Shown: positions 1 through 64,000 of the stretch, piece after piece | How positions within the stretch are numbered: the first letter of the stretch is position 1 | Layout: each line of letters begins with the position of its first letter | Source of the DNA: Faecalibacterium longum CLA-AA-H243 | Lineage (GTDB): Bacteria > Bacillota > Clostridia > Oscillospirales > Ruminococcaceae | Direction of reading: 5' to 3' | Assembly: GCF_020687245.1 (NCBI RefSeq) | Contig: NZ_JAJEQG010000005.1 | Span: 1-64,000, forward strand | Length of the DNA: 64,000 nt | Notes under the pieces: model-generated | Told to the model about the DNA's origin: nothing | The model's input: the letters and a program-made list of their open reading frames with translations, nothing else | Databases searched by the model: none | Translations under genes and position numbers: made by a program

Positions 1-292
1 GTCTGCGCCTCTGGCGCAGCCACCTCCCCTATCGAGGGGAGGCTTTGGCATGTCGGTCAAGTTCCCACTGAACGAGCAAAGTTTATCTGTTTCGTGGACT
101 GTAGTGCTCCGCTGTCCAGGGCAGCGGCAGCTTGACAAGGTGCGTTGCCCAGAAGCTGCTGCCCTCTGTAGCAAGGCCCGCCCTTTTGCGCCATATCGGA
201 CCTCGGGCGTCCAGTAGGAAGTGGCCCGGCTTGCCAATGGCTCCCCTACCAGGGGAGCTGTCTGCGAAGCAGGCTGAGAGGTTCTACCGGTA
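1..292. repeat. MITE-like intergenic element, left end cut by the window
   Basis: No gene is visible here. Both ends carry a palindrome that is related when read inward. The left end reads CGCAGCCACCTCCCCT then AGGGGAGGCTTTGGC. The right end, reverse-complemented, reads CGCAGACAGCTCCCCT then AGGGGAGCCATTGGC. The far right also has the GCAGGCTGAGAGGTT tail I associate with common intergenic repeats of Faecalibacterium-type genomes. Inverted ends about 290 bp apart with no ORF suggest a non-autonomous element. The left terminus is probably lost outside the window. Confidence 0.5.
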
Positions 293-300
293 AAGCGCTC

Positions 301-921
301 TTAAAACGCCGCATAGAACGGCTCGCTCACGGTGACATTGGCCGTGCCTCTTGTCAACTCCTGCAACTGCGTCAGCAGCGGCCCTTCGGTATGCTCCGGC
401 ATCTGCCAGCGGAGGGTGACTTTATCGGTGAACTCCGGTTCGGCCAGCTTGCCGCCCGCCGCCTTGATGAGCAGGTCTGCCCGCTCATAGAGGCCGTAGT
501 CCACCGTCACATCCAGCGCCACCACGCTGCGCACCGTCACCACCTCGGCGGCTTCCAGTGCGCGGGACGTGGCTGTCGTGTAGGCCCGGACGAGGCCGCC
601 GGTCCCCAGCAGCACGCCGCCGAAGTATCGTGTGATGACCACGATGAGGTCGGTCAGTCCGCTGTGCTGCAAGACCTCCAGGGCAGGCGTACCCGCTGTT
701 TTGGCCGGTTCGCCGTCGTCGGAATAGCGCTCCCGGCTCCCCTCCCGCAGGCGGTAGGCATAGACATTGTGGCGGGCGGTGCGGTTGGCCGCGCGCACCT
801 GCTCGAGGAAGGCCACGGCCTTCTCCTCGCTGTCTGCAAAGGAGAGCTGTGCAATGAAGCGGCTCTTCTTCTCTTCGTATTCTCCGATGGCTGTTCCCCG
901 GATGGTGCGGTAATCCTCCAC
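301..921 (-). CDS. yigZ: YigZ/IMPACT family protein
   Basis: This 206-residue protein belongs to the YigZ/IMPACT family, cytosolic proteins linked to translation control whose exact biochemical role is unsettled. The family signature YSDDGEPAKTAGTPAL lies near residues 65-80, followed by the conserved ITRYFGGVLLGTGGLVRAY. The C-terminal domain matches the usual ferredoxin-like half. An ATG at 1029 would extend the ORF through an unlikely hydrophobic leader that overlaps the pheT terminator. I chose the GTG at 921 because AGGAGG lies 7 nt upstream. The length fits the family (about 200-215 residues). It stands alone downstream of pheST on the same strand. Confidence 0.9.
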   Translation of the reverse strand: MEDYRTIRGTAIGEYEEKKSRFIAQLSFADSEEKAVAFLEQVRAANRTARHNVYAYRLREGSRERYSDDGEPAKTAGTPALEVLQHSGLTDLIVVITRYFGGVLLGTGGLVRAYTTATSRALEAAEVVTVRSVVALDVTVDYGLYERADLLIKAAGGKLAEPEFTDKVTLRWQMPEHTEGPLLTQLQELTRGTANVTVSEPFYAAF

Positions 922-976
922 GCTGAATCCTCCTGCTGTGTTTATATATAAGATAAGTATAGCATAAATCGGCGCA

Positions 977-1018
977 AAGAAAAAGAAGCTGCTGCACAAA
1001 ACACCGTGCAGCAGCTTC
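977..1018 (-). terminator. Terminator of the pheST operon
   Basis: A perfect 13-bp stem is formed by GAAGCTGCTGCAC (985-997) and GTGCAGCAGCTTC (1006-1018). On the minus strand it is followed by a T-rich run (984 down to 977). It sits about 33 nt past the pheT stop. Confidence 0.9.
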
Positions 1019-1050
1019 TCAGTCTTCATTTCCGGACGGGTGAAACAGTT

Positions 1051-3462
1051 TTAGCGGATCTCGATGCCCAGCTTGAACTTCAGGTTGCCCAGCACCTTCT
1101 TGACGGTGCGCTCCACCTGCTCGTTGGAAACTTCGGCAGCGGGGTCAGAGAGGGTCAGGGAGAAGGCCATGCTCTTCTTGCCCTCGCCAAGGTTTGCGCC
1201 GCGATAAATATCGAACAGCTTGACCTCCGTGATGAGGGGGCTTGCCTTCTTGATGGTCTCTTCGATGTCGCCGCAGGCCACAGCCTCGTCGCAGACCAGA
1301 GCCAGGTCACGCTTGACAGCGGCGTAGGGGCTCAGCGGCTTATAGCGCAGCTCACCCTCGACGCAGGACATCAGAGCCTCATAGTCCAGCTCGCCCAGAT
1401 AGATGTTCTGGCTGTCCTTCTGCTCCTTGGCGATCTCCAGCTCCGCGTTGATCTCGTTGGCCAGCTTGCCGAAGACGCCCAGACGCTTGCCGTTGCAGTA
1501 GACGGCGGCGCTGATGCCGGGGTGGAGCCAGCTGGTGGTCTCACGCTGATAGGTGAAGGTCAGGTCAAAGCCCTCAGCCAGTGCTTCCAGAGCGCCCTTG
1601 ACGGTGAAGAAGTCCTCTTCGGGGCCGAAGGCACCGATGCAGAGGGTCTGGCGCTCGTGGGGATGCTCGTTGATGGGCAGCTCCTTGGCAAGGTAGACGG
1701 GAGCCATCTCGAACAGACGGCCCTCAGCGTTGCCCTTCTTGAGGTTGTCCACGATGACGTTCAGCATGGACGGAGCCAGCAGGGTGCGCATGACGGACAG
1801 GTTCTCGCTGATGGGGTTCAGGATGCGGATGGCCTTGCGGGCCTCATCCTCCGCCGGGATATGGAGCATATCGAACTCGACATTGGAATAGAAGGCCAGC
1901 GTGGAAGCCTCATAGAAGCCCTGTGCGGCCAGCAGACGCTTGGTCTTGAGCTGCTGCTTCTGCTCATAGTTCAGACCGCCGTTGGTGACAGCGGCAGTGT
2001 TCAGGAAGGTGGGTACGATGTGGTCATAGCCGTACTCACGGATGACTTCCTCGGCCAGGTCGGGGAAGCTCTCCACATCCTCACGGTAGAGGGGTGCAGA
2101 GACGTCCCAGCTGCCGTCGGCCTGCACGTCCACGGTGAACTCAAGGCGCTTGAGGATGTCGATCATGGTCTGGTCCGGCACGGTGATGCCCAGCACGCCG
2201 CAGATCTTGGCCGGGGTGGTGACGATGTGCTTGCGCTCGAGAGGACGGCCATCGGTCAAATCGTATTCCAGCGTGGTAATGTCGCCGCAGTCCAGCTCCT
2301 GGATGAGGTGCAGGGCGCGGGCAAGGCCCAGCTCGGGAGAGTGGCGGTCAACGCCCTTCTCGTAGCGGGCGGAAGAGTCGCTGTTCTGACCCAGAGCGCG
2401 GCTGGTCTTACGGACGGAGTCGCGGGCGAAGGTAGCGCACTCGAAGAGCAGGCTGGTGGTGTTGTCGTCCATGCCGGAGTTTGCACCGCCCATGATACCG
2501 GCCAGAGCGACCGGCTTCTCTGCGTCGCAGATGACCAGATTGTTGGGGTTCAGGGTGAACTCCTTCTCATCGAGGGTGGTGATCTTCTCGCCTTCCACGG
2601 CGCGGCGGACGGTGATGCTGCGGCCGGCGACCTTGTTCAAATCGAAGGCGTGCATGGGCTGGCCCATCTCCAGCAGGGTGTGGTTAGTAATATCGACCAC
2701 ATTGCTGATGGAGCGCAGGCCGCACAGAGCCAGATGGCGCTTCATCCAGCGGGGAGACTCGCTCATCCGGATATTGCGGACGTAGTGTGCCATGTAGCGG
2801 GGGCAGAGGTCCGGAGCCTCCACCTTCACGCTGATCGGCTCGTCGGCGTCGCAGACGGTGTTGTAGTCCATGGCGGGCATGTGCAGAGGCTTGCCGAGGA
2901 TGGCGGCCACCTCGCGGGCGATGCCCAGCACGGACTGGCAGTCGGGACGGTTTGCGGTGATGGAGATGTCGAAGATGTAGTCATCCAGACCCACCACAGG
3001 GGCGATGTCGGTGCCGGGGACGGAATCCTCTGGCAGGATGAGCAGACCGTAGACCTCAGAGCCCGGGAACAGGTCATCGTTCAGGCCCAGCTCCTCGCCG
3101 GAGCAGAGCATGCCGTTGGACTCGACGCCCTGCATCTTGCGGGCCTTGATCTTGATGCCGCCGGGCAGGGTGGAGCCGTCCAGGGCGGCAGGCACGCAGT
3201 CGCCCAGCTTCATGTTCGCCGCACCGGTGCTGATGCGGATGTCGTGGCCATACTCGCCGCAGTCCACGACGCACTTGGTCAGATGGGTGCCTTCCTGAGG
3301 CTCCATCTCCACGATCTTGCCCACGACGACCTTGCTGATGCCGGCGTCCAGCGGGATGAGTTCCTCGACTTCAAAGCCGCAGGAGAAAAGCTTTTCTTCA
3401 AGCTCCTGTGCGGTAACGTCAATATCGACGAATTCTTTTAACCAACTGAAAGGTACTTTCAT
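1051..3462 (-). CDS. pheT: Phenylalanine-tRNA ligase beta subunit
   Basis: PheT is the beta subunit of the alpha2-beta2 phenylalanyl-tRNA synthetase. It supports tRNA binding and editing while PheS carries the aminoacylation site. The 803-residue length is typical of bacterial PheT. An N-terminal tRNA-binding (EMAP-like) domain is visible around residues 40-150 (VVVGKIVEMEPQEGTHL), followed by B3/B4 and B5 regions. The C-terminal FDX-ACB anticodon-binding domain contains SPYAAVKRDLALV. The gene starts 18 nt after pheS, so the two form an operon governed by the T-box leader upstream of pheS. Confidence 0.97.
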   Translation of the reverse strand: MKVPFSWLKEFVDIDVTAQELEEKLFSCGFEVEELIPLDAGISKVVVGKIVEMEPQEGTHLTKCVVDCGEYGHDIRISTGAANMKLGDCVPAALDGSTLPGGIKIKARKMQGVESNGMLCSGEELGLNDDLFPGSEVYGLLILPEDSVPGTDIAPVVGLDDYIFDISITANRPDCQSVLGIAREVAAILGKPLHMPAMDYNTVCDADEPISVKVEAPDLCPRYMAHYVRNIRMSESPRWMKRHLALCGLRSISNVVDITNHTLLEMGQPMHAFDLNKVAGRSITVRRAVEGEKITTLDEKEFTLNPNNLVICDAEKPVALAGIMGGANSGMDDNTTSLLFECATFARDSVRKTSRALGQNSDSSARYEKGVDRHSPELGLARALHLIQELDCGDITTLEYDLTDGRPLERKHIVTTPAKICGVLGITVPDQTMIDILKRLEFTVDVQADGSWDVSAPLYREDVESFPDLAEEVIREYGYDHIVPTFLNTAAVTNGGLNYEQKQQLKTKRLLAAQGFYEASTLAFYSNVEFDMLHIPAEDEARKAIRILNPISENLSVMRTLLAPSMLNVIVDNLKKGNAEGRLFEMAPVYLAKELPINEHPHERQTLCIGAFGPEEDFFTVKGALEALAEGFDLTFTYQRETTSWLHPGISAAVYCNGKRLGVFGKLANEINAELEIAKEQKDSQNIYLGELDYEALMSCVEGELRYKPLSPYAAVKRDLALVCDEAVACGDIEETIKKASPLITEVKLFDIYRGANLGEGKKSMAFSLTLSDPAAEVSNEQVERTVKKVLGNLKFKLGIEIR

Positions 3463-3480
3463 TGTTTGCTCTCTCCCCTC

Positions 3481-4503
3481 TTATTCGTGGAACTGCTTGA
3501 GGAACTGCAGGTTGTTCTCAAACATCAGGCCGATGTTGTTGATGCCGTACTTCAGCATGGCGATGCGCTCGATGCCGATGCCGAAGGCGAAGCCGGAGTA
3601 CTCATCCGGGTCGATGTTGCAGTTCTCGAGGACTTTGCGGTTGACGACGCCGCCGCCCAGCACCTCAATCCAGCCGGTGTGCTTGCACAGGGGGCAGCCC
3701 TTGCCGTGGCACTCGAAGCAGCTCACATCCACCTCGACGCTGGGCTCCGTGAAGGGGAAGTAGGAGGGACGCAGGCGGGTGCGGGTGTCGGCACCGAACA
3801 TCTTCTGCACGAAGGTGTTCAGAGCGCCCTGCAGGTCGCCCAGCGTGATGCCCTTATCCACGACCAGACCTTCCATCTGGTGGAACATGGGGCTGTGGGT
3901 AGCGTCGGAGTCAGAGCGGAAGACGCGGCCCGGGATGAGCACCTTGATGGGAGGTTTCTGGCTGTCCATGGTGCGGATCTGGCCGCCGGAAGTCTGGGTG
4001 CGGAGCAGGAACTCATCGGACAGGTAGAAGGTGTCCTGCATATCGCGGGCGGGATGGTCCTTCGGGACGTTCAGGCGGGTGAAGTTGTGGTCGTCGTCCT
4101 CGATCTCGGGGGCGTCTGCCACAGCAAAGCCCATGCCCGAGAAGACGTCGATGATCTGGTTGGTGACGAGGGTCAGGGGGTGCAGACCGCCCACGGCGCG
4201 GGTCTTGGCGGGCAGGGTGATGTCCACCGTCTCGGCGGCGTTGCGGGCAGCAAGCTCAGCCTGCTTCACCTTGTCGGCAGCGGCATCATACTCGGCCTGC
4301 ACCTTGGCCTTCAGTTCGTTGATGATCTTGCCCATGGCCGGCCGCTCCTCGGGGGCGACAGAGCGCAGATTCTTCATCAGGGCAGGGATCTTGCCGTTCT
4401 TGCTCAGATATTCCTGCCAGAAAGTTGCCAGCGTTTCTTTGGAAGAGACCTGGCCCAGGCTCTCTTCGGCCTGCTTTGCCAGCTCGTCGATCATTGCTTG
4501 CAT
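3481..4503 (-). CDS. pheS: Phenylalanine-tRNA ligase alpha subunit
   Basis: This is the catalytic alpha subunit that charges tRNA-Phe. Class II synthetase motifs are clear: FRSDSDATHSPMFHQMEG around motif 2 and GIGIERIAMLKYGI at motif 3 near the C terminus. An N-terminal coiled coil of about 90 residues precedes the core. The start is the ATG at 4503 (340 residues, the normal length), with AAGGAGA about 8 nt upstream. The longer reading frame to 4656 runs back through the T-box terminator and is not coding. pheT follows directly. Confidence 0.97.
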   Translation of the reverse strand: MQAMIDELAKQAEESLGQVSSKETLATFWQEYLSKNGKIPALMKNLRSVAPEERPAMGKIINELKAKVQAEYDAAADKVKQAELAARNAAETVDITLPAKTRAVGGLHPLTLVTNQIIDVFSGMGFAVADAPEIEDDDHNFTRLNVPKDHPARDMQDTFYLSDEFLLRTQTSGGQIRTMDSQKPPIKVLIPGRVFRSDSDATHSPMFHQMEGLVVDKGITLGDLQGALNTFVQKMFGADTRTRLRPSYFPFTEPSVEVDVSCFECHGKGCPLCKHTGWIEVLGGGVVNRKVLENCNIDPDEYSGFAFGIGIERIAMLKYGINNIGLMFENNLQFLKQFHE

Positions 4504-4550
4504 GGATGTTCTCTCCTTCTCATTCGTGTTGTTCAGCGGACAGCAAAAAA

Positions 4551-4835
4551 GCTCCGTCCCCTGCCCCGGCCTCCTGAAAGGCCCGGCAAAAGGGACGAAG
4601 CTCATAAAATTCACAGCTCCGCGGTACCACCCGGTTTCCGCCCGGCTCTTTCGCAAGCCGCGCGGCGCTCAAAACGCCGTAACGGGGCGCACCGTCCGGC
4701 CCTACTGTCGTTCAGGCCGACCGCTCGGGAGCGAACTTCAGCCTGCGTCCGCGCGGAAGCCCTCTCAGCCGGTGAAGCTTCTCTCTTTGCTGCGGTGCGC
4801 CTGCCTACTCTTTCCGTCGCTGCGTTTGGAGTATT
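4551..4835 (-). promoter_or_regulatory. T-box riboswitch leader of pheST
   Basis: The minus strand carries the canonical T-box GGGTGGTACCGCG at 4632-4620. It is followed by an intrinsic terminator: GCTTCGTCCCTTTTGCC pairs with GGGGCAGGGGACGGAGC, and a T run lies at 4550-4545. Upstream stem I landmarks such as AGAGAGTA-like segments are present. A TTC codon at 4735-4733 in a GAAG-TTC context is the best candidate specifier for phenylalanine. The expected action is that uncharged tRNA-Phe stabilises the antiterminator and lets pheST be transcribed. The exact stem I boundaries are inferred. Confidence 0.93.
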
Positions 4836-4866
4836 CAGGTCGTGGTCATTTTGATAACCGAGAATC

Positions 4867-4895
4867 ATCTTATCACATTTTGGGGCGGTTTGCAA
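4867..4895 (-). promoter_or_regulatory. Promoter of the pheST leader
   Basis: On the minus strand TTGCAA (4895-4890) and TAAGAT (4872-4867) are spaced by exactly 17 bp. They lie just upstream of the T-box leader. Confidence 0.7.
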
Positions 4896-4933
4896 GCACA
4901 GCGGGCAGATTTTAAGGAATATCCGCATTTTTC

Positions 4934-4962
4934 TTGCTTTTCAGTCGTTATCATGGTATGCT
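4934..4962 (+). promoter_or_regulatory. Promoter of the MFS attenuator leader
   Basis: TTGCTT (4934-4939) and TATGCT (4957-4962) are separated by 17 bp. This predicts a start near 4969, immediately before the structured leader of the MFS gene. Confidence 0.65.
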
Positions 4963-4977
4963 GAACTCAGCGCTTTA

Positions 4978-5083
4978 CTGAAAGGAGGGTACACCTGCGA
5001 TGGGTTGGAACGGCTGCGTTTTCTTCAAAAAAGGAAACCCCTAAGCTTTTCCGGCTCGAAGTGTACCCTTTTATACCTTTCAG
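4978..5083 (+). promoter_or_regulatory. Long leader stem that masks a leader-peptide RBS
   Basis: The 17-nt arm CTGAAAGGAGGGTACAC (4978-4994) is complementary to GTGTACCCT plus CCTTTCAG (5061-5083), with only a 6-nt bulge. The 5' arm contains the AGGAGG of the leader peptide at 5000, and the loop contains the whole leader ORF. Translation and stalling in this ORF would therefore reshape the RNA ahead of the terminator at 5106-5141. Confidence 0.6.
5000..5044 (+). CDS. Putative 14-residue leader peptide
   Basis: A short ORF encodes MGWNGCVFFKKGNP and is preceded by AGGAGGG ending 10 nt before the ATG. It lies in the untranslated leader of the MFS transporter, between a good promoter and an intrinsic terminator, and inside the loop of a long stem. 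This matches the layout of translation-attenuation leaders that control antibiotic resistance and efflux genes in Firmicutes. That it is translated and regulatory is inference. Confidence 0.5.
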   Translation: MGWNGCVFFKKGNP

Positions 5084-5105
5084 CAGAGCGTGGAGCATGA
5101 TCTAT

Positions 5106-5141
5106 GCGCCCCGCAGCTTTGCTATGGGGCGCTTTTGTTTT
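5106..5141 (+). terminator. Terminator in the MFS leader (attenuator)
   Basis: GCGCCCC (5106-5112) and GGGGCGC (5126-5132) form a 7-bp GC stem followed by TTTTGTTTT. It lies only about 60 nt upstream of the MFS start codon, with no upstream same-strand gene except the 14-codon leader ORF. That position suggests conditional termination. Confidence 0.75.
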
Positions 5142-5202
5142 GCGCAGAAATATATAAAAAGGATACACATTTCTATCCATAATAATAGAAAGGGTGTTCC
5201 CC

Positions 5203-6396
5203 ATGAACTTGAAAAAGCAGCTTGCCTGCATCTATACCAACAACTTCTTCTCCGGCCTGCGCATCACCGACGCCGTGTGGGTGGCGCTGCTGGCCGCGCG
5301 GGGCTTCTCGCTGTGGGAGATCGGCGTTGCCGAGAGCGTGTTCCACATGGTCAGCCTCACCTTCGAGGTGCCGAGCGGCATGGCGGCGGACCTGCTGGGC
5401 CGCAGGAAGACACTCGTGGCCGGCGGGGTCTGCATGGTGCTCTCCAACCTCCTGATGGCCTTTGCGCCGGACCTGTTTTTCATCTGCCTGGCGATGGCGC
5501 TGAGCGCACTGGCCAACGCCATGTTCTCCGGCACCGCCTCGGCCCTGACTTACGACAGCCTCAAGCAGTGCGGACGGACAGACGACTACCTCCGGGTCTC
5601 CGCCAACTGCTCCCAGCTCTCCATGCTGGCCACGGCTGTGGGGTCCCTCGCCAGCACGCTGGAACGGTTTCTCCGCTTTTCCGGTTTCTACCTGCTGAGC
5701 GCCGCCTTTGAAGGCACTGCCGCTGCCGCCACCGCCCTGATGACCGAGCCCATCGTCACCGAGACGCAGGCCCGCCGGGAGAAGCAGACCTTCCGCGACC
5801 TGCCCGGCCAGCTCGCGCGGCTGGTGCGGGACAGCATCACCGCTCTTCGCGCCACCCCGCTGGCGGCAAAGCTCATCGTCTCTGCCGCTGTCCTCTGCAT
5901 CCCCAGCTACCTGACCAAGATGTTCGTCCAGCAGCGGCTCATCGAGCTGGGCTGGCCCACAGCTCTGCTGTTCGTGCCAATGCTGCTGAGCGGGCTTGCC
6001 TCCATGCTGGGCGTTGAAGCGGCCCGGCGGCTCCATCCGAAGAGCCTGCGGCGGTTTTACGCCGTCTGCGCCCTGCTCTGCGGCGGGGGCTGCGCGCTGG
6101 TGGGTGCCGCCCCGGCGCTGGGTTGCATCTTCGGCTGTATGCTGGTGCAGGGCGTCATCGACGCCTACCTCCTGCACGAGGACCAGAAGCTCAACGACAT
6201 CATCCCCAGCGACCAGCGTGCCACCCTCATCAGCGTGGACAGCATGGTCTACAGCCTGCTCATGATACCCGCCAGCCCTTTCGTGGGCGCGGTGGGCGAC
6301 GCCTTCGGGCAGGCCGGTGCGGGCCTTGCCGTGCTGGGCGTCCTCGTGGCGCTGACCGGCGCGGCGGCGCTTGGCCGAAAGACGCGCGCCTCCTGA
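5203..6396 (+). CDS. MFS transporter, drug-efflux-like
   Basis: This is a 397-residue polytopic membrane protein of the major facilitator superfamily with about 12 hydrophobic segments. The loop between helices 2 and 3 carries the MFS-type GMAADLLGRRKTLVAGG motif. Substrate is not visible from sequence; efflux is suggested by family resemblance and by the attenuator-type leader upstream. I chose the ATG at 5203 (MNLKKQL) with AGAAAGG upstream; an in-frame GTG at 5194 is the alternative. A small hairpin (TTTCTAT ... ATAGAAA, 5170-5192) precedes the ribosome-binding site. It appears monocistronic. Confidence 0.85.
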   Translation: MNLKKQLACIYTNNFFSGLRITDAVWVALLAARGFSLWEIGVAESVFHMVSLTFEVPSGMAADLLGRRKTLVAGGVCMVLSNLLMAFAPDLFFICLAMALSALANAMFSGTASALTYDSLKQCGRTDDYLRVSANCSQLSMLATAVGSLASTLERFLRFSGFYLLSAAFEGTAAAATALMTEPIVTETQARREKQTFRDLPGQLARLVRDSITALRATPLAAKLIVSAAVLCIPSYLTKMFVQQRLIELGWPTALLFVPMLLSGLASMLGVEAARRLHPKSLRRFYAVCALLCGGGCALVGAAPALGCIFGCMLVQGVIDAYLLHEDQKLNDIIPSDQRATLISVDSMVYSLLMIPASPFVGAVGDAFGQAGAGLAVLGVLVALTGAAALGRKTRAS

Positions 6397-6420
6397 GCAA
6401 AAAACGCACTGCCGGGTTTC

Positions 6421-6449
6421 TTGACAGCTGCCCGGCAATGCGCTATAAT
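6421..6449 (+). promoter_or_regulatory. Consensus promoter of a short antisense RNA
   Basis: Perfect TTGACA (6421-6426) and TATAAT (6444-6449) are spaced by 17 bp. No rightward ORF follows. The transcript would start near 6456 and meet a terminator after about 95 nt. Confidence 0.85.
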
Positions 6450-6455
6450 AACGAT

Positions 6456-6551
6456 AGAAAAGGCACTGTGACAAGCGGTTTGGCCTCTTCAATGGTTTAG
6501 ATTTCTTTTTCCGAAACCGTCACCTTGGCAGAGGTGGCGGTTTTACTTTTT
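6456..6551 (+). ncRNA. Candidate type I antitoxin RNA
   Basis: A short transcript of about 95 nt is predicted from the consensus promoter at 6421-6449 to the terminator at 6515-6551. It is fully antisense to the 3' end and last codons of the small leftward ORF at 6543-6605. Convergent overlapping 3' ends are the arrangement of type I systems such as txpA/ratA and bsrG/SR4. The RNA itself has not been seen; its existence is inferred from promoter and terminator. Confidence 0.55.
6515..6551 (+). terminator. Terminator of the candidate antisense RNA
   Basis: AACCGTCACC (6515-6524) pairs with GGTGGCGGTT (6533-6542) with one mismatch, and TTACTTTTT follows. The T-tract lies inside the last codons of the opposing small ORF. 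Confidence 0.8.
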
Positions 6552-6605
6552 GATTCGCAGTGTGAACGTGAGTCCAAACAAGTGAAACGTCAAAGTAATC
6601 GGCAT
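6543..6605 (-). CDS. Candidate type I toxin, 20-residue hydrophobic peptide
   Basis: The ORF encodes MPITLTFHLFGLTFTLRIKK: a hydrophobic run with a basic RIKK tail, typical in style of membrane-acting type I toxins. A very strong ribosome-binding site, AAAGGGGGTG, lies 5 nt before the ATG at 6605. Its own promoter lies at 6686-6714, giving a roughly 75-nt 5' UTR that can pair with the 3' UTR. I do not recognise the family. Small size alone would not support it; the RBS, promoter, antisense RNA and fold-back arms together do. Confidence 0.5.
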   Translation of the reverse strand: MPITLTFHLFGLTFTLRIKK

Positions 6606-6685
6606 CTTCTCACCCCCTTTCGGAAGTGAGAGACCAAACCGCCTGCCGTATGTACAGTGCCTTACCGCCTTGCGGCGGCAGTATC

Positions 6686-6714
6686 AGTGTATCATAAACA
6701 CTGACAGAAAACAA
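6686..6714 (-). promoter_or_regulatory. Promoter of the candidate toxin mRNA
   Basis: On the minus strand TTGTTT (6714-6709) and TACACT (6691-6686) are spaced by 17 bp. The start would be near 6679. Confidence 0.55.
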
Positions 6715-6716
6715 GA

Positions 6717-6742
6717 AAATCCCCCACGAAAGTGGGGGATTT
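6717..6742 (-). terminator. Terminator of the flavodiiron gene
   Basis: AAATCCCCCAC and GTGGGGGATTT form an 11-bp stem with a 4-nt loop. It lies just past the leftward flavodiiron stop codon. T-rich sequence follows on both strands, so it could act in both directions. Confidence 0.85.
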
Positions 6743-6759
6743 CCTGTTTCTACTCGTTT

Positions 6760-7941
6760 TTACTTACTCAGCAGCTCATCCACCATCGCGTCCATCTGCG
6801 CCTCAGCGGCGGCGTTGGAAGCAGAGCGGAGGGTCACGACGGTGTCGCAGACGGTGATGTTCTTCATGCCGTCCAGCTCGGCGCGCATGAGCTTTGCAGC
6901 CATAGGCGCCCAGGTGCCGTTCTCCATCAGGGCGATGGTGCGGCTCTGGAATGCCTTGGTCTTGAGGTGGGCCAGCAGGTTCTCCATCGGCGGGAAGAGG
7001 AAGCCGTCATAGGTGGCGCAGGCCAGAACGGTCTTGCCGCAGCGGAAGGCTTCGGTGACGGCGTAGGAGACGTCGGTGCGGGTCAGATCCATCTCCACCA
7101 CCTTGGCACCCTTGGCGCGGAGCTTCTCGGCCAGAATGTGGGCGGCGGCGCGGGTGTGGCCGTGGATGGAGGCGCTGGCGACCAGTACCTTCTCCGGCTC
7201 TTCGGCCTTGTAGCTGGACCACAGATCGTAGTAGTTCAGGTACTTGCCAAGGTCGCCGGTGAGGACGGGGCCGTGGAGCGGGCAGATGGTCTTGATGTCC
7301 AGCGCAGCGGCCTTTTTCAGCAGAGCCTGCACCTGTGGGCCGTACTTGCCCACGATGTTCAGGTAGTAGCGGCGGGCCTCGCTGGCCCAGTCGGCCTTCT
7401 CGTCGAACTTTGCCACCGCGCCGAAGCGGCCAAAGCCGTCGGCGGAGAAGAGGACTTTTTCGGTGGACTCATAGCTCACCATGACCTCGGGCCAGTGGAC
7501 CATGGGTGCGAACACGAAGGTCAGGGTGTGGGCGCCCAGCGAAAGGCTCTCGCCGTCCTTCACGACGACGCGGCGCTCCTTGGCGATGGCCTCTGCGCCG
7601 AAGAACTGCTCCATATACTGGAAAGTCTTGGCGTTGCCCACCACCTGCATCTCGGGGTAGAGGGCGGCGAGGCGGGCCACATTCGCGCCGTGGTCAGGCT
7701 CCATGTGGTGGACGACGAGGTAGGCGGGCTTCTCCCCTGCCAGTGCCTCGGTGACGTTTGCCAGCCACTCGTCGGTAGCGCGGTCGTCCACGGTGTCGAG
7801 GATGGCGATCTTCTCATCCCGGATGACGTAAGAGTTGTAGCTGACGCCGGTAGGGACCGGGTACTGGCTCTCAAACAAATCGATAGTGGTATCGTCCACG
7901 CCCACGCCCAGAATGGCGCTGCTGATGTTCTTTACGCTCAT
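6760..7941 (-). CDS. Flavodiiron protein (FprA, class A flavoprotein)
   Basis: FprA-type proteins reduce O2 and/or NO to protect anaerobes, taking electrons from rubredoxin or flavin reductases. The N-terminal metallo-beta-lactamase-like domain has the di-iron ligand motif HHMEPDHGAN near residue 80 and a further ligand region SADGFGRFGA. The C-terminal flavodoxin domain begins near residue 250 (VLVASASIHGHTRAAAHILAEKL) and binds FMN. At 393 residues it is full length for class A, with no fused rubredoxin. I chose the ATG at 7941 (MSVKN) with AGAGGAA about 10 nt upstream over a GTG at 7947. It is monocistronic. Confidence 0.92.
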   Translation of the reverse strand: MSVKNISSAILGVGVDDTTIDLFESQYPVPTGVSYNSYVIRDEKIAILDTVDDRATDEWLANVTEALAGEKPAYLVVHHMEPDHGANVARLAALYPEMQVVGNAKTFQYMEQFFGAEAIAKERRVVVKDGESLSLGAHTLTFVFAPMVHWPEVMVSYESTEKVLFSADGFGRFGAVAKFDEKADWASEARRYYLNIVGKYGPQVQALLKKAAALDIKTICPLHGPVLTGDLGKYLNYYDLWSSYKAEEPEKVLVASASIHGHTRAAAHILAEKLRAKGAKVVEMDLTRTDVSYAVTEAFRCGKTVLACATYDGFLFPPMENLLAHLKTKAFQSRTIALMENGTWAPMAAKLMRAELDGMKNITVCDTVVTLRSASNAAAEAQMDAMVDELLSK

Positions 7942-8091
7942 AAGCACATTTCCTCTCTGTTATTGGTGTGTATGGTCTGCCATGGCTGGCAATTATTTTA
8001 GCAATCGTTCTCAGTATAGCACAGTCTGCCGCCTTCGTCAACTATTTATCAGGCCGGATGGCCGAATGACGTTCTACTGCGGTAGATTATG

Positions 8092-8260
8092 TGGCAAAGT
8101 GACAAAATAATAATACAGATACGTTATATTTCCCCACTTTGCCAACTTGGCAAAGTGCTCATATCTGGCAAAGTGGTCAGTTTGCCAGCTCAGGCCAGTT
8201 TGCCACCCTGGCAAAGTGCATTTTTGACCGTCACTACGTCAATATTCTCCCACTTTGCCA
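8092..8260. repeat. Cluster of eight TGGCAAAGTG motifs in both orientations
   Basis: The decamer TGGCAAAGTG or its complement occurs at 8092-8101, 8135-8144, 8148-8157, 8166-8175, 8209-8218 and 8251-8260. Two one-base variants (CAGTTTGCCA) lie at 8178-8187 and 8196-8205. Copies 2 and 3 form a perfect 23-bp palindrome, 8135-8157. The last copy encodes SGKVG at the extreme C terminus of RmuC. The cluster fills the gap between rmuC and the flavodiiron gene. No gene is seen in the gap. Confidence 0.85.
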
Positions 8261-9597
8261 GATGTCTCGCTGGTCTCAGAGAGTGCTTTCGGCAGCTCGT
8301 TCATATCGTCTATCTCGAGCAGGGCGCTGGCGCTGGCCTCGTCGAGGCTCTGGACGCTGCGCAGCTTCCGGCTGATGGCCCGGCTGCGGACGCCGATGAG
8401 CTGGTCCAGCTCTTCGTCGGTCTGGCGCAGACGCTGCTGCATCTTGGCGAGGCCCTGCCCGAACTTGTCGAACTCCGTCTTCACCGCGCCCAGCAGCTGC
8501 CAGACCTCGCCGGAGCGCTTCTGGATGGCGAGGGTCTTGAAGCCCATCTGCAGGCTGTTCAGCAGGGCTGCCATGGTGCTGGGGCCTGCCACGTTGACCT
8601 GATAGTCCCGCTGCAAGACCTCCAGCAGCCCCGCGTTCACCACCTCGGCATACAGGCCCTCAAAGGGCAGGAACAGGATGCCGAACGCCGTGGTATAGGG
8701 CGGCTCGACGTACTTTTCCCGGATGTCTCTGGCCTCGCTGCGGAGCACCAGCTCGAGGGCGTGGCGGGCATCCTCCACGGCCTGCGCGTCGCCGGAAGCG
8801 TAGGCGTCCTGTAAGTGGGCGTAGGTGTCACCGGGGAACTTGGAGTCGATGGGGAGCCAGACGCTGCCGCCGTCGGCACCCGGCATCCGGATGGCGTATT
8901 CCACCCGCTGGGTGCTGCCCGGGATGGTGGCGACGTTGGTGTCATACTGCTCCGGGGCGAGGATCTCTTCCAGGATCGCGCCCAGCTGGATCTCGCCGAG
9001 GATGCCGCGGGTCTTGACGCCCGAGAGCACCTGCTTCAGGCCGCCCACGTCGGCGGCGAGGGACTGCATCTCGCCAAGGCCCTTGTACACCTGCTCGAGC
9101 TGCTGGTTGACGGCCTTGAAGCTTTCCGTCACCCGCTTCTGCAAAGCGTCCTGAAGCTGCTCGTCCACCGTGTGGCGTATCTCGTCCAGCTTGCGGGTGT
9201 TCTCAGCCTGCAATGCCGTCATGCTCTCGACCATGGCGCGGCGCAGCTGCTCCATCTGCTGGTTGTTGGCCTGCTCGAGGCTCTGCAGACGCCGCTCCAG
9301 GATGCGCTGCTGGCTGTCCTGCCCCTGACCGAGGGTGGTGCTCATGCTCTGCACAGCCGTCTGCAGCGTCTCGCTGACGCTGCGGATGGCGGCGTAGTTC
9401 TGCTGGGCGATGGCGTCCTGACGGGCGTTGAACTCTCTGGCCTGAGCGGCCAGCTGCTCTTCGAGCCAGTCTTTCAGCTCTTCGCAGTCGGCTTCGTCCA
9501 GCCCGCCGGTGGGGCGTCCGCTGCGGAAGAGCAGCAGCGCCATCATCAGGCAGATGGCCACCAGCAGGACGGTATACAGCATTGCGAGAAATTCCAT
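8239..9597 (-). CDS. rmuC: DNA recombination protein RmuC
   Basis: RmuC limits inversions and other rearrangements at short inverted repeats in E. coli; its domain resembles a nuclease fold. This 452-residue protein has an N-terminal membrane helix (about residues 5-25), a long coiled coil (about 50-180) rich in Q and E, and the conserved RmuC domain with GILGEIQLGAILEEIL and PIDSKFPGDTY. The ATG at 9597 abuts the stop of the upstream gene (9598), so it is the last gene of a three-gene operon. Its final codons fall in the TGGCAAAGTG repeat cluster. A rearrangement-control protein next to inverted repeats is suggestive but may be chance. Confidence 0.92.
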   Translation of the reverse strand: MEFLAMLYTVLLVAICLMMALLLFRSGRPTGGLDEADCEELKDWLEEQLAAQAREFNARQDAIAQQNYAAIRSVSETLQTAVQSMSTTLGQGQDSQQRILERRLQSLEQANNQQMEQLRRAMVESMTALQAENTRKLDEIRHTVDEQLQDALQKRVTESFKAVNQQLEQVYKGLGEMQSLAADVGGLKQVLSGVKTRGILGEIQLGAILEEILAPEQYDTNVATIPGSTQRVEYAIRMPGADGGSVWLPIDSKFPGDTYAHLQDAYASGDAQAVEDARHALELVLRSEARDIREKYVEPPYTTAFGILFLPFEGLYAEVVNAGLLEVLQRDYQVNVAGPSTMAALLNSLQMGFKTLAIQKRSGEVWQLLGAVKTEFDKFGQGLAKMQQRLRQTDEELDQLIGVRSRAISRKLRSVQSLDEASASALLEIDDMNELPKALSETSETSGKVGEY

Positions 9598-11082
9598 TTA
9601 TTCTACTTCCTCAAACTTCAAAACTTCTTTGGTGGTCACGGTATCGTCACCGTACAGGCCCACGCCGTCGGCCTCCATCTCGCCGCTCTGGTTGTCGTAG
9701 GGGTCGCTGCGGAAACCCAGCATCGGCGGGTCGAAGGGCGCTTCAAAGGCGCTGTTTGCCACCATGCGGCCCGTATCCAGACTGCCGAAATAGTGGCGGC
9801 GGAGCACTTCATCGCCCCGGCGGGCCATGGAGGCACCGTAGGAGCAGTCGGCATACATCCAGCCCTTGGGGGCGACGTAGAACCGCGCCCAGTCGTGACA
9901 GCCCGCGTCCCCCGGGGCCACTGCAAAGCCGCTCTCCCACCGGGCCGGGATGCCCGCGATGCGGCAGAGGGTGATGAAGGTCAGCGCCATGATGCCGCAG
10001 TCTCCCCGGCGGCTGCGGGCGCAGTTCTCGGCGATGGACTCATGGACGAAATAGGATGGCTGGAAGTGATACCGGACATTCAGGGTGACATAATCGTAGA
10101 TGCGCTTAGCCTTCTCCGCCGGGCTGGTGATGCCCTCGGTGAGCTGAGCCGCCAGCGCCCGCAGGTAGGGCGTAAAGACGATGTGGGGCGCTTCCTCGCC
10201 GGTGTAGAGATCGGGCTGCTCCGCGTCGGGCGTGAAGGAAAGCGGGTCGGCATAGACTGCCGTCTCCCGGTAGCTGTACTCGGCCCCGAAGGTGCGGTTC
10301 TCGGTCAAGTCGGCCTCCCAGCAGACGGTGCGCTGGGGCGCGTCCTCGGCGGCGATATGGCCGGGCGTCTCGGTGAAGCGGTCCAGCGTGATATGGCTCT
10401 GGGACGGGCAGGCGGCAGGCAGAGCCAGCCATGCCCGGACGTGGACGGCGTCTCTGCCCTCGGCTTTCGCCTTTTCCAGCGCGGCGGCGAAGGCTTCGTC
10501 GGACATCCGGATGCTGGTGCGGAGGGTGATGTCGGCGCTGGCGCTCCCCTCCCGCTCCATCTTCTCGTGGAGGCGGTGGCGCTCTTCGTTCTTGTTGTTG
10601 GGGGCGTCCGGCGTCAGCTTCCGGGCGGCGAGGTCGGCGTGGGTAGCCAGCAGCGTCTCGGCGAACCGGGCCTGATACCGCTTCTCCCCTTCCACGAACC
10701 TCCAGTCCATCCGACCCTCCCAGTCGAGCTTCTTAAATTCCTCTGCGGTGAAGTCCTTGACCCGCTCCTGCATCCGGGCGATGGCCTCAGCTTCCGTCCA
10801 GCAGTATTCCCCGGGCAGCCGGCGCATGATCTCCTTCTGGACGGTCAGGGCCTCCCGCAGGGCGTCCACACCGTGGGGCGTGGGGTTCTCGGGCGGGACA
10901 TACCCCTCCGGCGGGGCGATGCCGTTGGACGCCGGGCCGTTCTGAGTTTTTGTCCAGTCCTCGGCCAGCAGCCGGTCGATGCGGGCGATGGCCTCCTGAT
11001 AATATCCGGCCGCTTTCAGCCGGGCGATGTCGTCGGGCAGGCCCACATTCAGGCTGCGGATCGATCCATTCCAGTCGTACAT
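9598..11082 (-). CDS. Transglutaminase-like cysteine-protease-fold protein
   Basis: This 494-residue protein has a transglutaminase-core region in its C-terminal half. The catalytic Cys lies in GDCGIMALTF, His in CHDWARFYV and Asp in ADCSYG, in the usual order and spacing. The N-terminal half is unassigned. No signal peptide is evident, so it is probably cytosolic. A likely role is peptide-bond hydrolysis or crosslinking, with substrate unknown. The ATG at 11082 has AGGAGG 8 nt upstream. The gene follows a secreted esterase by 15 nt and directly abuts rmuC. Confidence 0.8.
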   Translation of the reverse strand: MYDWNGSIRSLNVGLPDDIARLKAAGYYQEAIARIDRLLAEDWTKTQNGPASNGIAPPEGYVPPENPTPHGVDALREALTVQKEIMRRLPGEYCWTEAEAIARMQERVKDFTAEEFKKLDWEGRMDWRFVEGEKRYQARFAETLLATHADLAARKLTPDAPNNKNEERHRLHEKMEREGSASADITLRTSIRMSDEAFAAALEKAKAEGRDAVHVRAWLALPAACPSQSHITLDRFTETPGHIAAEDAPQRTVCWEADLTENRTFGAEYSYRETAVYADPLSFTPDAEQPDLYTGEEAPHIVFTPYLRALAAQLTEGITSPAEKAKRIYDYVTLNVRYHFQPSYFVHESIAENCARSRRGDCGIMALTFITLCRIAGIPARWESGFAVAPGDAGCHDWARFYVAPKGWMYADCSYGASMARRGDEVLRRHYFGSLDTGRMVANSAFEAPFDPPMLGFRSDPYDNQSGEMEADGVGLYGDDTVTTKEVLKFEEVE

Positions 11083-11097
11083 AATCTTTTCCTCCTG

Positions 11098-12153
11098 TTA
11101 TTCCGAAACGCTCTGCCAGAACTCGGCAGCACGTTCCACCCAGTCCTCGGCGTCCGTTCCCACGCCGATGCCGATGCCGTGTTTGGCGTTGTCGTAAACT
11201 TCCACCCGGTTGGGGACGCCGCTGGCTTCCAGTGCCTTTGCAAGGGTCGGCCCCTGCAGGGGGTAGACGAAGGCTTTCAGCATGAGGTCATTCCTGCCGT
11301 ACCACAGGAAGGTGGGCGGATAGTCCGGCGTCACCAGCTTCGAGACGGTGTAGGAATAGTAGCGTCTTTCCAGCCGGTCGGTATCCATCAGGAGATGGTA
11401 GGCAGGCTTTGCCCCAAAGAAGTTGTTGATGGGGTAGGCCAGCAGCAATACGCCGGGCTTCGGCACACCGTAGCGGCCCCAGCCCTTTTCCTCATTGCCG
11501 AAGACGCCTGCGATCTGTCCGCCGGAGGAGTAGCCCAGCAGGGCATAGTCTTCCGTAGAGACGCCGAAGGTGTCGGCATTGTCCATCACGAAGCGGATGG
11601 CCCGGGCCAGGTCTTCCAGCGGAGCGTCGTCCCCGGCCTCCCATCCGATGCGGTAGCGCAGCGAGAAGACGGCATAGCCCTGCTCATGCAGCTCCCACGC
11701 CGTGGACACGCCGCCCCGCAGCTCGCCGCTGTAGTAGAGCGAGTTGCCCGACAGCACGATGGCAAACTTGGCTCCCGGCTGTTGGGCCGGGCAGTAATAC
11801 AGCTCCGCATGAGCGCGGGCAGGCACGGCGGCGATCTCCTCTTCCGAATAGAGCGGATAGGTCACCCGGGTGCCGTCGTGGTAGACCTGAGCCAGATAGT
11901 TGAGGCCCGCTGCGCAGGCTTCGGCGGAGGTCTTGCCGACCACCTCGGTCAGCGTCTCGTCGTCGCGGCTGGTGGAGAAAATTTCGCAGTCCCGCTCCCA
12001 CACATAGGTGTATGTATAGAGGCCGCTGGCCTTGATGTCGGGGTCGTCGCGTATCTCCTTCATGGTGGTCTGGGGGGTGATGCTGGCTGCTGAAGCCGGG
12101 ACGGCGAGGACACCAAGCATCAGCGCAGAGGCAGCGATTCGTTTCCAATCCAT
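11098..12153 (-). CDS. Exported alpha/beta-hydrolase (esterase-like)
   Basis: This 351-residue protein begins with a signal peptide (hydrophobic stretch SALMLGVLAVPASAA, cleavage likely after ASA). An alpha/beta-hydrolase domain follows, with nucleophile elbow GYSSGGQIAG, an acid residue candidate in WYGRNDLML and a catalytic His candidate in NAKHGIGIG. The fold resembles carboxylesterases and BD-FAE-type lipases. I prefer the ATG at 12153 (AGGAG 9 nt upstream) to that at 12159, which is too close to the ribosome-binding site. It is the first gene of the operon ending in rmuC. The substrate is unknown. Confidence 0.8.
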   Translation of the reverse strand: MDWKRIAASALMLGVLAVPASAASITPQTTMKEIRDDPDIKASGLYTYTYVWERDCEIFSTSRDDETLTEVVGKTSAEACAAGLNYLAQVYHDGTRVTYPLYSEEEIAAVPARAHAELYYCPAQQPGAKFAIVLSGNSLYYSGELRGGVSTAWELHEQGYAVFSLRYRIGWEAGDDAPLEDLARAIRFVMDNADTFGVSTEDYALLGYSSGGQIAGVFGNEEKGWGRYGVPKPGVLLLAYPINNFFGAKPAYHLLMDTDRLERRYYSYTVSKLVTPDYPPTFLWYGRNDLMLKAFVYPLQGPTLAKALEASGVPNRVEVYDNAKHGIGIGVGTDAEDWVERAAEFWQSVSE

Positions 12154-12184
12154 CTTCATTTCTCCTTTTTCAGAGCAGCCTTCA

Positions 12185-12213
12185 TTGCATTTTTCGGCAA
12201 AGAGGTCTATAAT
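12185..12213 (+). promoter_or_regulatory. Promoter of the PHP phosphatase gene
   Basis: TTGCAT (12185-12190) and TATAAT (12208-12213) are spaced by 17 bp, upstream of the gene starting at 12300. Confidence 0.75.
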
Positions 12214-12299
12214 AGTCCCTGCCCTGAACGGGTATTTACTCTATTGTATCACAATGGTGATGATTGTCAAAAAATTTCTGCCCAGGAGGGAGCCTTGTC

Positions 12300-13097
12300 A
12301 TGCTGACCAATTACCACACCCACACCACCCGCTGCGGCCACGCCGAAGGCACCGAGGAGGAATACATCCTCACGGCCCTGCGCTGCGGCTTCAAGGTGCT
12401 GGGGTTTTCTGACCACACCCCCTGGGCCTACGCGACGCCGGGCTTCGTCAGCCGCATCCGGATGCTGCCCTCCCAGCTGGACGATTACGTCCTGACCCTG
12501 CGCGGGCTGCGGGAGAAATATGCCGACAAACTCCACATCCGCATCGGCCTCGAGGCGGAGTATTTCCCGGCCTATCTGGGCTGGCTCAAGGAAGAGATGG
12601 AGCGGCTGGGCATCGAATATCTCATCCTCGGCTGTCACTACGACACCACCGACGAGCAGGACGCCAAGGCCAGCCGCTTCGGCGGCAGCACCTCCACCGC
12701 CCACGGCAGGCGGTATGCCGAACAGGTGGTGGAAGCGCTGGAAACGGGGCTTTACCGGTATCTGGCCCACCCCGACCTCTTTTTGAACCGGGTGACGGCC
12801 TTCGACGCCGACGCCGAGAAAGCCTGCCGGGACATCTGTGCCACAGCGGCGCGGCTGGACATCCCCCTCGAGTACAACATGGCCGGACTGACTTTGCAGA
12901 ACCGTCCCGACGGCTCTCTGGGCTACACCCGGGACGAGTTCTGGCGCATCGCGGCGGAGTACCCCGTCAAGGCCATCATGGGCTGCGACGCCCACGCTCC
13001 CTCGGAGCTGGACGTCGTCCCCTCCATCGAGGGAAAGAAAGCCTTCCTGCACAGCTTGGGCATCCCGGTGCTGGACACCCTGCCGGGGCTGGAATAA
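12300..13097 (+). CDS. PHP-type histidinol-phosphatase family protein
   Basis: The 265-residue protein is a PHP-domain metallophosphoesterase. Metal-binding motifs include NYHTHTTRCGHA at the N terminus, GFSDHTPW, the GLEAEYF region, YLAHPDLFL and a C-terminal GCDAHAP. This set matches histidinol-phosphatase HisK of Firmicutes, which removes phosphate from L-histidinol phosphate. No other his gene is nearby, so the true substrate is uncertain. The ATG at 12300 has AGGAGG 11 nt upstream; the longer frame to 12264 has no ribosome-binding site. Confidence 0.85.
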   Translation: MLTNYHTHTTRCGHAEGTEEEYILTALRCGFKVLGFSDHTPWAYATPGFVSRIRMLPSQLDDYVLTLRGLREKYADKLHIRIGLEAEYFPAYLGWLKEEMERLGIEYLILGCHYDTTDEQDAKASRFGGSTSTAHGRRYAEQVVEALETGLYRYLAHPDLFLNRVTAFDADAEKACRDICATAARLDIPLEYNMAGLTLQNRPDGSLGYTRDEFWRIAAEYPVKAIMGCDAHAPSELDVVPSIEGKKAFLHSLGIPVLDTLPGLE

Positions 13098-13104
13098 GCG
13101 GCCA

Positions 13105-13133
13105 TTGCGCGGACGGGCTGCATCTGCTATACT
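13105..13133 (+). promoter_or_regulatory. Promoter of the GNAT gene
   Basis: TTGCGC (13105-13110) and TATACT (13128-13133) have 17-bp spacing. Confidence 0.65.
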
Positions 13134-13188
13134 GAGATAAGAGGAATGATGCAGGGCGCATTGGGGCGCTCTGCCGGGGAAGAATATC

Positions 13189-13707
13189 ATGAGCAATATC
13201 ACCATCCGGCCCATGGAGCCGGAAGACTGGAATGCTGTGTCCGAGATCTATTCAGAGGGCATCGCCACGGAGCACGCCACCTTCCAGACCACCTGCCCGC
13301 CCTACACGGCGTGGGATGCCTTTCACATCAAAGAATGCCGCCTCGTCATTCTGGACGGCGGCGAGCTGGCCGGTTGGGCCGCACTGCGGCGGGTAGACCC
13401 CCGCTGGTGCTACCGGGGCGTGGCCGAGGTGAGCATCTACGTCGGCGAGAAGTTCCGGGGCCGGGGCCTCGGCTCCCGCCTGCTGACGGCCCTCTGCGAA
13501 GAGTCGGAAAAAGAGGGCTACTGGACCTTACACTCCACCGTTTTGCAGGACAACACCGCCAGCCTCGGCCTCCACACGAAGTGCGGCTTCCGGGTGGTGG
13601 GGCGGCGGGAGCGCATCGCCCGGGACTGTCATGGCCGCTGGCTGGACACCTACCTGATGGAGCGCCGCGCCAAAGCCGACGAGCCTGTGGGGTACAAGAA
13701 ATTATAA
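13189..13707 (+). CDS. GNAT N-acetyltransferase, phosphinothricin-acetyltransferase-like
   Basis: This 172-residue protein has the GNAT fold. VSIYVGEKFRGRGLGSRLL carries the acetyl-CoA pyrophosphate loop (R/Q-x-x-G-x-G/A) near residue 90. The start IRPMEPEDWNAVSEIYSEGI and the ending motif NTASLGLHTKCGFRVVG are like phosphinothricin/amino-acid acetyltransferases (PAT). It probably acetylates a small amine in the cytosol; the substrate cannot be read. It is monocistronic, with its own promoter and a shared terminator downstream. Confidence 0.85.
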   Translation: MSNITIRPMEPEDWNAVSEIYSEGIATEHATFQTTCPPYTAWDAFHIKECRLVILDGGELAGWAALRRVDPRWCYRGVAEVSIYVGEKFRGRGLGSRLLTALCEESEKEGYWTLHSTVLQDNTASLGLHTKCGFRVVGRRERIARDCHGRWLDTYLMERRAKADEPVGYKKL

Positions 13708-13710
13708 AAA

Positions 13711-13743
13711 ATGAGCTGCTGCACGTTACGTACAGCAGCTCAT
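13711..13743. terminator. Bidirectional terminator
   Basis: ATGAGCTGCTG and CAGCAGCTCAT form an 11-bp stem flanked by A-rich and T-rich sequence. It lies between convergent genes. Confidence 0.85.
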
Positions 13744-13763
13744 TTTCGTATCAGGCAAAGCCT

Positions 13764-14279
13764 TTACCACTCGTTCTCCCCGGCATCGGTATCGGCCACC
13801 CGGGTGCGCTGGAACATACTTTCCAGCACGGCGCAGTATTTGTCGGCCAGGCAGACGATGACCGCCTCCCGGCAGGTGGGGACATGGCGGAAGGTCAGGG
13901 GCCACATATGGCTCGAAATGATGTTTTGCTCTTTCCTGGTGATGGCGAAGCAACGCTCGGCATTGACGCAGGCAGAGCCGGGATGGGCAAAGCCGTGCAT
14001 CTCGAACAGGCGGCGCAGACCCCGGAAGGAACTGCGCTTGTGCCAGTCGTAGAGATAGAAGTCATGGAGAAAAGCCCCCACGGCCAGCGACGTCTCATCC
14101 GCGCCCAGATGGAAGCGGCGGTTGAGCCAGAAGCTCACCAGCACCACATTCTTGCAGTGCTGGTAGGTGGTCACATCGCCGTGCTGGATAAATTCCCGCA
14201 TCCGCTGCACTTCGGGGTGCTGGTCATATTGGGCCAGAATGGTGGTGAGGCACTGACGCTCCGTATCAGAAAGCTGCAT
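13764..14279 (-). CDS. HD-domain phosphohydrolase-like protein
   Basis: This 171-residue protein carries an HD-type pattern: H in YQHCKNVV, the HD pair in GAFLHDFYLYDWH, and a later His/Asp in ISSHMWP and CLADKY. Such proteins hydrolyse phosphate bonds of nucleotides or related compounds using bound metals. The start at 14279 (MQLSD) has GAAAGGGAA 7 nt upstream; the ATG at 14297 lacks a ribosome-binding site. It follows the 141-residue gene by 34 nt on the same strand. Confidence 0.75.
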   Translation of the reverse strand: MQLSDTERQCLTTILAQYDQHPEVQRMREFIQHGDVTTYQHCKNVVLVSFWLNRRFHLGADETSLAVGAFLHDFYLYDWHKRSSFRGLRRLFEMHGFAHPGSACVNAERCFAITRKEQNIISSHMWPLTFRHVPTCREAVIVCLADKYCAVLESMFQRTRVADTDAGENEW

Positions 14280-14313
14280 TGAAAAGTTCCCTTTCATAAA
14301 GAGGTTAAACCGA

Positions 14314-14739
14314 TCAAGACCGCAGCTGCACCGGGTTGGAATTGCCGAAATTCTCGGCCTCGGTGGGGTTTGTGCGCTTGAGGTCCAGGTCCACGAGGTA
14401 CTGCTTGCCGTCGCCCAGCTCCTCGAGCTGTGCCAGTTTTGCTTTGGCAGATGCTTCGTCCGGGTACCACTGGATGAGGAAGAAATTCTCCGCCTCCACG
14501 CCGTAATACAGCCACTGGCCGTCGGCCCGGAGCAGGTCGTCCAGATGGTCTACCTCGTCGCCGTCGGTCAGGCCGAGGCCCTCTTCCGCGTAGACGTTTT
14601 CCGGCTCCACCTGCAGCACTTCGATGACCTGAATGGCGCTCTGCAGATATTCGTCCTGAGCGATGCTCTTGTCGGAGAGCTCCCAGCCCGTCAGGAATGC
14701 CTGCATCAGCAGGTCTTTGACCGAGATCTTCTTTTCCAT
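14314..14739 (-). CDS. Conserved hypothetical protein, acidic
   Basis: I do not recognise this 141-residue protein. It is acidic, has no signal or membrane segment, and ends NSNPVQLRS. A good ribosome-binding site (AGAAGGAAAC) precedes the ATG. It is the first gene of a two-gene unit with the HD protein, behind a TTGACC/TATACT promoter. A cytosolic role is likely. Confidence 0.75.
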   Translation of the reverse strand: MEKKISVKDLLMQAFLTGWELSDKSIAQDEYLQSAIQVIEVLQVEPENVYAEEGLGLTDGDEVDHLDDLLRADGQWLYYGVEAENFFLIQWYPDEASAKAKLAQLEELGDGKQYLVDLDLKRTNPTEAENFGNSNPVQLRS

Positions 14740-14774
14740 GTATGTTTCCTTCTTCCTCGTTTGTTTCCGCTGAC

Positions 14775-14803
14775 CAGTATACGCTCAAATCTTGGGCAGG
14801 TCA
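14775..14803 (-). promoter_or_regulatory. Promoter of the hypothetical/HD pair
   Basis: On the minus strand TTGACC (14803-14798) and TATACT (14780-14775) have 17-bp spacing. Confidence 0.75.
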
Positions 14804-14841
14804 ACCATAAATTTATGAATTTTTTGTAGGAATGTCTAAAT

Positions 14842-15621
14842 TTAACTCAATTTGAACCCCAACGTCTCCCCCAGCCACTCGAGGCAGAGAGCCACCCAAT
14901 GGGCGCGGTGAGGGTCGGCGGCATCCACTTCGGCGGTACTGATGCTGGTGCCGTGAGCGCCCTTCTCGAACAGATGCGCCTCGCACGGCACGCCCGCCCT
15001 CCGCAGGGCGGCCAGCAGGAGAAGTGTGTTCTCCACCGGAACGGTCTTATCCTCCATGGTATGCCAGACGAAGACCGGCGGTGTGTCGGAGGTCACCTTA
15101 TCCTCCAAGGTGAACGCCTGCTGTGCGGCAGCATCCTCGCTGCCCGCCAGCTGGACGAAGCTGCCCCGGTGGGCAAACTCCCCTGCCGTGACGACCGGGT
15201 AGCCCAGGATCACTGCATTGGGCCTCTGCTGGGCCGTCTCGCCCGGAATGTCCAGCACCGCGCCGGACAGGGCCAGATGTCCGCCCGCCGAGAAGCCGCA
15301 GACGGCGATCTTATCCGGCAGGATGTGCCACTCTCCCGCATTCTGCCGCAGCAGAGCCAGCGCTTCGTTCAGCTGTCGGAGAGGCCGGTAGTTCTGCGCC
15401 CCCTCCCCCACGCTGTAGGTCAGCACGGCGGTGTGATAACCCGCCGCCGCAAACTGCAGGGCCACCGGGTCGCCCTCCCGGGGGCTGACATGGTTGTAGC
15501 CGCCGCCCGGCACCACCAGCACCAAAGGCCGCTGCTTCACGGCGGGCATGGCGTCCAGCGACGCCCGCAGGGAAACCGTCAGCACACCGCCGCCTGCAAG
15601 TTCCAGCTCTATCTGCTGCAT
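14842..15621 (-). CDS. Alpha/beta-hydrolase, acetyl-xylan-esterase-like
   Basis: This 259-residue cytosolic hydrolase resembles the Aes/BD-FAE group. An oxyanion-hole region LVVPGGGYNHVS lies near residue 35, and the nucleophile elbow is GFSAGGHLAL near residue 110. The acid is likely in HTMEDKTVPV, and the His in FEKGAHGTS. Such enzymes deacetylate sugars or hydrolyse small esters. No signal peptide is present, so it would act on imported substrate. GGAGG lies 7 nt before the ATG. It has its own promoter. Confidence 0.82.
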   Translation of the reverse strand: MQQIELELAGGGVLTVSLRASLDAMPAVKQRPLVLVVPGGGYNHVSPREGDPVALQFAAAGYHTAVLTYSVGEGAQNYRPLRQLNEALALLRQNAGEWHILPDKIAVCGFSAGGHLALSGAVLDIPGETAQQRPNAVILGYPVVTAGEFAHRGSFVQLAGSEDAAAQQAFTLEDKVTSDTPPVFVWHTMEDKTVPVENTLLLLAALRRAGVPCEAHLFEKGAHGTSISTAEVDAADPHRAHWVALCLEWLGETLGFKLS

Positions 15622-15660
15622 CTCTCATCCTCCTTATAGACAGGTCTGTCATTCCGGCCC

Positions 15661-15689
15661 ATTATACGGCTTTGGCGCGGGAAAGTAAA
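15661..15689 (-). promoter_or_regulatory. Promoter of the esterase-like gene
   Basis: On the minus strand TTTACT (15689-15684) and TATAAT (15666-15661) have 17-bp spacing. Confidence 0.7.
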
Positions 15690-15739
15690 GGCAGCTTCGG
15701 CCCCAAAAGGAAAGTTTTTTGAACTTTTTATGAAACCCC

Positions 15740-15768
15740 TTGATTTTTGTTTCTCAGCGGTGTATATT
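15740..15768 (+). promoter_or_regulatory. htpG promoter
   Basis: TTGATT (15740-15745) and TATATT (15763-15768) have 17-bp spacing. The -10 hexamer overlaps the CIRCE operator, as expected for HrcA repression. Confidence 0.8.
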
Positions 15769-15793
15769 AGCACTCGAAAGTTGTGAGTGCTAA
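15767..15793 (+). promoter_or_regulatory. CIRCE operator (HrcA site)
   Basis: The sequence is a perfect match to the CIRCE consensus TTAGCACTC-N9-GAGTGCTAA. It predicts heat-shock control of htpG by HrcA. Confidence 0.95.
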
Positions 15794-15916
15794 GTTTTCA
15801 CGAGTGGTTTTCCGCTCCGTGTGCCGGCACTCTCCACAGGCAGATCCTGATGCGACACGCGCCCGGGCAGTTCCGCCGCCGGGACGCTAAAATCTGATAA
15901 AAAGAGGTTTTGTATT

Positions 15917-17845
15917 ATGGCGAAAAAAGAATTTCAGGCCGAGAGCAAAAAGCTGATGGACATGATGATCAACTCCATCTACACCAACAAGGAAATTTTC
16001 CTGCGCGAGCTGATCTCCAACGCTTCGGACGCCATCGACAAGCTGTATTATAAGAGCCTGACCGACACTTCCGTCGGCATGAACAAAGGCGATTTCCGCA
16101 TCCTGCTCACCCGCGACAAGGACAGCCGCACCCTGACCATCTCCGATAACGGCATCGGCATGACCCGGGAAGAGCTGGAGCAGAACCTCGGCACCATCGC
16201 CCACTCCGGCTCCCTCGACTTCAAGAAGGACAACCAGGACGAGAACATTGACATCATCGGTCAGTTCGGTGTCGGCTTCTACTCTGCCTTCATGGTGGCC
16301 GACAAAGTGACGGTCATCTCCAAGGCTTACGGCTCCGACGAGGCCTGGCAGTGGGAGTCCAGCGGTGCTGACGGCTATGAGCTTGAGCCTGCTGAGAAGG
16401 AGACTGCCGGTACCGACATCATCCTCCACATCAAGCCCGACACGGAGACCGACAACTACGATAACTTCCTCGACGAGTACGGCATCGTGGCCATCGTCAA
16501 GAAGTACAGCGACTATGTGCGCTACCCCATCCAGATGGAACGGGAGAAGAGCCGTCAGAAGCCCGAACCCGACCCCAAGCCCGACGACTACAAGCCCGAG
16601 TGGGAGACCTACACCGAGCTGGAAACTCTGAACAGCATGGTGCCTATCTGGAAGAAGCAGAAGAGCGAAGTCACCGACGAGGAGTATGCAAACTTCTACA
16701 AGGATAAGTTCAGCGACTACGCCGACCCCGCCCGCGTCATCGTGAGCCGCACCGAGGGTACTGCAAACTATAACGCCCTGCTCTTCGTGCCCAGCCACCG
16801 CCCCTATGACTTCTACACCAAGGACTACGAAAAGGGTCTGGCTCTGTACGCATCCGGCGTCCTCATCATGGAGAAGTGTGCCGACCTGCTGCCCGACTAC
16901 TTCAGCTTCGTCAAGGGCATCGTGGACAGCCAGGATCTGAGCCTGAACATCAGCCGTGAGATGCTGCAGAAGGACAATCAGCTCAAGCTCATCCACAACG
17001 CTCTGGAAAAGAAGATCAAGAACGAGCTCCACGCCATGCTGGCCAACGACCGCGAGAAGTACGAGAGCTTCTGGAAGGAGTTTGGCCGTCAGCTGAAGTT
17101 CGGCGCATACTCCGACTACGGGATGCACGCCGAGCTGCTGCGCGACCTGCTGCTGTTCTGGTCTGCCAAGGAGCAGAAGATGGTCACTCTGCAGGAGTAC
17201 GTGGACAAGATGCCCGCCGAGCAGAAGTACATCTACTTCGCCGCCGGCGACTCCACCGACCGTCTGGCAAAGCTGCCTGCCGCTGAGCTGGTCATGGACA
17301 AGGGCTATGACGTCCTGCTCCTGACCGAGGATGTGGATGAGTTCTGCCTGCAGATCATGCGCACCTATCCCCGCAAGGATGCCGAGGGCAAGGACGGCAC
17401 CGTCGAGTTCAAGAACGTCAACAGCGGTGATCTGGGCCTTGAGACCGAGGACGAGAAGAAGGCCGCCGAAGAGGCTACCACCGCCAACAAGGCTCTGTTT
17501 GACGCCATGAAGGACGCTCTGGATGGCAAGGTCAAGGAGGTCAAAGTCTCCACCCGCCTGAAGGACCACCCCGTCTGCCTGTCCGCCGACGGCCCGCTGT
17601 CCATCGAGATGGAGAAGGTGCTGTCCAAGCAGCCCGGCAGTGAGGGCGTCAAGAGCGACAAGGTGCTGGAGCTGAACGTCAACCACCCCGTCTTCGCTGT
17701 GCTGAAAGCCGCACAGGAGGCTGGCGATACTGAGAAGCTCAAGAAGTACAGCGCTCTGCTCTACGCACAGGCACAGCTCATCGAGGGCCTGCCCGTGGAT
17801 GACCCCGCCGCTTACGCCGAGGCCGTCTGCAGCCTGATGCAGTAA
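15917..17845 (+). CDS. htpG: Chaperone HtpG (Hsp90)
   Basis: HtpG is the bacterial Hsp90, an ATP-dependent dimeric cytosolic chaperone. The 642-residue protein has the N-terminal GHKL ATPase domain with LRELISNASDAIDKL, the DNGIGM motif and GQFGVGFYSAFMV. The middle domain includes FVKGIVDSQDLSLNISREML, and a C-terminal dimerisation domain follows. It is full length. AAAGAGG precedes the ATG. It lies behind a CIRCE operator, which puts it in the HrcA regulon; in B. subtilis htpG is not HrcA-controlled. A terminator follows. Confidence 0.98.
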   Translation: MAKKEFQAESKKLMDMMINSIYTNKEIFLRELISNASDAIDKLYYKSLTDTSVGMNKGDFRILLTRDKDSRTLTISDNGIGMTREELEQNLGTIAHSGSLDFKKDNQDENIDIIGQFGVGFYSAFMVADKVTVISKAYGSDEAWQWESSGADGYELEPAEKETAGTDIILHIKPDTETDNYDNFLDEYGIVAIVKKYSDYVRYPIQMEREKSRQKPEPDPKPDDYKPEWETYTELETLNSMVPIWKKQKSEVTDEEYANFYKDKFSDYADPARVIVSRTEGTANYNALLFVPSHRPYDFYTKDYEKGLALYASGVLIMEKCADLLPDYFSFVKGIVDSQDLSLNISREMLQKDNQLKLIHNALEKKIKNELHAMLANDREKYESFWKEFGRQLKFGAYSDYGMHAELLRDLLLFWSAKEQKMVTLQEYVDKMPAEQKYIYFAAGDSTDRLAKLPAAELVMDKGYDVLLLTEDVDEFCLQIMRTYPRKDAEGKDGTVEFKNVNSGDLGLETEDEKKAAEEATTANKALFDAMKDALDGKVKEVKVSTRLKDHPVCLSADGPLSIEMEKVLSKQPGSEGVKSDKVLELNVNHPVFAVLKAAQEAGDTEKLKKYSALLYAQAQLIEGLPVDDPAAYAEAVCSLMQ

Positions 17846-17924
17846 TTTTTCCCTGTGTTCCCGGGCCGGAGGGCGCTGCTCCCTCGTCTTCCGCCTGACA
17901 TCATAATTTTCTTCCCTTAATAAG

Positions 17925-17968
17925 AAGGCCGCGCTCCGCTGGAAAAGTGGATCGCGGCCTTTTCTTTT
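17925..17968 (+). terminator. htpG terminator
   Basis: AAGGCCGCG (17925-17933) and CGCGGCCTT (17953-17961) form a perfect stem followed by TTTCTTTT. Confidence 0.9.
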
Positions 17969-18282
17969 GCACTGCCCGCCGCAGTAAGGTTTCTCCATAT
18001 CGCGGCCCGCTCCCCCGCCGGGACGCGGCAGCGGGAAGTTTTGGCGCAGTTATACAATGCTTTTCCGGTTTTGAAAAAACTTTTGTCTCAGTTGTAATTT
18101 ATCCGAGATTTTTATTTTGCATCCCCGCCGGACAGCCTCGGCGGGGATTTTTTGCAACTTTTCATTGAGATGCAACAATAACACATGGTTTTTTCCGGAC
18201 AAATCCTTTACTATAGGATTAGAAGCGGGCTGTATCGCCCACACGAAACAAAAAAGTATCTGTCTGTCAGGAGGAAGATTCC
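17969..18282 (+). other. Untranslated region before galK with a second terminator
   Basis: No gene is visible. ATCCCCGCCG and CGGCGGGGAT (18121-18148) followed by TTTTTT is a strong rightward terminator with no ORF before it. It could end a short RNA, act as a back-up htpG terminator or attenuate read-through. A weak galK promoter, TTTTTT-17-TATAGG, lies at 18189-18217. Confidence 0.5.
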
Positions 18283-19569
18283 ATGATGAAGTCCATTCCC
18301 GTATGGAAGCAGGAGCTGTCCGACGGCGTCCACGCCGCACGCCTCGCCTCCCTGTATTGCTGTGCTCCCGCCGAGACGGCCTCTGAAGCCGCCCGTTACG
18401 CCGCCGTGCTGGACGGGCTGGAAAAGACCTTCGGCTCCCACGCTGAGGCCGGCCTTTACAGCGCACCGGGCCGCACCGAGATCGGCGGCAACCACACCGA
18501 CCACCAGCATGGCCGAGTGCTGGCCGGCAGCGTGAACATCGACATGATCGCCGCCGCAGCCCCCAACGACAAGAACCAGCTCCGCGTCCAGAGCGAGGGC
18601 TATGATCTGTGCGTCATTGATTTGAATGACCTCGAGGCCCGCAAGGAAGAGGAGAACACCACCGCCTCTCTGCTGCGCGGCGAGTGCGCCGCCTTCACCC
18701 AGCGGGGCGCAAAGCTGGCCGGTCTGGACGTTTACATCTCTTCCAACGTGCCGAAGGGCAGCGGCGTCTCTTCTTCTGCCGCCTTTGAAGTGCTCATCGG
18801 CGTCATCCTGAACGACTGCTTCATGACCGAGAAGGTCTCCCCCATCGCCATCGCGCAGATCGGCCAGTGGGCTGAGAACGTCTACTTCGGCAAGCCCTGC
18901 GGCCTGATGGACCAGATGGCTTCCAGCGTGGGCAACATCATCACCATCGACTTTGCCAGCCCCGCAAAGCCCGTGGTGGAGCCGGTGGCTGTGGACTTCT
19001 CCAAGGCTGGTCTGGCCCTCTGCATCCTCGACTCCGGCGCAGACCACGCCGATCTGACCGACGAGTACGCCGCCATCCCGGCTGAGTGCCGCGCCGTGGC
19101 CGCTGTCTGCGGCGGCGAGGTGCTGCGGGATGTGCCGTTCGAGACCTTCCTTGCAAAGCTGCCCGAGTGCCGCAGGCAGTGCGGCGACCGCGCCGTCCTC
19201 CGTGCCTTCCACGTCTACGCCGACAATGACCGTGTGGCAAAGCAGGTGGCCGCACTCCACGATGGCGACTTCGGCACCTTCCTCTCCCTCGTGAACGAGT
19301 CCGGCTGCAGCAGCTGGGAGTATCTGCAGAACGTCATCCCCGCAGGCTACAAGGAGCATCAGGAAGTGGGCGTGACCATCGCTGCCGCCAAGCATCTGCT
19401 GGGCGATAAGGGCGCTGTCCGCGTCCACGGCGGCGGTTTCGCCGGCACGGTGCAGGCTTTCGTGCCTGTGGAGATGCTGGATGAGTTCAAGGCCGGTATG
19501 GAAGCCATCCTCGGCGAGGGCCGCTGCCACGTCCTGTCTATCCGCCCGGAAGGAGGCGCTGTCCTGTGA
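18283..19569 (+). CDS. galK: Galactokinase
   Basis: GalK phosphorylates galactose to galactose-1-phosphate in the Leloir pathway. This 428-residue GHMP kinase has the galactokinase signature GRTEIGGNHTDHQHG near residue 65, the ATP-binding loop PKGSGVSSSAAFE near 160, and the C-terminal GGGFAGTVQAF. GGAGG lies 8 nt before the first ATG; the next codon is also ATG. Its stop overlaps the galT start (GTGA), so translation is coupled. A second galK paralogue lies at 42010-43302. Confidence 0.95.
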   Translation: MMKSIPVWKQELSDGVHAARLASLYCCAPAETASEAARYAAVLDGLEKTFGSHAEAGLYSAPGRTEIGGNHTDHQHGRVLAGSVNIDMIAAAAPNDKNQLRVQSEGYDLCVIDLNDLEARKEEENTTASLLRGECAAFTQRGAKLAGLDVYISSNVPKGSGVSSSAAFEVLIGVILNDCFMTEKVSPIAIAQIGQWAENVYFGKPCGLMDQMASSVGNIITIDFASPAKPVVEPVAVDFSKAGLALCILDSGADHADLTDEYAAIPAECRAVAAVCGGEVLRDVPFETFLAKLPECRRQCGDRAVLRAFHVYADNDRVAKQVAALHDGDFGTFLSLVNESGCSSWEYLQNVIPAGYKEHQEVGVTIAAAKHLLGDKGAVRVHGGGFAGTVQAFVPVEMLDEFKAGMEAILGEGRCHVLSIRPEGGAVL

Positions 19570-21062
19570 TCTCCACTGCCATCCAGCAGCTCGTCAACTA
19601 CGGTCTGGACACCGGCCTCATCCTGCCTGACGACGAGATCTACATCCGCAACCAGCTGCTCATGACCATGCAGCTCGACAGCTTCACAGAGCCGGAGGGC
19701 GACGTCTGCTACGCCGACCTCGAAAGCATCCTGAAAACGCTGGTGGACGATGCCGTCGCCCGGGGCGTCTGCGACGACAGCCCCACGGCCCGCGACCTCT
19801 TCGACACCCGGCTCATGGGTGTGCTGACGCCCCGCCCCAGCATCGTCCGCGCCAACTTCGAAGAGCGGTACGAGACCGACGGCCCCCAGGCCGCCACCGA
19901 CTGGTTCTACAAGTTCAGCCAGGACACCGATTACATCCGCCGCTACCGCATCAAGCGGGACGTCAAGTGGGTGACCCGGACTTCTTATGGCGACCTCGAC
20001 ATCACCATCAACCTGTCGAAGCCCGAAAAAGACCCCAAAGCCATCGCAGCCGCAAAGCTGGCTCCTCAGAGCGCCTACCCCAAGTGCCAGCTCTGCGTGG
20101 AGAACGAGGGCTATGCCGGTCGGCTGAACCATCCCGCCCGGGAAAATCACCGCATCATCCCGCTGACCATCAACGACAGTGCGTGGAATTTCCAGTACAG
20201 CCCCTATGTCTACTACAATGAGCACTGCATCGTCTTTAACAGCCAGCACACCCCCATGAAGATCGAGCGTTCCACCTTCCGCAAGCTGCTGGATTTCGTG
20301 GCCCTCTTTCCCCACTACTTCGTGGGCAGCAACGCCGACCTGCCCATCGTGGGCGGCAGCATCCTGAGCCACGACCACTTCCAGGGCGGCCACTACGAGT
20401 TCGCCATGGCCAAAGCGCCCATCGAGAAGAAGTGGGTCTTCCCCGGCTTTGAGGACGTGGACGCCGGCATCGTCCACTGGCCCATGAGCTGCATCCGCCT
20501 CACCTGCGACGACGACGAGCGCCTTGTGGAGCTGGCCGATAAGATTTTGACCGCATGGCGGGGCTACACCGACGAGAGCTGCTTTGTCTACGCCGAGACC
20601 GACGGCGAACCCCACAACACCATCACCCCCATCGCCCGGATGCGGGACGGCAGGTTCCAGCTGGATTTGGTGCTGCGCAACAACATCACCACGCCGGAGC
20701 ATCCGCTGGGCGTCTATCACCCCCACGCAAAGCTCCACCACATCAAAAAGGAGAACATCGGCCTCATCGAGGTCATGGGTCTGGCCGTTCTGCCCAGCCG
20801 CCTGAAAGCCGAGATGACCGATGTGGAAGCCGCCCTCGTGGCCCACACCCCCGCCGCTGAGTACGGCGAGAACATCCAGAAGCACGCCGAGTGGGCGATG
20901 GACATCCTCGCCCGCCATCCGGAGCTGAACGCCGAAAATGTCCACACCATCGTGCAGGACGAGATCGGCCATGTCTTTGCCGAAGTCCTCGTAGACGCCG
21001 GCGTCTACAAGATGGACACGGCAGGCCGCGCAGGCTTTGAGCGATTCTTAGCAAGTATCTGA
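19566..21062 (+). CDS. galT: UDP-glucose--hexose-1-phosphate uridylyltransferase, class II
   Basis: GalT exchanges UMP between UDP-glucose and galactose-1-phosphate. The 498-residue length and sequence identify the Firmicutes-type class II enzyme, not the shorter E. coli type. Landmarks include KCQLCVENEGYAGRLNHPAR, GGSILSHDHFQGGHYEFAM (nucleophile histidine region) and VYHPHAKLHHIKKENIGLIE. It starts with GTG at 19566, overlapping the galK stop by 4 nt. Together with galK it forms the two-gene Leloir operon; galE is not in the window. Confidence 0.95.
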   Translation: MISTAIQQLVNYGLDTGLILPDDEIYIRNQLLMTMQLDSFTEPEGDVCYADLESILKTLVDDAVARGVCDDSPTARDLFDTRLMGVLTPRPSIVRANFEERYETDGPQAATDWFYKFSQDTDYIRRYRIKRDVKWVTRTSYGDLDITINLSKPEKDPKAIAAAKLAPQSAYPKCQLCVENEGYAGRLNHPARENHRIIPLTINDSAWNFQYSPYVYYNEHCIVFNSQHTPMKIERSTFRKLLDFVALFPHYFVGSNADLPIVGGSILSHDHFQGGHYEFAMAKAPIEKKWVFPGFEDVDAGIVHWPMSCIRLTCDDDERLVELADKILTAWRGYTDESCFVYAETDGEPHNTITPIARMRDGRFQLDLVLRNNITTPEHPLGVYHPHAKLHHIKKENIGLIEVMGLAVLPSRLKAEMTDVEAALVAHTPAAEYGENIQKHAEWAMDILARHPELNAENVHTIVQDEIGHVFAEVLVDAGVYKMDTAGRAGFERFLASI

Positions 21063-21073
21063 GCATAAAAAAT

Positions 21074-21105
21074 AATGCCTCCCCGGCGGGGAGGCATTCC
21101 TTTTT
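21074..21105. terminator. Bidirectional terminator after galT
   Basis: AATGCCTCCCC (21074-21084) pairs with GGGGAGGCATT (21088-21098), followed by a T-rich run. It lies between convergent galT and the methyltransferase gene. Confidence 0.9.
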
Positions 21106-21108
21106 CGT

Positions 21109-21936
21109 TTATTGTTTGCCCAGCTGCCAGAACGCAACGGCGCTGGCGGCAGCGACATTCAGCGAATCCACGCCGTGGGACATAGGTATCTTGACCGTGT
21201 AGTCGCAGGAAGCGATGGTGTCGGCGGCGAGGCCGTCGCCCTCGGTGCCAAGCACGATGGCAAGCTTCGGCTCTTTTGCAAGCTGCTCGTCGTCGATGCT
21301 CACCGAGCGGTCGCTGAGGGCCATCGCGGCGGTCTTGAAGCCGAGGGAGTGGAGGATGTCCATCCCCTTCTCCGGCCAGTCTGCCGGGGTCTCGCCCAGC
21401 TGCCCCCAGGGCACCTGGAACACCGTACCCATGCTGACGCGGACGGCGCGGCGGCAGAGCGGGTCGCAGCAGGAAGGGTTGATGAGGACAGCGTCCATGT
21501 TCAGCGCCGCCGCCGAGCGGAAGATGGCTCCCACATTGGTGGAGTCCACGATGCCCTCCAGCACGGCCACCCGGCGGGCGTTTTTACAGAGTTCTTCCAC
21601 CGGGCGGGGTGCCGGGCGGCGGAAGGCGCAGAGCACGCCCCGGGTCAGCTCAAAGCCGGTGAGCTCTGCCAGCATCTCCCGATCTGCCGTGTACACCGGC
21701 GCGTCGCCGCAGCGGCTCAGGATGCCCGCTGCCGGGCCGGTGATCTGCTTGCGCTCCATCAGCAGGGACACGGGCTTGTAGCCTGCGTCCAGCGCACGGT
21801 CGATGACCTTGGGGCTCTCGGCGATAAAGATGCCTTTCTCCGGCTCGAGGCGATTGCGCAGCTGGTTCTGGGTCAGCCGGGCATAAGGGTCCAGCTCCGG
21901 TGCGTGGAAATCCGTGATCTCGATGATATTGGGCAT
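21109..21936 (-). CDS. TrmH/SpoU-family RNA 2'-O-methyltransferase
   Basis: This 275-residue protein is a SPOUT-class RNA ribose methyltransferase using S-adenosylmethionine. The N-terminal part resembles the L30e-like substrate-binding domain (NQLRNRLEPEKGIFIAESPKV). The knotted catalytic domain has motif 1 VDSTNVGAIFRSAAAL, motif 2 LAIVLGTEGDGL and motif 3 IPMSHGVDSLNVAAASAVAF. The substrate (23S rRNA or tRNA) cannot be told from sequence alone. AGGAGG lies 11 nt before the ATG. It is monocistronic. Confidence 0.92.
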   Translation of the reverse strand: MPNIIEITDFHAPELDPYARLTQNQLRNRLEPEKGIFIAESPKVIDRALDAGYKPVSLLMERKQITGPAAGILSRCGDAPVYTADREMLAELTGFELTRGVLCAFRRPAPRPVEELCKNARRVAVLEGIVDSTNVGAIFRSAAALNMDAVLINPSCCDPLCRRAVRVSMGTVFQVPWGQLGETPADWPEKGMDILHSLGFKTAAMALSDRSVSIDDEQLAKEPKLAIVLGTEGDGLAADTIASCDYTVKIPMSHGVDSLNVAAASAVAFWQLGKQ

Positions 21937-22071
21937 ACAGAAAGCCCCTCCTTCTCCTGAAAAAAGCTATTTTCTGTATTCTACCACAGTCTGCGCCGCA
22001 TTGCAAAACAAAGCGCATCCTGCGATACCCGCCCGGAATCGTCATTATCTATAAAAAATATGGCGAAGTTT

Positions 22072-22100
22072 TTGACAAAACGCCGGTTTTGCGCTATAGT
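22072..22100 (+). promoter_or_regulatory. Promoter of the DUF1275 gene
   Basis: Perfect TTGACA (22072-22077) and TATAGT (22095-22100) have 17-bp spacing. Confidence 0.85.
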
Positions 22101-22140
22101 ATGGCATGGAATTATTTTCTGGATAGAAGGAGGAGCTTTT

Positions 22141-22863
22141 ATGCCATCTCTCAAACCTCACGGACAGATGTCCGAAGCTTTTATTACCGCTCTGTTTCTC
22201 TCCGTCTCAGGCGGCTTACAGGATGTTTATACTTATTTATACCGCGGCAAGGTCTTCGCCAACGCCCAGACCGGCAACATCGTGCTGATGGCCGTCAAGC
22301 TGTTTGCGGGCAAGTGGGGCGAGGCACTGCGCTACCTGATTCCCCTTTGCGCCTTTGCACTGGGCATTTTTGTGGCTGAGTTCATCCGCCTCAAGCTCAA
22401 GCGGATGCAGTGGCTCCACTGGCGTCAGCTGGTGGTGCTGTTCGAGATCCTGCTGCTCTTCGTCGTGGGCTTTTTGCCGCAGGAGCTGAATCTTCTGGCC
22501 AACTCCCTCGTCTCCTTCTCCTGCGCCATGCAGGTACAATCCTTCCGCAAGGTGAACGGCTATGCCTTCGCCAGCACCATGTGCATCGGCAATCTGCGCA
22601 GCGGCATGGATTCCCTCTGCGCATGGCTGGTGGGCGGCAACACCAAAGCCTTCGGCAAGGCGATTCACTACTTCGCCATCATCTTCCTGTTCGCGCTGGG
22701 TGCCGGCCTTGGCAGCCTTGCACTGGCCCCCATGGGCAGCCGGGCCATCTGGCTTTCCTGCCTGCTGCTCTTCATCAGCTTCTGCCTGATGTTCCTGAAA
22801 GAGGACATCGAGGAGCTGGAAGAATTTGAGCACCTGGAGCACGAGGAAGCCCTCAAAAAATAA
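22141..22863 (+). CDS. YoaK-like DUF1275 membrane protein
   Basis: This 240-residue integral membrane protein has about six hydrophobic segments and the DUF1275 pattern: SGGLQDVYTYLYRGKVFANAQTGNIVL near the start and CIGNLRSGMDSL in the middle. The function of the family is not established. The C terminus is a charged cytosolic tail (EDIEELEEFEHLEHEEALKK). The ATG at 22141 has GGAGG 7 nt upstream; the longer frame is promoter sequence. It is monocistronic with a near-consensus promoter. Confidence 0.88.
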   Translation: MPSLKPHGQMSEAFITALFLSVSGGLQDVYTYLYRGKVFANAQTGNIVLMAVKLFAGKWGEALRYLIPLCAFALGIFVAEFIRLKLKRMQWLHWRQLVVLFEILLLFVVGFLPQELNLLANSLVSFSCAMQVQSFRKVNGYAFASTMCIGNLRSGMDSLCAWLVGGNTKAFGKAIHYFAIIFLFALGAGLGSLALAPMGSRAIWLSCLLLFISFCLMFLKEDIEELEEFEHLEHEEALKK

Positions 22864-22892
22864 TTGCGCCGAAGCCTGTCGTATGCTATACT
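22864..22892 (+). promoter_or_regulatory. Promoter of the DUF1846 gene
   Basis: TTGCGC (22864-22869) and TATACT (22887-22892) have 17-bp spacing. Confidence 0.75.
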
Positions 22893-22976
22893 ATAAAGTG
22901 TTTGTGTGACCCTCCGGCCCGCCGCACCACCGACGTGCCGGAGATGAAGTTGTAGAATCAGGAAGAGGAGCATTCC

Positions 22977-24467
22977 ATGAAAAAAGGCTTTGACAACGCG
23001 AAATATCTTCAGATGCAGTCCCAGCACATCCGGGAGCGCATCGCACAGTTCGACAACAAGCTCTACCTCGAGTTTGGCGGCAAGCTGTTCGACGACTACC
23101 ACGCCTCCCGCGTGCTGCCGGGCTTTGAGCCGGACTCCAAGCTGCAGATGCTGCTGCAGCTCAAGGAGCAGGCCGAGATCGTCATCGTCATCAGCGCGCA
23201 GGACATCATCAGCAGCAAGGTGCGCGGCGACTACGGCATCACCTACGACCTCGACGTTCTCCGCCTCATCGACGCCTTCCAGGGCATGGGCCTGTTTGTG
23301 GGCAGCGTCTGCGTGACCATGTACACCGCCGCCCCCGAGGTCGAAGCCTTTGAGCACAAGCTGAACAGCGTGGGCGTGCGCACCTTCCGCCACTATAAGA
23401 TCCCCGGCTACCCCAACGATGTGGCCCGCATCGTCAGCGACGAGGGCTACGGCAAGAACGACTACATCGAGACCCAGCGTCCCCTCGTCGTCATCACGGC
23501 CCCCGGCCCCGGCAGCGGCAAGATGGCCACCTGCCTGTCCCAGCTCTACCACGAGCACAAGCGGGGCGTCAAGGCCGGTTATGCCAAGTTCGAGACCTTC
23601 CCCATCTGGAACCTGCCTCTCAAGCACCCGGTCAACCTCGCCTACGAGGCCGCTACCGCCGACCTGAACGACGTGAACATGATCGACCCCTTCCATCTGG
23701 AGGCCTACGGCGTCACCACCGTCAACTACAACCGCGACATCGAGATCTTCCCGGTGGTCAACGCGATGTTCGAGCTCATCGCGGGCAAGAGTCCCTACAA
23801 GTCCCCCACGGATATGGGTGTGAACATGGCCGGCAACTGCATCGTGGACGACGAAGCCTGCCGCGAGGCCTCCCGCAACGAGATCATCCGCCGCTATTTC
23901 AAGGCCCTCTGCGACCACAAGATCGGCAAGAACGTGGACAGTGAGATCTTCAAGCTGGAGCTGCTGCTGAATCAGGCCGGTCTGGCTGTCGGCGACCGTG
24001 CCGTGGAAAAGCAGGCTCACGCCGTGGCCGAGCGCACCGGCGGCGCACCCGCTGCCGCCATCGAGCTGCCGGACGGCACCGTCGTCACCGGCAAGAACGG
24101 TCCCCTGCTGGGCGCAGCCTCTTCTGCCCTGCTCAATGCCCTCAAGAAGCTGGCCGGCATCGACCATGAGATCGATTTGGTCTCCGCCCGCGCCATCGAG
24201 CCCATCCAGACCCTCAAGACCAACTACCTCGGCAGCCGGAATCCCCGCCTGCACACCGATGAGATCCTGATCGCGCTGTCCAGCTCTGCCGCCGAGAATG
24301 AGACGGCTGCTGTCGCTCTGCAGCAGCTCTCCAAGCTCAAGGGCTGCGACATGCACTCCACGGTCATCCTGTCCAGCGTGGATACGGACACCATCAAGCG
24401 TCTGGGGATGTACCTCACCTGCGAGCCCGCCTATGAGCAGGAAGACCGCAAGTATCACAAGAAATAA
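22977..24467 (+). CDS. DUF1846 domain-containing protein
   Basis: At 496 residues this is a typical full-length DUF1846 protein, a cytosolic family common in Firmicutes with a P-loop-like N-terminal region. Recognisable segments are KKGFDNAKYLQMQSQHIRER at the start and VVITAPGPGSGKMATCLSQLYHE near residue 170, a nucleotide-binding-like loop. The C-terminal half has KNGPLLGAASSALLNALK. The function is unknown. GGAAGAGGAG precedes the ATG. It is monocistronic, with a terminator after the stop. Confidence 0.9.
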   Translation: MKKGFDNAKYLQMQSQHIRERIAQFDNKLYLEFGGKLFDDYHASRVLPGFEPDSKLQMLLQLKEQAEIVIVISAQDIISSKVRGDYGITYDLDVLRLIDAFQGMGLFVGSVCVTMYTAAPEVEAFEHKLNSVGVRTFRHYKIPGYPNDVARIVSDEGYGKNDYIETQRPLVVITAPGPGSGKMATCLSQLYHEHKRGVKAGYAKFETFPIWNLPLKHPVNLAYEAATADLNDVNMIDPFHLEAYGVTTVNYNRDIEIFPVVNAMFELIAGKSPYKSPTDMGVNMAGNCIVDDEACREASRNEIIRRYFKALCDHKIGKNVDSEIFKLELLLNQAGLAVGDRAVEKQAHAVAERTGGAPAAAIELPDGTVVTGKNGPLLGAASSALLNALKKLAGIDHEIDLVSARAIEPIQTLKTNYLGSRNPRLHTDEILIALSSSAAENETAAVALQQLSKLKGCDMHSTVILSSVDTDTIKRLGMYLTCEPAYEQEDRKYHKK

Positions 24468-24484
24468 GCGCTCCGGCGCATAAG

Positions 24485-24530
24485 AAAAGCCGCACAGTAC
24501 AGCGAAAAACTGTACCGTGCGGCTTTTTTT
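24485..24530. terminator. Bidirectional terminator
   Basis: A stem of AAAAGCCGCAC-A-GTACAG and CTGTAC-C-GTGCGGCTTTT with one mismatch is flanked by A and T runs. It lies between convergent genes. Confidence 0.85.
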
Positions 24531-24547
24531 GTTTCTTCTGTAGTTTC

Positions 24548-25861
24548 TCAGACGTGGGAGAGGCTGGGCGCACCGCCCGCGATCTCCTCGGCGGTCAGCG
24601 GCTTCGCCTCGGCAGGAGCGTTCAGACGCTCCTTTGCTACGGCCAGCATCAGTTTGATGCGGTTCTCCTGATTGACCTTGGTGGCGCTGGGGTCGTAGTC
24701 GATGGGGGTGATGTTGGCGCTGGGGTACATCGCGCGGATCTTGTTTACCATGCCCTTGCCCACGATGTGGTTCGGCAGGCAGCCAAAAGGCTGTGCGCAG
24801 ACGATGTTGCCGTAACCGCCCTGTACCAGCTCGATCATCTCAGCCGTCAGCAGCCAGCCCTCGCCCATCTTGGCACCCAGCGAGATGATGCCCTCGGGCT
24901 TTTCCACCAGCTCCTTGAAGGGGCCGGGGGCGTAGAAACCGGCGTCGGCCTCGGCCTTGAGCATGGAGCGCTCCACGCTGTCCAGCCAGTTGAGCAGCTG
25001 GTCGGTACCCATCTTCATGGCCAGCTTGCCGCCGTAGAGGACATGGTCCTCGCCCATGTTGAAGATGCAGTACTGCACGAAGCCCATCAGACCCGGGAAG
25101 TTGACCTCGCAGTCCTGGCTCTCGAGGAACTTCTGCAGGTCGTTGTTGCCCAGCGGGCTGTACTTGACGTAGATCTCGCCCACGACGCCGACTTTGACCT
25201 TCGGCACACGGGTGACGGGAATGGACTTAAAGTCCTTTGCGATGAGGGGGAAGGTGTGCTTCATCTCACGGGAGGTGAAACCCTTGCCCGCCAGCAGTAC
25301 ACGGCCCAGGCGCTCGACCCAGAGGTCTACCATCTTATCGGCAGCGCCCTTCTCGTTCTCATACGGAGCGACCTGATTGCGCAGGGCGCAGAGCATATCG
25401 CCGTAGAACACGCTGGCGATGGCCCGGCGGGCCAGAGGCAGAGTCATCTGGAAACCGCTGTCCTTCTCGAGGCCCGAGAAGTTCAGGCTGGCCACCGGGA
25501 TGTTCGGATAGCCTGCCTTGACCAGCGCCTTGCGGAGCAGATGGATGTAGTTGGAGGCACGGCAGCCGCCGCCCGTCTGGGTGATGAGCAGGGCCGTGTG
25601 CTCGAGGTCGTACTTGCCGCTGTTCAGCGCGTCGAGGAACTGGCCAATGACCAGCAGTGCCGGATAGCAGGTGTCGTTGTGGACATATTTCAGGCCCAGC
25701 TGCGCCACAGCGCTGCCGCAGTTACCAAGGATCTCGCACTTGTAGCCGTCGTAGCGCAGGGCGTATTCCAGCAGGCGGAACTGGGTGATGGCCATGTTGG
25801 GGATGAGGATGGTGTGAGTTTTCTTCATCTCCGGGGTGAATTTGGGGTAATTGTATTCCAT
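24548..25861 (-). CDS. 2-hydroxyacyl-CoA dehydratase-like protein (C-terminal partner)
   Basis: This 437-residue protein matches the C-terminal part of the very long activase-like proteins annotated as 2-hydroxyacyl-CoA dehydratase in Clostridia. Features include LGNCGSAVAQLGLKYVHNDTCYPALL near residue 45, ITQTGGGCRASNYIHLL near 95 and AQPFGCLPNHIVGKGMV near 365. The conserved cysteines are consistent with iron-sulfur binding. Its start lies 14 nt after the upstream gene's stop and has its own AGGAGG 6 nt upstream. The split is therefore a real two-gene arrangement, not a frameshift. The substrate is unknown. Confidence 0.82.
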   Translation of the reverse strand: MEYNYPKFTPEMKKTHTILIPNMAITQFRLLEYALRYDGYKCEILGNCGSAVAQLGLKYVHNDTCYPALLVIGQFLDALNSGKYDLEHTALLITQTGGGCRASNYIHLLRKALVKAGYPNIPVASLNFSGLEKDSGFQMTLPLARRAIASVFYGDMLCALRNQVAPYENEKGAADKMVDLWVERLGRVLLAGKGFTSREMKHTFPLIAKDFKSIPVTRVPKVKVGVVGEIYVKYSPLGNNDLQKFLESQDCEVNFPGLMGFVQYCIFNMGEDHVLYGGKLAMKMGTDQLLNWLDSVERSMLKAEADAGFYAPGPFKELVEKPEGIISLGAKMGEGWLLTAEMIELVQGGYGNIVCAQPFGCLPNHIVGKGMVNKIRAMYPSANITPIDYDPSATKVNQENRIKLMLAVAKERLNAPAEAKPLTAEEIAGGAPSLSHV

Positions 25862-25875
25862 AGGTTCCTCCTATG

Positions 25876-28803
25876 TTACTTCTTATCTTCGTCTCGCTCA
25901 TCCAGTGCGGCGAACAGACTGCGCAGGCGGATATTGACAGCACCCAGGTTTGTAATTTCGTCAATTTTCAGCTGGGTGTAGAGCTTGCCGCCCTCCTGCA
26001 GGATCTCGCGGGTCTCATCGGTGGTGATGGCATCCACGCCGCAGCCGAAGGACACCAGCTGCACCAGGTCCATATCGTTCTGGGTGGTGCAGTACTTGGC
26101 GGCGGCATACAGGCGGCTGTGGTAAGTCCACTGGTTCAGCACGCTGGTGGGGAACTTTTCCACGCGGTTGGAGATGCTGTCCTCGGTGACCACCGCCGCG
26201 CCGTGGCGGGTGATGAGGTGGTCGATGCCGTGGTTGATCTCCGGGTCCACATGGTAGGGGCGTCCGGCCAGCACGATGATGCGCCTGCCCTGACGGCGGG
26301 CCTCATCAATGATCTCGCTGCCCTTGACCCGGATCTGTGCCATGTGGGCTTCATACTCAGCGTAGGCAGCGTTGGCAGCCTCCTGCACTTCCTTCTCGGA
26401 GATGCCGCCGAAATACTTGGGCAGCACGTCCTTCACCATCTTGTGGACGAAATCCTTCGGACGGTGGATGCCGACGTAGTCGTAGATAAACTTCTGGCCT
26501 TTCAGCTCGGGGCAGTTGCCGGCGAGGACTTCGGGATAGTAGGCCACGACGGGGCAGTTGTAGTGGTTGTCGCCCAGACCCTCGTCGATGTTGTAGGTCA
26601 GGCAGGGGTAGAAGATGGCGTCCAGATGCATCTGGGTCAGGGCCTTGATGTGGCCATGGCTGAGCTTGGCCGGGAAGCAGGCGGTGTCGCTGGGGATGGT
26701 AGCCTGACCAGCCAGATAGAGGCCGCGGCTGGACACCGGGCTGGTGTGGACGGCAAAGCCGAGCTTTGTCCAGAAGGCGTGCCAGAACGGCAGCAGCTCA
26801 TACATATTCAGGCAAAGCGGGATGCCGATGGAGCCGCGCTTTCCGGCCACGGGCTTATAGCTGGCCAGAAGCTGCTGCTTGTAAGCGTAGAGGTTGAGGC
26901 TGTTGTCCTCGCTCTTGCCGGTGACGGGCTTGTCGCAGCGGTTTCCGGAAATGAACTTGCGGCCATCGGCGAAGGTGTTGACGGTGAGCTGGCAGTGGTT
27001 GCCGCAGCCGCCGCACTTGACGCTGACGACTTTCTGGTCGAAGTTCTCCAGCTCTTCCTCGCTCATCATGGCGGAGGTGGTCTGGCCGTTCTTGCGGCAC
27101 TGGCGCAGACCGAAGAGGGCCGCACCGTAAGCGCCCATCAGACCGGCGATGTCGGGACGGATGACCTCGACGCCCATCTCCTTCTCGAAGGCGCGGAGGA
27201 CGGCCTCATTGTAGAACGTACCGCCCTGCACAACGATCTTCCGGCCCAGCTCTTCGGGGCTGGACGCACGAATGACCTTGTACAGTGCGTTCTTGACGAC
27301 GCTGATGGACAGGCCCGCCGAGATATTCTCGATGGACGCGCCGTCCTTCTGGGCCTGCTTGACCGAGCTGTTCATAAAGACGGTGCAGCGACTGCCCAGA
27401 TCCACGGGGCGGTCGGCGAAGAGGCCGAGGGCTGCGAACTCCTTGACGTCGTAGCCCAGTGCCTGCGCGAAGGTCTGCAAAAAGCTGCCGCAGCCGGAAG
27501 AGCAGGCTTCGTTCAGGAAGATGTTGCTGATGGCACCATCTTCGATCTTGAAGCACTTCATATCCTGACCGCCGATGTCGATGATGAAGTCCACGTCCGG
27601 CATGAAGTATTTTGCTGCCGTGAAGTGGGCCACGGTCTCCACGAGCCCGAAGTCGCAGCGGAAAGCGTTCTTGACCAGTTCTTCGCCGTAGCCGGTGGTG
27701 GTCACGCTGGCCACCTTGAGGCCGGTGTGCTCTTTATAGATTTTCAGCAGCTGCTGCCGGATAAGGGGCAGCGGGTTGCCGAGATTCGGCTGATAGTTGG
27801 TGTAGAGGATCTGGCTCTGCTCGTCCACGACCACCAGCTTGACGGTGGTGGAGCCGGAGTCGATGCCGATATGCACCGGGCCGCACTGAGCGCTGAACGC
27901 CACCCGCGGCACGCTGTGGGATATATGGCGGGCATGGAATGCCTCGTACTCTTCCTTGCTGGCGAAGAGGGGCGGCTCGCTGGCGTAGGTCGCCGTGGCG
28001 GCATACTCATCCAGCGCAGCGGCCACGTCCGAGAGGACGAACTCCTTGTCGGCGTAGAGGGCAGCGCCCAGCGCGACGTAGAGCAGGCTGTTCTCGGGGC
28101 AGGTACCGGTGACGCCCAGTGCCTCGTCGAAGCTCTTGCGCAGCACAGTGCTGAAGGTCAGCGGACCGCCCAGATAGAGGATATTGCCCTGAATGGGGCG
28201 TCCCTGTGCCAGACCGGCGATGGTCTGGTTGACCACGGCCTTGTAGATGCTGGCCGCGATGTCCTCGGTCTTTGCGCCCTGATTGATGAGGGGCTGCACG
28301 TCGCTCTTGGCGAAAACGCCGCAGCGGGATGCAATGGTGTATGTACGGGTGGCCTGTTCGGCCGCCTTGTTCATCTCATCGGCACTCATCTTGAGCAGCG
28401 TCGCCATCTGGTCGATGAAAGCGCCCGTGCCGCCGGCGCAGCTGCCGTTCATGCGGACTTCGGTGCCGTTGGTCAGGAACAGGATCTTTGCATCCTCACC
28501 GCCCAACTCGATGACGCAGTCCGTTGCAGGGACGAACTTTTTGACCGCCACGCGGGTGGAGAACACCTCCTGCACGAAAGGCACGCCGCAGCTGTCGGCC
28601 AAGCCCATACCGGCGGAGCCGGAGATGCTGAGCAGCGCTTTCCGGCCATGCAGCTGCTCTGCGTCGATGCGGCGCAGCAGCTCCTGCGCCTTTTCCAGAA
28701 TGTGGCTGTAGTGGCGCTCATACGTCGAATATAAAAGGGTATCGTTTTCATCCAGCACCACGCATTTGATGGTAGTGCTGCCGATGTCAAGACCTACTCT
28801 CAC
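25876..28803 (-). CDS. Acyl-CoA dehydratase activase-like protein with tandem ASKHA domains
   Basis: The 975-residue protein holds two BadF/BadG/HgdC-type ATPase domains in tandem: VGLDIGSTTIKCVVLDE at the N terminus and VHIGIDSGSTTVKLVVVDE near residue 325. Cluster-binding type motifs occur in MNGSCAGGTGAFIDQM and NEACSSGCGSFLQTFA. These are followed by a region with CGGCGNHCQLTV and then the DUF2229-type segment. HgdC-type proteins inject a high-energy electron into a partner dehydratase at the cost of ATP. The GTG at 28803 has AGGAGG 10 nt upstream. It is the first gene of a pair; electron donor and substrate are unknown. Confidence 0.85.
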   Translation of the reverse strand: MRVGLDIGSTTIKCVVLDENDTLLYSTYERHYSHILEKAQELLRRIDAEQLHGRKALLSISGSAGMGLADSCGVPFVQEVFSTRVAVKKFVPATDCVIELGGEDAKILFLTNGTEVRMNGSCAGGTGAFIDQMATLLKMSADEMNKAAEQATRTYTIASRCGVFAKSDVQPLINQGAKTEDIAASIYKAVVNQTIAGLAQGRPIQGNILYLGGPLTFSTVLRKSFDEALGVTGTCPENSLLYVALGAALYADKEFVLSDVAAALDEYAATATYASEPPLFASKEEYEAFHARHISHSVPRVAFSAQCGPVHIGIDSGSTTVKLVVVDEQSQILYTNYQPNLGNPLPLIRQQLLKIYKEHTGLKVASVTTTGYGEELVKNAFRCDFGLVETVAHFTAAKYFMPDVDFIIDIGGQDMKCFKIEDGAISNIFLNEACSSGCGSFLQTFAQALGYDVKEFAALGLFADRPVDLGSRCTVFMNSSVKQAQKDGASIENISAGLSISVVKNALYKVIRASSPEELGRKIVVQGGTFYNEAVLRAFEKEMGVEVIRPDIAGLMGAYGAALFGLRQCRKNGQTTSAMMSEEELENFDQKVVSVKCGGCGNHCQLTVNTFADGRKFISGNRCDKPVTGKSEDNSLNLYAYKQQLLASYKPVAGKRGSIGIPLCLNMYELLPFWHAFWTKLGFAVHTSPVSSRGLYLAGQATIPSDTACFPAKLSHGHIKALTQMHLDAIFYPCLTYNIDEGLGDNHYNCPVVAYYPEVLAGNCPELKGQKFIYDYVGIHRPKDFVHKMVKDVLPKYFGGISEKEVQEAANAAYAEYEAHMAQIRVKGSEIIDEARRQGRRIIVLAGRPYHVDPEINHGIDHLITRHGAAVVTEDSISNRVEKFPTSVLNQWTYHSRLYAAAKYCTTQNDMDLVQLVSFGCGVDAITTDETREILQEGGKLYTQLKIDEITNLGAVNIRLRSLFAALDERDEDKK

Positions 28804-28914
28804 AGTTGTTTTTCCTCCTGAAGGACAATGCACTCTCCCTCTGCACACAGGGCTCTCCGGCCCGGGCAGAAGTTGTTTGCTAACGAATCAAATTTCAGAC
28901 TCGCATACATGGGT

Positions 28915-28943
28915 ATTATAAACCAAATCCGGCTGACAATCAA
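28915..28943 (-). promoter_or_regulatory. Promoter of the activase operon
   Basis: On the minus strand TTGATT (28943-28938) and TATAAT (28920-28915) have 17-bp spacing. The rest of 28804-29106 is AT-rich and shows no gene. Confidence 0.75.
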
Positions 28944-29106
28944 TCATTCGGGATTATTTTACACCTTAAAAACAGTAAAATCATCTTGCAAAGTTAAACA
29001 TTTTGTTAATTTCGCAAACTTTTCTGTGGATTTCGAGCTGTTTCTACTAAGATTCTTTACCGTCTGTCAATTTTTCTGCTCTCTTCCCTGTCCCGCACAA
29101 AAATCA

Positions 29107-29151
29107 AAGGCATCTGCGCTGCGCTGTCCCGGGCAGCATTGCAGATGCCTT
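29107..29151 (-). terminator. Terminator of the Spo0A-like operon
   Basis: AAGGCATCTGC and GCAGATGCCTT form an 11-bp stem. On the minus strand TGATTTTTG follows, downstream of the kinase gene. Confidence 0.8.
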
Positions 29152-29161
29152 TTTGTCTCGT

Positions 29162-29947
29162 TCAATATCTCCTCAGCAGAAGGAGCTCCTGTGCCGCCCG
29201 GCTTGTGAACCGCGCTGCGCGGATGTCATTCTCCTCGCTGGAGTGGAGTTCCATTTCCGGCGGGATGTCCTCGCAGGAGGCCAGCGGGAACACCACCTGC
29301 GCCCGGGTGCCGCCGCCCGGCCGGGCCGTCAGCGTCAGCTTCCAGCCTGCACGGCGGCAGATGAGCTTACAGATGCGGAGACCCAGCTTTGCGCCGCTGA
29401 GGAAGCGGCGGTTGTTCTCGATGGGGTCTTCCTCCATCAGGCCGCAGCCGTTGTCTTCCACCCGGAGCACGACGCCGGTCTTTTTCTGTTTCAGGCTCAC
29501 CCACACCCTGCCGCCTGCATCGCAGGCCCGCAGCGCGTTGGAGATAAGGTGGAGCAGCAGCTGTTCGGCCTCATCGGGAACGCCCATGACGGTGCAGTGC
29601 TCGATGCCCCCGCTCTCCGTCGTGAGCGCTATTTCCAGTGACCGCTGGATGTCCGGGGCCAGACGGCCCGCTTTTTCCAACAGACTGCACAGTTCCAGAG
29701 GCTGCAGCTCGCTCAGCTCTTCATTTTCCAGCTGATAAAGCGTTATGGCATTGCGTACCGTGCGGTCCAGCCGGGCAGACTCTATCTGGATGTCCGAAAG
29801 TGCCTGCCGGGTGGGCAGGTCGGCCGACGCCAGCAGATGCATCTGCAGATATTCCCGGTTCTGGTCGATGATGCCAAGGGCATGGAAGCACACATCCCCA
29901 AACTCCTCCCGAAGGGAGCCTCCTGCCCCATCGTTTCGCCTGCGCAT
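29162..29947 (-). CDS. Sensor histidine kinase, soluble
   Basis: This 261-residue protein has a GHKL ATPase domain: N box LLHLISNALRACDAGG near residue 130, G1 box VEDNGCGL and G2 box GAKLGLRICKLICRRAG, ending near residue 225. A candidate phospho-accepting His lies in DVCFHALGIIDQN (His22), in place of a standard H-box. No membrane helix or sensor domain is seen, so it would be cytosolic. It starts 33 nt after the Spo0A-like regulator and is probably its partner, although that regulator appears to lack the acceptor Asp. Confidence 0.78.
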   Translation of the reverse strand: MRRRNDGAGGSLREEFGDVCFHALGIIDQNREYLQMHLLASADLPTRQALSDIQIESARLDRTVRNAITLYQLENEELSELQPLELCSLLEKAGRLAPDIQRSLEIALTTESGGIEHCTVMGVPDEAEQLLLHLISNALRACDAGGRVWVSLKQKKTGVVLRVEDNGCGLMEEDPIENNRRFLSGAKLGLRICKLICRRAGWKLTLTARPGGGTRAQVVFPLASCEDIPPEMELHSSEENDIRAARFTSRAAQELLLLRRY

Positions 29948-29980
29948 TCTGCTCTACCTCCGCGTCGTGTGGTCAGCACC

Positions 29981-30706
29981 TCACTGCTGACTCAGTTTAC
30001 TTTCCAGCGCATAAAGCAGGCGGCCGATGGTCACCTTCCTGCGCTCTAAGCCATACTCTTTTCGAAAATCCCGCCATGTCTGGGTACCGGTCTCGTCCAA
30101 CGTCTCCAGTAGCCGCCGGAGGGCGCTGTCCACAGCCGCCACGGTGAGATTGTATTCCTCCGCCACAGGCCCTAATATCTCCTTGCGGATGGCCAGACGG
30201 TGGTCAGAGCCCATCATCATCCGAAGCGCACCGGTCAGGTAGCGCTTGTTGGCATCGCAGGTGCTCAGACCCCAGCTGCGATAGATGCGCTCGCAGCGCT
30301 TTTCCAGACTCTCCGCCGGGCGGTGGGCCGGAACGCGCAGCTCCTGCAGCATATCTTCCAGTGTGGCCTGACGGATGAGGTAGCATGCGTCCTCCTGACT
30401 CAGGCTCTCCACAGCCGATTTCTCATTGCGTCCGTCGTCCCGCAGAAGCACCAGAGGCTTGCGGGCAAGGCCGCGTATCTTGGGCAGGAACTGGATGCTG
30501 TCCATGTCCTCCAGTCTGCCGCCCAGCACCAGAACGTCCACATCGCCCTGCTCGAGCCGTTCCAGCAGCGTCCGGCTGCTGCGGTAGCCCGTACAGCGGA
30601 TGGCCGGGTTGCGCTCCTCAAGATAGCGTGTCCATACCCGCATCTCTCTGGGGTCATAGCTGGCCAGAGCTACGCGCCATATGACGTCCTGTTCCTCATA
30701 ACTCAC
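29981..30706 (-). CDS. Spo0A-like response regulator with degenerate receiver
   Basis: The 241-residue protein has a receiver-like N-terminal half (RVALASYDPREMRVWTRYL). In the beta-3 position it reads DVLVLGGRLEDMDS where receivers have DLVLLD, so the phospho-acceptor Asp is replaced by Gly. The C-terminal 110 residues resemble the Spo0A DNA-binding domain (LTGALRMMMGSDHRLAIRKEIL, then VAAVDSALRRLLETL). The GTG at 30706 with AAGGGGG upstream is the likely start. It overlaps the stop of the preceding gene by 11 nt. 0A-box-like sites lie upstream of the operon. Confidence 0.65.
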   Translation of the reverse strand: MSYEEQDVIWRVALASYDPREMRVWTRYLEERNPAIRCTGYRSSRTLLERLEQGDVDVLVLGGRLEDMDSIQFLPKIRGLARKPLVLLRDDGRNEKSAVESLSQEDACYLIRQATLEDMLQELRVPAHRPAESLEKRCERIYRSWGLSTCDANKRYLTGALRMMMGSDHRLAIRKEILGPVAEEYNLTVAAVDSALRRLLETLDETGTQTWRDFRKEYGLERRKVTIGRLLYALESKLSQQ

Positions 30707-31013
30707 ACGACGCGCCCCCTTCCCGCAGGTTTTCTGCCTGCTCCGCCTGCGGATACCAGCAGGAAATAGCATCCTGCCACAGCTCCGGCTGGACCGAGTT
30801 CTCATACAAAAACTGCAGCAGCCGTCCGCATTCCTCTTCCGGGGCCGGGACCCATGTACGGGCCGTGTCTGCCGGGTCGTCCGGAGCTTTTGTCCGGCTC
30901 ACGGTCAGCCAGCAGCCCTGTCCCTCCGTCTCCAGAGAACAGGCAAGGGTATACGCCTCCTGATACGGTTCCAGCGCCGAAAAACTCCTCACCAATGGGA
31001 CATTCTGTTTCAT
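30696..31013 (-). CDS. Small hypothetical protein, first gene of the Spo0A-like operon
   Basis: I do not firmly recognise this 105-residue protein; DUF6514-type clostridial proteins are a possibility. It has no signal or membrane segment and contains several Trp and Cys residues (CSLETEGQGCWLTVSR). Its 3' end overlaps the start of the Spo0A-like gene, which suggests translational coupling and a related role. A ribosome-binding site (GAGGAGGATG) lies near the ATG. Confidence 0.65.
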   Translation of the reverse strand: MKQNVPLVRSFSALEPYQEAYTLACSLETEGQGCWLTVSRTKAPDDPADTARTWVPAPEEECGRLLQFLYENSVQPELWQDAISCWYPQAEQAENLREGGASCEL

Positions 31014-31100
31014 TCTGCATCCTCCTCACCCCATCTGCCCGGCCCATCCACTTATGCCGGACAAACTACTTCATACTATACTGTATAAAATTGTATGGAG

Positions 31101-31150
31101 CGTCGAAAGGAGTTGCAACGACAAATTTGCGTCAGTTTTCGTCGAATTTT
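31101..31150. promoter_or_regulatory. Three 0A-box-like sites upstream of the Spo0A-like operon
   Basis: The Spo0A box core is TGTCGAA. Near matches are CGTCGAAA at 31101-31108, TTTGTCG on the minus strand at 31125-31119, and TTCGTCGAATT at 31138-31148. They cluster within 50 bp just upstream of the predicted promoter region of the 31013-29162 operon. This suggests autoregulation. Each match has one or two mismatches. Confidence 0.4.
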
Positions 31151-31439
31151 GGAACACTGAAAATATTAACATGGATATTGTCTCAAGAATACCATCAACC
31201 GCTCCAAAAATCAAGACACATCTGCCGCATCCTCCTGGTTTGGAACGCTTTTCCGCGCAGGATGCAACGCTTTTCCATCCTTCGGCAGAAAACACAGAAC
31301 TTGGCACCCGTTACGACATAAATTGTTCATATTCTTCTGATAAAATCAAACAGATACTATGTTTCCCTCTCCGTCCACAAATGTCGGGCGGAACAGGTCA
31401 GCAGACACTCCCCCGTTCTGCTGCCGGAAAGGCAGGCCA
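31151..31439 (+). other. Region before the ABC transporter, nothing clear
   Basis: No convincing ORF or strong promoter is visible. AT-rich stretches such as TAAAATCAAACAG near 31350 may hold the ABC-gene promoter, but no good -35 is seen. Confidence 0.4.
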
Positions 31440-34400
31440 ATGCTTCAGCTTATCAATATCGAAAAGAAATACACCACCGGCGATCTGACACAGGCAGCGC
31501 TCAACGGGGTCAGCCTCAACCTGCGCGACAGCGAATTCGTCGCCGTCCTCGGCCCCAGCGGCTCGGGCAAGACCACGCTGCTCAACATCATCGGCGGCCT
31601 CGACCGCTACGACAACGGCGAGCTCATCATCAACGGCATCTCCACCCGCCGCTACACCGACCGGGACTGGGACTCCTACCGCAACCACACCGTCGGCTTC
31701 GTGTTCCAGAGCTATAACCTCATCCCCCACCAGACCGTCCTCGCCAACGTCGAACTGGCCCTGACCATCTCGGGCGTGTCGGGCGCTGAGCGCCGCCGCC
31801 GTGCCGCCGAGGCGCTGCGGCAGGTGGGCCTCGGGGACCAGCTCCACAAGCGCCCCACCGAGATGTCGGGCGGCCAGATGCAGCGCGTGGCCATCGCCCG
31901 CGCCCTCGTCAACAACCCCGACATCCTGCTGGCCGACGAGCCCACCGGCGCACTGGACAGCGAGACGAGCATCCAGGTCATGGAGCTGCTGAAGGATGTG
32001 GCAAAAGACCGCCTCGTGGTCATGGTCACGCACAACCCCGAACTGGCGGAGCAGTATGCCAACCGCATCGTCCGTCTGCGGGACGGCGCTATCACCGACG
32101 ATACCCGCCCTTTCGAGCCGGACGACACAAAGCTTGCCCCTCCCATCCATAAGAACATGGGCCGTTCGTCCATGTCGTGGCTCACCTCGCTGGCCCTGAG
32201 CTTCAACAACCTGCGCACCAAAAAGGCCCGCACCCTGCTCACAGCCTTCGCGGGCAGCATCGGCATCATCGGCATCGCCCTCATCATCTCGCTGTCCACC
32301 GGCGTCAATGCCTACATTGCCGACATGGAGCGCTCCACCCTGAGCGAATACCCGCTGCAGATCCTGAGCAGCGGCGTGGACATCACGAGCTTTTTGTCCT
32401 CGGGCAGCAGCGGCGGCACCACAGCCACCGGCCTGCCCACCGACGAGGACGGCAAAAAGGACACCTCCGGCGGCGTGGAGGGAATGGTCTCGGTCCGCCA
32501 GCTCATCACCAAGATGGTGTCGGGCCTGACGTCCAACGACCTCACTTCCTTAAAGAAATATCTCGACAGCGACGAGTCCACCATTGCGGATGACGCCACC
32601 TCCATCGAGTATTCCTACAGCGTCTCGCCCCAGATCTACCGGCAGGATGCCGACGGCAGTGTGCATCAGGTCAACCCGGACTCCACCCTCTCGATGCTGG
32701 GTCTGGGAAGCTCGGGTTCCGGCTCCACCTCCGTCACCAGCAGCCTGATGAACAGCATGGGCAGCAACACCAGCGTTTTCTATCAGCTGCCCGCCAACAG
32801 CGACCTTTATAAGTCCCAGTACGAAGTCAAGGCTGGCCGCTGGCCCGAAAAGCCCACCGAATGTGTCGCCGTGCTGAGCAAATACGGCACTGTGACCGAC
32901 TACGCCCTCTACTCCATGGGTCTGCGGGACTCCGCCGAGCTGGACAAGATGATACAGCAGTTCGCCCAGAACCAGAACGTCGATGTCCCCAGCGATTTCC
33001 GCACCTACAGCTACGACGAGCTGATGGGCCTGAAGTTCAAGCTGGTGAACAGCGCCGACACCTATGTCTACGACGACACCTACGGCATCTGGAAGAGCAA
33101 GGCCGACGACAAGGACTATATGCAGCAGCTGGTGGAGAACGGCGAGGACATCACCATCGTGGGCATCGTCCAGCCGGACTACACCGCCTCCGCTTCCATG
33201 CTCACCTCCGGCATCGCCTACCCCGCCTCCCTGACCGAGAAGGTCATGAAGGACGCTGCCGACAGCGACATCGTGAAGCAGCAGATGGCCGACCCCGCCA
33301 CCAACGTCCTCACCGGCGAGAGCTTCGGCAAGGCTGAGAGCCTCCGCAACTTCGATTTGACCAGCCTCTTCTCTATCGACACCGACGCCCTCAAGAATGC
33401 CTTTTCTTTTGATGCCAACGCCCTTGACTTCGATTTGAACGGTGCCTTCGACCTCAGCGGCGGCAGTTTCGATTTGAGCACCCTCATCGACTTCTCGGAT
33501 CTCACCCTCGACATCGACGAGCTGCCCGACATCGACCTCAGCGATGCCTTTGCAGAGCTGGACCTCTCCGTCTCGCCGGAGGCCCTGCAGGACCTCGTGC
33601 ATAAGGTGTTCAAGGACTATAAGAAATATATCATCGGCAACGGCATCCTCAACTTCAAGAAGTGGAGCTTTTCTGCCTACCTCAAGTCAGAGCAGTTCCA
33701 GAAGCTGATGGCCGAGTCCATGAAAGACCTCGTTGACCCGGACAAGCTGCAGGGCCAGCTCTCGAGCGCTCTGCAGACCACCATCCAGACCGTGATGGAG
33801 ACCTACTCCGACCAGATCACAGAGGTGCTGAAAAGCCAGCTGGACGCTGCCATCCAGAAGGGCATCGTCACCTTCCAGGACCAGATACAGTCCCAGCTCA
33901 AGACGGCCATCCAGCAGAACATCGGCAAGCTGAGCAGCCAGATGGAGAACGCCATCAAGATCGACGCGTCGGCTTTCCAGAAGGCCATCCAGCTCAACAT
34001 GACCACCTCCGAGCTGACCGAGCTGATGCGCTCCACCCTCCGCTCCTCTTCCGCCACCTATGAGGCCAACCTGATGGCCTTCGGCTACGCGGACGAGGCC
34101 GCCCCCAGCCAGATCAAGATCTATCCGAAGGACTTCGCCAGCAAGGCCACCATCCTGGAAAAGCTGGATGCCTACAACGCCGGGATGTCTGCAAAGGGTG
34201 AAGACGAAAAGATGGTGCAGTACACCGACCTCGTGGGTACCCTGATGACCAGCGTGACCGAGATCGTGAACATGATAAGCAGCATGATGGTGGCCTTCGT
34301 CTCCATCTCGCTGGCAGTCTCCTCCATCATGATCGGCGTCATCACCTATATCAGCGTCCTCGAGCGCCGGAAGGAGATCGGCATCCTGCGCGCCATCGGC

Positions 34401-34679
34401 GCTTCCAAGCGGAACGTCTCCGAGGTGTTCAACGCAGAGACCTTCATCATCGGTCTCTGCTCGGGCGTCATGGGCATCGTCCTCAGCGAGATACTGCTCA
34501 TCCCCGGAAATATCATCATCCAGAAAGTCTCCGGCACTTCAACCCTCGTTGCTTCCCTGCCCGTAGACGCAGCCCTCTTCCTCGTGGCACTGGCTACCCT
34601 GCTCACCATTCTGGCCGGCATCATCCCGGCCCGCGGCGCAGCCAAGTGCAACCCCGTCAAAGCCCTGCGCGCCGAGTAA
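31440..34679 (+). CDS. ABC transporter with fused ATPase and FtsX-type permease
   Basis: This 1079-residue single polypeptide begins with a MacB/LolD-type ATPase: Walker A GPSGSGKT near residue 40, signature MSGGQMQRV near 140, and Walker B ILLADEPTG. A membrane helix near residue 290 follows (TAFAGSIGIIGIALIISLSTG), then an extracytoplasmic region of over 500 residues including a glutamine-rich coiled coil (about 720-870). Three C-terminal helices form an FtsX domain (VSISLAVSSIMIGVITYISVL onward). Such mechanotransmitter-type proteins act on cell-envelope substrates or peptides. The ATG at 31440 has AAAGGCAGG upstream. No partner gene is adjacent. Confidence 0.9.
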   Translation: MLQLINIEKKYTTGDLTQAALNGVSLNLRDSEFVAVLGPSGSGKTTLLNIIGGLDRYDNGELIINGISTRRYTDRDWDSYRNHTVGFVFQSYNLIPHQTVLANVELALTISGVSGAERRRRAAEALRQVGLGDQLHKRPTEMSGGQMQRVAIARALVNNPDILLADEPTGALDSETSIQVMELLKDVAKDRLVVMVTHNPELAEQYANRIVRLRDGAITDDTRPFEPDDTKLAPPIHKNMGRSSMSWLTSLALSFNNLRTKKARTLLTAFAGSIGIIGIALIISLSTGVNAYIADMERSTLSEYPLQILSSGVDITSFLSSGSSGGTTATGLPTDEDGKKDTSGGVEGMVSVRQLITKMVSGLTSNDLTSLKKYLDSDESTIADDATSIEYSYSVSPQIYRQDADGSVHQVNPDSTLSMLGLGSSGSGSTSVTSSLMNSMGSNTSVFYQLPANSDLYKSQYEVKAGRWPEKPTECVAVLSKYGTVTDYALYSMGLRDSAELDKMIQQFAQNQNVDVPSDFRTYSYDELMGLKFKLVNSADTYVYDDTYGIWKSKADDKDYMQQLVENGEDITIVGIVQPDYTASASMLTSGIAYPASLTEKVMKDAADSDIVKQQMADPATNVLTGESFGKAESLRNFDLTSLFSIDTDALKNAFSFDANALDFDLNGAFDLSGGSFDLSTLIDFSDLTLDIDELPDIDLSDAFAELDLSVSPEALQDLVHKVFKDYKKYIIGNGILNFKKWSFSAYLKSEQFQKLMAESMKDLVDPDKLQGQLSSALQTTIQTVMETYSDQITEVLKSQLDAAIQKGIVTFQDQIQSQLKTAIQQNIGKLSSQMENAIKIDASAFQKAIQLNMTTSELTELMRSTLRSSSATYEANLMAFGYADEAAPSQIKIYPKDFASKATILEKLDAYNAGMSAKGEDEKMVQYTDLVGTLMTSVTEIVNMISSMMVAFVSISLAVSSIMIGVITYISVLERRKEIGILRAIGASKRNVSEVFNAETFIIGLCSGVMGIVLSEILLIPGNIIIQKVSGTSTLVASLPVDAALFLVALATLLTILAGIIPARGAAKCNPVKALRAE

Positions 34680-34695
34680 ACTCCAAAAATCTCAT

Positions 34696-34742
34696 TCCCG
34701 GTATCCTTTCCGCTCCGGCGGCAGGGATACCGGGATTTTTTC
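34696..34742 (+). terminator. Terminator of the ABC transporter gene
   Basis: TCCCGGTATCC and GGGATACCGGGA form a strong stem followed by TTTTTTC. Confidence 0.9.
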
Positions 34743-34933
34743 GGCTTATTTTTGCTCCGGCCCGTCAGTTCAGCTTGTATCCATCCTGCATGAGAACGCG
34801 CTTTTTTGCTCTAAAAGTTACAAAAGAGTACGGTCGTCCCGGGAGGTTCTGACGTGTACCGGGAATTACCGGGAATTAATTTGCTTTTCGCTCTGCGGGC
34901 AAATCAACCTGCACAAAGGAGGGTCGATTTGTT

Positions 34934-35041
34934 ATGCAATTCTGCCAAAAGTGTTTCAGGGTTATTGATTTATTCCACAAATTATGCCATACTATAGTCA
35001 CTGAAACCGTTCCCGACATCGTTCCCGAGCGATTTCAGTAA
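34934..35041 (+). CDS. Possible 35-residue leader ORF upstream of the lacI-type gene
   Basis: A short ORF starts MQFCQKCFRVIDLFHKL and is preceded by a strong AAAGGAGGG 10 nt upstream. The probable promoter of the LacI-type gene (34965-34993) and a palindrome lie inside it, so it would need an upstream promoter that I do not see. It may be a chance ORF. Confidence 0.25.
   Translation: MQFCQKCFRVIDLFHKLCHTIVTETVPDIVPERFQ
34965..34993 (+). promoter_or_regulatory. Promoter of the lacI-type gene
   Basis: TTGATT (34965-34970) and CATACT (34988-34993) have 17-bp spacing. Confidence 0.55.
35001..35038 (+). promoter_or_regulatory. Palindromic operator candidate of the LacI-type regulator
   Basis: CTGAAACCGTTCCCG and GAGCGATTTCAG bracket an ATCG-N8-CGAT palindrome immediately after the -10 box. 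GAAACCGTTC resembles LacI-family half sites. Autoregulation is inferred. Confidence 0.4.
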
Positions 35042-35079
35042 AAACCAGAACTTCGACCGAAAGAGAGGTGCTTCCCGGA

Positions 35080-36087
35080 ATGCCGAACATGACCATCAAA
35101 GATATTGCCCGTCTGAGCGGCTGTTCCGTCAGCACCATCTCCCGCGTCATCAATGACCGGCCGGATGTGCGTCCCGAAACGAAAGAAAAGGTGCTTCAGA
35201 TGATGCGGGAGTCGGGCTTCGTGCCAAACACCAACGCCCGGCAGCTGAAGATCCAGCAGTCCCGCAGCCTCGTCTTTGTGGTCAAGGGTACCCGGAACCT
35301 CTTCTTCTCGGACTTCCTCGTTCAGCTGCAGCGGGCCGCGACCCTCTACGGGTACAGCGGCATCGTCTCCTACCTGGACGAGAATGCCAACGAGATAGAC
35401 GCCGCCCAAAAGATCCTGCGGGAGATAAAGCCCAAAGGCATGATATTCCTCGGCGGCAGCGTGGCGAACTTCCAGCAGGGCTTTGCGAACATCACCGTCC
35501 CCTCGGTGCTGACGACGCTGGTCTCCGACGAGCTGGATTTCCCGAACCTCTCGATGGTGGGCGTAGATGACCGGGCTGCGGCCCGCACCGCCGTCTCCCA
35601 CCTCATCGCGCAGGGCCACCGGAAGATAGCAGTTCTCGGCGGTCCGACCACCAGCTACCCCAGTCGGATGCGCCGCCTCGGCGCACAGGATGCCATGGAG
35701 GATGCCGGGCTCACCTTTGACGATCGGCTCTACGGCCTGTCCAACTACGATTTCGAGTCTGCCTACCACGCCATGAACAGCCTGCTGGCCCGCCGGGCCG
35801 AGTTCACCGCTCTGTTCGCCATGAGCGATGTCATCGCTTTCGGTGCCATCCGGGCGCTGGTGAGCGCCGGGTTCCGGGTGCCGGAGGATGTATCGGTCAT
35901 CGGCTTCGACGGCATCTCGATGTCCCGTTACTGCGTGCCGGTGATGACCACCATCGTCCAGCCCGGCGAGCAGATCGCGCTCCAGAGCATCGAGCTGCTG
36001 GTGCGGCAGATCGAGCATGGCGCCCCGGCCCAGAAGATCACCCTCCAGCCTGAGCTGCAGGTCGGTGAGAGCGTAAGGGCTGTCTGA
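35080..36087 (+). CDS. LacI-family transcriptional regulator
   Basis: The 335-residue regulator has an N-terminal LacI helix-turn-helix (TIKDIARLSGCSVSTISRVI) and a periplasmic-binding-protein-like effector domain (VIGFDGISMSRYCVPVMTTI near the C terminus). Position at the head of the binding-protein/permease/MalQ genes suggests it is the MalR-like repressor of maltodextrin uptake. I chose the ATG at 35080 with AGAGAGG 11 nt upstream. The binding protein starts 67 nt after its stop. Confidence 0.9.
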   Translation: MPNMTIKDIARLSGCSVSTISRVINDRPDVRPETKEKVLQMMRESGFVPNTNARQLKIQQSRSLVFVVKGTRNLFFSDFLVQLQRAATLYGYSGIVSYLDENANEIDAAQKILREIKPKGMIFLGGSVANFQQGFANITVPSVLTTLVSDELDFPNLSMVGVDDRAAARTAVSHLIAQGHRKIAVLGGPTTSYPSRMRRLGAQDAMEDAGLTFDDRLYGLSNYDFESAYHAMNSLLARRAEFTALFAMSDVIAFGAIRALVSAGFRVPEDVSVIGFDGISMSRYCVPVMTTIVQPGEQIALQSIELLVRQIEHGAPAQKITLQPELQVGESVRAV

Positions 36088-36154
36088 TTTATTTCGTCTC
36101 ATTTCCGCTGCCAGGCGGAATGTGTATATCACATGATGAAGAAGGAGAACAATT

Positions 36155-37492
36155 ATGAAAAAAATGATTTCTCGTCGTAATTTCCTGAAAGTCGCTGGCG
36201 CTTCTGCTGCCGCCCTCGGTCTGGCTGCCTGCGGTGGTTCCTCCAGCAGCACCGCTGCTTCCACCGCCAGTTCTACCTCAGCTTCTGCCGCTCCCGCAGC
36301 TGCCGGCAAGGTCTACTACCTGAACTTCAAGCCCGAGCAGGATCAGGATTGGCAGGATCTGGCCGCTGAGTACACCAAGGAGACCGGCGTGCCTGTGACC
36401 GTTGTCACCGCTGCTTCCGGCCAGTACGAGACCACCCTGATGAGCGAGATGGAGAAGAGCGAAGCTCCTACCCTGTTCCAGGTCAACGGCCCTGTGGGTC
36501 TGGCAAACTGGAAGGACTACTGCCTCGACCTGTCCGACAGCCAGCTGTACGGTGAGCTGACCAGCGACTCCTTTGCACTGAAGGACGGCGATGCCGTTAC
36601 CAGCATCGCTTACGTCATCGAGACCTACGGCATCATCTACAACAAGGAGCTGCTGACCGCCGCCGGCTACACCCAGGACGACATCAAGGGCTTCGATGAC
36701 CTGAAGAAGGTCGCCGACGACATTCAGGCCCGCAAGGCTGAGCTGGGCGTTGATGGTGCTTTCACCTCCGCCGGCATGGACGGTTCTTCCGACTGGCGCT
36801 TCAAGACCCATCTGGCAAACCTGCCCATCTACTACGAGTACAAGGCTGACGGCATCGGCTCCACCGACGCCATCAAGGGCACCTACCTCGACAACTACAA
36901 GAAGATCTGGGACCTGTACATCACCGACTCTACCTGCGACCCCAAGCTGCTGGCTTCCAAGACCGGCAACGACGCCGTGGCTGAGTTCGTGGGCAAGAAG
37001 GCCGTCTTCTACCAGAACGGCACCTGGGCTTACAATGACGTGAAGGATCTGGGCGACGACAACCTGGGCATGCTGCCTATCTACATCGGCGCTGAGGGCG
37101 AGGAGAACCAGGGCCTGTGCACCGGCTCCGAGAACTTCTGGTGCGTCAACAACACCTCCTCCGATGAGGACATCCAGGCTACTCTGGACTTCCTGTACTG
37201 GTGTGTCACCTCTGAGGCCGGCACCAGCGCGATGGCTGACAAGATGGGCTTCGTCATCCCCTTCAAGAAGGCTAAGGACTCCACCAACCCCCTCATCGCC
37301 ATCGCCAACGATTATGTTGCTGAGGGCAAGACCAGCGTTGACTGGTGCTTCTCCACCATGCCTTCCGAGGAGTGGAAGAACGGCGTCGGCTCTGCACTGA
37401 CTGCTTATGCAGCAGGCACTGGCAGCTGGGACGATGTGGTCACCGCCTTTGTGGACGGCTGGGCCAAGGAGTACAAGCTGGCCAACGGCTAA
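36155..37492 (+). CDS. Sugar ABC transporter solute-binding lipoprotein (maltodextrin-type)
   Basis: This 445-residue extracellular binding protein begins with SRRNFLKVAGASAAALGLAACGG, which combines a twin-Arg-like start with a lipobox (LAAC), so it is anchored to the membrane by lipid. A low-complexity Ser/Ala/Thr linker follows (about residues 28-50), then a family 1 solute-binding domain of MalE/MsmE type. Sugar specificity is inferred from the downstream MalQ. AGAAGGAGAAC precedes the ATG. A strong hairpin after the gene probably raises its expression over the permeases. Confidence 0.92.
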   Translation: MKKMISRRNFLKVAGASAAALGLAACGGSSSSTAASTASSTSASAAPAAAGKVYYLNFKPEQDQDWQDLAAEYTKETGVPVTVVTAASGQYETTLMSEMEKSEAPTLFQVNGPVGLANWKDYCLDLSDSQLYGELTSDSFALKDGDAVTSIAYVIETYGIIYNKELLTAAGYTQDDIKGFDDLKKVADDIQARKAELGVDGAFTSAGMDGSSDWRFKTHLANLPIYYEYKADGIGSTDAIKGTYLDNYKKIWDLYITDSTCDPKLLASKTGNDAVAEFVGKKAVFYQNGTWAYNDVKDLGDDNLGMLPIYIGAEGEENQGLCTGSENFWCVNNTSSDEDIQATLDFLYWCVTSEAGTSAMADKMGFVIPFKKAKDSTNPLIAIANDYVAEGKTSVDWCFSTMPSEEWKNGVGSALTAYAAGTGSWDDVVTAFVDGWAKEYKLANG

Positions 37493-37524
37493 ACGTTCTC
37501 CTTCTTCCGCAGTAGCTGGATAAC

Positions 37525-37566
37525 GGGGAGGCGGGCGATGTGTTCGCCCGCCTCCCCTTCTTTTTC
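37525..37566 (+). terminator. Intra-operon hairpin between binding protein and permeases
   Basis: A perfect 13-bp GC stem is formed by GGGGAGGCGGGCG and CGCCCGCCTCCCC, followed by TTCTTTTT. It sits between the binding-protein stop and the permease start. It probably causes partial termination or 3'-end protection and gives excess binding protein. Confidence 0.85.
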
Positions 37567-37578
37567 AGGAGGTATATC

Positions 37579-38430
37579 ATGCAAAAGGCCATCAGTAAAT
37601 ATTGGCCGGTGTTCGTACTGCCCACTCTGCTGGCGTTCATCATCGGCTTCATCTGGCCCTTCATCTGGGGCATCTATCTTTCCTTCCAGCGTTTCACCAC
37701 CGTGAGCAAGACCACCTTCGTGGGCCTGCAGAACTACATCAACGTCTTTTCGGACGAGACCTTCCTCCACGCCTTCAGCTTTACGGCGGCGTTCACCGTG
37801 GTGTCCACCGTTCTCATCAATGTCTGCGCCTTCGCCATCGCGCTGGTGCTCACCCGCGGCATCCGCGGCACCAACCTCTTCCGCACCGTCTACTTCATGC
37901 CGAACCTCATCGGCGGCATCCTGCTGGGCTACATCTGGCAGATCCTGCTCAACGGTGTGCTGGCCAACCTGCAGAGGCCTCTGCTGGCGCTGGACGCCAA
38001 GGCCGGTTTCGTCGGTCTGGTCATCCTGATGTGCTGGCAGCAGATCGGCTACATGATGATCATCTACGTCGCGGGTCTGCAGAGCGTCCCCGGCGACCTC
38101 ATTGAGGCTGCGAAGATCGACGGCGCAAATGACCGTGAGATCCTGTTCAAGATCAAGATCCCGATGGTCATGCCCAGTGTCACCATCTGCACCTTCCTCA
38201 CCCTGACCAACAGCTTCAAGCTGTTCGACCAGAACGTGGCCCTGACCGCCGGTGAGCCTGCCAACGCCAGTGAGATGCTGGCCCTGAATATCTACAACAC
38301 CTTCTATGGCCGCTCTGGTGCTCAGTGGAAGGGCATCGGTCAGGCAAAGGCCGCGGTGTTCTTCCTCATCGTCGTGATCATCTCGCTCATCCAGCTCAAG
38401 TTTACCCGTTCCAAGGAGGTGCAGCAGTAA
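37579..38430 (+). CDS. Sugar ABC transporter permease (MalF/UgpA-type)
   Basis: The 283-residue inner-membrane permease has six hydrophobic segments and the EAA loop near residues 175-195 (LIEAAKIDGANDREILFKI) that contacts the ATPase. AGGAGG lies 6 nt before the ATG at 37579. Its stop overlaps the start of the next permease by one base. No ATPase gene is in the operon, so a shared MsmX-type ATPase is likely. Confidence 0.93.
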   Translation: MQKAISKYWPVFVLPTLLAFIIGFIWPFIWGIYLSFQRFTTVSKTTFVGLQNYINVFSDETFLHAFSFTAAFTVVSTVLINVCAFAIALVLTRGIRGTNLFRTVYFMPNLIGGILLGYIWQILLNGVLANLQRPLLALDAKAGFVGLVILMCWQQIGYMMIIYVAGLQSVPGDLIEAAKIDGANDREILFKIKIPMVMPSVTICTFLTLTNSFKLFDQNVALTAGEPANASEMLALNIYNTFYGRSGAQWKGIGQAKAAVFFLIVVIISLIQLKFTRSKEVQQ

Positions 38431-39272
38431 TGCCGAAAGATAAAAAAATGTGGGACAACATCCTCACTGTCATCATGAGCCTGCTGTGCCTGCTCTGGAT
38501 CTATCCCATCGTCCTGATCTTGCAGAACAGCCTGAAAATAGAAGGCACCTTCACCACTTCCACCGTCTTCAAGCTGCCTACGGCTGAGACCTTCGCGGGC
38601 CTTAGCAACTACATCTACGGCGTCACCAAGATGGGCTTTCTGTCCAGCCTTGGCTACAGCCTCGTCATCACCGTGTCCAGCGTGGCCCTCATCCTGCTGT
38701 GCTGCTCCATGACCGGCTGGTACCTTACCCGCGTGAACAACAAGCTGAGCAAGTTCATGAATCTGCTCATCGTCTTCTCCATGGTCGTCCCCTTCCAGAT
38801 GGTCATGTTCACCCTGTCCAAGACCGCCGACACCCTCAATCTGAACACCCCCTGGAACATCTGCATCATCTATCTGGGCTTCGGTGCCGGTCTGGCCGTG
38901 TTCATGTTCACCGGCTTCATGAAGAGCGTCCCCATCGAGATCGAAGAGGCTGCCATGATCGACGGCTGCAACCCGATCCAGATCTTCTTCAAGGTCGTCT
39001 TCCCCATCCTCAAGCCCACCATGATCTCCACCGCCATCCTTGAGACGATGTGGGTCTGGAACGACTACCTGCTGCCCACGCTGGTGCTGGACATCAAGAA
39101 GTACCGCACCATTCCCATGGCCATCCAGTATTTCCGCGGCGGCTATGGCCGCGTCGAGCTGGCCCCCATGATGGCCTGCATCATCATCGCCATCATCCCC
39201 ATCATCATCCTTTACATGACCTGCCAGAAGTACATCATCGAGGGTGTCGTGGCAGGCGCTGTCAAGGGTTAA
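38430..39272 (+). CDS. Sugar ABC transporter permease (MalG/UgpE-type)
   Basis: This 280-residue partner permease has six membrane segments and the EAA loop IEIEEAAMIDGCNPIQIFFK near residues 170-190. The start overlaps the upstream stop (TAATG), a mark of translational coupling. malQ follows after 18 nt. Confidence 0.93.
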   Translation: MPKDKKMWDNILTVIMSLLCLLWIYPIVLILQNSLKIEGTFTTSTVFKLPTAETFAGLSNYIYGVTKMGFLSSLGYSLVITVSSVALILLCCSMTGWYLTRVNNKLSKFMNLLIVFSMVVPFQMVMFTLSKTADTLNLNTPWNICIIYLGFGAGLAVFMFTGFMKSVPIEIEEAAMIDGCNPIQIFFKVVFPILKPTMISTAILETMWVWNDYLLPTLVLDIKKYRTIPMAIQYFRGGYGRVELAPMMACIIIAIIPIIILYMTCQKYIIEGVVAGAVKG

Positions 39273-39290
39273 AACAAGGAGGTTCCAGCC

Positions 39291-40766
39291 ATGCGTGCAA
39301 GCGGCATTCTGATGCCCGTCTTCAGCCTGCCGGGTCCTTACGGCATCGGCACGCTGGGAAATGAAGCCTTTGCCTTCGTCGATTTCCTTGCGGCTGCAAA
39401 GCAGACCTACTGGCAGATCCTCCCCATCGGCCCTACGGGCTACGGGGACAGCCCCTACCAGAGCTTTTCTGCCTTTGCCGGCAACCCTTACTTTATCGAT
39501 TTCCGTCTGTTGGCAGTGGACGGCCTCCTCACCGAGGCTGAGCTGCCCGCGTCCCAGCCGGTGGGTCCCGTCGATTACGGTGCGCTCTACCAGCAGCGGC
39601 CCGTGGTGCTCCATAAAGCGGCTGACCGCCTGCTGGCTTCCCCCACCCCGGCCTATGAGGCTTTCTGTGAGGCCCAGAGCGGCTGGCTCGAGGACTATGC
39701 CCTCTTCATGGCCGTCAAGGCCGAGCAGGAGCAGGCCGGTCTCTCCGACTGGCCCGACGACCTGCGCACCCGGGAGCCTGCGGCCCTCACCGCCGCCAAA
39801 GAGCGGCTGGCCGCCGAGGTGGACTACTACAAAGCCGTGCAGTTCTTCTTCTACACCCAGTGGAACGCCCTCAAGGCCTATGCCAACAGCCACGGCATCC
39901 AGCTGGTGGGCGACATCCCCATCTACGTCAGCCCCGATTCCAGCGACCTCTGGACCCACCCGGAGCTGTTCCAGACCGACGGCGCCGTCCACCTGACCAG
40001 CGTTGCCGGATGTCCGCCCGACGCCTTTGCCGCCGACGGTCAGCTCTGGGGCAACCCGCTCTACGACTGGCCCCGCCATGAGGCCGAAGACTTCCGCTGG
40101 TGGAAGCAGCGCATCAAACACGCTACTTCCATCTACGACGTCGTCCGCATCGACCATTTCCGGGGCTTCGAGAGCTACTACTCCATCCCCGCCGGGAACA
40201 AGACCGCTGCGGGCGGTCACTGGGAGAAAGGCCCTGACCGCGCCTTCATCGACGCCATGCACAAGGCTCTGGGCGAGGGCGGCATCATCGCCGAGGATCT
40301 GGGCTATCTGACCCCCGAGGTCAAGGCCATGCTGGCCGCAAGCGGCTACCCGGGCATGAAGATCATGCAGTTCGCCTTCGACAGCCGCGAGCCGGGCAAC
40401 TATCTGCCCTACACCTACCCCCGCAACAGTGTGGTCTACACCGGCACCCACGACAACGTGACCGCCGAGGGCTGGCGTCAGAGCGCCAGCGCCGAGGATG
40501 TGGCCTACGCCTGCCGCTACCTGCGCTGCGCACCCGAAGACCTCACCGAGGCCATGATATGCGCCTGCCTTTCCTGCGTGTCGGACATGGCTGTCATCCC
40601 GCTGGCCGACTGGCTCCATCTGGACGCTGAGGCCCGCATCAACACCCCCAGCACCCAGGGTGCCAACTGGCAGTGGCGGCTCACCCAGCCGCTCACCCCG
40701 GCCCTCAGCGCTCACATCGCTGAGCTGACCACGCTGTACCACCGTGTGCCGGGCGAAGAACTTTAA
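39291..40766 (+). CDS. malQ: 4-alpha-glucanotransferase (amylomaltase)
   Basis: MalQ (GH77) transfers alpha-1,4-glucan segments between maltodextrins in the cytosol. The 491-residue protein has GYGDSPYQSFSAFAGNPYFID near the N terminus, GDIPIYVSPDSSDLW, the nucleophile region VRIDHFRGFESYYSIP, the acid/base region IIAEDLG and the NSVVYTGTHDN motif. AAGGAGG precedes the ATG. It ends the lacI-type/binding-protein/permease cluster, which supports maltodextrin as the transported sugar. Confidence 0.96.
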   Translation: MRASGILMPVFSLPGPYGIGTLGNEAFAFVDFLAAAKQTYWQILPIGPTGYGDSPYQSFSAFAGNPYFIDFRLLAVDGLLTEAELPASQPVGPVDYGALYQQRPVVLHKAADRLLASPTPAYEAFCEAQSGWLEDYALFMAVKAEQEQAGLSDWPDDLRTREPAALTAAKERLAAEVDYYKAVQFFFYTQWNALKAYANSHGIQLVGDIPIYVSPDSSDLWTHPELFQTDGAVHLTSVAGCPPDAFAADGQLWGNPLYDWPRHEAEDFRWWKQRIKHATSIYDVVRIDHFRGFESYYSIPAGNKTAAGGHWEKGPDRAFIDAMHKALGEGGIIAEDLGYLTPEVKAMLAASGYPGMKIMQFAFDSREPGNYLPYTYPRNSVVYTGTHDNVTAEGWRQSASAEDVAYACRYLRCAPEDLTEAMICACLSCVSDMAVIPLADWLHLDAEARINTPSTQGANWQWRLTQPLTPALSAHIAELTTLYHRVPGEEL

Positions 40767-40800
40767 GTTTTCCCCATTTTTCTCCGATTCATCCTGATAG

Positions 40801-40857
40801 CAGCAGCGCCCTGCCTGCCGTCCCCTCACGGACAGCAGCCGGGGCGCTGCTGTTTTT
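40801..40857 (+). terminator. Terminator of the malQ operon
   Basis: CAGCAGCGCCC and GGGGCGCTGCTG form the stem, followed by TTTTTG and more T. Confidence 0.88.
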
Positions 40858-41002
40858 GCGTTTTTCTTCAAATTTCACACAACATTTTTTCGGAGTCTCC
40901 GGCCTGCTTTGCTCTTTATATTTTATCGTTTTTTCGTTTGTTTCTCCTGGATTTTCCGTTTTGGAGTCCCAAATCCCGTTCCGATTATGTTTTTTCGCTC
41001 TC

Positions 41003-41031
41003 TTGTTGTTTTTGGGCAATTATGCTATAAT
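41003..41031 (+). promoter_or_regulatory. Promoter of the MAM-like pair
   Basis: TTGTTG (41003-41008) and a perfect TATAAT (41026-41031) have 17-bp spacing. The upstream 40860-41000 is AT-rich and gene-free. Confidence 0.8.
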
Positions 41032-41090
41032 TCAGGTAACTTAGTCCCCGTCTGTGGACGGAGCGCATGTGCGAAAGGAGCATTCCCACT

Positions 41091-41570
41091 ATGGAACTTA
41101 CATATCAGAGCCCGCTGATGCCGGCTTCCTACACTGCCCTCTCTGCCGATGAAATGACCTATATTGATGGCGGTGCCATCCAGATAGGCTCTTATCTCAT
41201 CGAATTCCATCCCGAGGCCCTGCTTCAGTCTGTGGTCAACTTCACGGTCAACTTTGGCCAGCTGATGGGCAAAGCCGCCCTCGGCACAGCCGTTGGCGGC
41301 CTCATCCTGATGCACAAGGATGGTCTGACTCTGTCCCAGTCGGTCTCCTATTACTGGGATGGCCAGAACAAGGCCGGCAAAGCTGCCACTGTGGCGGTCG
41401 GCGCTCTCGCTGGCTGGTACGGCGCAATGCAGGCTATCCAGATCTATAACACGGTCAAGTCCATCTTCATCGAGCTCAAGAATGCTTACGCGCAGACCAA
41501 GGCAAATATTGCCGCGTCCCAGCAGCAGGATGCCGGCATCACTGACCCCATCGTGGCTGCAGCTGCCTGA
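41091..41570 (+). CDS. MAM-like secreted protein with double-glycine leader
   Basis: The 159-residue protein starts with a leader containing MPASYTALSADEMTYIDGG. This closely resembles, from memory, the start of Faecalibacterium MAM (MPANYS...EMTYVNGG), including the double glycine where PCAT-type ABC exporters cut (after Gly28). The mature part holds two glycine-rich hydrophobic segments (LMGKAALGTAVGGLILMH and AATVAVGALAGWYGAMQ) and an Ala/Gln-rich tail, so it is probably membrane-active or self-assembling. GAAAGGAG precedes the ATG at 41091. It is followed 39 nt later by a related small gene. No exporter is nearby. Confidence 0.7.
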   Translation: MELTYQSPLMPASYTALSADEMTYIDGGAIQIGSYLIEFHPEALLQSVVNFTVNFGQLMGKAALGTAVGGLILMHKDGLTLSQSVSYYWDGQNKAGKAATVAVGALAGWYGAMQAIQIYNTVKSIFIELKNAYAQTKANIAASQQQDAGITDPIVAAAA

Positions 41571-41609
41571 GTCTGTTTGATTTGACGGAGTGATAGAAAG
41601 GAGTCGTTT

Positions 41610-41939
41610 ATGAAACGCATCCAGATGCCTTCTTCCTATGCTGTTGTACCGGACGGAGAAAAAGCCCTTCTTGGCGGCGGCGGCGCATTTCGTGACGCAT
41701 GGACCTCATTTACGGACCATCTCCGTTTCACTGATTTCTTCTTTAGAGGTGGACTGCTCTCTCTCTCCATCTCGTTCATTCCGAAGCTGCTGTTCAATGT
41801 GGTCAAGGCCGGCTTCAATGCCGTGGAAGGCGTCCACACCTTCTTCTTCGGCGGACCGAGCAAGGCTGCAGAAGACCTTCAGACCTACAAGAACGATATG
41901 AGCGCTCTGCGTGCAGACGCAAAGTCTCAGCGCGGCTGA
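41610..41939 (+). CDS. Second MAM-like leader protein
   Basis: The 109-residue protein begins MKRIQMPSSYAVVPDGEKALLGGGG. It shares the MPxSY start and glycine cleavage region with the upstream protein, although the EMTY motif is replaced. The mature part has a hydrophobic amphipathic centre (GGLLSLSISFIPKLLFNVVK) and a charged C terminus. GAAAGGAG precedes the ATG. With the upstream gene it forms a two-peptide-like unit, as in two-component bacteriocins. The function is unknown. Confidence 0.65.
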   Translation: MKRIQMPSSYAVVPDGEKALLGGGGAFRDAWTSFTDHLRFTDFFFRGGLLSLSISFIPKLLFNVVKAGFNAVEGVHTFFFGGPSKAAEDLQTYKNDMSALRADAKSQRG

Positions 41940-41956
41940 TTTTTCCTGAAATCAAA

Positions 41957-42004
41957 AATGCCCTGCGGCGGTGGATCCTCACCATGCCGCAGGGCATTCT
42001 TTTT
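41957..42004. terminator. Terminator after the MAM-like pair
   Basis: AATGCCCTGCGGC and GCCGCAGGGCATT form a 13-bp stem followed by CTTTTT. It also lies at the end of the convergent galK paralogue. Confidence 0.88.
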
Positions 42005-42009
42005 GTGTT

Positions 42010-43302
42010 TTACATGACCCGCACGGTTCCCTGTTCCCGCAGCGAGAGCAGATAGCAGCAGCCCGGGCCGAACAGCGCCTCCATCGCAGCGCAGTAGCGC
42101 TTTACCAGCGCATCCGGTACAAAAGCCTGGATCGTTCCGGCAAAGCCGCCGCCCTGCATCCGCCATGCACCGCCGGTGCCTGCAAGGATGCTCTGGCTGA
42201 TAGCCAGCGCCGCCGACAGCCCCTGATGCTTCGGCGAAGAAACACAGTAGACATTCTGGCAGCACTCAAAGGACGAGTGGCCGCTCTTCTCCACCAGCCG
42301 GGCAAAGGCGGCAAAGTCTCCTGCCACAAGAGCATCTCTCTGGGCAAGGGTACGGGCATTCTCCTCAAAATAGTGGATGGCACGCAGCACGGCGCGGTCG
42401 CCGCATTGTTCCCGCAGACGGGGCAACTCCTGCCAGAAGTGTTTCTCCTCCACCTCGCCCAGCACCTTGCCGCCCAGACAGGCTGCCACGGCTTCCATCT
42501 CGTTCCGGATGGCCGCGAACTCGCCGGTCAGCTCGCTGTGGCTGGCGCGGGTATCGGTGACGCAGAGGGTCATGCCCTCGGGCAGGACGCCGTCCGCATG
42601 TATCTTCTCAATTTTCGGTGCCGTCGGGTCGGCAAAATCCGCAAAGAGCACCCCGCCCACGGCGCTGGTCAGCTGGTCCAGCAGGCCGCTGGGCTTGCCG
42701 AAGTAGGTATTCTCCGCAAACTGGCAGATGCGGGCCAGCGCAGGGGCGTCCAGGCCGCAGCCATATTCCGTGTTAAGGATAATGGCCACGCCCATCTCAA
42801 AGGCTGCTGAGCTGGACAGTCCCGAGCCCCGCAGCACATCGCTGGCCGTGTAGGCATCGAAGCCGCCCACATCGCAGCCCTTTGCCCGGAAGCCCTCCGC
42901 GATGCCCCGGATGAGGCTGGCCGAGTGGGTGCTCTCCCCCTGCTGCGGCTCCGCTTCGGTCAAATCAATGACGTCCAGCTTGTTGAAGCCACGGGACTTG
43001 ACCCGGATGAAGCCATCCTCGTTCCGGGACGCCACCGCCACAAGGTCCAGCGTGACCGCACCCGCAAGGCCGTAACCGTGCTGGTGGTCGGTGTGGTTGC
43101 CGCCAAGCTCTGTGCGGCCCGGAGCCGAATAGACCTGCACCTGCCGCCCCGGCCCATAGTAAAGCTCAAACTGCTCAAGGGCCGCATCATAACGGCTGCG
43201 CTGGCGGGCCAGGACCTCCTCGCTGCCGCCGTAAAGCGCGGCCAGCGTGGCGTCCCACCTCCCTGCTGCGATCTGTTCTCTGAGCTGCCTGCTGGTTGCC
43301 AT
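42010..43302 (-). CDS. Galactokinase paralogue
   Basis: This 430-residue GHMP kinase has GRTELGGNHTDHQHG near residue 65, an ATP loop VLRGSGLSSSAAFE near 160 and GGGFAGTIQAFVP near the end, so it is a full-length galactokinase-family member. It differs clearly from the galK at 18283. It lies alone, divergent from an AraC regulator, rather than with galT. It may have another substrate or serve a different regulatory state. GGGAGGGG lies 6 nt before the ATG. Confidence 0.9.
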   Translation of the reverse strand: MATSRQLREQIAAGRWDATLAALYGGSEEVLARQRSRYDAALEQFELYYGPGRQVQVYSAPGRTELGGNHTDHQHGYGLAGAVTLDLVAVASRNEDGFIRVKSRGFNKLDVIDLTEAEPQQGESTHSASLIRGIAEGFRAKGCDVGGFDAYTASDVLRGSGLSSSAAFEMGVAIILNTEYGCGLDAPALARICQFAENTYFGKPSGLLDQLTSAVGGVLFADFADPTAPKIEKIHADGVLPEGMTLCVTDTRASHSELTGEFAAIRNEMEAVAACLGGKVLGEVEEKHFWQELPRLREQCGDRAVLRAIHYFEENARTLAQRDALVAGDFAAFARLVEKSGHSSFECCQNVYCVSSPKHQGLSAALAISQSILAGTGGAWRMQGGGFAGTIQAFVPDALVKRYCAAMEALFGPGCCYLLSLREQGTVRVM

Positions 43303-43349
43303 CCAGAACCCCTCCCTGCGCTCTCTGCAATGTTCGGTTTGTTACCGCT

Positions 43350-43378
43350 ATTGTAATGCATCCGCTGCCATTTTGCAA
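43350..43378 (-). promoter_or_regulatory. Promoter of the galactokinase paralogue
   Basis: On the minus strand TTGCAA (43378-43373) and TACAAT (43355-43350) have 17-bp spacing. Confidence 0.75.
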
Positions 43379-43438
43379 TTTCAACCCGCAAAAAAAGTAA
43401 TTTTCGGTGTCCAGTCCAAAGAATAAGATGTACTTTTG

Positions 43439-43468
43439 TTGAATTTGCGGGGGCAGATGTGGTATACT
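43439..43468 (+). promoter_or_regulatory. Promoter of the AraC-family gene
   Basis: TTGAAT (43439-43444) and TATACT (43463-43468) have 18-bp spacing. It is divergent from, and about 60 bp from, the galactokinase promoter. Confidence 0.7.
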
Positions 43469-43503
43469 CAGGCTATAGAGCCAACAGGCAGGAGGGAACC
43501 GCA

Positions 43504-44367
43504 ATGGCAGACGTCTACAAGCAGTCGTTCAAGCAGAACTACACCAACAACATCGAGCTGTCCATCTTCAACTGCGGTCTGGAGCGCTGTGCTCCGGGGC
43601 AGACCTGGGGTCCCGGCATCCGGGACCACTACCTCATTCATCTGGTCGTCTCGGGCAAGGGCGTGTTCGAGGTCGGCGGACGCACCTACGAGGTCGTGCC
43701 GGGCGATCTGTTCTTTGCCCGCCCCAGCCAGCTCATTCGCTATACTGCCGACGAGGCCCAGCCGTGGGAGTACAGCTGGGTCGGCTTCAACGGTGCCTGC
43801 GCCCACAAGCTTGCGGCGCAGCTGCCTTTCACCGACGCTGCTCCCGTCCACCACACCCAGGACCTGGAGGGGATGCGGGCGGCCCTGAGCAGCATCTACT
43901 CTTCCCGCGGCCTGCAGCCCCAGGACGAGGCCGCGATGGTGGGCTATCTCTACCTGTTCATCGCCGCCCTGATGCGGGAGACCAGCGAGAGCCGCCCCCA
44001 CAGCACCTCTTCTTCCAGCCAGTATGTCCTGAACGCCATCAAGTACATCCAGTTCAACTACTCCCACGACATCTCCATCGACGATGTCGCCAAGAGCGTC
44101 GGCGTCTCCCGGAGCCATCTGTACCGGGTGTTCATGCTCAATGTGGGCAAAAGCCCCATCGACTATCTGACCGAATACCGGGTCAACGAAGCCTGCAAGC
44201 TGCTGCGCAGCGGCACACTGTCCATTGCCGAGGTGGCGGCATCGGTGGGCTTCCTCGACCAGTTCTATTTTTCGCGGGTGTTCAAGCGCGCCAAAGGTGT
44301 GCCGCCCAGCAAGTATATGACTTCGCAGGCTGACGCAGACGTCCAGCCCGCCCCTGACGAGACATAA
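43504..44367 (+). CDS. AraC-family transcriptional regulator
   Basis: The 287-residue regulator has an N-terminal cupin-type sugar-sensing domain (GPGIRDHYLIHLVVSGKGVFEV). A C-terminal AraC double helix-turn-helix follows (ISIDDVAKSVGVSRSHLYRVF, then IAEVAASVGFLDQFYFSRVF). The layout resembles MsmR/RafR regulators of alpha-galactoside or melibiose genes, in line with the divergent galactokinase paralogue. AGGAGG lies 8 nt before the ATG at 43504. The rlmD start follows by 14 nt. Confidence 0.9.
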   Translation: MADVYKQSFKQNYTNNIELSIFNCGLERCAPGQTWGPGIRDHYLIHLVVSGKGVFEVGGRTYEVVPGDLFFARPSQLIRYTADEAQPWEYSWVGFNGACAHKLAAQLPFTDAAPVHHTQDLEGMRAALSSIYSSRGLQPQDEAAMVGYLYLFIAALMRETSESRPHSTSSSSQYVLNAIKYIQFNYSHDISIDDVAKSVGVSRSHLYRVFMLNVGKSPIDYLTEYRVNEACKLLRSGTLSIAEVAASVGFLDQFYFSRVFKRAKGVPPSKYMTSQADADVQPAPDET

Positions 44368-44381
44368 GGAGAGATCATTCC

Positions 44382-45758
44382 ATGCCCTTACAGAAAAACC
44401 AGCTTCTCACCCTCCGCATCGAGCGTCTTTCCAGCGACGGCAGCGGCGTTGCCCACTCGCCGGAGGGCGAGGCCGTCTTCGTCCCGGGTACTGCCCCCGG
44501 CGATGAGGCTCAGGTGCGTATCGTCAAGGACTGCGGCCGGTATGCCTTCGGCATCCTGGACAAACTGCTCACTCCTTCGCCTGACCGCATCCCGGTGGAC
44601 TGTGCTGTCGCCGGCCCCTGCGGCGGGTGCAGCCTGCGGCACATGGACTACGCCGCCGAGCTGCGGTCCAAGCAGGAGAGCGTCGCCGACGCCTTCCGCC
44701 GCATCGGCGGACTGGATGTGCCGGTGCTGGATGCCCTTCCCTCCCCTGAGGTGGACCGCTACCGCAACAAAGTACAGTTCCCGGTGGGCCGCGACAAAAA
44801 CGGTGCGCCCTGCATCGGCTTTTACGCCGGCCGCACCCACCGCATCGTCCCCTGCCCCGATTGCAGATTACAGCCCGGCGTCCTGAACGACATCGGCAAC
44901 GCGCTCTGCAGCTTCTTCGCCGCCCACGGCATCCAGCCCTACGACGAGGAGAGCGGCAAGGGCCTTGTTCGGCATATCTTCCTGCGCCGGGGTACACACA
45001 GCGGCCAGATCATGGTCTGCCTCGTCTGCACCCGCCCGAAGTTTCCCCACAGCGAGGAGCTCGTGGCCGCGCTGCGGGAGCAGTTCAGCGATATTGCGTC
45101 CGTCCTCATCAACGTCAACGCCAAGAAGACCAATGTCATCTTGGGTGAAGAGACCATCTCGCTCTACGGCCCGGGCTACATCGAGGATACTCTTTGCGGT
45201 GTGCCGGTCCGACTCGGCCCCCTCTCCTTCTATCAGGTCAACACACTGGCCGCTGAGCGGCTCTACGGCATCGCTGCCGAGTACGCCCAGCTGGAACCCT
45301 CGGACGTTCTGCTCGACCTCTACTGCGGCATGGGTACCATCGGTCTCTCCATGGCCGACCGCTGCCGGGAGCTCATCGGCGTGGAGATCGTGCCTGAGGC
45401 TATTGACAGTGCCAAGGCCAACGCCGCCCGGATGGGCGACGCCGTCGCCGCTAAGAGCCGCTTCTTCTGCGCCGACGCCGGTCAGGCTGCGGCCCGCCTC
45501 GCCGCTGAGGGCCTGCGGCCTGATGTCATCATGCTCGACCCACCCCGCAAGGGCTGCGACGAGACGACCCTTTCCGCCGTCGTCCAGATGTCCCCCCGCC
45601 GGGTGGTCTACGTCAGCTGCAACCCCTCCACCGCCGCAAGAGATGCCGCATGGCTCGAAGAGCATGGGTATCATGCGGAGAAGGTGCAGCCGGTGGACCT
45701 TTTTCCCCGAACACGGCATGTGGAGGTTTGCAGTAGTTATATCAGAGTAGACAAATAA
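44382..45758 (+). CDS. rlmD: 23S rRNA (uracil-5-)-methyltransferase, RlmD/RlmCD-type
   Basis: This 458-residue enzyme makes 5-methyluridine in 23S rRNA using S-adenosylmethionine. It starts with a TRAM domain (residues 5-60), then cluster-binding cysteines in CAVAGPCGGCSLRHMDY with a later Cys in CPDCRLQPG. The Rossmann methyltransferase domain has LLDLYCGMGTIGLSMAD, LDPPRKGCDE and the nucleophile region VYVSCNPSTAARD. It is intact. The phage-like element begins within about 130 bp of its stop. Confidence 0.93.
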   Translation: MPLQKNQLLTLRIERLSSDGSGVAHSPEGEAVFVPGTAPGDEAQVRIVKDCGRYAFGILDKLLTPSPDRIPVDCAVAGPCGGCSLRHMDYAAELRSKQESVADAFRRIGGLDVPVLDALPSPEVDRYRNKVQFPVGRDKNGAPCIGFYAGRTHRIVPCPDCRLQPGVLNDIGNALCSFFAAHGIQPYDEESGKGLVRHIFLRRGTHSGQIMVCLVCTRPKFPHSEELVAALREQFSDIASVLINVNAKKTNVILGEETISLYGPGYIEDTLCGVPVRLGPLSFYQVNTLAAERLYGIAAEYAQLEPSDVLLDLYCGMGTIGLSMADRCRELIGVEIVPEAIDSAKANAARMGDAVAAKSRFFCADAGQAAARLAAEGLRPDVIMLDPPRKGCDETTLSAVVQMSPRRVVYVSCNPSTAARDAAWLEEHGYHAEKVQPVDLFPRTRHVEVCSSYIRVDK

Positions 45759-45856
45759 CCTGCCGATTTTGTCGGCGTCAACAAAATCGCGTTATTCGCG
45801 CGATTTGCGAAAAGTCAGCGAAAAGTGCGCGTAAATTCAGCGATTCCGCAATCTAA

Positions 45857-45895
45857 GCACAAAGGCCGCCCAGTACGGACGGCCTTTGTGCTTTT
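45857..45895. terminator. Bidirectional terminator between rlmD and the phage-side gene
   Basis: GCACAAAGGCCG pairs with CGGCCTTTGTGC as a 12-bp stem followed by TTTT. It serves rlmD and the convergent gene at 45894-46442. Confidence 0.85.
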
Positions 45896-46442
45896 ATTCT
45901 TTGTACGCTCCAATGCTCCTAAGGAAAGCCGATTCTTGAATGTATTGCACATCCTCTGCGATTGAGCTCACCGACGATCTACTGGATCGTATCTCAAAAG
46001 AGTTTACTATAAATTTTTGCAATGCCTGCAAATTGTAGTCAATTACCGACTTTCCGAAAAACAACGTAAGCGCCCGGATGATGGCTTCTTCATGTCCAGC
46101 AAATTCACATACAAACAGCTTGCGTTCCGGGATAAAATATACCCAATATGGAAACCGCTTTTTGTCATAGGAATTCTTTGCGTCAATGCATAGTGGGTCA
46201 TTTTTTACGAAGTTCACCGCCCGAGCCATAATTTTGTTTAACTCGTTTTCTCCTATTGTGCAGCCTGCAGGAAAAAGCTCCTCCGTGAATTTCAAAAATA
46301 ATTCTTCACCTTGGATTCCCGCAAACACTTCATTCCATACGGAACCCCATTCTTTATGCGCGTCGGTTTTTTCAAAAAGCATCGTACAGGCCAGTTTAAT
46401 AAAGCTCTCAGGCGACGATACTTTGAAATGCAATTTTTCCAT
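45894..46442 (-). CDS. Hypothetical AT-rich protein downstream of the recombinase
   Basis: I do not recognise this 182-residue protein. It has no membrane segment or signal and contains aromatic-rich stretches (KKRFPYWVYFIPERKLFVCEF). It is far more AT-rich than its neighbours, which suggests recent transfer. AGGTGG lies about 6 nt before the ATG at 46442. It begins 16 nt after the serine recombinase stop, so the two are probably cotranscribed. It is the outermost gene of the element and may be a cargo (moron) gene. Confidence 0.65.
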   Translation of the reverse strand: MEKLHFKVSSPESFIKLACTMLFEKTDAHKEWGSVWNEVFAGIQGEELFLKFTEELFPAGCTIGENELNKIMARAVNFVKNDPLCIDAKNSYDKKRFPYWVYFIPERKLFVCEFAGHEEAIIRALTLFFGKSVIDYNLQALQKFIVNSFEIRSSRSSVSSIAEDVQYIQESAFLRSIGAYKE

Positions 46443-46458
46443 ATATACCACCTATCAA

Positions 46459-47964
46459 CTACGTCTCAGGGGAAAAGCTCCAATGTATATCAATATTTTC
46501 CCCGTCCAGATCTATACGGCGGATAAGGCTATGGACAAGCTCCCGCCTTTCGTCCAGAGTGCCGTTGTCCAGAACGTCCTCTGCCCCGACCAAGGCAGCC
46601 CGGGCAGCATCCAGGCGCTGGGTGGGCGGCTCCTCTACGGCCTCCGCCAGGGCGGCTTCCACGCCGTCAATTTCCGCCTGGAGCTTTGCCACGCGGTCTC
46701 CGACCATAGAGGCAGGCAGTGAACCGCCCATCTGGTACAAGTCCAGAACACGCCCCATCTGCGCCCGCAGATCGTTCAGGCGCTGTTGCAGCGCAGCCCG
46801 GCGCTGGGCTACATCTTCGTCCTGCTGCGGCCCGGACACCGCCAGCTCAAGCGCCGCCGGGTCAAACGCCAGCTTCCGAATCTCGCCCTCTATAATAGCG
46901 TCCAGCTTCGCCACCGCCCAGCGGTCATTCCGGCAGTTTGGATCGCGGATCATGTGCTTTGCGGATTTTGCCCGAGAGTAACAAACGTAGTATGGCCAGT
47001 AGCGCTTATTCTCGCCTCTTCCCGAGTAATTGCCACTGGCAAAGTACCGGGCGCCGCAGCGGGCGCACCAAATAATGCCGCCCAGCAGGTGCGTGGATTT
47101 GAACGGAGAATTCCGCTCCATACCATCCGAACAGGTACGCTTCCAGCTTGAGGTGGCAAGCCGGGCAGCGGCAGCGTCAAAGGTTTCCTGCGAGATCAAC
47201 GGCTCGTGCTGGCCGTCATATACCTTTTTTGCCCAGTTTATCTTCCCAGTGTACAGCGGGTTTTTGAGGACGTCCCGCACTGTGGTATCAGACCCCCAAT
47301 CGCCGTCCTTTGTGGTGTAGTGCGCAGCCATATATTTACGAATGCGGTTCACCGGCCAGCCTTGGAGGTATAGAGAGAACACCTCCCGCACCTGCATTGC
47401 CTCGTACTCGTTCACTACAAGCCCAGCGCCGCCCTCGGCAATGGTCTTGTAATCGTAGCCGATGGGAGCAAAGCCGCCGCCATGGAAGAGGCCGGCCTTT
47501 GCCCGACCGACACGGCCAACCGCCATGCGTTCCCGGATCTGTTCACGTTCCAGTTGGGCGAACACCGACAGGATGCCGATCATAGCCCGGCCAAACGCCG
47601 TGGATGTATCAAAGTTTTCGTTCATGGAAACAAAGGCGCAGCCGTTTTTTAGGAACACGTCCTCGATCAGATACAGGGTATCCTTTTGGGAGCGGGACAA
47701 CCTGTCCAGCTTCCAGACCAAAACAGCATCGCACTTTTTCGCCTGCACAAGGGAGATCAGCTGCTGCATACCCGGACGTTCTAGCTTTGCCCCGGAAAAA
47801 CCCGGATCGGTGATGACCTGGGCAACCACCCAGTCCTTCGCCAGACAGTACGCCTTTAGTCGCTCCTGCTGCTCGCTGACAGAATAGCCTTTTTCGGCCT
47901 GCTCTCTCGTGCTGACGCGGACATAGCACACCACCCGCAGGCGGGCGGAATCCATATCGCGCAT
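46459..47964 (-). CDS. Large serine recombinase (phage integrase)
   Basis: This 501-residue site-specific recombinase has the N-terminal resolvase domain: VVCYVRVSTREQAEKGYSV holds the catalytic Ser, with LVWKLDRLSRS further on. A Recombinase domain (about residues 160-270) and a zinc ribbon follow (IIWCARCGARY with a later Cys pair), then a C-terminal coiled coil (about 380-470). It would integrate and, with a directionality factor, excise the element. The ATG at 47964 has AAGGGG 8 nt upstream; a TTG at 47982 is the alternative. It lies at the left end, as expected for an integrase. Confidence 0.95.
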   Translation of the reverse strand: MRDMDSARLRVVCYVRVSTREQAEKGYSVSEQQERLKAYCLAKDWVVAQVITDPGFSGAKLERPGMQQLISLVQAKKCDAVLVWKLDRLSRSQKDTLYLIEDVFLKNGCAFVSMNENFDTSTAFGRAMIGILSVFAQLEREQIRERMAVGRVGRAKAGLFHGGGFAPIGYDYKTIAEGGAGLVVNEYEAMQVREVFSLYLQGWPVNRIRKYMAAHYTTKDGDWGSDTTVRDVLKNPLYTGKINWAKKVYDGQHEPLISQETFDAAAARLATSSWKRTCSDGMERNSPFKSTHLLGGIIWCARCGARYFASGNYSGRGENKRYWPYYVCYSRAKSAKHMIRDPNCRNDRWAVAKLDAIIEGEIRKLAFDPAALELAVSGPQQDEDVAQRRAALQQRLNDLRAQMGRVLDLYQMGGSLPASMVGDRVAKLQAEIDGVEAALAEAVEEPPTQRLDAARAALVGAEDVLDNGTLDERRELVHSLIRRIDLDGENIDIHWSFSPET

Positions 47965-47975
47965 AAAATCACCCC

Positions 47976-48004
47976 TTTTCAAATTCAGGGCGACGTGCTA
48001 CAAT
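47976..48004 (+). promoter_or_regulatory. Promoter of a candidate RNA antisense to the integrase leader
   Basis: TTTTCA (47976-47981) and TACAAT (47999-48004) have 17-bp spacing. A terminator follows at 48107. Confidence 0.4.
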
Positions 48005-48010
48005 AAAGGC

Positions 48011-48142
48011 AGTCGGTTCCATGCCAACTGCCTGTGCTTTGTGGCGCAGCCCCCTGTTCCAGCAGGAAGCGGCCGCCTCACCTTTTTATGTTGTAGCACT
48101 GGCCCCAGCGCTGACCCTTTCCAGAGGGTCGGCGCTTTTTTT
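48011..48142 (+). ncRNA. Candidate phage small RNA
   Basis: A roughly 130-nt transcript is predicted between the promoter at 47976-48004 and a strong terminator. It contains a 5' hairpin (GGCAGT ... ACTGCC) and no ORF. It would be antisense to the integrase 5' leader. Expression is inferred only. Confidence 0.35.
48107..48142 (+). terminator. Rightward terminator between integrase and DUF4236 genes
   Basis: AGCGCTGACCC pairs with GGGTCGGCGCT (one mismatch), followed by seven T. No rightward ORF precedes it. Confidence 0.75.
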
Positions 48143-48144
48143 AT

Positions 48145-48573
48145 TTACTGGCTATCTTCCTCATAGCCAAAAAATTTGTTCCACTTTGCAGAGTATTTCT
48201 TCGGGTGGCGAATTAGCTTAAAGCCGCCCACGAGAAAAGGAATCGCAACGATCAGGCAAAGCGGATAGATCATGGATATAATTAAAAACAAGGCTCCGCA
48301 AACAAAAACCAAAATCCCAAAAATACAAGTACCTACGGGAGATGTTTTGTTATTTGGACGATCTTCAATTTCAAAATCGTCCTCGCCAGATTTTCCGCTC
48401 TCGGACACATAGCTGATACCAGTACCAGGAACCGAGAGGGTCGTCCGGGTTTTTCCGTTTGCCATTTTGCCAACACGAACGCCCTTCACTCCAACGCTGG
48501 TTGATACGCCCGACTTGCTGAACGTCACCCGGGCGGGGCCAGCCTTAAAAGATTTTCTTGCACGAACACCCAT
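48145..48573 (-). CDS. DUF4236 membrane protein
   Basis: The 142-residue protein has the DUF4236 start RARKSFKAGPARVTFSKSGVS and a GTGISYV segment, then a linker. Two hydrophobic helices follow (about residues 80-125). The function of DUF4236 is unknown; it is common in mobile elements and phages. AGGAGG lies 7 nt before the ATG at 48573. It lies between integrase and repressor, so it may be expressed in the lysogen. Confidence 0.82.
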   Translation of the reverse strand: MGVRARKSFKAGPARVTFSKSGVSTSVGVKGVRVGKMANGKTRTTLSVPGTGISYVSESGKSGEDDFEIEDRPNNKTSPVGTCIFGILVFVCGALFLIISMIYPLCLIVAIPFLVGGFKLIRHPKKYSAKWNKFFGYEEDSQ

Positions 48574-48640
48574 AATAAATCCTCCTTTCTGTTTACCACC
48601 AAAGACCACACCCCAACTGGGGCGTGGTCTTTTTTTCATT

Positions 48641-49135
48641 TTACCCGGTGTCTGCGGGTGTACTCATAGCTGCGGCAGTTGGGGTGCCGGATGCAGTACC
48701 AAAGTTCTTTTCGTAGGCGGCCTCGGCAGCCGCTACCCCGGAACCAGGCGGAGATGCCTCTGCGCTTCCGGATTGCGCAGAGGAACCAATGATTTTTTGC
48801 ATCACATCCCAGAACGCCTGCCGCTGGGCTTTGGACAGCTTGCAGTAATTTTCTACCATGTCCCGCTCCAACGGCGTCAGATCGTACTGCGCAGCCAGGG
48901 CATCCACAGCGCCGGAACTTTCCGGCAGGAACATCTCCCCGGCGCCGTTCAGCAGCCATTCCCGGCTGACGTTGAACTCCTTGCAGATCAGAATCGCGTT
49001 TGATTCCGTCAAGCGGCTTTTCCCGCTTTCAAGGTACGACATAGCGGAGATTTTAATTCCAATCCTGGAACCAAATTCCTGCTGGCTTAGCCCCAGCGCC
49101 TGGCGCACTGCCTTTACACGTTCATTTTCGGTCAC
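48641..49135 (-). CDS. XRE-family phage repressor
   Basis: The 164-residue protein has an N-terminal XRE helix-turn-helix (RQALGLSQQEFGSRIGIKISAMSYLESGKS) with REWLLNGAGEMF next to it, the usual lambdoid-like repressor form. The C terminus is Ala/Ser/Thr-rich and carries no S24 peptidase, so it is not a self-cleaving CI. The start is GTG at 49135 with AGGAGG 8 nt upstream. It is divergent from the early rightward operon and probably controls both promoters. Confidence 0.88.
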   Translation of the reverse strand: MTENERVKAVRQALGLSQQEFGSRIGIKISAMSYLESGKSRLTESNAILICKEFNVSREWLLNGAGEMFLPESSGAVDALAAQYDLTPLERDMVENYCKLSKAQRQAFWDVMQKIIGSSAQSGSAEASPPGSGVAAAEAAYEKNFGTASGTPTAAAMSTPADTG

Positions 49136-49163
49136 TCAAATCACCTCCTTTCTTGTGGTTCCT

Positions 49164-49272
49164 ATATTACCACAAAATTTCGACAATTCAAGTCCAAAAG
49201 CGATTTTTATACTTGACTTTTTTCGATAATCGAAGTATTATACTTGCGTAACCGAACTTCAAGACTTCGGTT
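49164..49272. promoter_or_regulatory. Lysogeny control region with divergent promoters and operators
   Basis: The leftward promoter is TTGAAT (49191-49186) with TAATAT (49169-49164), 16-bp spacing. The rightward promoter is TTGACT (49213-49218) with TATTAT (49236-49241), 17-bp spacing. Its spacer holds the perfect palindrome TTCGATAATCGAA (49222-49234). A second inverted repeat, AACCGAA-N9-TTCGGTT, lies at 49250-49272. These are the likely repressor sites. Confidence 0.75.
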
Positions 49273-49302
49273 ATAGAAACCACACGGAGGTGAACCAGCA
49301 AC

Positions 49303-49464
49303 ATGAAGAACAACACCGCAGAGAAGAACAACGCCCCCAGCGCCGCCGAGATCGCGGCAGTGGTCGCGGCCTTCAAGAGCGCGACCCGGGAAGAGCAGCT
49401 GGTCTTAAACGGCGTGATGCTGGGCATGGCTACCCAGCGCAGCATCACCGAGCGGGCAGGGTGA
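49303..49464 (+). CDS. Small phage protein, first rightward gene
   Basis: A 53-residue ORF (MKNNTAEKNNAPSAAEIAAV...) has GGAGGTGA upstream of the ATG and directly follows the rightward promoter. A predicted helix rich in Ala and Glu is visible. The position of the first early gene often holds a Cro-like or antirepressor function, but no helix-turn-helix is evident. Confidence 0.65.
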   Translation: MKNNTAEKNNAPSAAEIAAVVAAFKSATREEQLVLNGVMLGMATQRSITERAG

Positions 49465-49482
49465 GGGGGTGAGGTGACCCGC

Positions 49483-49635
49483 ATGAAGATCACGAACCAC
49501 TTCCCGGACGGCACAACCCGCAGCACAACGGCGGGCGTCCGGGTGCCGTACACCGTAAACACCGCCCCGGCCTACCAAACTCTGGCAGCTGTGAGCGAGA
49601 AACCCCGGGCACGGGAAACGCCCGAAAAGAGGTGA
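49483..49635 (+). CDS. Small phage protein
   Basis: A 50-residue ORF (MKITNHFPDGTTRSTTAGV...) starts 18 nt after the previous stop with GAGGTGA upstream. It is basic near the C terminus. The function is unknown. Confidence 0.6.
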   Translation: MKITNHFPDGTTRSTTAGVRVPYTVNTAPAYQTLAAVSEKPRARETPEKR

Positions 49636-49704
49636 TTTTTCCACACTTTTCCCCAGGCTTTCAACACTGCTGATACGAGAAACTAACAGGAGGCAACGAA
49701 GGAA

Positions 49705-49914
49705 ATGGAAAGGCTTTTGATGAAGTTCGGCTGCACCGCAGGCCAGGCCGCAGCTCGCGCCCCACTTTATACCGGGGTGCTGGTCTACGAAGTGCTGGTG
49801 CTTGCAGCTTGGATTTTCCTGGCTCTCGACCAGGCCGGACGGCTCGACCGCCTGGGTTATAACCTCGGCCTGACCCTTCGCCGCCTACTGGACTACACCC
49901 ACGAAAGAAGGTGA
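49705..49914 (+). CDS. Small membrane phage protein
   Basis: The 69-residue protein has one clear membrane helix (TGVLVYEVLVLAAWIFLAL, about residues 23-41) and a basic C-terminal tail (LTLRRLLDYTHERR). AGGAGG lies upstream of the ATG (49689-49694). The function is unknown. Confidence 0.65.
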   Translation: MERLLMKFGCTAGQAAARAPLYTGVLVYEVLVLAAWIFLALDQAGRLDRLGYNLGLTLRRLLDYTHERR

Positions 49915-49965
49915 GGCCGCAGCCCCTGCCCGAACATCCACCCACAACGCCAAAGGAGGCACGAC

Positions 49966-50337
49966 ATGGAACATACCAAAGCAAGCAGCCTGATTGACAT
50001 GGCCAACGGCGCCATCAAGGAGCGCCTGGACTACGAGATGGGCCGCGTGATTCAGAACATCAGCGACCCGAACACCAAGGCTACCGCCAAGCGCACCATT
50101 ACGGTGAAGATCACCTTGGAGCCGGACGAGGAGCGCCAGCACGTTGAGGTGAGCGCTACCGCTTCCAGCACCCTGGCGGCCCTGCACCCGGTCAAGACCG
50201 CCCTTGCGGTCGGCCAGGAGGGCGGCCACACCGTAGCTGTGGAGCTTACCCCGCAGATTCCCGGCCAGTTCGACACCTACGGTGGCGAGGCCCCGGAGCG
50301 CAAGGTTCTCAAGTTTGCCGACATTCACACTGCATAA
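49966..50337 (+). CDS. Phage early protein, 'replication terminator'-type annotation
   Basis: This 123-residue protein resembles a Clostridiales phage family often labelled replication terminator protein: a start with NGAIKERLDYEMGRVIQNISDPNTKATAKRTI and a beta-rich body. That label is not experimentally backed as far as I know. AGGAGG lies 6 nt before the ATG. It is the first of a run of replication genes. Confidence 0.65.
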   Translation: MEHTKASSLIDMANGAIKERLDYEMGRVIQNISDPNTKATAKRTITVKITLEPDEERQHVEVSATASSTLAALHPVKTALAVGQEGGHTVAVELTPQIPGQFDTYGGEAPERKVLKFADIHTA

Positions 50338-50352
50338 AGAAAGGACTACAAA

Positions 50353-51144
50353 ATGGAGATCAAGAACAGCTTCCTCGCGGACGCAATCGCCTCTCTCGCC
50401 GACCTGGGAAAGAAAGCCGCAGAGCCTACCTTCCACGAAGTCAATGGGCGCACCTTCCTGGTAACCGGCAGCGACTACACGGAAGTTGAGCCGCCGGAAC
50501 TGGCAAAGCCCGGCATGTACATCACCCGCAGCCTGAACGCCTTGGTGGTGCTCGTAAAGACGGAAGTTGACACCCTGTTCGGTAACGACGCCCTGCCGCT
50601 CTACGTTTCCTGCAATTCCTACGATAGCGTGAAAGTTTTTACTCGCCCGATTGCAGATGCAGACCTTTACCGCTGGACGCCCTATACCGCCAACGCCAGC
50701 GACCTCCCGCCGCTGGTTGAGGATGTGCGTTGGAGCTTCGACGAAGCGATGATCAAGCTCCGCTCCATGTTCCAGCGGGCGCCCGAGGGCGAGAAAAACG
50801 ACGTGGATTACATCCTCGACCTGCTCTCCCACATGAGCTTTGACCAGAGCGTCAAGAGCGACGACAACGGCATCACGCAGACGGTGCAGGTGCGCAAGGG
50901 TGTCAGCTTTGTGGAGAACAAGGCAGTCCGCCCCATCGTAACCCTGGCGCCTTACCGCACCTTCCAGGAGGTGGAACAGCCGGAAAGCGAGTTTGTGTTC
51001 CGGGTCTACGATGACCGCAGCATCAGCCTGACCGCAGCGGACGGCGGGATGTGGAAGCTGGCCGCCCGGGATGCAGTCAAGTGCTACCTGGAAACCGCCC
51101 TGTGTGATGAGATCGCCGCAGGCAAAGTCAATGTGACCCTGTAA
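50353..51144 (+). CDS. Hypothetical phage early protein
   Basis: I do not recognise this 263-residue protein with confidence; a DUF2303-like phage protein is a possibility. It has no membrane segment and a mixed alpha/beta pattern with several aromatic residues. It starts 15 nt after its neighbour with GAAAGGA upstream. Its place just before the helicase suggests a role in replication or recombination. Confidence 0.65.
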   Translation: MEIKNSFLADAIASLADLGKKAAEPTFHEVNGRTFLVTGSDYTEVEPPELAKPGMYITRSLNALVVLVKTEVDTLFGNDALPLYVSCNSYDSVKVFTRPIADADLYRWTPYTANASDLPPLVEDVRWSFDEAMIKLRSMFQRAPEGEKNDVDYILDLLSHMSFDQSVKSDDNGITQTVQVRKGVSFVENKAVRPIVTLAPYRTFQEVEQPESEFVFRVYDDRSISLTAADGGMWKLAARDAVKCYLETALCDEIAAGKVNVTL

Positions 51145-51236
51145 AGCCCCATTTGGATGCCGCCGCCCGTGGAGTAGCGCAGACGGCGGAGGGTGGGAAC
51201 GAGGGATAACACCACAGAAAGGGGACGCATACAGAA

Positions 51237-52925
51237 ATGAAAATAGCCCTGCAGCACGGCCAGATCATACTGGCCGAGATAGAGCCGCTGCGGTACGACC
51301 AACTCAAGCGCATGGGGATTTTCCGCTGGAACAAAACCACACGCACCATGACCGGCCCGGTCAGCCTGGACGCCCTTAACGCCTTACATAACCGCTTCAC
51401 TCTCCCGGACTTCGTGGAGACCGAACGGGAACGCCTGGCAGAGGTCGCCCGCCAGGTAGAACAGCAACGGGAGGCCACAGAGCCGAAACCGCTTGCAGCA
51501 TACCCGGTCAGGGCGCAGATGTTCCAGCACCAAATCCGGGGCGCCAATATGGCGCTGCTGCAACTCACCTCGGGAGGCAAGGAACAGCATAAAGGCTTTG
51601 GTTTTCTCTTTGAAATGGGCTGCGGCAAAACCCTGACGGCCATTGCCACGATGGGCACCCTGTACCAGCAGCACCGCATCGAGCGGGTGCTGGTAGTAGC
51701 CCCGACCAGCGTGTGCAGCGTCTGGCCCCACGACCTGCAGCAGTTCGCCGCTTTCCCCTACCACTGCGAAACCCTGCTGGGAGAAAAGAAAAAGCGCCTG
51801 GAAGGCCTGGACGCCTTGGAGGTCTGGCCTTTCGCCTCGCTCAAGATCGCGGTCATCAACTACGAAAGCACCCACCGGGACGGAATCTTTGACGCCCTGG
51901 CTGAGTACGACGCCGACCTGATAGTCTGCGACGAAAGCCAGCGCATCAAGAACCACAGTGCCGCCCAGAGCAAAGCCCTGCACAAGCTCGGCGACAAGGC
52001 CCGCTATAAATTGGCCTTGAGCGGAACCCCGGTGCAAAACAACGCCGTGGACTTGTACAGCCAGTACCGCTTTTTAGACCCGGCGGTCTTCGGCTCGAAC
52101 TTCTTCGCTTTCCGAAACCGCTACTGCGTAATGGGCGGCTACGGACAGCATCAGATCATAGGCTACAAGCACATGGAGCAGCTCATACAGAAAGAACACT
52201 CCATAGCCTACCGCGTAACCAAAGCCGAATGCCTCGACCTCCCGCCGCAGACCTTCGAGAACCGATATGTGAAGTTCAGCCCGGCGGAGCGCAAGCTCTA
52301 CGACCAACTCCGAAAGTCCAGCTTCGCGGAGCTTGCAGGCGGCGACAGCATAACCGCAACCACGGTGCTGACCAAAATGCTCCGCTTGATGCAGCTCACC
52401 GGCGGCTTCACACAGACCGACGACGGCACCCGCCCGCAGCAGATCGGCACGGCCAAGCTGGACGCCTTGGAGGACATTCTGGACGACTACGTCCAGGAGG
52501 CCGGGCAGAAGCTGGTGGTTTTTGCCCGGTTCCGCCCCGAAATCGCAGCCATTGAAAACCTGCTCCGAAAGAAGGGCATCAAGTACGGCTCGATCTACGG
52601 CGACGTTCCGCAGGCAGAACGGGGCGGCATAGTGGACGACTTCCAGCAAAACCCGGAAACCAAGGTCTTTGTGGCGCAGATTCAGACAGCCGGCCTCGGC
52701 ATAACGCTTCACGCCGCCAGCGCCGCAGTTTTTTACAGCATGGATTACAACTATGCGAACTACGCGCAGGCTTTGGCGCGGATTCACCGCATCGGGCAAA
52801 GCAACCCGGTGACTTACATTCACCTCCTGGTGGAGGACAGCATCGACGACAAGGTGCTTGCAGCCCTTGAGAAAAAAGAGGACATCGCCAAAACCATAGT
52901 GGACAGCTGGCGAACCTACTTCTAA
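51237..52925 (+). CDS. SNF2/DEAD-type helicase
   Basis: This 562-residue superfamily 2 ATPase has Walker A FLFEMGCGKTLTAIA near residue 125, motif II CDESQRIKN, motif III LSGTPVQNN, and the C-terminal half with TAGLGITLHAASAA and ALARIHRIGQ (motif VI). The RIHRIGQ motif is typical of SNF2-like phage helicases. It probably translocates on DNA in phage replication or recombination. The N-terminal 90 residues are a small extra domain. AAAGGGG precedes the ATG. Confidence 0.92.
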   Translation: MKIALQHGQIILAEIEPLRYDQLKRMGIFRWNKTTRTMTGPVSLDALNALHNRFTLPDFVETERERLAEVARQVEQQREATEPKPLAAYPVRAQMFQHQIRGANMALLQLTSGGKEQHKGFGFLFEMGCGKTLTAIATMGTLYQQHRIERVLVVAPTSVCSVWPHDLQQFAAFPYHCETLLGEKKKRLEGLDALEVWPFASLKIAVINYESTHRDGIFDALAEYDADLIVCDESQRIKNHSAAQSKALHKLGDKARYKLALSGTPVQNNAVDLYSQYRFLDPAVFGSNFFAFRNRYCVMGGYGQHQIIGYKHMEQLIQKEHSIAYRVTKAECLDLPPQTFENRYVKFSPAERKLYDQLRKSSFAELAGGDSITATTVLTKMLRLMQLTGGFTQTDDGTRPQQIGTAKLDALEDILDDYVQEAGQKLVVFARFRPEIAAIENLLRKKGIKYGSIYGDVPQAERGGIVDDFQQNPETKVFVAQIQTAGLGITLHAASAAVFYSMDYNYANYAQALARIHRIGQSNPVTYIHLLVEDSIDDKVLAALEKKEDIAKTIVDSWRTYF

Positions 52926-52947
52926 CCGAAAGAGAGGAAGAACAACA

Positions 52948-53361
52948 ATGACGATTCCCGAACAGGTGGACGCATACCGCGCCCTGCTGGATGAAAAAGA
53001 CCGCCTGGCAGAGGAAACCAAGGCCAACAACCGGGCCATCGAGGCCGCCCGGGACGCCCTCGCAACGGCCATGATCGAGGACGAAACCCCGCAGATCACC
53101 CGGAACGGCTACTCCTACACCCTGACGCCCAAAACCAAATACAGCAAGGCAGCAGGCAAGGACGCCGAATTGATGGACGCCCTCCGCTCCAACGGCCTGG
53201 GCGACCTGATCAAAGAAACGGTCAACGCACAGAGCCTGCAGGGTGCCATGAGCAACCTGGCAGAGGAAAATGACGACGAGCTTCCCGAGGAATTCGAGGG
53301 ACTTGTGAACGTGTACAGCTTCAACGACATCACCCGGCGCAAGAGCAGCCGGAAACAGTAA
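52948..53361 (+). CDS. Coiled-coil phage protein
   Basis: The 137-residue protein starts with a charged coiled coil (ALLDEKDRLAEETKANNRAI, about residues 12-45). A beta-rich stretch follows (ITRNGYSYTLTPKTKYSKA), then an acidic region and a basic end. It may be an analogue of Gp157-like phage proteins, but I am not sure. AAAGAGAGGAAG lies upstream of the ATG. It sits between helicase and the SSB-tail protein. Confidence 0.65.
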   Translation: MTIPEQVDAYRALLDEKDRLAEETKANNRAIEAARDALATAMIEDETPQITRNGYSYTLTPKTKYSKAAGKDAELMDALRSNGLGDLIKETVNAQSLQGAMSNLAEENDDELPEEFEGLVNVYSFNDITRRKSSRKQ

Positions 53362-53376
53362 GGGAGGATAAACACC

Positions 53377-54156
53377 ATGGCAAACGAAAACGCTTTGACC
53401 GCGGTTCAGAGCTTCGCTCTGGCACCCATCAGCAGCGAGGTCACTGACCTCATCAAGGAAGAACTGGACGGCCTCGGCCAGATTCCCTTTGACACCGTGA
53501 AGATTCCTGCCGGTGGCAGTGTGACCTTTGAGCTTTCCGGCGACGACCCGGACAACCCCGAAGTGGTACAGACCCTGACCGGCGTAATCGTACACCATCA
53601 CGCCGTCAACAGCTACTGGCCCGGCGAGTTTGACGGCAGCAACAACGTGCCGGACTGCAGCAGCGCGGACGGAAAGCAGGGTCTGGACATCAAGACCGGC
53701 GAAGTCCGGGACTGCTCCACCTGCCCCTTCAACCAGTTTGGCAGCAGCAGCAAGGGCAACGGCAAGGCCTGCAAGAACGGTCACCGCATTTACCTCCTGC
53801 GCAGCGGCGAGATGCTGCCCATCCTGATTTCCCTGCCCCCTACGAGCCTGCGGGCCTTTAAGGACTACGTCGCAAAGCGCCTGGTGGTAAAGGGCAAGCG
53901 CAGCAGCAGCGTACTCACCTCCATCAAGCTCAAGAAGGAAAAGAGCGCAGACGGCATTGCGTACAGCAGCTGCGTGTTCACCAAGGCGGGCGACCTGACC
54001 CCGGCACAGATCGAACAGGTAAAGCCCACGGTGGCCTGGATCAAGAGTGTGGCCTCCACGGTACCTGTGGTGGCGGAGGCAGAACAGCCCACCGTCGCAC
54101 AGACCGACGCTGACGGCTTCGCCCCGGTGAGCGACAAGAACGATGTACCGTTCTAA
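53377..54156 (+). CDS. Putative ssDNA-binding-type phage protein with SSB-like tail
   Basis: This 259-residue protein has a beta-rich body and a cysteine cluster (CSSAD, then CSTCPFNQFG, then CKNGHRIYLL; residues ~88-135) that could bind zinc. It ends SDKNDVPF, nearly the acidic tip (DDIPF) with which single-strand-binding proteins recruit partners. No ordinary SSB gene is visible in this replication module. A role as the phage's single-strand-binding protein is therefore a reasonable inference but unproven. AGGGAGGA precedes the ATG. Confidence 0.6.
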   Translation: MANENALTAVQSFALAPISSEVTDLIKEELDGLGQIPFDTVKIPAGGSVTFELSGDDPDNPEVVQTLTGVIVHHHAVNSYWPGEFDGSNNVPDCSSADGKQGLDIKTGEVRDCSTCPFNQFGSSSKGNGKACKNGHRIYLLRSGEMLPILISLPPTSLRAFKDYVAKRLVVKGKRSSSVLTSIKLKKEKSADGIAYSSCVFTKAGDLTPAQIEQVKPTVAWIKSVASTVPVVAEAEQPTVAQTDADGFAPVSDKNDVPF

Positions 54157-54238
54157 CTTCACGGCCTCCGACTGACCCAGTGCGGGCTGCAGGGTAACAG
54201 CCTTGCGGCCCGCAACTTTTTTGACTTGGAGGACAGAC

Positions 54239-56812
54239 GTGGACAAAGTAAATCTCGATGAGCTGCTGAACTATAAAGAGGAATACAGCAAGTTCGTGCA
54301 GAAACCCGAATATAAAAAAGAGCGCATGACAAGCCTCTGCCCCTTCCACGACGACCGCAAGCCCAGCTTTTCCGTGGATCTCAAAACCGGCAAATTCGTC
54401 TGCTTCGCCTGCGGTAAGGCGGGCAACTACGTCAGCTTCAGAGCGGAGCTGGACGGTTGCTCCAACGCCGACGCCTACAAACGAATTCTCCGGGAGCATG
54501 GAGTGGACGAGGCAAAAAAGGAACCCGCCCGCCAGAACTACACCGTGGACGACTACGCCAAAGAGAAGAACCTCCCGGCTGCCTGGCTGCGGATGGTCTG
54601 CAGCCTGGAGGACGGCAGGGAAAAGGACGGCACCCCCTACGTCAAAATCCCCTACTTCGGTGAGGACGGCAAGCCAAAGGTCACCCGCAAGCGCATGGGG
54701 CCGCACAAGTTCAAGTGGGGCTTCGGCTCGGCGGGAAATATGCTGCCCTACGGCCTCTGGCGCAAAGAGGGCTTGGAGATCGCAGGCAGCTGCATCTTGG
54801 TGGAGGGAGAGAGTGACGCACAAACCCTTTGGTTCCTCGGCTACCCCGCCCTGGGCATTCCGGGCGCTTCCACGTTCAAGCCGGAATGGGCGAAGAGCCT
54901 CAAGGGGATAGAAACGCTCTACATCCATAAGGAACCCGACCAGGGCGGTCAAACCTTCCTGGACAAGGTGGCTCACGCCCTGAAAGATGCCGGCTTTGAT
55001 GGAGGGGTGAAAACCTTCTCCTGCGCAGACGGCGGGCAGAAAGACCCCTCCGCCTTGTACCTCGACCTGGGCAAGGAAGCCGCCCAGGACAAGCTGGAAG
55101 AACTGCTGGCAGCGGCGCAACCCCTGGACTTGGAACACCTCGACGACGCCCTCCCGGTGGCGATTGAGGGCGCACCCAAGAACCTGCGGCAGCCGCCCGG
55201 CTGGCAGTACGGCGAGTTCGGAATCAGCCGCATCGACGAAAAGACAGAACAGCTGGTCTGCGTCTGCCGGACGCCGATCATCCTGACCAAGCGCCTCAAA
55301 AAGACCGACACCGGCGAAGAAAAGATAGAGGTCGCCTGGAAGCGGGACGGCAGGTGGCATGACGCGATTTTCCCCCGCTCCATGATTTTCCAGAGCCGCA
55401 GCATTACGGTGCTGGCAGACAAAGGCTGCACCGTAACCAGCGAGAACGCAAAGCAGGTGGTGCGTTTCCTTGGCGCTTTGGAGCAAGAGAACATCGACGC
55501 CCTCGGCCTGCAGGAAAGTACCTCCACCTTCGGCTGGCAGTCAAACCACCGCTTCCTTCCCGGCCACGCCCCGGACATGGTGCTGGACATCGAACCCAGC
55601 ATGACCCGCTGGGCTACCGCCTACTGCAAAAACGGCACCCTGGAAGACTGGGTGGCAAGCATGGCTCCGCACCGCAGCCGCCCACGGTTCCGCTTCATAC
55701 TGGCCGCCAGCTTCGCCGCCCCCCTGCTGGCGATCATCAAGCAGCGAATCTTCTTCGTGTACAACTGGGGTGGCAGCCGGGGCGGTAAGACCGCAGCCCT
55801 GAAAGCAGCCCTGTCCGCCTGGGGCGACCCGGAGCGGCTTATGGCAAACTTCAACGCAACCCAGGTGGCGCTTGAGAGAATGGCCGGCTTTTACTGCGAC
55901 CTCCCGCTCGGTATAGACGAGCGCCAGCTTGCAGGCAACAAGCAAGAGGGCCTGGAAAAGATCGTGTATATGCTGGCCAACGGCACCGGGCGCAGCCGGG
56001 GCAGCAAGGACGGCGGCCTCCAAGAACTGCGCACCTGGCGCAGCGTGATTCTGGCGACAGGCGAGGAACCAATCGGCAAGGCGAACAGTCAGACCGGCGT
56101 GAGTACCCGAGTGCTGGAAGTGGTAGGCGCTCCCTTTGAGGACGAAACCAGCGCCAGCGATATGCACCAACAGGCAGCGCTAAACTGCGGCTGGGCAGGC
56201 CCGGCGTTCATCCAGTACATCCTGGACATGGGCGACAGCGCCATAATAGACGAATACAGCGAGGTGCTGGAACGCATCCGGGTGCTCATGGGAACCCGGA
56301 ACGGTAGCCACACCGCAGCGGTTGCCACCGTGACCCTTGCAGATCAGATGCTTTCCAGGTGCATCTTCCACGAGGATGCAGACACCGCCCTCATGGAAGC
56401 CCAGCACATGGCCAACTGCATCACAGCGGGAATCCAGGAACAGGAACAGCCGGACGTGAACGAGCAGGCCGCTCAGTACATCAGCGACTGGATCAGTGCC
56501 AATGCCAACAGCTTCACCGATACCAACGCCATCGGCCAGAGGTACGGCAGCATTGAGGACGGCACGGCGTTCATCCTGCCCACCATCCTGCGGGAAGCTC
56601 TGGAAAAAGGCGGTTTCTCCTACCGAAAAACCATGAACTGGCTTGCAGAGAACGACGTCATACAGATTGACCCGCACGGAAAGTATCAGATACAGAAAAA
56701 GTTTGGAGGCAGAAACTGCCGCATGGTCGCCATAGACACCGAAGCCCTGCAAAACCCGCCCGACCCGGCAGGATTCAGGGAAATCACGGACAAAGACGAC
56801 TTGCCCTTCTAA
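54239..56812 (+). CDS. Phage primase-helicase (CHC2, Toprim, DUF927)
   Basis: The 857-residue protein combines primase and helicase parts. The CHC2 zinc finger is CPFHDDRKPSF...FVCFACG (residues ~34-62), and a Toprim-like region is CILVEGESDAQTLWFLG (~188). A DUF927-type helicase has Walker A WGGSRGGKTAALKAAL near 512 and LPLGIDERQ as a Walker B-like segment. It ends EITDKDDLPF, an SSB-type acidic tip, which is unusual for a primase. The start is GTG at 54239 with GGAGG 6 nt upstream. It would prime and unwind phage DNA at the nearby origin. Confidence 0.9.
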   Translation: MDKVNLDELLNYKEEYSKFVQKPEYKKERMTSLCPFHDDRKPSFSVDLKTGKFVCFACGKAGNYVSFRAELDGCSNADAYKRILREHGVDEAKKEPARQNYTVDDYAKEKNLPAAWLRMVCSLEDGREKDGTPYVKIPYFGEDGKPKVTRKRMGPHKFKWGFGSAGNMLPYGLWRKEGLEIAGSCILVEGESDAQTLWFLGYPALGIPGASTFKPEWAKSLKGIETLYIHKEPDQGGQTFLDKVAHALKDAGFDGGVKTFSCADGGQKDPSALYLDLGKEAAQDKLEELLAAAQPLDLEHLDDALPVAIEGAPKNLRQPPGWQYGEFGISRIDEKTEQLVCVCRTPIILTKRLKKTDTGEEKIEVAWKRDGRWHDAIFPRSMIFQSRSITVLADKGCTVTSENAKQVVRFLGALEQENIDALGLQESTSTFGWQSNHRFLPGHAPDMVLDIEPSMTRWATAYCKNGTLEDWVASMAPHRSRPRFRFILAASFAAPLLAIIKQRIFFVYNWGGSRGGKTAALKAALSAWGDPERLMANFNATQVALERMAGFYCDLPLGIDERQLAGNKQEGLEKIVYMLANGTGRSRGSKDGGLQELRTWRSVILATGEEPIGKANSQTGVSTRVLEVVGAPFEDETSASDMHQQAALNCGWAGPAFIQYILDMGDSAIIDEYSEVLERIRVLMGTRNGSHTAAVATVTLADQMLSRCIFHEDADTALMEAQHMANCITAGIQEQEQPDVNEQAAQYISDWISANANSFTDTNAIGQRYGSIEDGTAFILPTILREALEKGGFSYRKTMNWLAENDVIQIDPHGKYQIQKKFGGRNCRMVAIDTEALQNPPDPAGFREITDKDDLPF

Positions 56813-57213
56813 GCCAGGTGCGCAAGCCCACAGAGAGCCGCAACGCTTGCGGCAGCAAACTTTCCAGGCTGAAATTTTTGCAGCATCCACGACGCAAATT
56901 TTTCCAGTGGAAAAAACAAGGGCGTGGTTCATGTGGACAGGAAACACCAACGAAACACCACGGTAACATGTTCGAGATTGCCCAGGTGTTACCAAAAAAC
57001 AAGCGAAAATCCGCTCTTTTTACAAAAGAGTAACACCAGTAACACCAAAAAACAAAATACATTCGTGACGAAGCGGAGAGACAAACCGCCTCCGCTTTCC
57101 GTATATACCAGCTGTAAAAAATAGGTGCTACCTGCTACCTTTGACTTTTTCACGATAGAACGCAAAAAAGTCGTAACACCAGTAACACCTCCACTGACAG
57201 AAAGGACAAAAAC
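56813..57213 (+). other. Candidate phage replication origin with TAACACC iterons
   Basis: This 400-bp gene-free stretch follows the primase gene. AGTAACACCAGTAACACC at 57029-57046 recurs at 57173-57189. Single or inverted units lie at 56942-56950 (AAACACCAA), 56953-56961 (AAACACCAC) and 56984-56993 (AGGTGTTACC). The flanks are A/T-rich (AAATTTTTGCAG, AAATTTTTCCAG, repeated within 35 bp). A TTGACT -35-like box lies at 57141. An origin function is inferred from repeats and position. Confidence 0.45.
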
Positions 57214-57945
57214 ATGGAAATCAACGCTACAAACGAAGCCTGCAGCACCGAGAATGAGAACGCCACCCACGACACCTGGTTCCGCTTGAGCCTCGACCTG
57301 CACACGCCCCGCGACAAGGGCGGCTCGAACCCCGATTCTAACCTGAGCTTCTCCGGGACAACCCCGGAGACATTCGACCACGCCCTGGCAACCATCCTGG
57401 ACGTGGTGACCTCCACCGTGTACGGCGGGCAGCTCAACGGCCTGCAGGAGATCATCGACCGCAGCACCGACGAGCTGCGGGCCGACAGCGAAAAGGCGCA
57501 GCACGGCGCCGCCACGTTGGAGGACATCCTGCGCCAGGAGCCTCCCGAGGACGACGCCCAGCAGCCCAAGCGCAACCCCGCCCTGGACGTGGACACCCCG
57601 AAGATCAGCACGGTGACCGAGCCTCGCCCCAGCTTCGCCCCCCCCTCTAAGCCGGGCGCCCGGGGTGCAAAAGGCTTGATGCTGCTCACCTGCCCGGGCT
57701 GCCACCACACCTTCAAGCACTTCGCCCGGGAGAACACCGACAAGGTCAAGTGCTTCTGCGGCACAGAGGTGCCGGTGGACAACGTCGCCCGCTTCGAGTT
57801 CACCTGCAAGCAGTGCGGCAAGCTTTCCTACGGATGGACGAACATCGAAGCGGCGACCATTGAGGCAGGCGCTCTGCACTGCGTCTGCACAGCAACCGCC
57901 CCGGAAATGATTTGGCACCCCGCAACCCGAAAATTCCACGGCTAA
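57214..57945 (+). CDS. Phage protein with C-terminal zinc ribbon
   Basis: The 243-residue protein has an acidic N-terminal half, a proline-rich linker (about residues 130-155), and a C-terminal domain with CPGCHHTF, KCFCG, CKQCG and HCVC pairs that would bind two zinc ions. I do not recognise the family. AGAAAGGAC lies upstream of the ATG. It directly follows the iteron region and could be the origin-binding protein; that is a guess. Confidence 0.65.
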   Translation: MEINATNEACSTENENATHDTWFRLSLDLHTPRDKGGSNPDSNLSFSGTTPETFDHALATILDVVTSTVYGGQLNGLQEIIDRSTDELRADSEKAQHGAATLEDILRQEPPEDDAQQPKRNPALDVDTPKISTVTEPRPSFAPPSKPGARGAKGLMLLTCPGCHHTFKHFARENTDKVKCFCGTEVPVDNVARFEFTCKQCGKLSYGWTNIEAATIEAGALHCVCTATAPEMIWHPATRKFHG

Positions 57946-57991
57946 AATAAAACGCCCGCACCGGGAAGGTGCGGACAGATTGGAGAAACGC

Positions 57992-58420
57992 ATGAACTAC
58001 AAAAAACCGCTTCCTTCCCCCTACGACTACGAAAAGCTGGGCGCATACCTCCACGCCCTGGTTGATGCAGGCGCAGCCCACAACATTACCGAGGCCAGGA
58101 AGCTGGCCCGCAGGCTGGTGCCCTCGGAGGCGAAAATCCAGAAAGAGATCCTCGCGTACCTCCGCAAAGAGGTGGGCGGCTTCTGGTGGAAGGATGCCGC
58201 CGGGCCGTATCAGCGCCAGGGTATCCCGGACATTGTAGGCTGCCACGATGGGCATTTTTACGCATTCGAGGTCAAGCGCCCCTTGGTGGGCGAATTGAGC
58301 GCCATCCAGCGCAACACCCTGACCGCCATCAATGCAGCAGGTGGCACCGCCTACGTCGTAACCAGCGTGGAAGATGTACGCCGGGTGCTCACCCCGCCGC
58401 AGGGCGAAAAGGAGTGGTGA
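57992..58420 (+). CDS. VRR-NUC domain nuclease
   Basis: This 142-residue protein carries a PD-(D/E)XK-type VRR-NUC domain in its C-terminal half: PSEAKIQKEILAYL, GIPDIVGCHDGHFYAFEVKRP with the catalytic D and ExK, and a following Q/N-rich helix. Stand-alone VRR-NUC proteins are common in phage replication modules as structure-specific endonucleases. The ATG at 57992 has GGAG 6 nt upstream; a TTG at 57980 is possible. Confidence 0.88.
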   Translation: MNYKKPLPSPYDYEKLGAYLHALVDAGAAHNITEARKLARRLVPSEAKIQKEILAYLRKEVGGFWWKDAAGPYQRQGIPDIVGCHDGHFYAFEVKRPLVGELSAIQRNTLTAINAAGGTAYVVTSVEDVRRVLTPPQGEKEW

Positions 58421-58423
58421 TCC

Positions 58424-58738
58424 TTGCCATACATGAGCCTCCGAGAACAGCGGCACCTGCTGCGGCGATACCTCAAGCAGTACCGCTTGGAGCGGACACC
58501 GGCGCACCGCCAGGCCGTGCAAGACACCCTGCTCCACCTCGACCCGATGCACCCCGCCGCCCCGATCATGCGCCTGCGGTACATAGACTGCCGCAGCTGG
58601 CGGGCAACGGAGCTGCGAACCTACTACTGCCACAGCAGGGCCTTTGAACTGGAAACCCGGGCCATAGACGACCTGCTCCAGATTCCAGAGGTTCAAGACG
58701 CAATAACAAAATGGGAGGAAACGCACCGTGACGCTTGA
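58424..58738 (+). CDS. Small phage protein, possibly regulatory
   Basis: This 104-residue basic helical protein (SLREQRHLLRRYLKQYRLERT) is spaced 3 nt after the nuclease. The likely start is TTG at 58424 with GGAG 9 nt upstream; an ATG at 58433 is the alternative. Its size, charge and position recall phage sigma-like or ArpU-type regulators, but no clear helix-turn-helix is visible. The next gene overlaps its end by 11 nt. Confidence 0.6.
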   Translation: MPYMSLREQRHLLRRYLKQYRLERTPAHRQAVQDTLLHLDPMHPAAPIMRLRYIDCRSWRATELRTYYCHSRAFELETRAIDDLLQIPEVQDAITKWEETHRDA

Positions 58739-59153
58739 AGAAGCCTGCCGTCTGCTCGACCCGAACACGACGGCAGAGGAACTGGCGAAGATCGAATATT
58801 ACAACGGCTTCAACGGTAAAAAGGCCTGCATTGAGGCCATCAACGAAGCCTGCACACTGTTGGTGGGAGCTGTCCGCAGCGCCCACCACGAAGCACGGAG
58901 CGGCACCGCCCCGGACAGCACCAAGGTCTACCTTGTACCCGAGTACGAAATCAAAGAGATTTTCAATGACATCGGGCGCAGCGAATGGAAAACAAAGACG
59001 TCGCCCCGAGAGCGCTTCTTGTGCCTGTCGCACACCTTGGACAACTGCCCGTCGCTGGTGGCCGTGGACAATACCACCGGCGACGCCTGGACGGAGGATT
59101 TTACAAGCCTTCCGGCGGCGCTGGAATGGCTCAACAGGGAGGATAAAAAATAA
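58728..59153 (+). CDS. Hypothetical phage protein
   Basis: The 141-residue protein starts with GTG inside the previous gene (11-nt overlap, AGGAAACGCACC upstream), so translation is coupled. It is mixed alpha/beta with no membrane segment. It is unrecognised. Confidence 0.6.
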   Translation: MTLEEACRLLDPNTTAEELAKIEYYNGFNGKKACIEAINEACTLLVGAVRSAHHEARSGTAPDSTKVYLVPEYEIKEIFNDIGRSEWKTKTSPRERFLCLSHTLDNCPSLVAVDNTTGDAWTEDFTSLPAALEWLNREDKK

Positions 59154-59396
59154 ATGGACTGGATTTGTGGATTTTTGACCGGCTGCATTGCGGGCTGTAT
59201 TTCTGGCTTGGTTCTTACGCCTTGCCGCAAGGAAACGGTTGTAGTTGTAACCAGAACTCCGCGCTTGGGTGGCGTGTTGCGGATGGATTGGAGCCGCTGC
59301 GAGTTTCCTGGATCGCCCGATGGATGGAACCCCGCAGACCACCCGCTGGAAGCAGAGGGCGAAGCTCTCGACCCGGTAGGAGGTGGCGCAGAATGA
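59154..59396 (+). CDS. Small phage membrane protein
   Basis: The 80-residue protein starts with a hydrophobic helix (CGFLTGCIAGCISGLVLTPC, residues 5-24). A short polar, acidic region follows. GGGAGG lies upstream. Its end overlaps the start of the 3D-domain gene by 4 nt (ATGA). Confidence 0.65.
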   Translation: MDWICGFLTGCIAGCISGLVLTPCRKETVVVVTRTPRLGGVLRMDWSRCEFPGSPDGWNPADHPLEAEGEALDPVGGGAE

Positions 59397-59941
59397 AGAA
59401 CCTTGAACGACTCGCGCTGGTTGGCGCACTGGCAGCAGCGGTCTTTGTGGAAGGTTCGCTGAACGCCCGGGTCAAAGACCTGGCACAGCAGCGGGACATC
59501 TACCAAAGCCGCTCCGCCAACTGGGAGCGGGACGCCCTCAACTGGCAGACCGAGGCGAAAGAAGCGGAGGCGCAAGTCGCAGATCTCAAAGCCGCCCTGG
59601 AAGCGGCGCAGGCTGGCCCCGCCGGGCTTGAAGCAGCATACCTCGGGGAGTTTAACTGCACCGCCTACTGCTCGGAGCAGTACGAGCATATCTGCGGCAC
59701 CGGGGACGGCATCACCGCCAGCGGCGCACCTGTGCAGGCAGGCGTGACCGTAGCAGCAGACCCGGACGTTTTGCCCCTCGGCTCTGCGGTATACATTGAG
59801 GGCATCGGTCTGCGGTACGTCCAAGACACTGGCAGCGCCGTGAAGGGTAAAGCCCTGGACGTGGCGGTGGAAACCCACAGCGAGGCGCTCTCCTGGCCTG
59901 GATACGGAACGCACAGGGTCTGGCTGCTTGAGGCCGAATAA
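59393..59941 (+). CDS. 3D-domain protein with N-terminal anchor
   Basis: The 182-residue protein has an N-terminal hydrophobic segment (ALVGALAAAVFVEGSL), a coiled coil (about residues 25-70), and a C-terminal 3D domain like those of MltA and Rpf/YabE proteins. Key parts are GEFNCTAYC, GITASGAPVQAGVTVAADP and the Asp-containing DTGSAVKGKALDVAV. Such domains act on peptidoglycan. With an anchor it would sit outside the membrane. AGGAGG precedes the ATG. It is unusual within an early module; it might work in superinfection or cell-wall passage. Confidence 0.8.
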   Translation: MKNLERLALVGALAAAVFVEGSLNARVKDLAQQRDIYQSRSANWERDALNWQTEAKEAEAQVADLKAALEAAQAGPAGLEAAYLGEFNCTAYCSEQYEHICGTGDGITASGAPVQAGVTVAADPDVLPLGSAVYIEGIGLRYVQDTGSAVKGKALDVAVETHSEALSWPGYGTHRVWLLEAE

Positions 59942-59954
59942 TAGGAGGTGCAGC

Positions 59955-60266
59955 ATGGACAAAGTAAGGCCGATCGACGCAACGCCGCTCGAAAAAGAGA
60001 TGATGGAATACGCTCAGTACATTGGCCGCGAAACCACGAACGAGTGCGAAAGCACCGCCGAAAGCTGTGCGGACATGGTAAGCAGCGCCCCGACCATTGA
60101 CCCGGAAAGCCTGCGTCCAAAGACGCGCATGAAGTATAACGCTTTAGACCGCACTGTAACATGCCTGAGTTGCCTTGGAGATATAAAGCTCGGAGATTAT
60201 GACAATCCAGAAGATGTCAAGTATTGCCCGTTTTGCGGACTCAAGGCGGAGGAACTACTGCAATGA
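59955..60266 (+). CDS. Small phage zinc-ribbon protein
   Basis: The 103-residue protein has an N-terminal phage-type start (VRPIDATPLEKEMMEY) and a C-terminal CLSCLGDIKLG...YCPFCG zinc ribbon. AGGAGG lies 6 nt before the ATG. The end overlaps the next start (ATGA). Confidence 0.68.
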   Translation: MDKVRPIDATPLEKEMMEYAQYIGRETTNECESTAESCADMVSSAPTIDPESLRPKTRMKYNALDRTVTCLSCLGDIKLGDYDNPEDVKYCPFCGLKAEELLQ

Positions 60267-60466
60267 CTAACCCCTGCTTCCACTGCACAGATCGCCACCC
60301 GGTCTGCCACGATACCTGCGAACGGTACAAGGCCTGGCAGGAATTTCACGCCGCAGAGGTGGCGGACAAGCGCCAAAGGAATGACGCCTGCACCATCCAC
60401 AAGAACGACTTCGACGAGGAATTCTGGCACGGCAACCCGCAGCGGCGACGGAGGCGGCACAGATGA
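60263..60466 (+). CDS. Small Cys/His-rich phage protein
   Basis: A 67-residue protein (MTNPCFHCTDRHPVCHDTC...) has a likely zinc-binding N terminus and a very basic RRRRRHR tail. ATGA overlaps link it to both neighbours. The function is unknown. Confidence 0.65.
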   Translation: MTNPCFHCTDRHPVCHDTCERYKAWQEFHAAEVADKRQRNDACTIHKNDFDEEFWHGNPQRRRRRHR

Positions 60467-60714
60467 GCCGCCCCAAGGTTCATCCGCCGCAATTCATAGC
60501 GGTGACGGCGGACGAATACGAACTAACCCTCGGTGCCTTTGACACCGTCAAAGAGCTTGCAGCTTGGAGCGGCCACAAGGTCTTCGCCATATACCAAAGC
60601 CTTGAGTATGGGCGGGTGCTTCGGAGAGGCCCGGCCAAAGGCTGCAAGGTGCTGCGGTATACCGATGGACACTATACCGCCGGGATCCTGAAACCAAAAC
60701 CACGGCACAAATAA
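60463..60714 (+). CDS. Small hypothetical phage protein
   Basis: The 83-residue basic protein (PPQFIAVTADEYELTLGAFD) overlaps the previous stop by 4 nt. It is the last gene of the rightward operon before the bidirectional terminator. It is unrecognised. Confidence 0.65.
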   Translation: MSRPKVHPPQFIAVTADEYELTLGAFDTVKELAAWSGHKVFAIYQSLEYGRVLRRGPAKGCKVLRYTDGHYTAGILKPKPRHK

Positions 60715-60716
60715 CA

Positions 60717-60757
60717 AAACCGCCTGCGGCAGGTACAACACCCACCGCAGGCGGTTT
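60717..60757. terminator. Bidirectional terminator between convergent phage operons
   Basis: AAACCGCCTGCGG (60717-60729) pairs perfectly with CCGCAGGCGGTTT (60745-60757). Leftward it is followed by TGTTATTT. Confidence 0.8.
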
Positions 60758-61129
60758 CTATGCTCTCGGATATTCAGGAACGGCCTCCCACGAGAACGGA
60801 AATTCTTTGTCGGCCAGTCCTTGGCCGTTCCACTTGGTCTGGTAAGTAACCTCCATCCCGATCTCGGCGCCAGCAGCATCTACCAAAATCAGCATCAAGC
60901 CATCCTTGAACGGCGTGTCCGCTTCATAGCCGCCGCTCCACTTCGTAGCAGTACACCACCGCACAAGATCGTCGCAGAGCTGTTGCCGGACGCATACCCG
61001 CCCGGTCTCTTGGATGCGGTACACGTCCTCGGAAACGCCGGTCTGCTCCCCGATGAGCCGGACATGGCGCACATAGCGAAAGCGGTCTCTGCCGTTGGTC
61101 GCCACGACCTTTGCATTCAGCCCCTCCAT
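60758..61129 (-). CDS. Hypothetical phage protein, leftward array
   Basis: This 123-residue protein starts with an ATG overlapping the upstream stop (TGATG). It is beta-rich (RFRYVRHVRLIGEQTGVSEDVYRI) and unrecognised. It is the last gene of the leftward array and ends one base before the terminator. Confidence 0.6.
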   Translation of the reverse strand: MEGLNAKVVATNGRDRFRYVRHVRLIGEQTGVSEDVYRIQETGRVCVRQQLCDDLVRWCTATKWSGGYEADTPFKDGLMLILVDAAGAEIGMEVTYQTKWNGQGLADKEFPFSWEAVPEYPRA

Positions 61130-61401
61130 CAGCGACGCCCCGCTGCTGCGGATTCGCCCAGCTGGTAGACCCAGTGACGCCCGGTCTCGTCCCGCTGCCA
61201 CTCGCCGCCCATAGCCTCAAAGGCGGATGTCATACCAGCATAGGCGACTTGGTACATATTCGGCACTGGCTCGCCGTTGTCGTCATAGGCCAGGGTGCCA
61301 GCGGCCTGCTGCTCTGCAGCAATCCGCTGAGCGTAGGCCCACTGCAAGTCGAGCTTTTCAGCCATCCCCCGGAGAGCAATGCGAAAATCAGATTTTTTCA
61401 T
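61129..61401 (-). CDS. Hypothetical phage protein, leftward array
   Basis: A 90-residue protein (MKKSDFRIALRGMAEKLDLQ...) has AAAGGAC upstream of the ATG at 61401. A helical N-terminal half is predicted. It is unrecognised and translationally coupled to the next gene. Confidence 0.62.
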   Translation of the reverse strand: MKKSDFRIALRGMAEKLDLQWAYAQRIAAEQQAAGTLAYDDNGEPVPNMYQVAYAGMTSAFEAMGGEWQRDETGRHWVYQLGESAAAGRR

Positions 61402-61497
61402 ACTAAAAACGTCCTTTCTGTGGTTGGCTCCCACGACCATCTTGCCGGCCTCGGCAAAATGGTTTCGGCTGCTGCCATGCAGCCATCGTCAGGTGAG

Positions 61498-61950
61498 TTA
61501 TTTCTTGAGCCGCTCCGCCACAGATGCCCAGAACTTGCGGGCTTCTTTGTGGCGCAAGACGTCCGGGTGATTTTCGCCCCAATCCCAGGCCTCCCGCTCG
61601 ATGTAGGGGTCAAGCTCCTTTGCCAGCCCCATGAAGTGCTCCGCCAGCGCGGACGTGTCCATGTCGGTGACGACCTCAATTTCTGCGTGCTCTTCGTTCC
61701 AACGGTGAGCTTCGTTTCGCGTTACCCAGCTATTGGTGAAGATCGCAATCGGCCAGGAGCAAAGGTTGTACTTCGCCGTGCTGGGCTGGCCGTTCCGCTT
61801 GAGCTTCATCAAGCTGTAGGAGCCGCCGCACCAGCTCGGGTCGCCGGGCGACCTTTCGATGAACCACAGCCCGTTGTCATTCTTGAAGTAAGCCCCGGAC
61901 ACCCGGACGATGTCCCCCGTTTTCATTTCCACGCCGTTCTTGTCAACCAT
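61498..61950 (-). CDS. Hypothetical phage protein with SH3-like start
   Basis: The 150-residue protein begins VEMKTGDIVRVSGAYFKNDNGLWFIERSP, a small beta-barrel-like stretch seen in several phage proteins. The second half is helical. AAGGGGGAAAG lies before the ATG at 61950. The family is not recognised. Confidence 0.62.
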   Translation of the reverse strand: MVDKNGVEMKTGDIVRVSGAYFKNDNGLWFIERSPGDPSWCGGSYSLMKLKRNGQPSTAKYNLCSWPIAIFTNSWVTRNEAHRWNEEHAEIEVVTDMDTSALAEHFMGLAKELDPYIEREAWDWGENHPDVLRHKEARKFWASVAERLKK

Positions 61951-61963
61951 CGCTCTTTCCCCC

Positions 61964-62128
61964 TTAGTCATTCATAGAAATCAGCAGGCCAGCCAGGTCG
62001 CGAGAAATCTCGCCCTTTTCCATGGCCCGGATAATGGCCTTGTCGCCCAGCATAGCAATCTGACCCGCGACGTCCAAAGGAAGCTCGCCCTTTTCGATGT
62101 ACTTGTTCATGAGTTCGTTCCGCTTCAT
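61964..62128 (-). CDS. Small phage protein
   Basis: The 54-residue helical protein (MKRNELMNKYIEKGELPL...) has GGAGG 8 nt before the ATG. It lies downstream of promoter-repeat copy A. The function is unknown. Confidence 0.62.
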   Translation of the reverse strand: MKRNELMNKYIEKGELPLDVAGQIAMLGDKAIIRAMEKGEISRDLAGLLISMND

Positions 62129-62165
62129 AACCTTGTCCTCCGTTCGATGTGTTCCTTTCGGTGTC

Positions 62166-62214
62166 TGTGTCTTACCACATAAACGCGGTAAACTCCACTG
62201 GCAAACGGTCCAAT
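62166..62214 (-). promoter_or_regulatory. Promoter-like repeat, copy A
   Basis: This is one of three ~50-bp repeats sharing TTGGAC at one end and TGTGGTA at the other (minus strand). A TAAGAC -10-like box sits 16 bp after GGAGTT. It lies just upstream of the small gene at 62128. Confidence 0.5.
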
Positions 62215-62257
62215 GATTCAAGGCGCAGTTTGTCTCTTTTGCTCCGCATCGGACAAC

Positions 62258-62282
62258 AAAAAAGACGGGGTCAAACCCCGTC
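62258..62282 (-). terminator. Leftward terminator overlapping a stop codon
   Basis: GACGGGG and CCCCGTC form a stem followed on the minus strand by TTTTTT. The stop codon of the gene starting at 62507 lies inside it. Confidence 0.85.
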
Positions 62283-62507
62283 AGAATAGAGCCGCTCCGC
62301 CCGGAACACTGGCGCCATAGAGTAGTGCCAGGGCATGACCCACTCGCCGCTGTCAGACACCCGGATCATCGCCCGCTTGACCCCCTCCCCGGAAAACTCG
62401 GCCTTGACCGACTTCTCCGTGCGGGACAGCACCTTCATCAGGAACACGCAATCGTGGTTGCATGCGCTGCGGGCGTAGTAGACGGAACCAACTTCAAACT
62501 TGAACAT
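62271..62507 (-). CDS. Small phage protein
   Basis: A 78-residue, beta-rich, basic protein (MFKFEVGSVYYARSACNHDC...) has AAAGGAG upstream of the ATG. It is the second gene behind promoter-repeat copy B. It is unrecognised. Confidence 0.65.
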   Translation of the reverse strand: MFKFEVGSVYYARSACNHDCVFLMKVLSRTEKSVKAEFSGEGVKRAMIRVSDSGEWVMPWHYSMAPVFRAERLYSDGV

Positions 62508-62521
62508 AACACAAACTCCTT

Positions 62522-62674
62522 TCACTTTGCCAGATCGTCAATGATGACCTTTGCGGCCTTGTATGTCTTCGGATAGCAACCGGGCATTGCGACCACCTCG
62601 CCACCCTTGCGGATAACGTAGGTGTTGCGGGTGACCCGCTCAATCTCATAGCCCTTGTAATCTTTCATCATCAT
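62522..62674 (-). CDS. Small phage protein
   Basis: A 50-residue ORF (MMMKDYKGYEIERVTRNTYVI...) starts at 62674 with GGAGG 8 nt upstream. It looks like a compact beta-beta-alpha protein. It is the first gene after promoter-repeat copy B. Confidence 0.65.
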   Translation of the reverse strand: MMMKDYKGYEIERVTRNTYVIRKGGEVVAMPGCYPKTYKAAKVIIDDLAK

Positions 62675-62704
62675 TTTTGTTTTCCTCCGTTTCTTTGTTG
62701 TGCC

Positions 62705-62753
62705 TGTGTCTTACCACACAACCGCCGGGAACTCAATCGGCACAGCGTCCAAT
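62705..62753 (-). promoter_or_regulatory. Promoter-like repeat, copy B
   Basis: This copy reads TTGAGT-17-TAAGAC on the minus strand within the conserved TTGGAC...TGTGGTA frame. It lies 30 bp upstream of the gene starting at 62674. Confidence 0.55.
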
Positions 62754-62822
62754 CTTCGGACGGTGAATTTGTACTCTTTGCTCCTTGACCGCCCGGCACA
62801 AAACCGCTATCATATAAAGCAC

Positions 62823-62854
62823 AGCCCCCGCAGGAGTCCGACCCTGCGAGGGCT
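62823..62854 (-). terminator. Possible leftward terminator
   Basis: AGCCCTCGCAGG and CCTGCGGGGGCT pair with one mismatch, followed by GTGCTTTAT. It lies after the 31-codon gene at 62972. Confidence 0.55.
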
Positions 62855-62876
62855 GCATACCGGGGTGCATCAGGCC

Positions 62877-62972
62877 TTAGCCTTCATCTTCGGCTTCGGC
62901 CTCCCAGACTTCCTCTGGGCTGACACGTTCAACGCCATCTTCACCGATAAAGCCGTAACCCGTGTCCAACAT
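62877..62972 (-). CDS. Tiny acidic phage protein
   Basis: A 31-residue ORF (MLDTGYGFIGEDGVERVSPE...) has a strong AAAGGGGGTG before the ATG. It lies between promoter-repeat copy C and a hairpin, so it looks like a complete small unit. It is very acidic; such peptides can be anti-host or DNA-mimic proteins, but nothing proves it here. Confidence 0.5.
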   Translation of the reverse strand: MLDTGYGFIGEDGVERVSPEEVWEAEAEDEG

Positions 62973-63025
62973 GGTATGCACCCCCTTTCATAGGCGCCTG
63001 GCTCGCAACAGCTGGGCGCCTTTTC

Positions 63026-63077
63026 TGTGTGTATGATACCACACAACCGCAGTAAATCAATGCGCACATAGTCCAAT
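63026..63077 (-). promoter_or_regulatory. Promoter-like repeat, copy C
   Basis: This copy reads TTGATT-16-TATCAT on the minus strand within the conserved TTGGAC...TGTGGTA frame. It lies about 50 bp upstream of the tiny gene starting at 62972. Confidence 0.55.
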
Positions 63078-63544
63078 AAATACTGCGTGTGTATGGCAAA
63101 ACTGTACAAAATGGATTTGTCAAGCCCTATTTTCAAAAAAGTTGCGATTTTGAGAAAAGAGCGGACTTTTTTGGTCTTTTTCTATGCTACACTGGGAGTA
63201 TGCAGAGGACATTCACAAGGGCGCAGGGCTTTATTCCTCCTTTCACCTGCGTCCCGCTAACGTACAGCCAGGGCAACCGGGTGCCGAGCTTCCAGCCCGA
63301 CCAGCAGGGAGCGAAGCACCCGGAAACCTTGGATTTATGCGGGAAAACCACAGCCGCAGATCGCACACCGCGCGTTCAGGCCCGCTGCTGGGCGGCGTAG
63401 GTACTACCTGGCAAGAACTGGCAGCGGGGCAGTGAAGGCCCGAAGTGTTCCCGCGCGAAAACCAAAATTTTTCGACCATTTCGCTACGTCAAGCGCAGTA
63501 AATGCCCGCCGCAGCCCCAAAGCAAACCCCATTTTTTTCATTTT
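63078..63544 (+). other. Phage region without a convincing gene
   Basis: Overlapping rightward frames at 63089-63400 and 63184-63435 lack good ribosome-binding sites, and their predicted proteins look random. A -10-like TACACT near 63190, after an AT-rich stretch, may start the transcript that carries the tRNA and the ParB-domain gene. Confidence 0.4.
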
Positions 63545-63619
63545 GCGTGCATAGCTCAACAGGTAGAGCGCCCACCTTCCAGGCGGGTGACGTTGGTTCA
63601 AGACCCGCTGCACGCTCCA
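63545..63619 (+). tRNA. Phage tRNA-Gly (UCC anticodon)
   Basis: A 75-nt cloverleaf is visible. The acceptor GCGTGCA pairs with TGCACGC, the D arm is GCTC...GAGC, and the anticodon loop CTTCCAG gives UCC. A TTCAAGA T loop and an encoded CCA complete it. The anticodon stem has one A-C mismatch and the T stem one U-C mismatch. It lies 16 nt upstream of the ParB-domain gene, inside the phage. Confidence 0.8.
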
Positions 63620-63635
63620 ACAAGAGGACGAACGC

Positions 63636-64000
63636 ATGGAAATCGAAACACGGCGACTTGCCGACCTGAAACCGGCAGACTACAACCCCCGCAAAAAGCT
63701 GGAACCGGGTGACCCGGAATATGAGAAAATCGCCCGCAGCATTGAAGAGTTCGGATACTGCGATCCGATTATCATAAACCGGGACGGCACCATCATCGGA
63801 GGACACCAGCGGACGCAGGTGCTCCTGGACATGGGAGCCGAAACCGCAGACTGCGTTGTGGTAGACCTTGACCCCGACAAGGAAAAAGCCTTGAACATCG
63901 CCCTCAACAAGATCACCGGCAGCTGGGACGAAGCAAAGCTGGCCGACCTGATCGGCAGCCTTGACCTTGAGGGCTACGACCTCACCAAGACCGGCTACTC
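63636..64000 (+). CDS. ParB-domain protein, possibly fused to DNA methyltransferase (partial)
   Basis: The first 121 residues are visible and run off the window. They form a ParB/Srx N-terminal domain: LADLKPADYNPRKKL, then DPIIINRDGTIIGGHQRTQVL (the GHxR nucleotide-binding motif) and NIALNKITGSWDE. In phages this domain often precedes a DNA methyltransferase domain and lies just before the terminase genes. AGAGGAC precedes the ATG at 63636. Confidence 0.85.
   Translation, partial: MEIETRRLADLKPADYNPRKKLEPGDPEYEKIARSIEEFGYCDPIIINRDGTIIGGHQRTQVLLDMGAETADCVVVDLDPDKEKALNIALNKITGSWDEAKLADLIGSLDLEGYDLTKTGY

What the first reader, a model, noticed from the sequence alone, without database searches (positions are those of the whole stretch)
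41003..42004. Two-gene MAM-like cassette with double-glycine leaders
Two adjacent small genes encode proteins that start with MP(A/S)SY and have a Gly-Gly region; the first has EMTYIDGG, close to the leader of Faecalibacterium MAM. The mature parts are hydrophobic, Gly/Ala-rich and unlike each other, as in two-peptide bacteriocins. A TATAAT promoter and a strong terminator bound them. They may be a new branch of the MAM-type secreted proteins with host-facing or antibacterial roles.
Basis: partly seen in the sequence, partly recalled or inferred. Interest (0 to 1): 0.72.

Follow-up and report, generated by a model that had tools for sequence, protein, structure and literature searches.

The report
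MAM-like secreted protein pair in Faecalibacterium
A gut bacterium of the Faecalibacterium group carries a small two-gene unit, kept across most of its genus, whose two proteins appear to be cut and exported by the same transporter that is thought to handle the known anti-inflammatory protein MAM; the first looks like a distant MAM relative and the second like a new protein family.

Summary
Genes A (41091-41570, 159 aa) and B (41610-41939, 109 aa) look like one transcription unit: conserved extended -10 promoter, two ribosome sites, strong terminator. Both start with a double-glycine leader in the register of the MAM leader (P-x2-[YF]-x6-E-x5-GG). A MAM-only leader profile finds A in the own genome at E=6.6e-5 but does not list B. 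The genome has one C39-peptidase exporter (PCAT), flanked by two MAM genes. B occurs in 26 of 31 genus genomes and 0 of 69 others, with A directly upstream in 26 of 26. Mature A is distantly MAM-like (hhalign score 28.9, 0 of 200 shuffles reach it, but probability only 41%); mature B is not. The published MAM motif matches 0 of 52 A/B proteins. Nine genomes hold 6-9 such leader proteins each; two without a full PCAT hold none credible. Best reading: a genus-conserved pair of PCAT-exported proteins, A a divergent MAM branch, B a new family, probably at the envelope. A two-peptide bacteriocin is less likely. Export is inferred; the envelope role is a guess from MAM.

The parts
40801..40852 (+). 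hairpin plus T-run behind malQ, likely terminator that separates the cassette from the sugar operon
41002..41031 (+). promoter element CTTGTTGTTTTT-N7-TATGCTATAAT with extended -10 (TGCTATAAT, 41023-41031); TGnTATAAT with at least 7 of 8 letters in 26 of 26 relatives, starting at -66 to -69 in 24 of 26
   Evidence: the sigma-70 scan lists no promoter here
41074..41080 (+). ribosome binding site AAAGGAG of gene A
41091..41570 (+). gene A, 159 aa, MAM-like precursor
41091..41174 (+). leader of A, residues 1-28, ends EMTYIDGG
41175..41567 (+). predicted mature A, 131 aa, 13.7 kDa, helical, distantly MAM-like
41597..41603 (+). ribosome binding site AAAGGAG of gene B
41610..41939 (+). gene B, 109 aa, precursor of a family without Pfam or NCBIfam match
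41610..41681 (+). leader of B, residues 1-24 (Val at -12, Glu at -8, Leu at -4, GG at -2/-1, but Lys at -7)
41682..41936 (+). predicted mature B, 85 aa, basic, with a conserved hydrophobic stretch (SFTFVPxLLF in many relatives, SISFIPKLLF here)
41954..42001 (+). terminator hairpin (61-base stretch folds at -32.4 kcal/mol, z -6.1), between B and the convergent galK

Best explanation
A and B are two co-transcribed precursor proteins of the MAM export route of Faecalibacterium. Both carry a leader that the one PCAT of the genome (with its HlyD and Ig-like neighbours) would recognise and cut after Gly28 (A) and Gly24 (B), and the mature helical proteins would be moved out of the cell. Mature A is a divergent branch of the MAM family; mature B is a separate small basic protein with a hydrophobic stretch. 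Most likely they stay at the cell envelope as MAM does, A as a MAM-like building block and B as a partner or anchor. Shown: genes, conserved promoter, leaders in register, PCAT in the genome, genus-wide pairing, distant A-MAM likeness. Inferred: co-transcription, cleavage and export by this PCAT. Guessed from MAM: envelope location, A-B partnership, any effect on the host.
For: Leader register shared by A, B and MAM; Ile/Leu/Val at -12 and GG in 26 of 26 A and 26 of 26 B, Glu at -8 in 25 of 26 and 26 of 26. MAM-only leader profile: A comes third in the own genome after the two MAMs, E=6.6e-5. One PCAT gene, an ABC exporter with C39 domain, with Gln8, Cys14 and His92 as published for F. duncaniae. 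PCAT and cassette agree in 29 of 31 genus genomes: 25 both, 4 neither, 1 and 1 exceptions (Fisher p=7.7e-4). A upstream of B in 26 of 26, gap 24-111 bases. A-MAM mature profiles: score 28.9 against at most 20.1 in 200 column shuffles and 12.4 and 15.0 reversed; best of 10 family pairs, the next 17.1. Predicted helices of A, 41-76, 81-91, 94-149, follow the order published for MAM, 37-70, 74-86, 100-119 (PMC12184118). MAM is reported there as the most abundant envelope protein.
Against: hhalign gives A-MAM a probability of only 41%, 27% in the other direction. B's leader is not listed by the MAM profile at E<=10, and B has Gln or Lys at -7 in 20 of 26 instead of Leu/Met. Mature B resembles neither MAM (77 of 200 shuffles reach the score) nor clearly A (4 of 200). 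Both structure models are weak (pLDDT 61.8 and 60.3, pTM 0.30 and 0.24) and A has no PDB match. The published catalytic Asp136 is not at 136 in the own PCAT, where residue 136 is Ile; a GDP motif puts an Asp at 139. The cassette lies on another contig than the PCAT and lacks the MAM promoters. Related genomes are not independent in the 29 of 31. No expression, cleavage or location data for A or B were seen.
Confidence: 0.6

Rival explanations
1. A two-peptide or large class II bacteriocin: A and B are exported by the PCAT and together permeabilise competing bacteria.
For: Double-glycine leaders; Pfam Bacteriocin_IIc touches A at E=4.5e-4, below its cut-off, 3 of 26 A relatives match it and 2 of 26 match Lactococcin at E<=1; hydrophobic stretch in B; GxxxG in 24 of 26 mature A, though in only 6 of 26 mature B. 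A leader of the same type lies near genes that read like agrB and agrC in one genome outside the genus (L227).
Against: Predicted mature parts of 131 and 85 aa; no immunity gene in the unit; mostly the same place in the genome across the genus, whereas bacteriocins usually vary in presence (recalled). MAM proteins themselves give no Pfam match at E<=0.1 (3 of 3 tested).
Confidence: 0.17
2. Secreted host-facing effectors like MAM (NF-kB damping) rather than envelope parts.
For: A is a distant MAM relative; most MAMs tested damp NF-kB in cell tests (PMC8836110).
Against: [quoted passage not shown] one MAM (CNCM4541) showed no damping; no data on A or B.
Confidence: 0.13
3. Only A is a PCAT cargo; B is a cytoplasmic or membrane partner whose leader-like start is a relic or coincidence.
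For: B is not listed by the MAM-only profile; atypical -7 residue.
Against: The relaxed register is kept in 26 of 26 B, with Glu at -8 and GG in 26 of 26.
Confidence: 0.1

Closest known systems
MAM (Microbial Anti-inflammatory Molecule) of Faecalibacterium, PMC8836110 and PMC12184118
   Same: leader register, GG site, helix order of A in outline, PCAT in the genome, distant profile likeness of mature A
   Different: the published motif MMMPANx(8,11)VxGG matches 0 of 26 A and 0 of 26 B; other locus, other promoter, paired with B; B unlike MAM in its mature part
Class II bacteriocins with double-glycine leader (Pfam PF10439) and two-peptide bacteriocins
   Same: leader type, two linked small genes, hydrophobic stretches
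   Different: longer mature parts, no immunity gene seen, mostly fixed genus-wide locus, Pfam score under its cut-off
PCAT1 and its substrate CtA (Clostridium thermocellum), known here only through passages of PMC12184118
   Same: C39 exporter with cargo cut after GG
   Different: here one exporter with cargo genes on several contigs

Membership tests
MAM family | N-terminal motif MMMPANx(8,11)VxGG as published | tested here: not met
   0 of 26 A, 0 of 26 B; the 29 of 29 for MAM is circular because I picked these by MMPAN
MAM family | leader in MAM register | tested here: met
   A: E=6.6e-5 with a MAM-only profile and 24 of 26; B: 25 of 26 by register only
MAM family | mature region homologous to MAM | tested here: inconclusive
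   A: score 28.9, probability 41%, 0 of 200 shuffles; B: 9.9, 77 of 200 shuffles, that is not met
MAM family | NF-kB damping, envelope location | not testable with these tools
   needs bench work
PCAT substrates | [ILV] at -12, E at -8, L/M at -7, hydrophobic at -4, GG | tested here: inconclusive
   window A meets all five; window B meets all but -7, where it has Lys
PCAT substrates | PCAT in the same genome | tested here: met
PCAT substrates | cleavage after GG by the PCAT | not testable with these tools
   needs mass spectrometry or a PCAT mutant
Two-peptide bacteriocin | short mature peptides and a linked immunity gene (recalled definition) | tested here: not met
   131 and 85 aa; next genes are malQ and galK
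Bacteriocin_IIc (PF10439) | score over Pfam's gathering cut-off of 27.1 | tested here: not met
   A 20.6 bits, B no match

The most novel reading that the evidence does not exclude
Faecalibacterium builds or decorates its envelope with a whole set of PCAT-exported helical proteins (6-9 per genome in the nine genomes counted, in several mature families that do not resemble each other), of which MAM is only the first described. A+B is the genus-conserved core pair of that set: a MAM-like block plus a small partner that assemble together on the surface. This would be a protein surface layer delivered by a bacteriocin-type exporter instead of the general secretion route.
Probability: 0.3. Interest if true: 0.8.

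Novelty: new variant of a known kind. Interest (0 to 1): 0.58.

Why it matters
MAM is studied as an anti-inflammatory protein of a key gut commensal, and the published motif defines the family narrowly. If the same route carries 6-9 cargos, among them a pair kept in 26 of 31 genus genomes, work on MAM export, envelope structure and host effects has looked at one member of a larger set. Genome G020 carries a MAM whose first 42 residues equal the published F. duncaniae peptide and has both A and B, so existing proteomic data of that species could be searched for them at once.

Tried and rejected
Two-peptide bacteriocin: not the first choice (length, no immunity gene, mostly fixed locus). Phage or plasmid origin: A has no match among the phage and plasmid records at E<=0.01; B was not searched there. 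Shared promoter: the cassette element has one exact match in the own genome, its own, one at 1 mismatch and two at 2 mismatches. By eye it was not seen before 24 of the 29 MAM genes looked at, nor before five own paralogs; an extended -10 alone (7 or 8 of 8 letters) is present in 7 of these 24 and one of the five. Structure search of A: 8 PDB matches, best E 5.1; B's equally weak model was not searched. Empty site: of the five genus genomes without B, G008 keeps lacI, a permease and malQ (67%) in order but not the whole sugar operon, and no leader gene was seen in the 12 kb fetched; the other four have malQ at only 48-50%, so no clean empty site was found. No NCBIfam match for A or B; Pfam matches of B relatives look like chance.

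The counts of 6-9 are at E<=0.5; some listed matches are weak (0.02-0.054), and the profile contains leaders from these same genomes. In one search one own MAM leader is in the profile and the other has the same letters as a leader in it. In one search the cut by pattern fell one residue late for some sequences (the window's B among them, 84 instead of 85 residues; values for mature B use 84). The S (6) and P (5) groups were split by rough patterns, P is mixed, and 28 sequences were left unsorted, among them the window's own A and B, L227 from outside the genus, and some that look MAM- or S-like. Column shuffles destroy helix periodicity; the reversed profiles keep it. The upstream shuffles keep base content only. 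The 16 named loci have the contig lengths of genomes already fetched, so they are not independent support.

Full report
What is there. Genes A (41091-41570) and B (41610-41939) lie between malQ and a convergent galK (gene names of the neighbours by eye). A hairpin with T-run lies behind malQ, a promoter element with extended -10 TGCTATAAT at 41002-41031, and a strong terminator behind B (-32.4 kcal/mol, z -6.1). The sigma-70 scan lists no promoter in the region, in my reading because the -35 is weak. The case for the promoter rests on conservation: TGnTATAAT with at least 7 of 8 letters in 26 of 26 relatives and all 8 in 18 of 26, against 6% and 0.2% of base shuffles; it starts at -66 to -69 in 24 of 26 and at -88 and -92 in the other two. 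The stretch from CTTGTT to TATAAT is kept while sequence before it diverges.

Organism. The 16 named loci found with B relatives are all titled Faecalibacterium; their contig lengths equal those of genomes placed in the window's genus, so the genus is Faecalibacterium. The own genome (2.96 Mb, 99.98% complete) is unnamed.

Distribution. Of 100 genomes searched, own included, A matches 23 and B 26, all within the genus; some A matches are leader-only matches to other paralogs. In the 25 fetched relatives plus the window, A stands directly upstream of B in 26 of 26. malQ lies upstream in 19 of 25; a galK of 75-89% identity on the opposite strand follows in 11 of 25, a galK-like gene of 43-47% on the same strand in 10 of 25, neither in 4. 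Flanking proteins other than that galK-like gene are 68-98% identical to the window's, A and B 24-79%.

Selection. Against the nearest relative (L120), A has dN/dS 0.124 and B 0.178, seven flanking genes 0.03-0.11; dS is 0.95 and 0.75 for A and B against 0.27-0.55 for the flanks. Both are real, constrained genes that change faster than their neighbours, also at silent sites; allele exchange could explain this but was not tested.

Leader. MAM, A and B share P-x2-[YF]-x6-E-x5-GG: A 24 of 26, B 25 of 26, MAM 25 of 29; the four MAM misses have a shorter leader and come from the own genome and G011. 13 of 3228 other ORFs match, all of which read as further leader proteins. A profile of MAM leaders alone lists in the own genome the two MAMs, then A (6.6e-5), then five more leader proteins (8.4e-5 to 0.038), then a match at 0.4; B is not listed. 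With the single published F. duncaniae peptide, A had E=0.0018 and B 0.16.

Exporter. One gene with a C39 domain is found, an ABC exporter with Gln8, Cys14 and His92 where the paper has them; its published Asp136 has no Asp at 136 here, but one in a GDP motif at 139. Around it lie two MMMPAN genes, a DUF559 gene, an HlyD gene and an Ig-like gene, close to the layout described for mam loci in PMC8836110.

Mature parts. Profile comparison gives A-MAM 28.9 (P 2.8e-4, probability 41%; 26.8 and 27% in the other direction), B-MAM 9.9, A-B 14.0. None of 200 column shuffles of A reaches 28.9 (maximum 20.1); 77 of 200 reach the B-MAM score and 4 of 200 the A-B score; reversed profiles give 12.4 and 15.0. 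Among 10 pairs of five families A-MAM is the best, A-S next with 17.1. The structure models are weak; the helix order of A resembles that published for MAM only in outline.

The wider set. A combined leader profile, which includes A and B types, lists at E<=0.5 9 leader proteins in the own genome and 6-8 in eight other genomes; in two genomes without a full PCAT it lists none (G027) and one at E=0.45 inside an 861-aa frame (G008). Of 148 genomes drawn from the family, at least two of them of the genus, three match at E<=0.01: the own genome, G125 (2e-7; a genome 85% complete with 6% contamination) and G032 (0.009, in a frame that reads by eye as no sensible protein).

What is in print. Of PMC12184118 I saw abstract and outline, passages, and parts 1 and 2 of 3 of the Results; of PMC8836110 abstract and outline, passages, and part 1 of 2 of the Results; of PMC4573289 two passages, where Faecalibacterium appears only in a reference. 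Supplements were not open to me. The listings (20 of 126 listed) show no title or abstract start that describes the A/B pair. The psi-BLAST set of PMC8836110 may contain A; I could not check.

Verdict. A and B are most likely PCAT cargos; A is a divergent MAM-like branch, B a new family with the same leader register. The envelope role is the most likely guess, a bacteriocin the main rival.

Noticed in passing
L119:7778-8200 and L119:11087-11479: The two MAM genes of the own genome have a leader three residues shorter than other MAMs (MMMPANFTAVNSEVVYGG), outside the common register.
   Followed up: partly
L145, L146, L147, L193: Five further leader proteins of the own genome: a tandem pair and one more on C77, one on C5 and a 78-residue one on C4.
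   Followed up: partly
L065, L066, L068, L070-L072, L075, L080, L089: A second MAM-like gene with MTFPANY leader, which the published MMMPAN motif would miss, in several relatives (likeness by eye).
   Followed up: no
L227: A genome outside the genus has a small protein with the same leader type near genes that read by eye like agrB and agrC, as in peptide signalling or bacteriocin loci.
   Followed up: no
L134, L136-L144: In these ten loci the galK next to B is a different gene on the other strand (43-47% identity); record titles of matching contigs name a chicken sample once and poultry-like species names in others.
   Followed up: no
window 46459-47982: A 507-aa protein that reads by eye as a large serine recombinase, about 4.5 kb downstream of the cassette.
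   Followed up: no
window 63545-63619: tRNA-Gly(TCC), the only RNA gene found in the window by ARAGORN and by Rfam at gathering scores.
   Followed up: no
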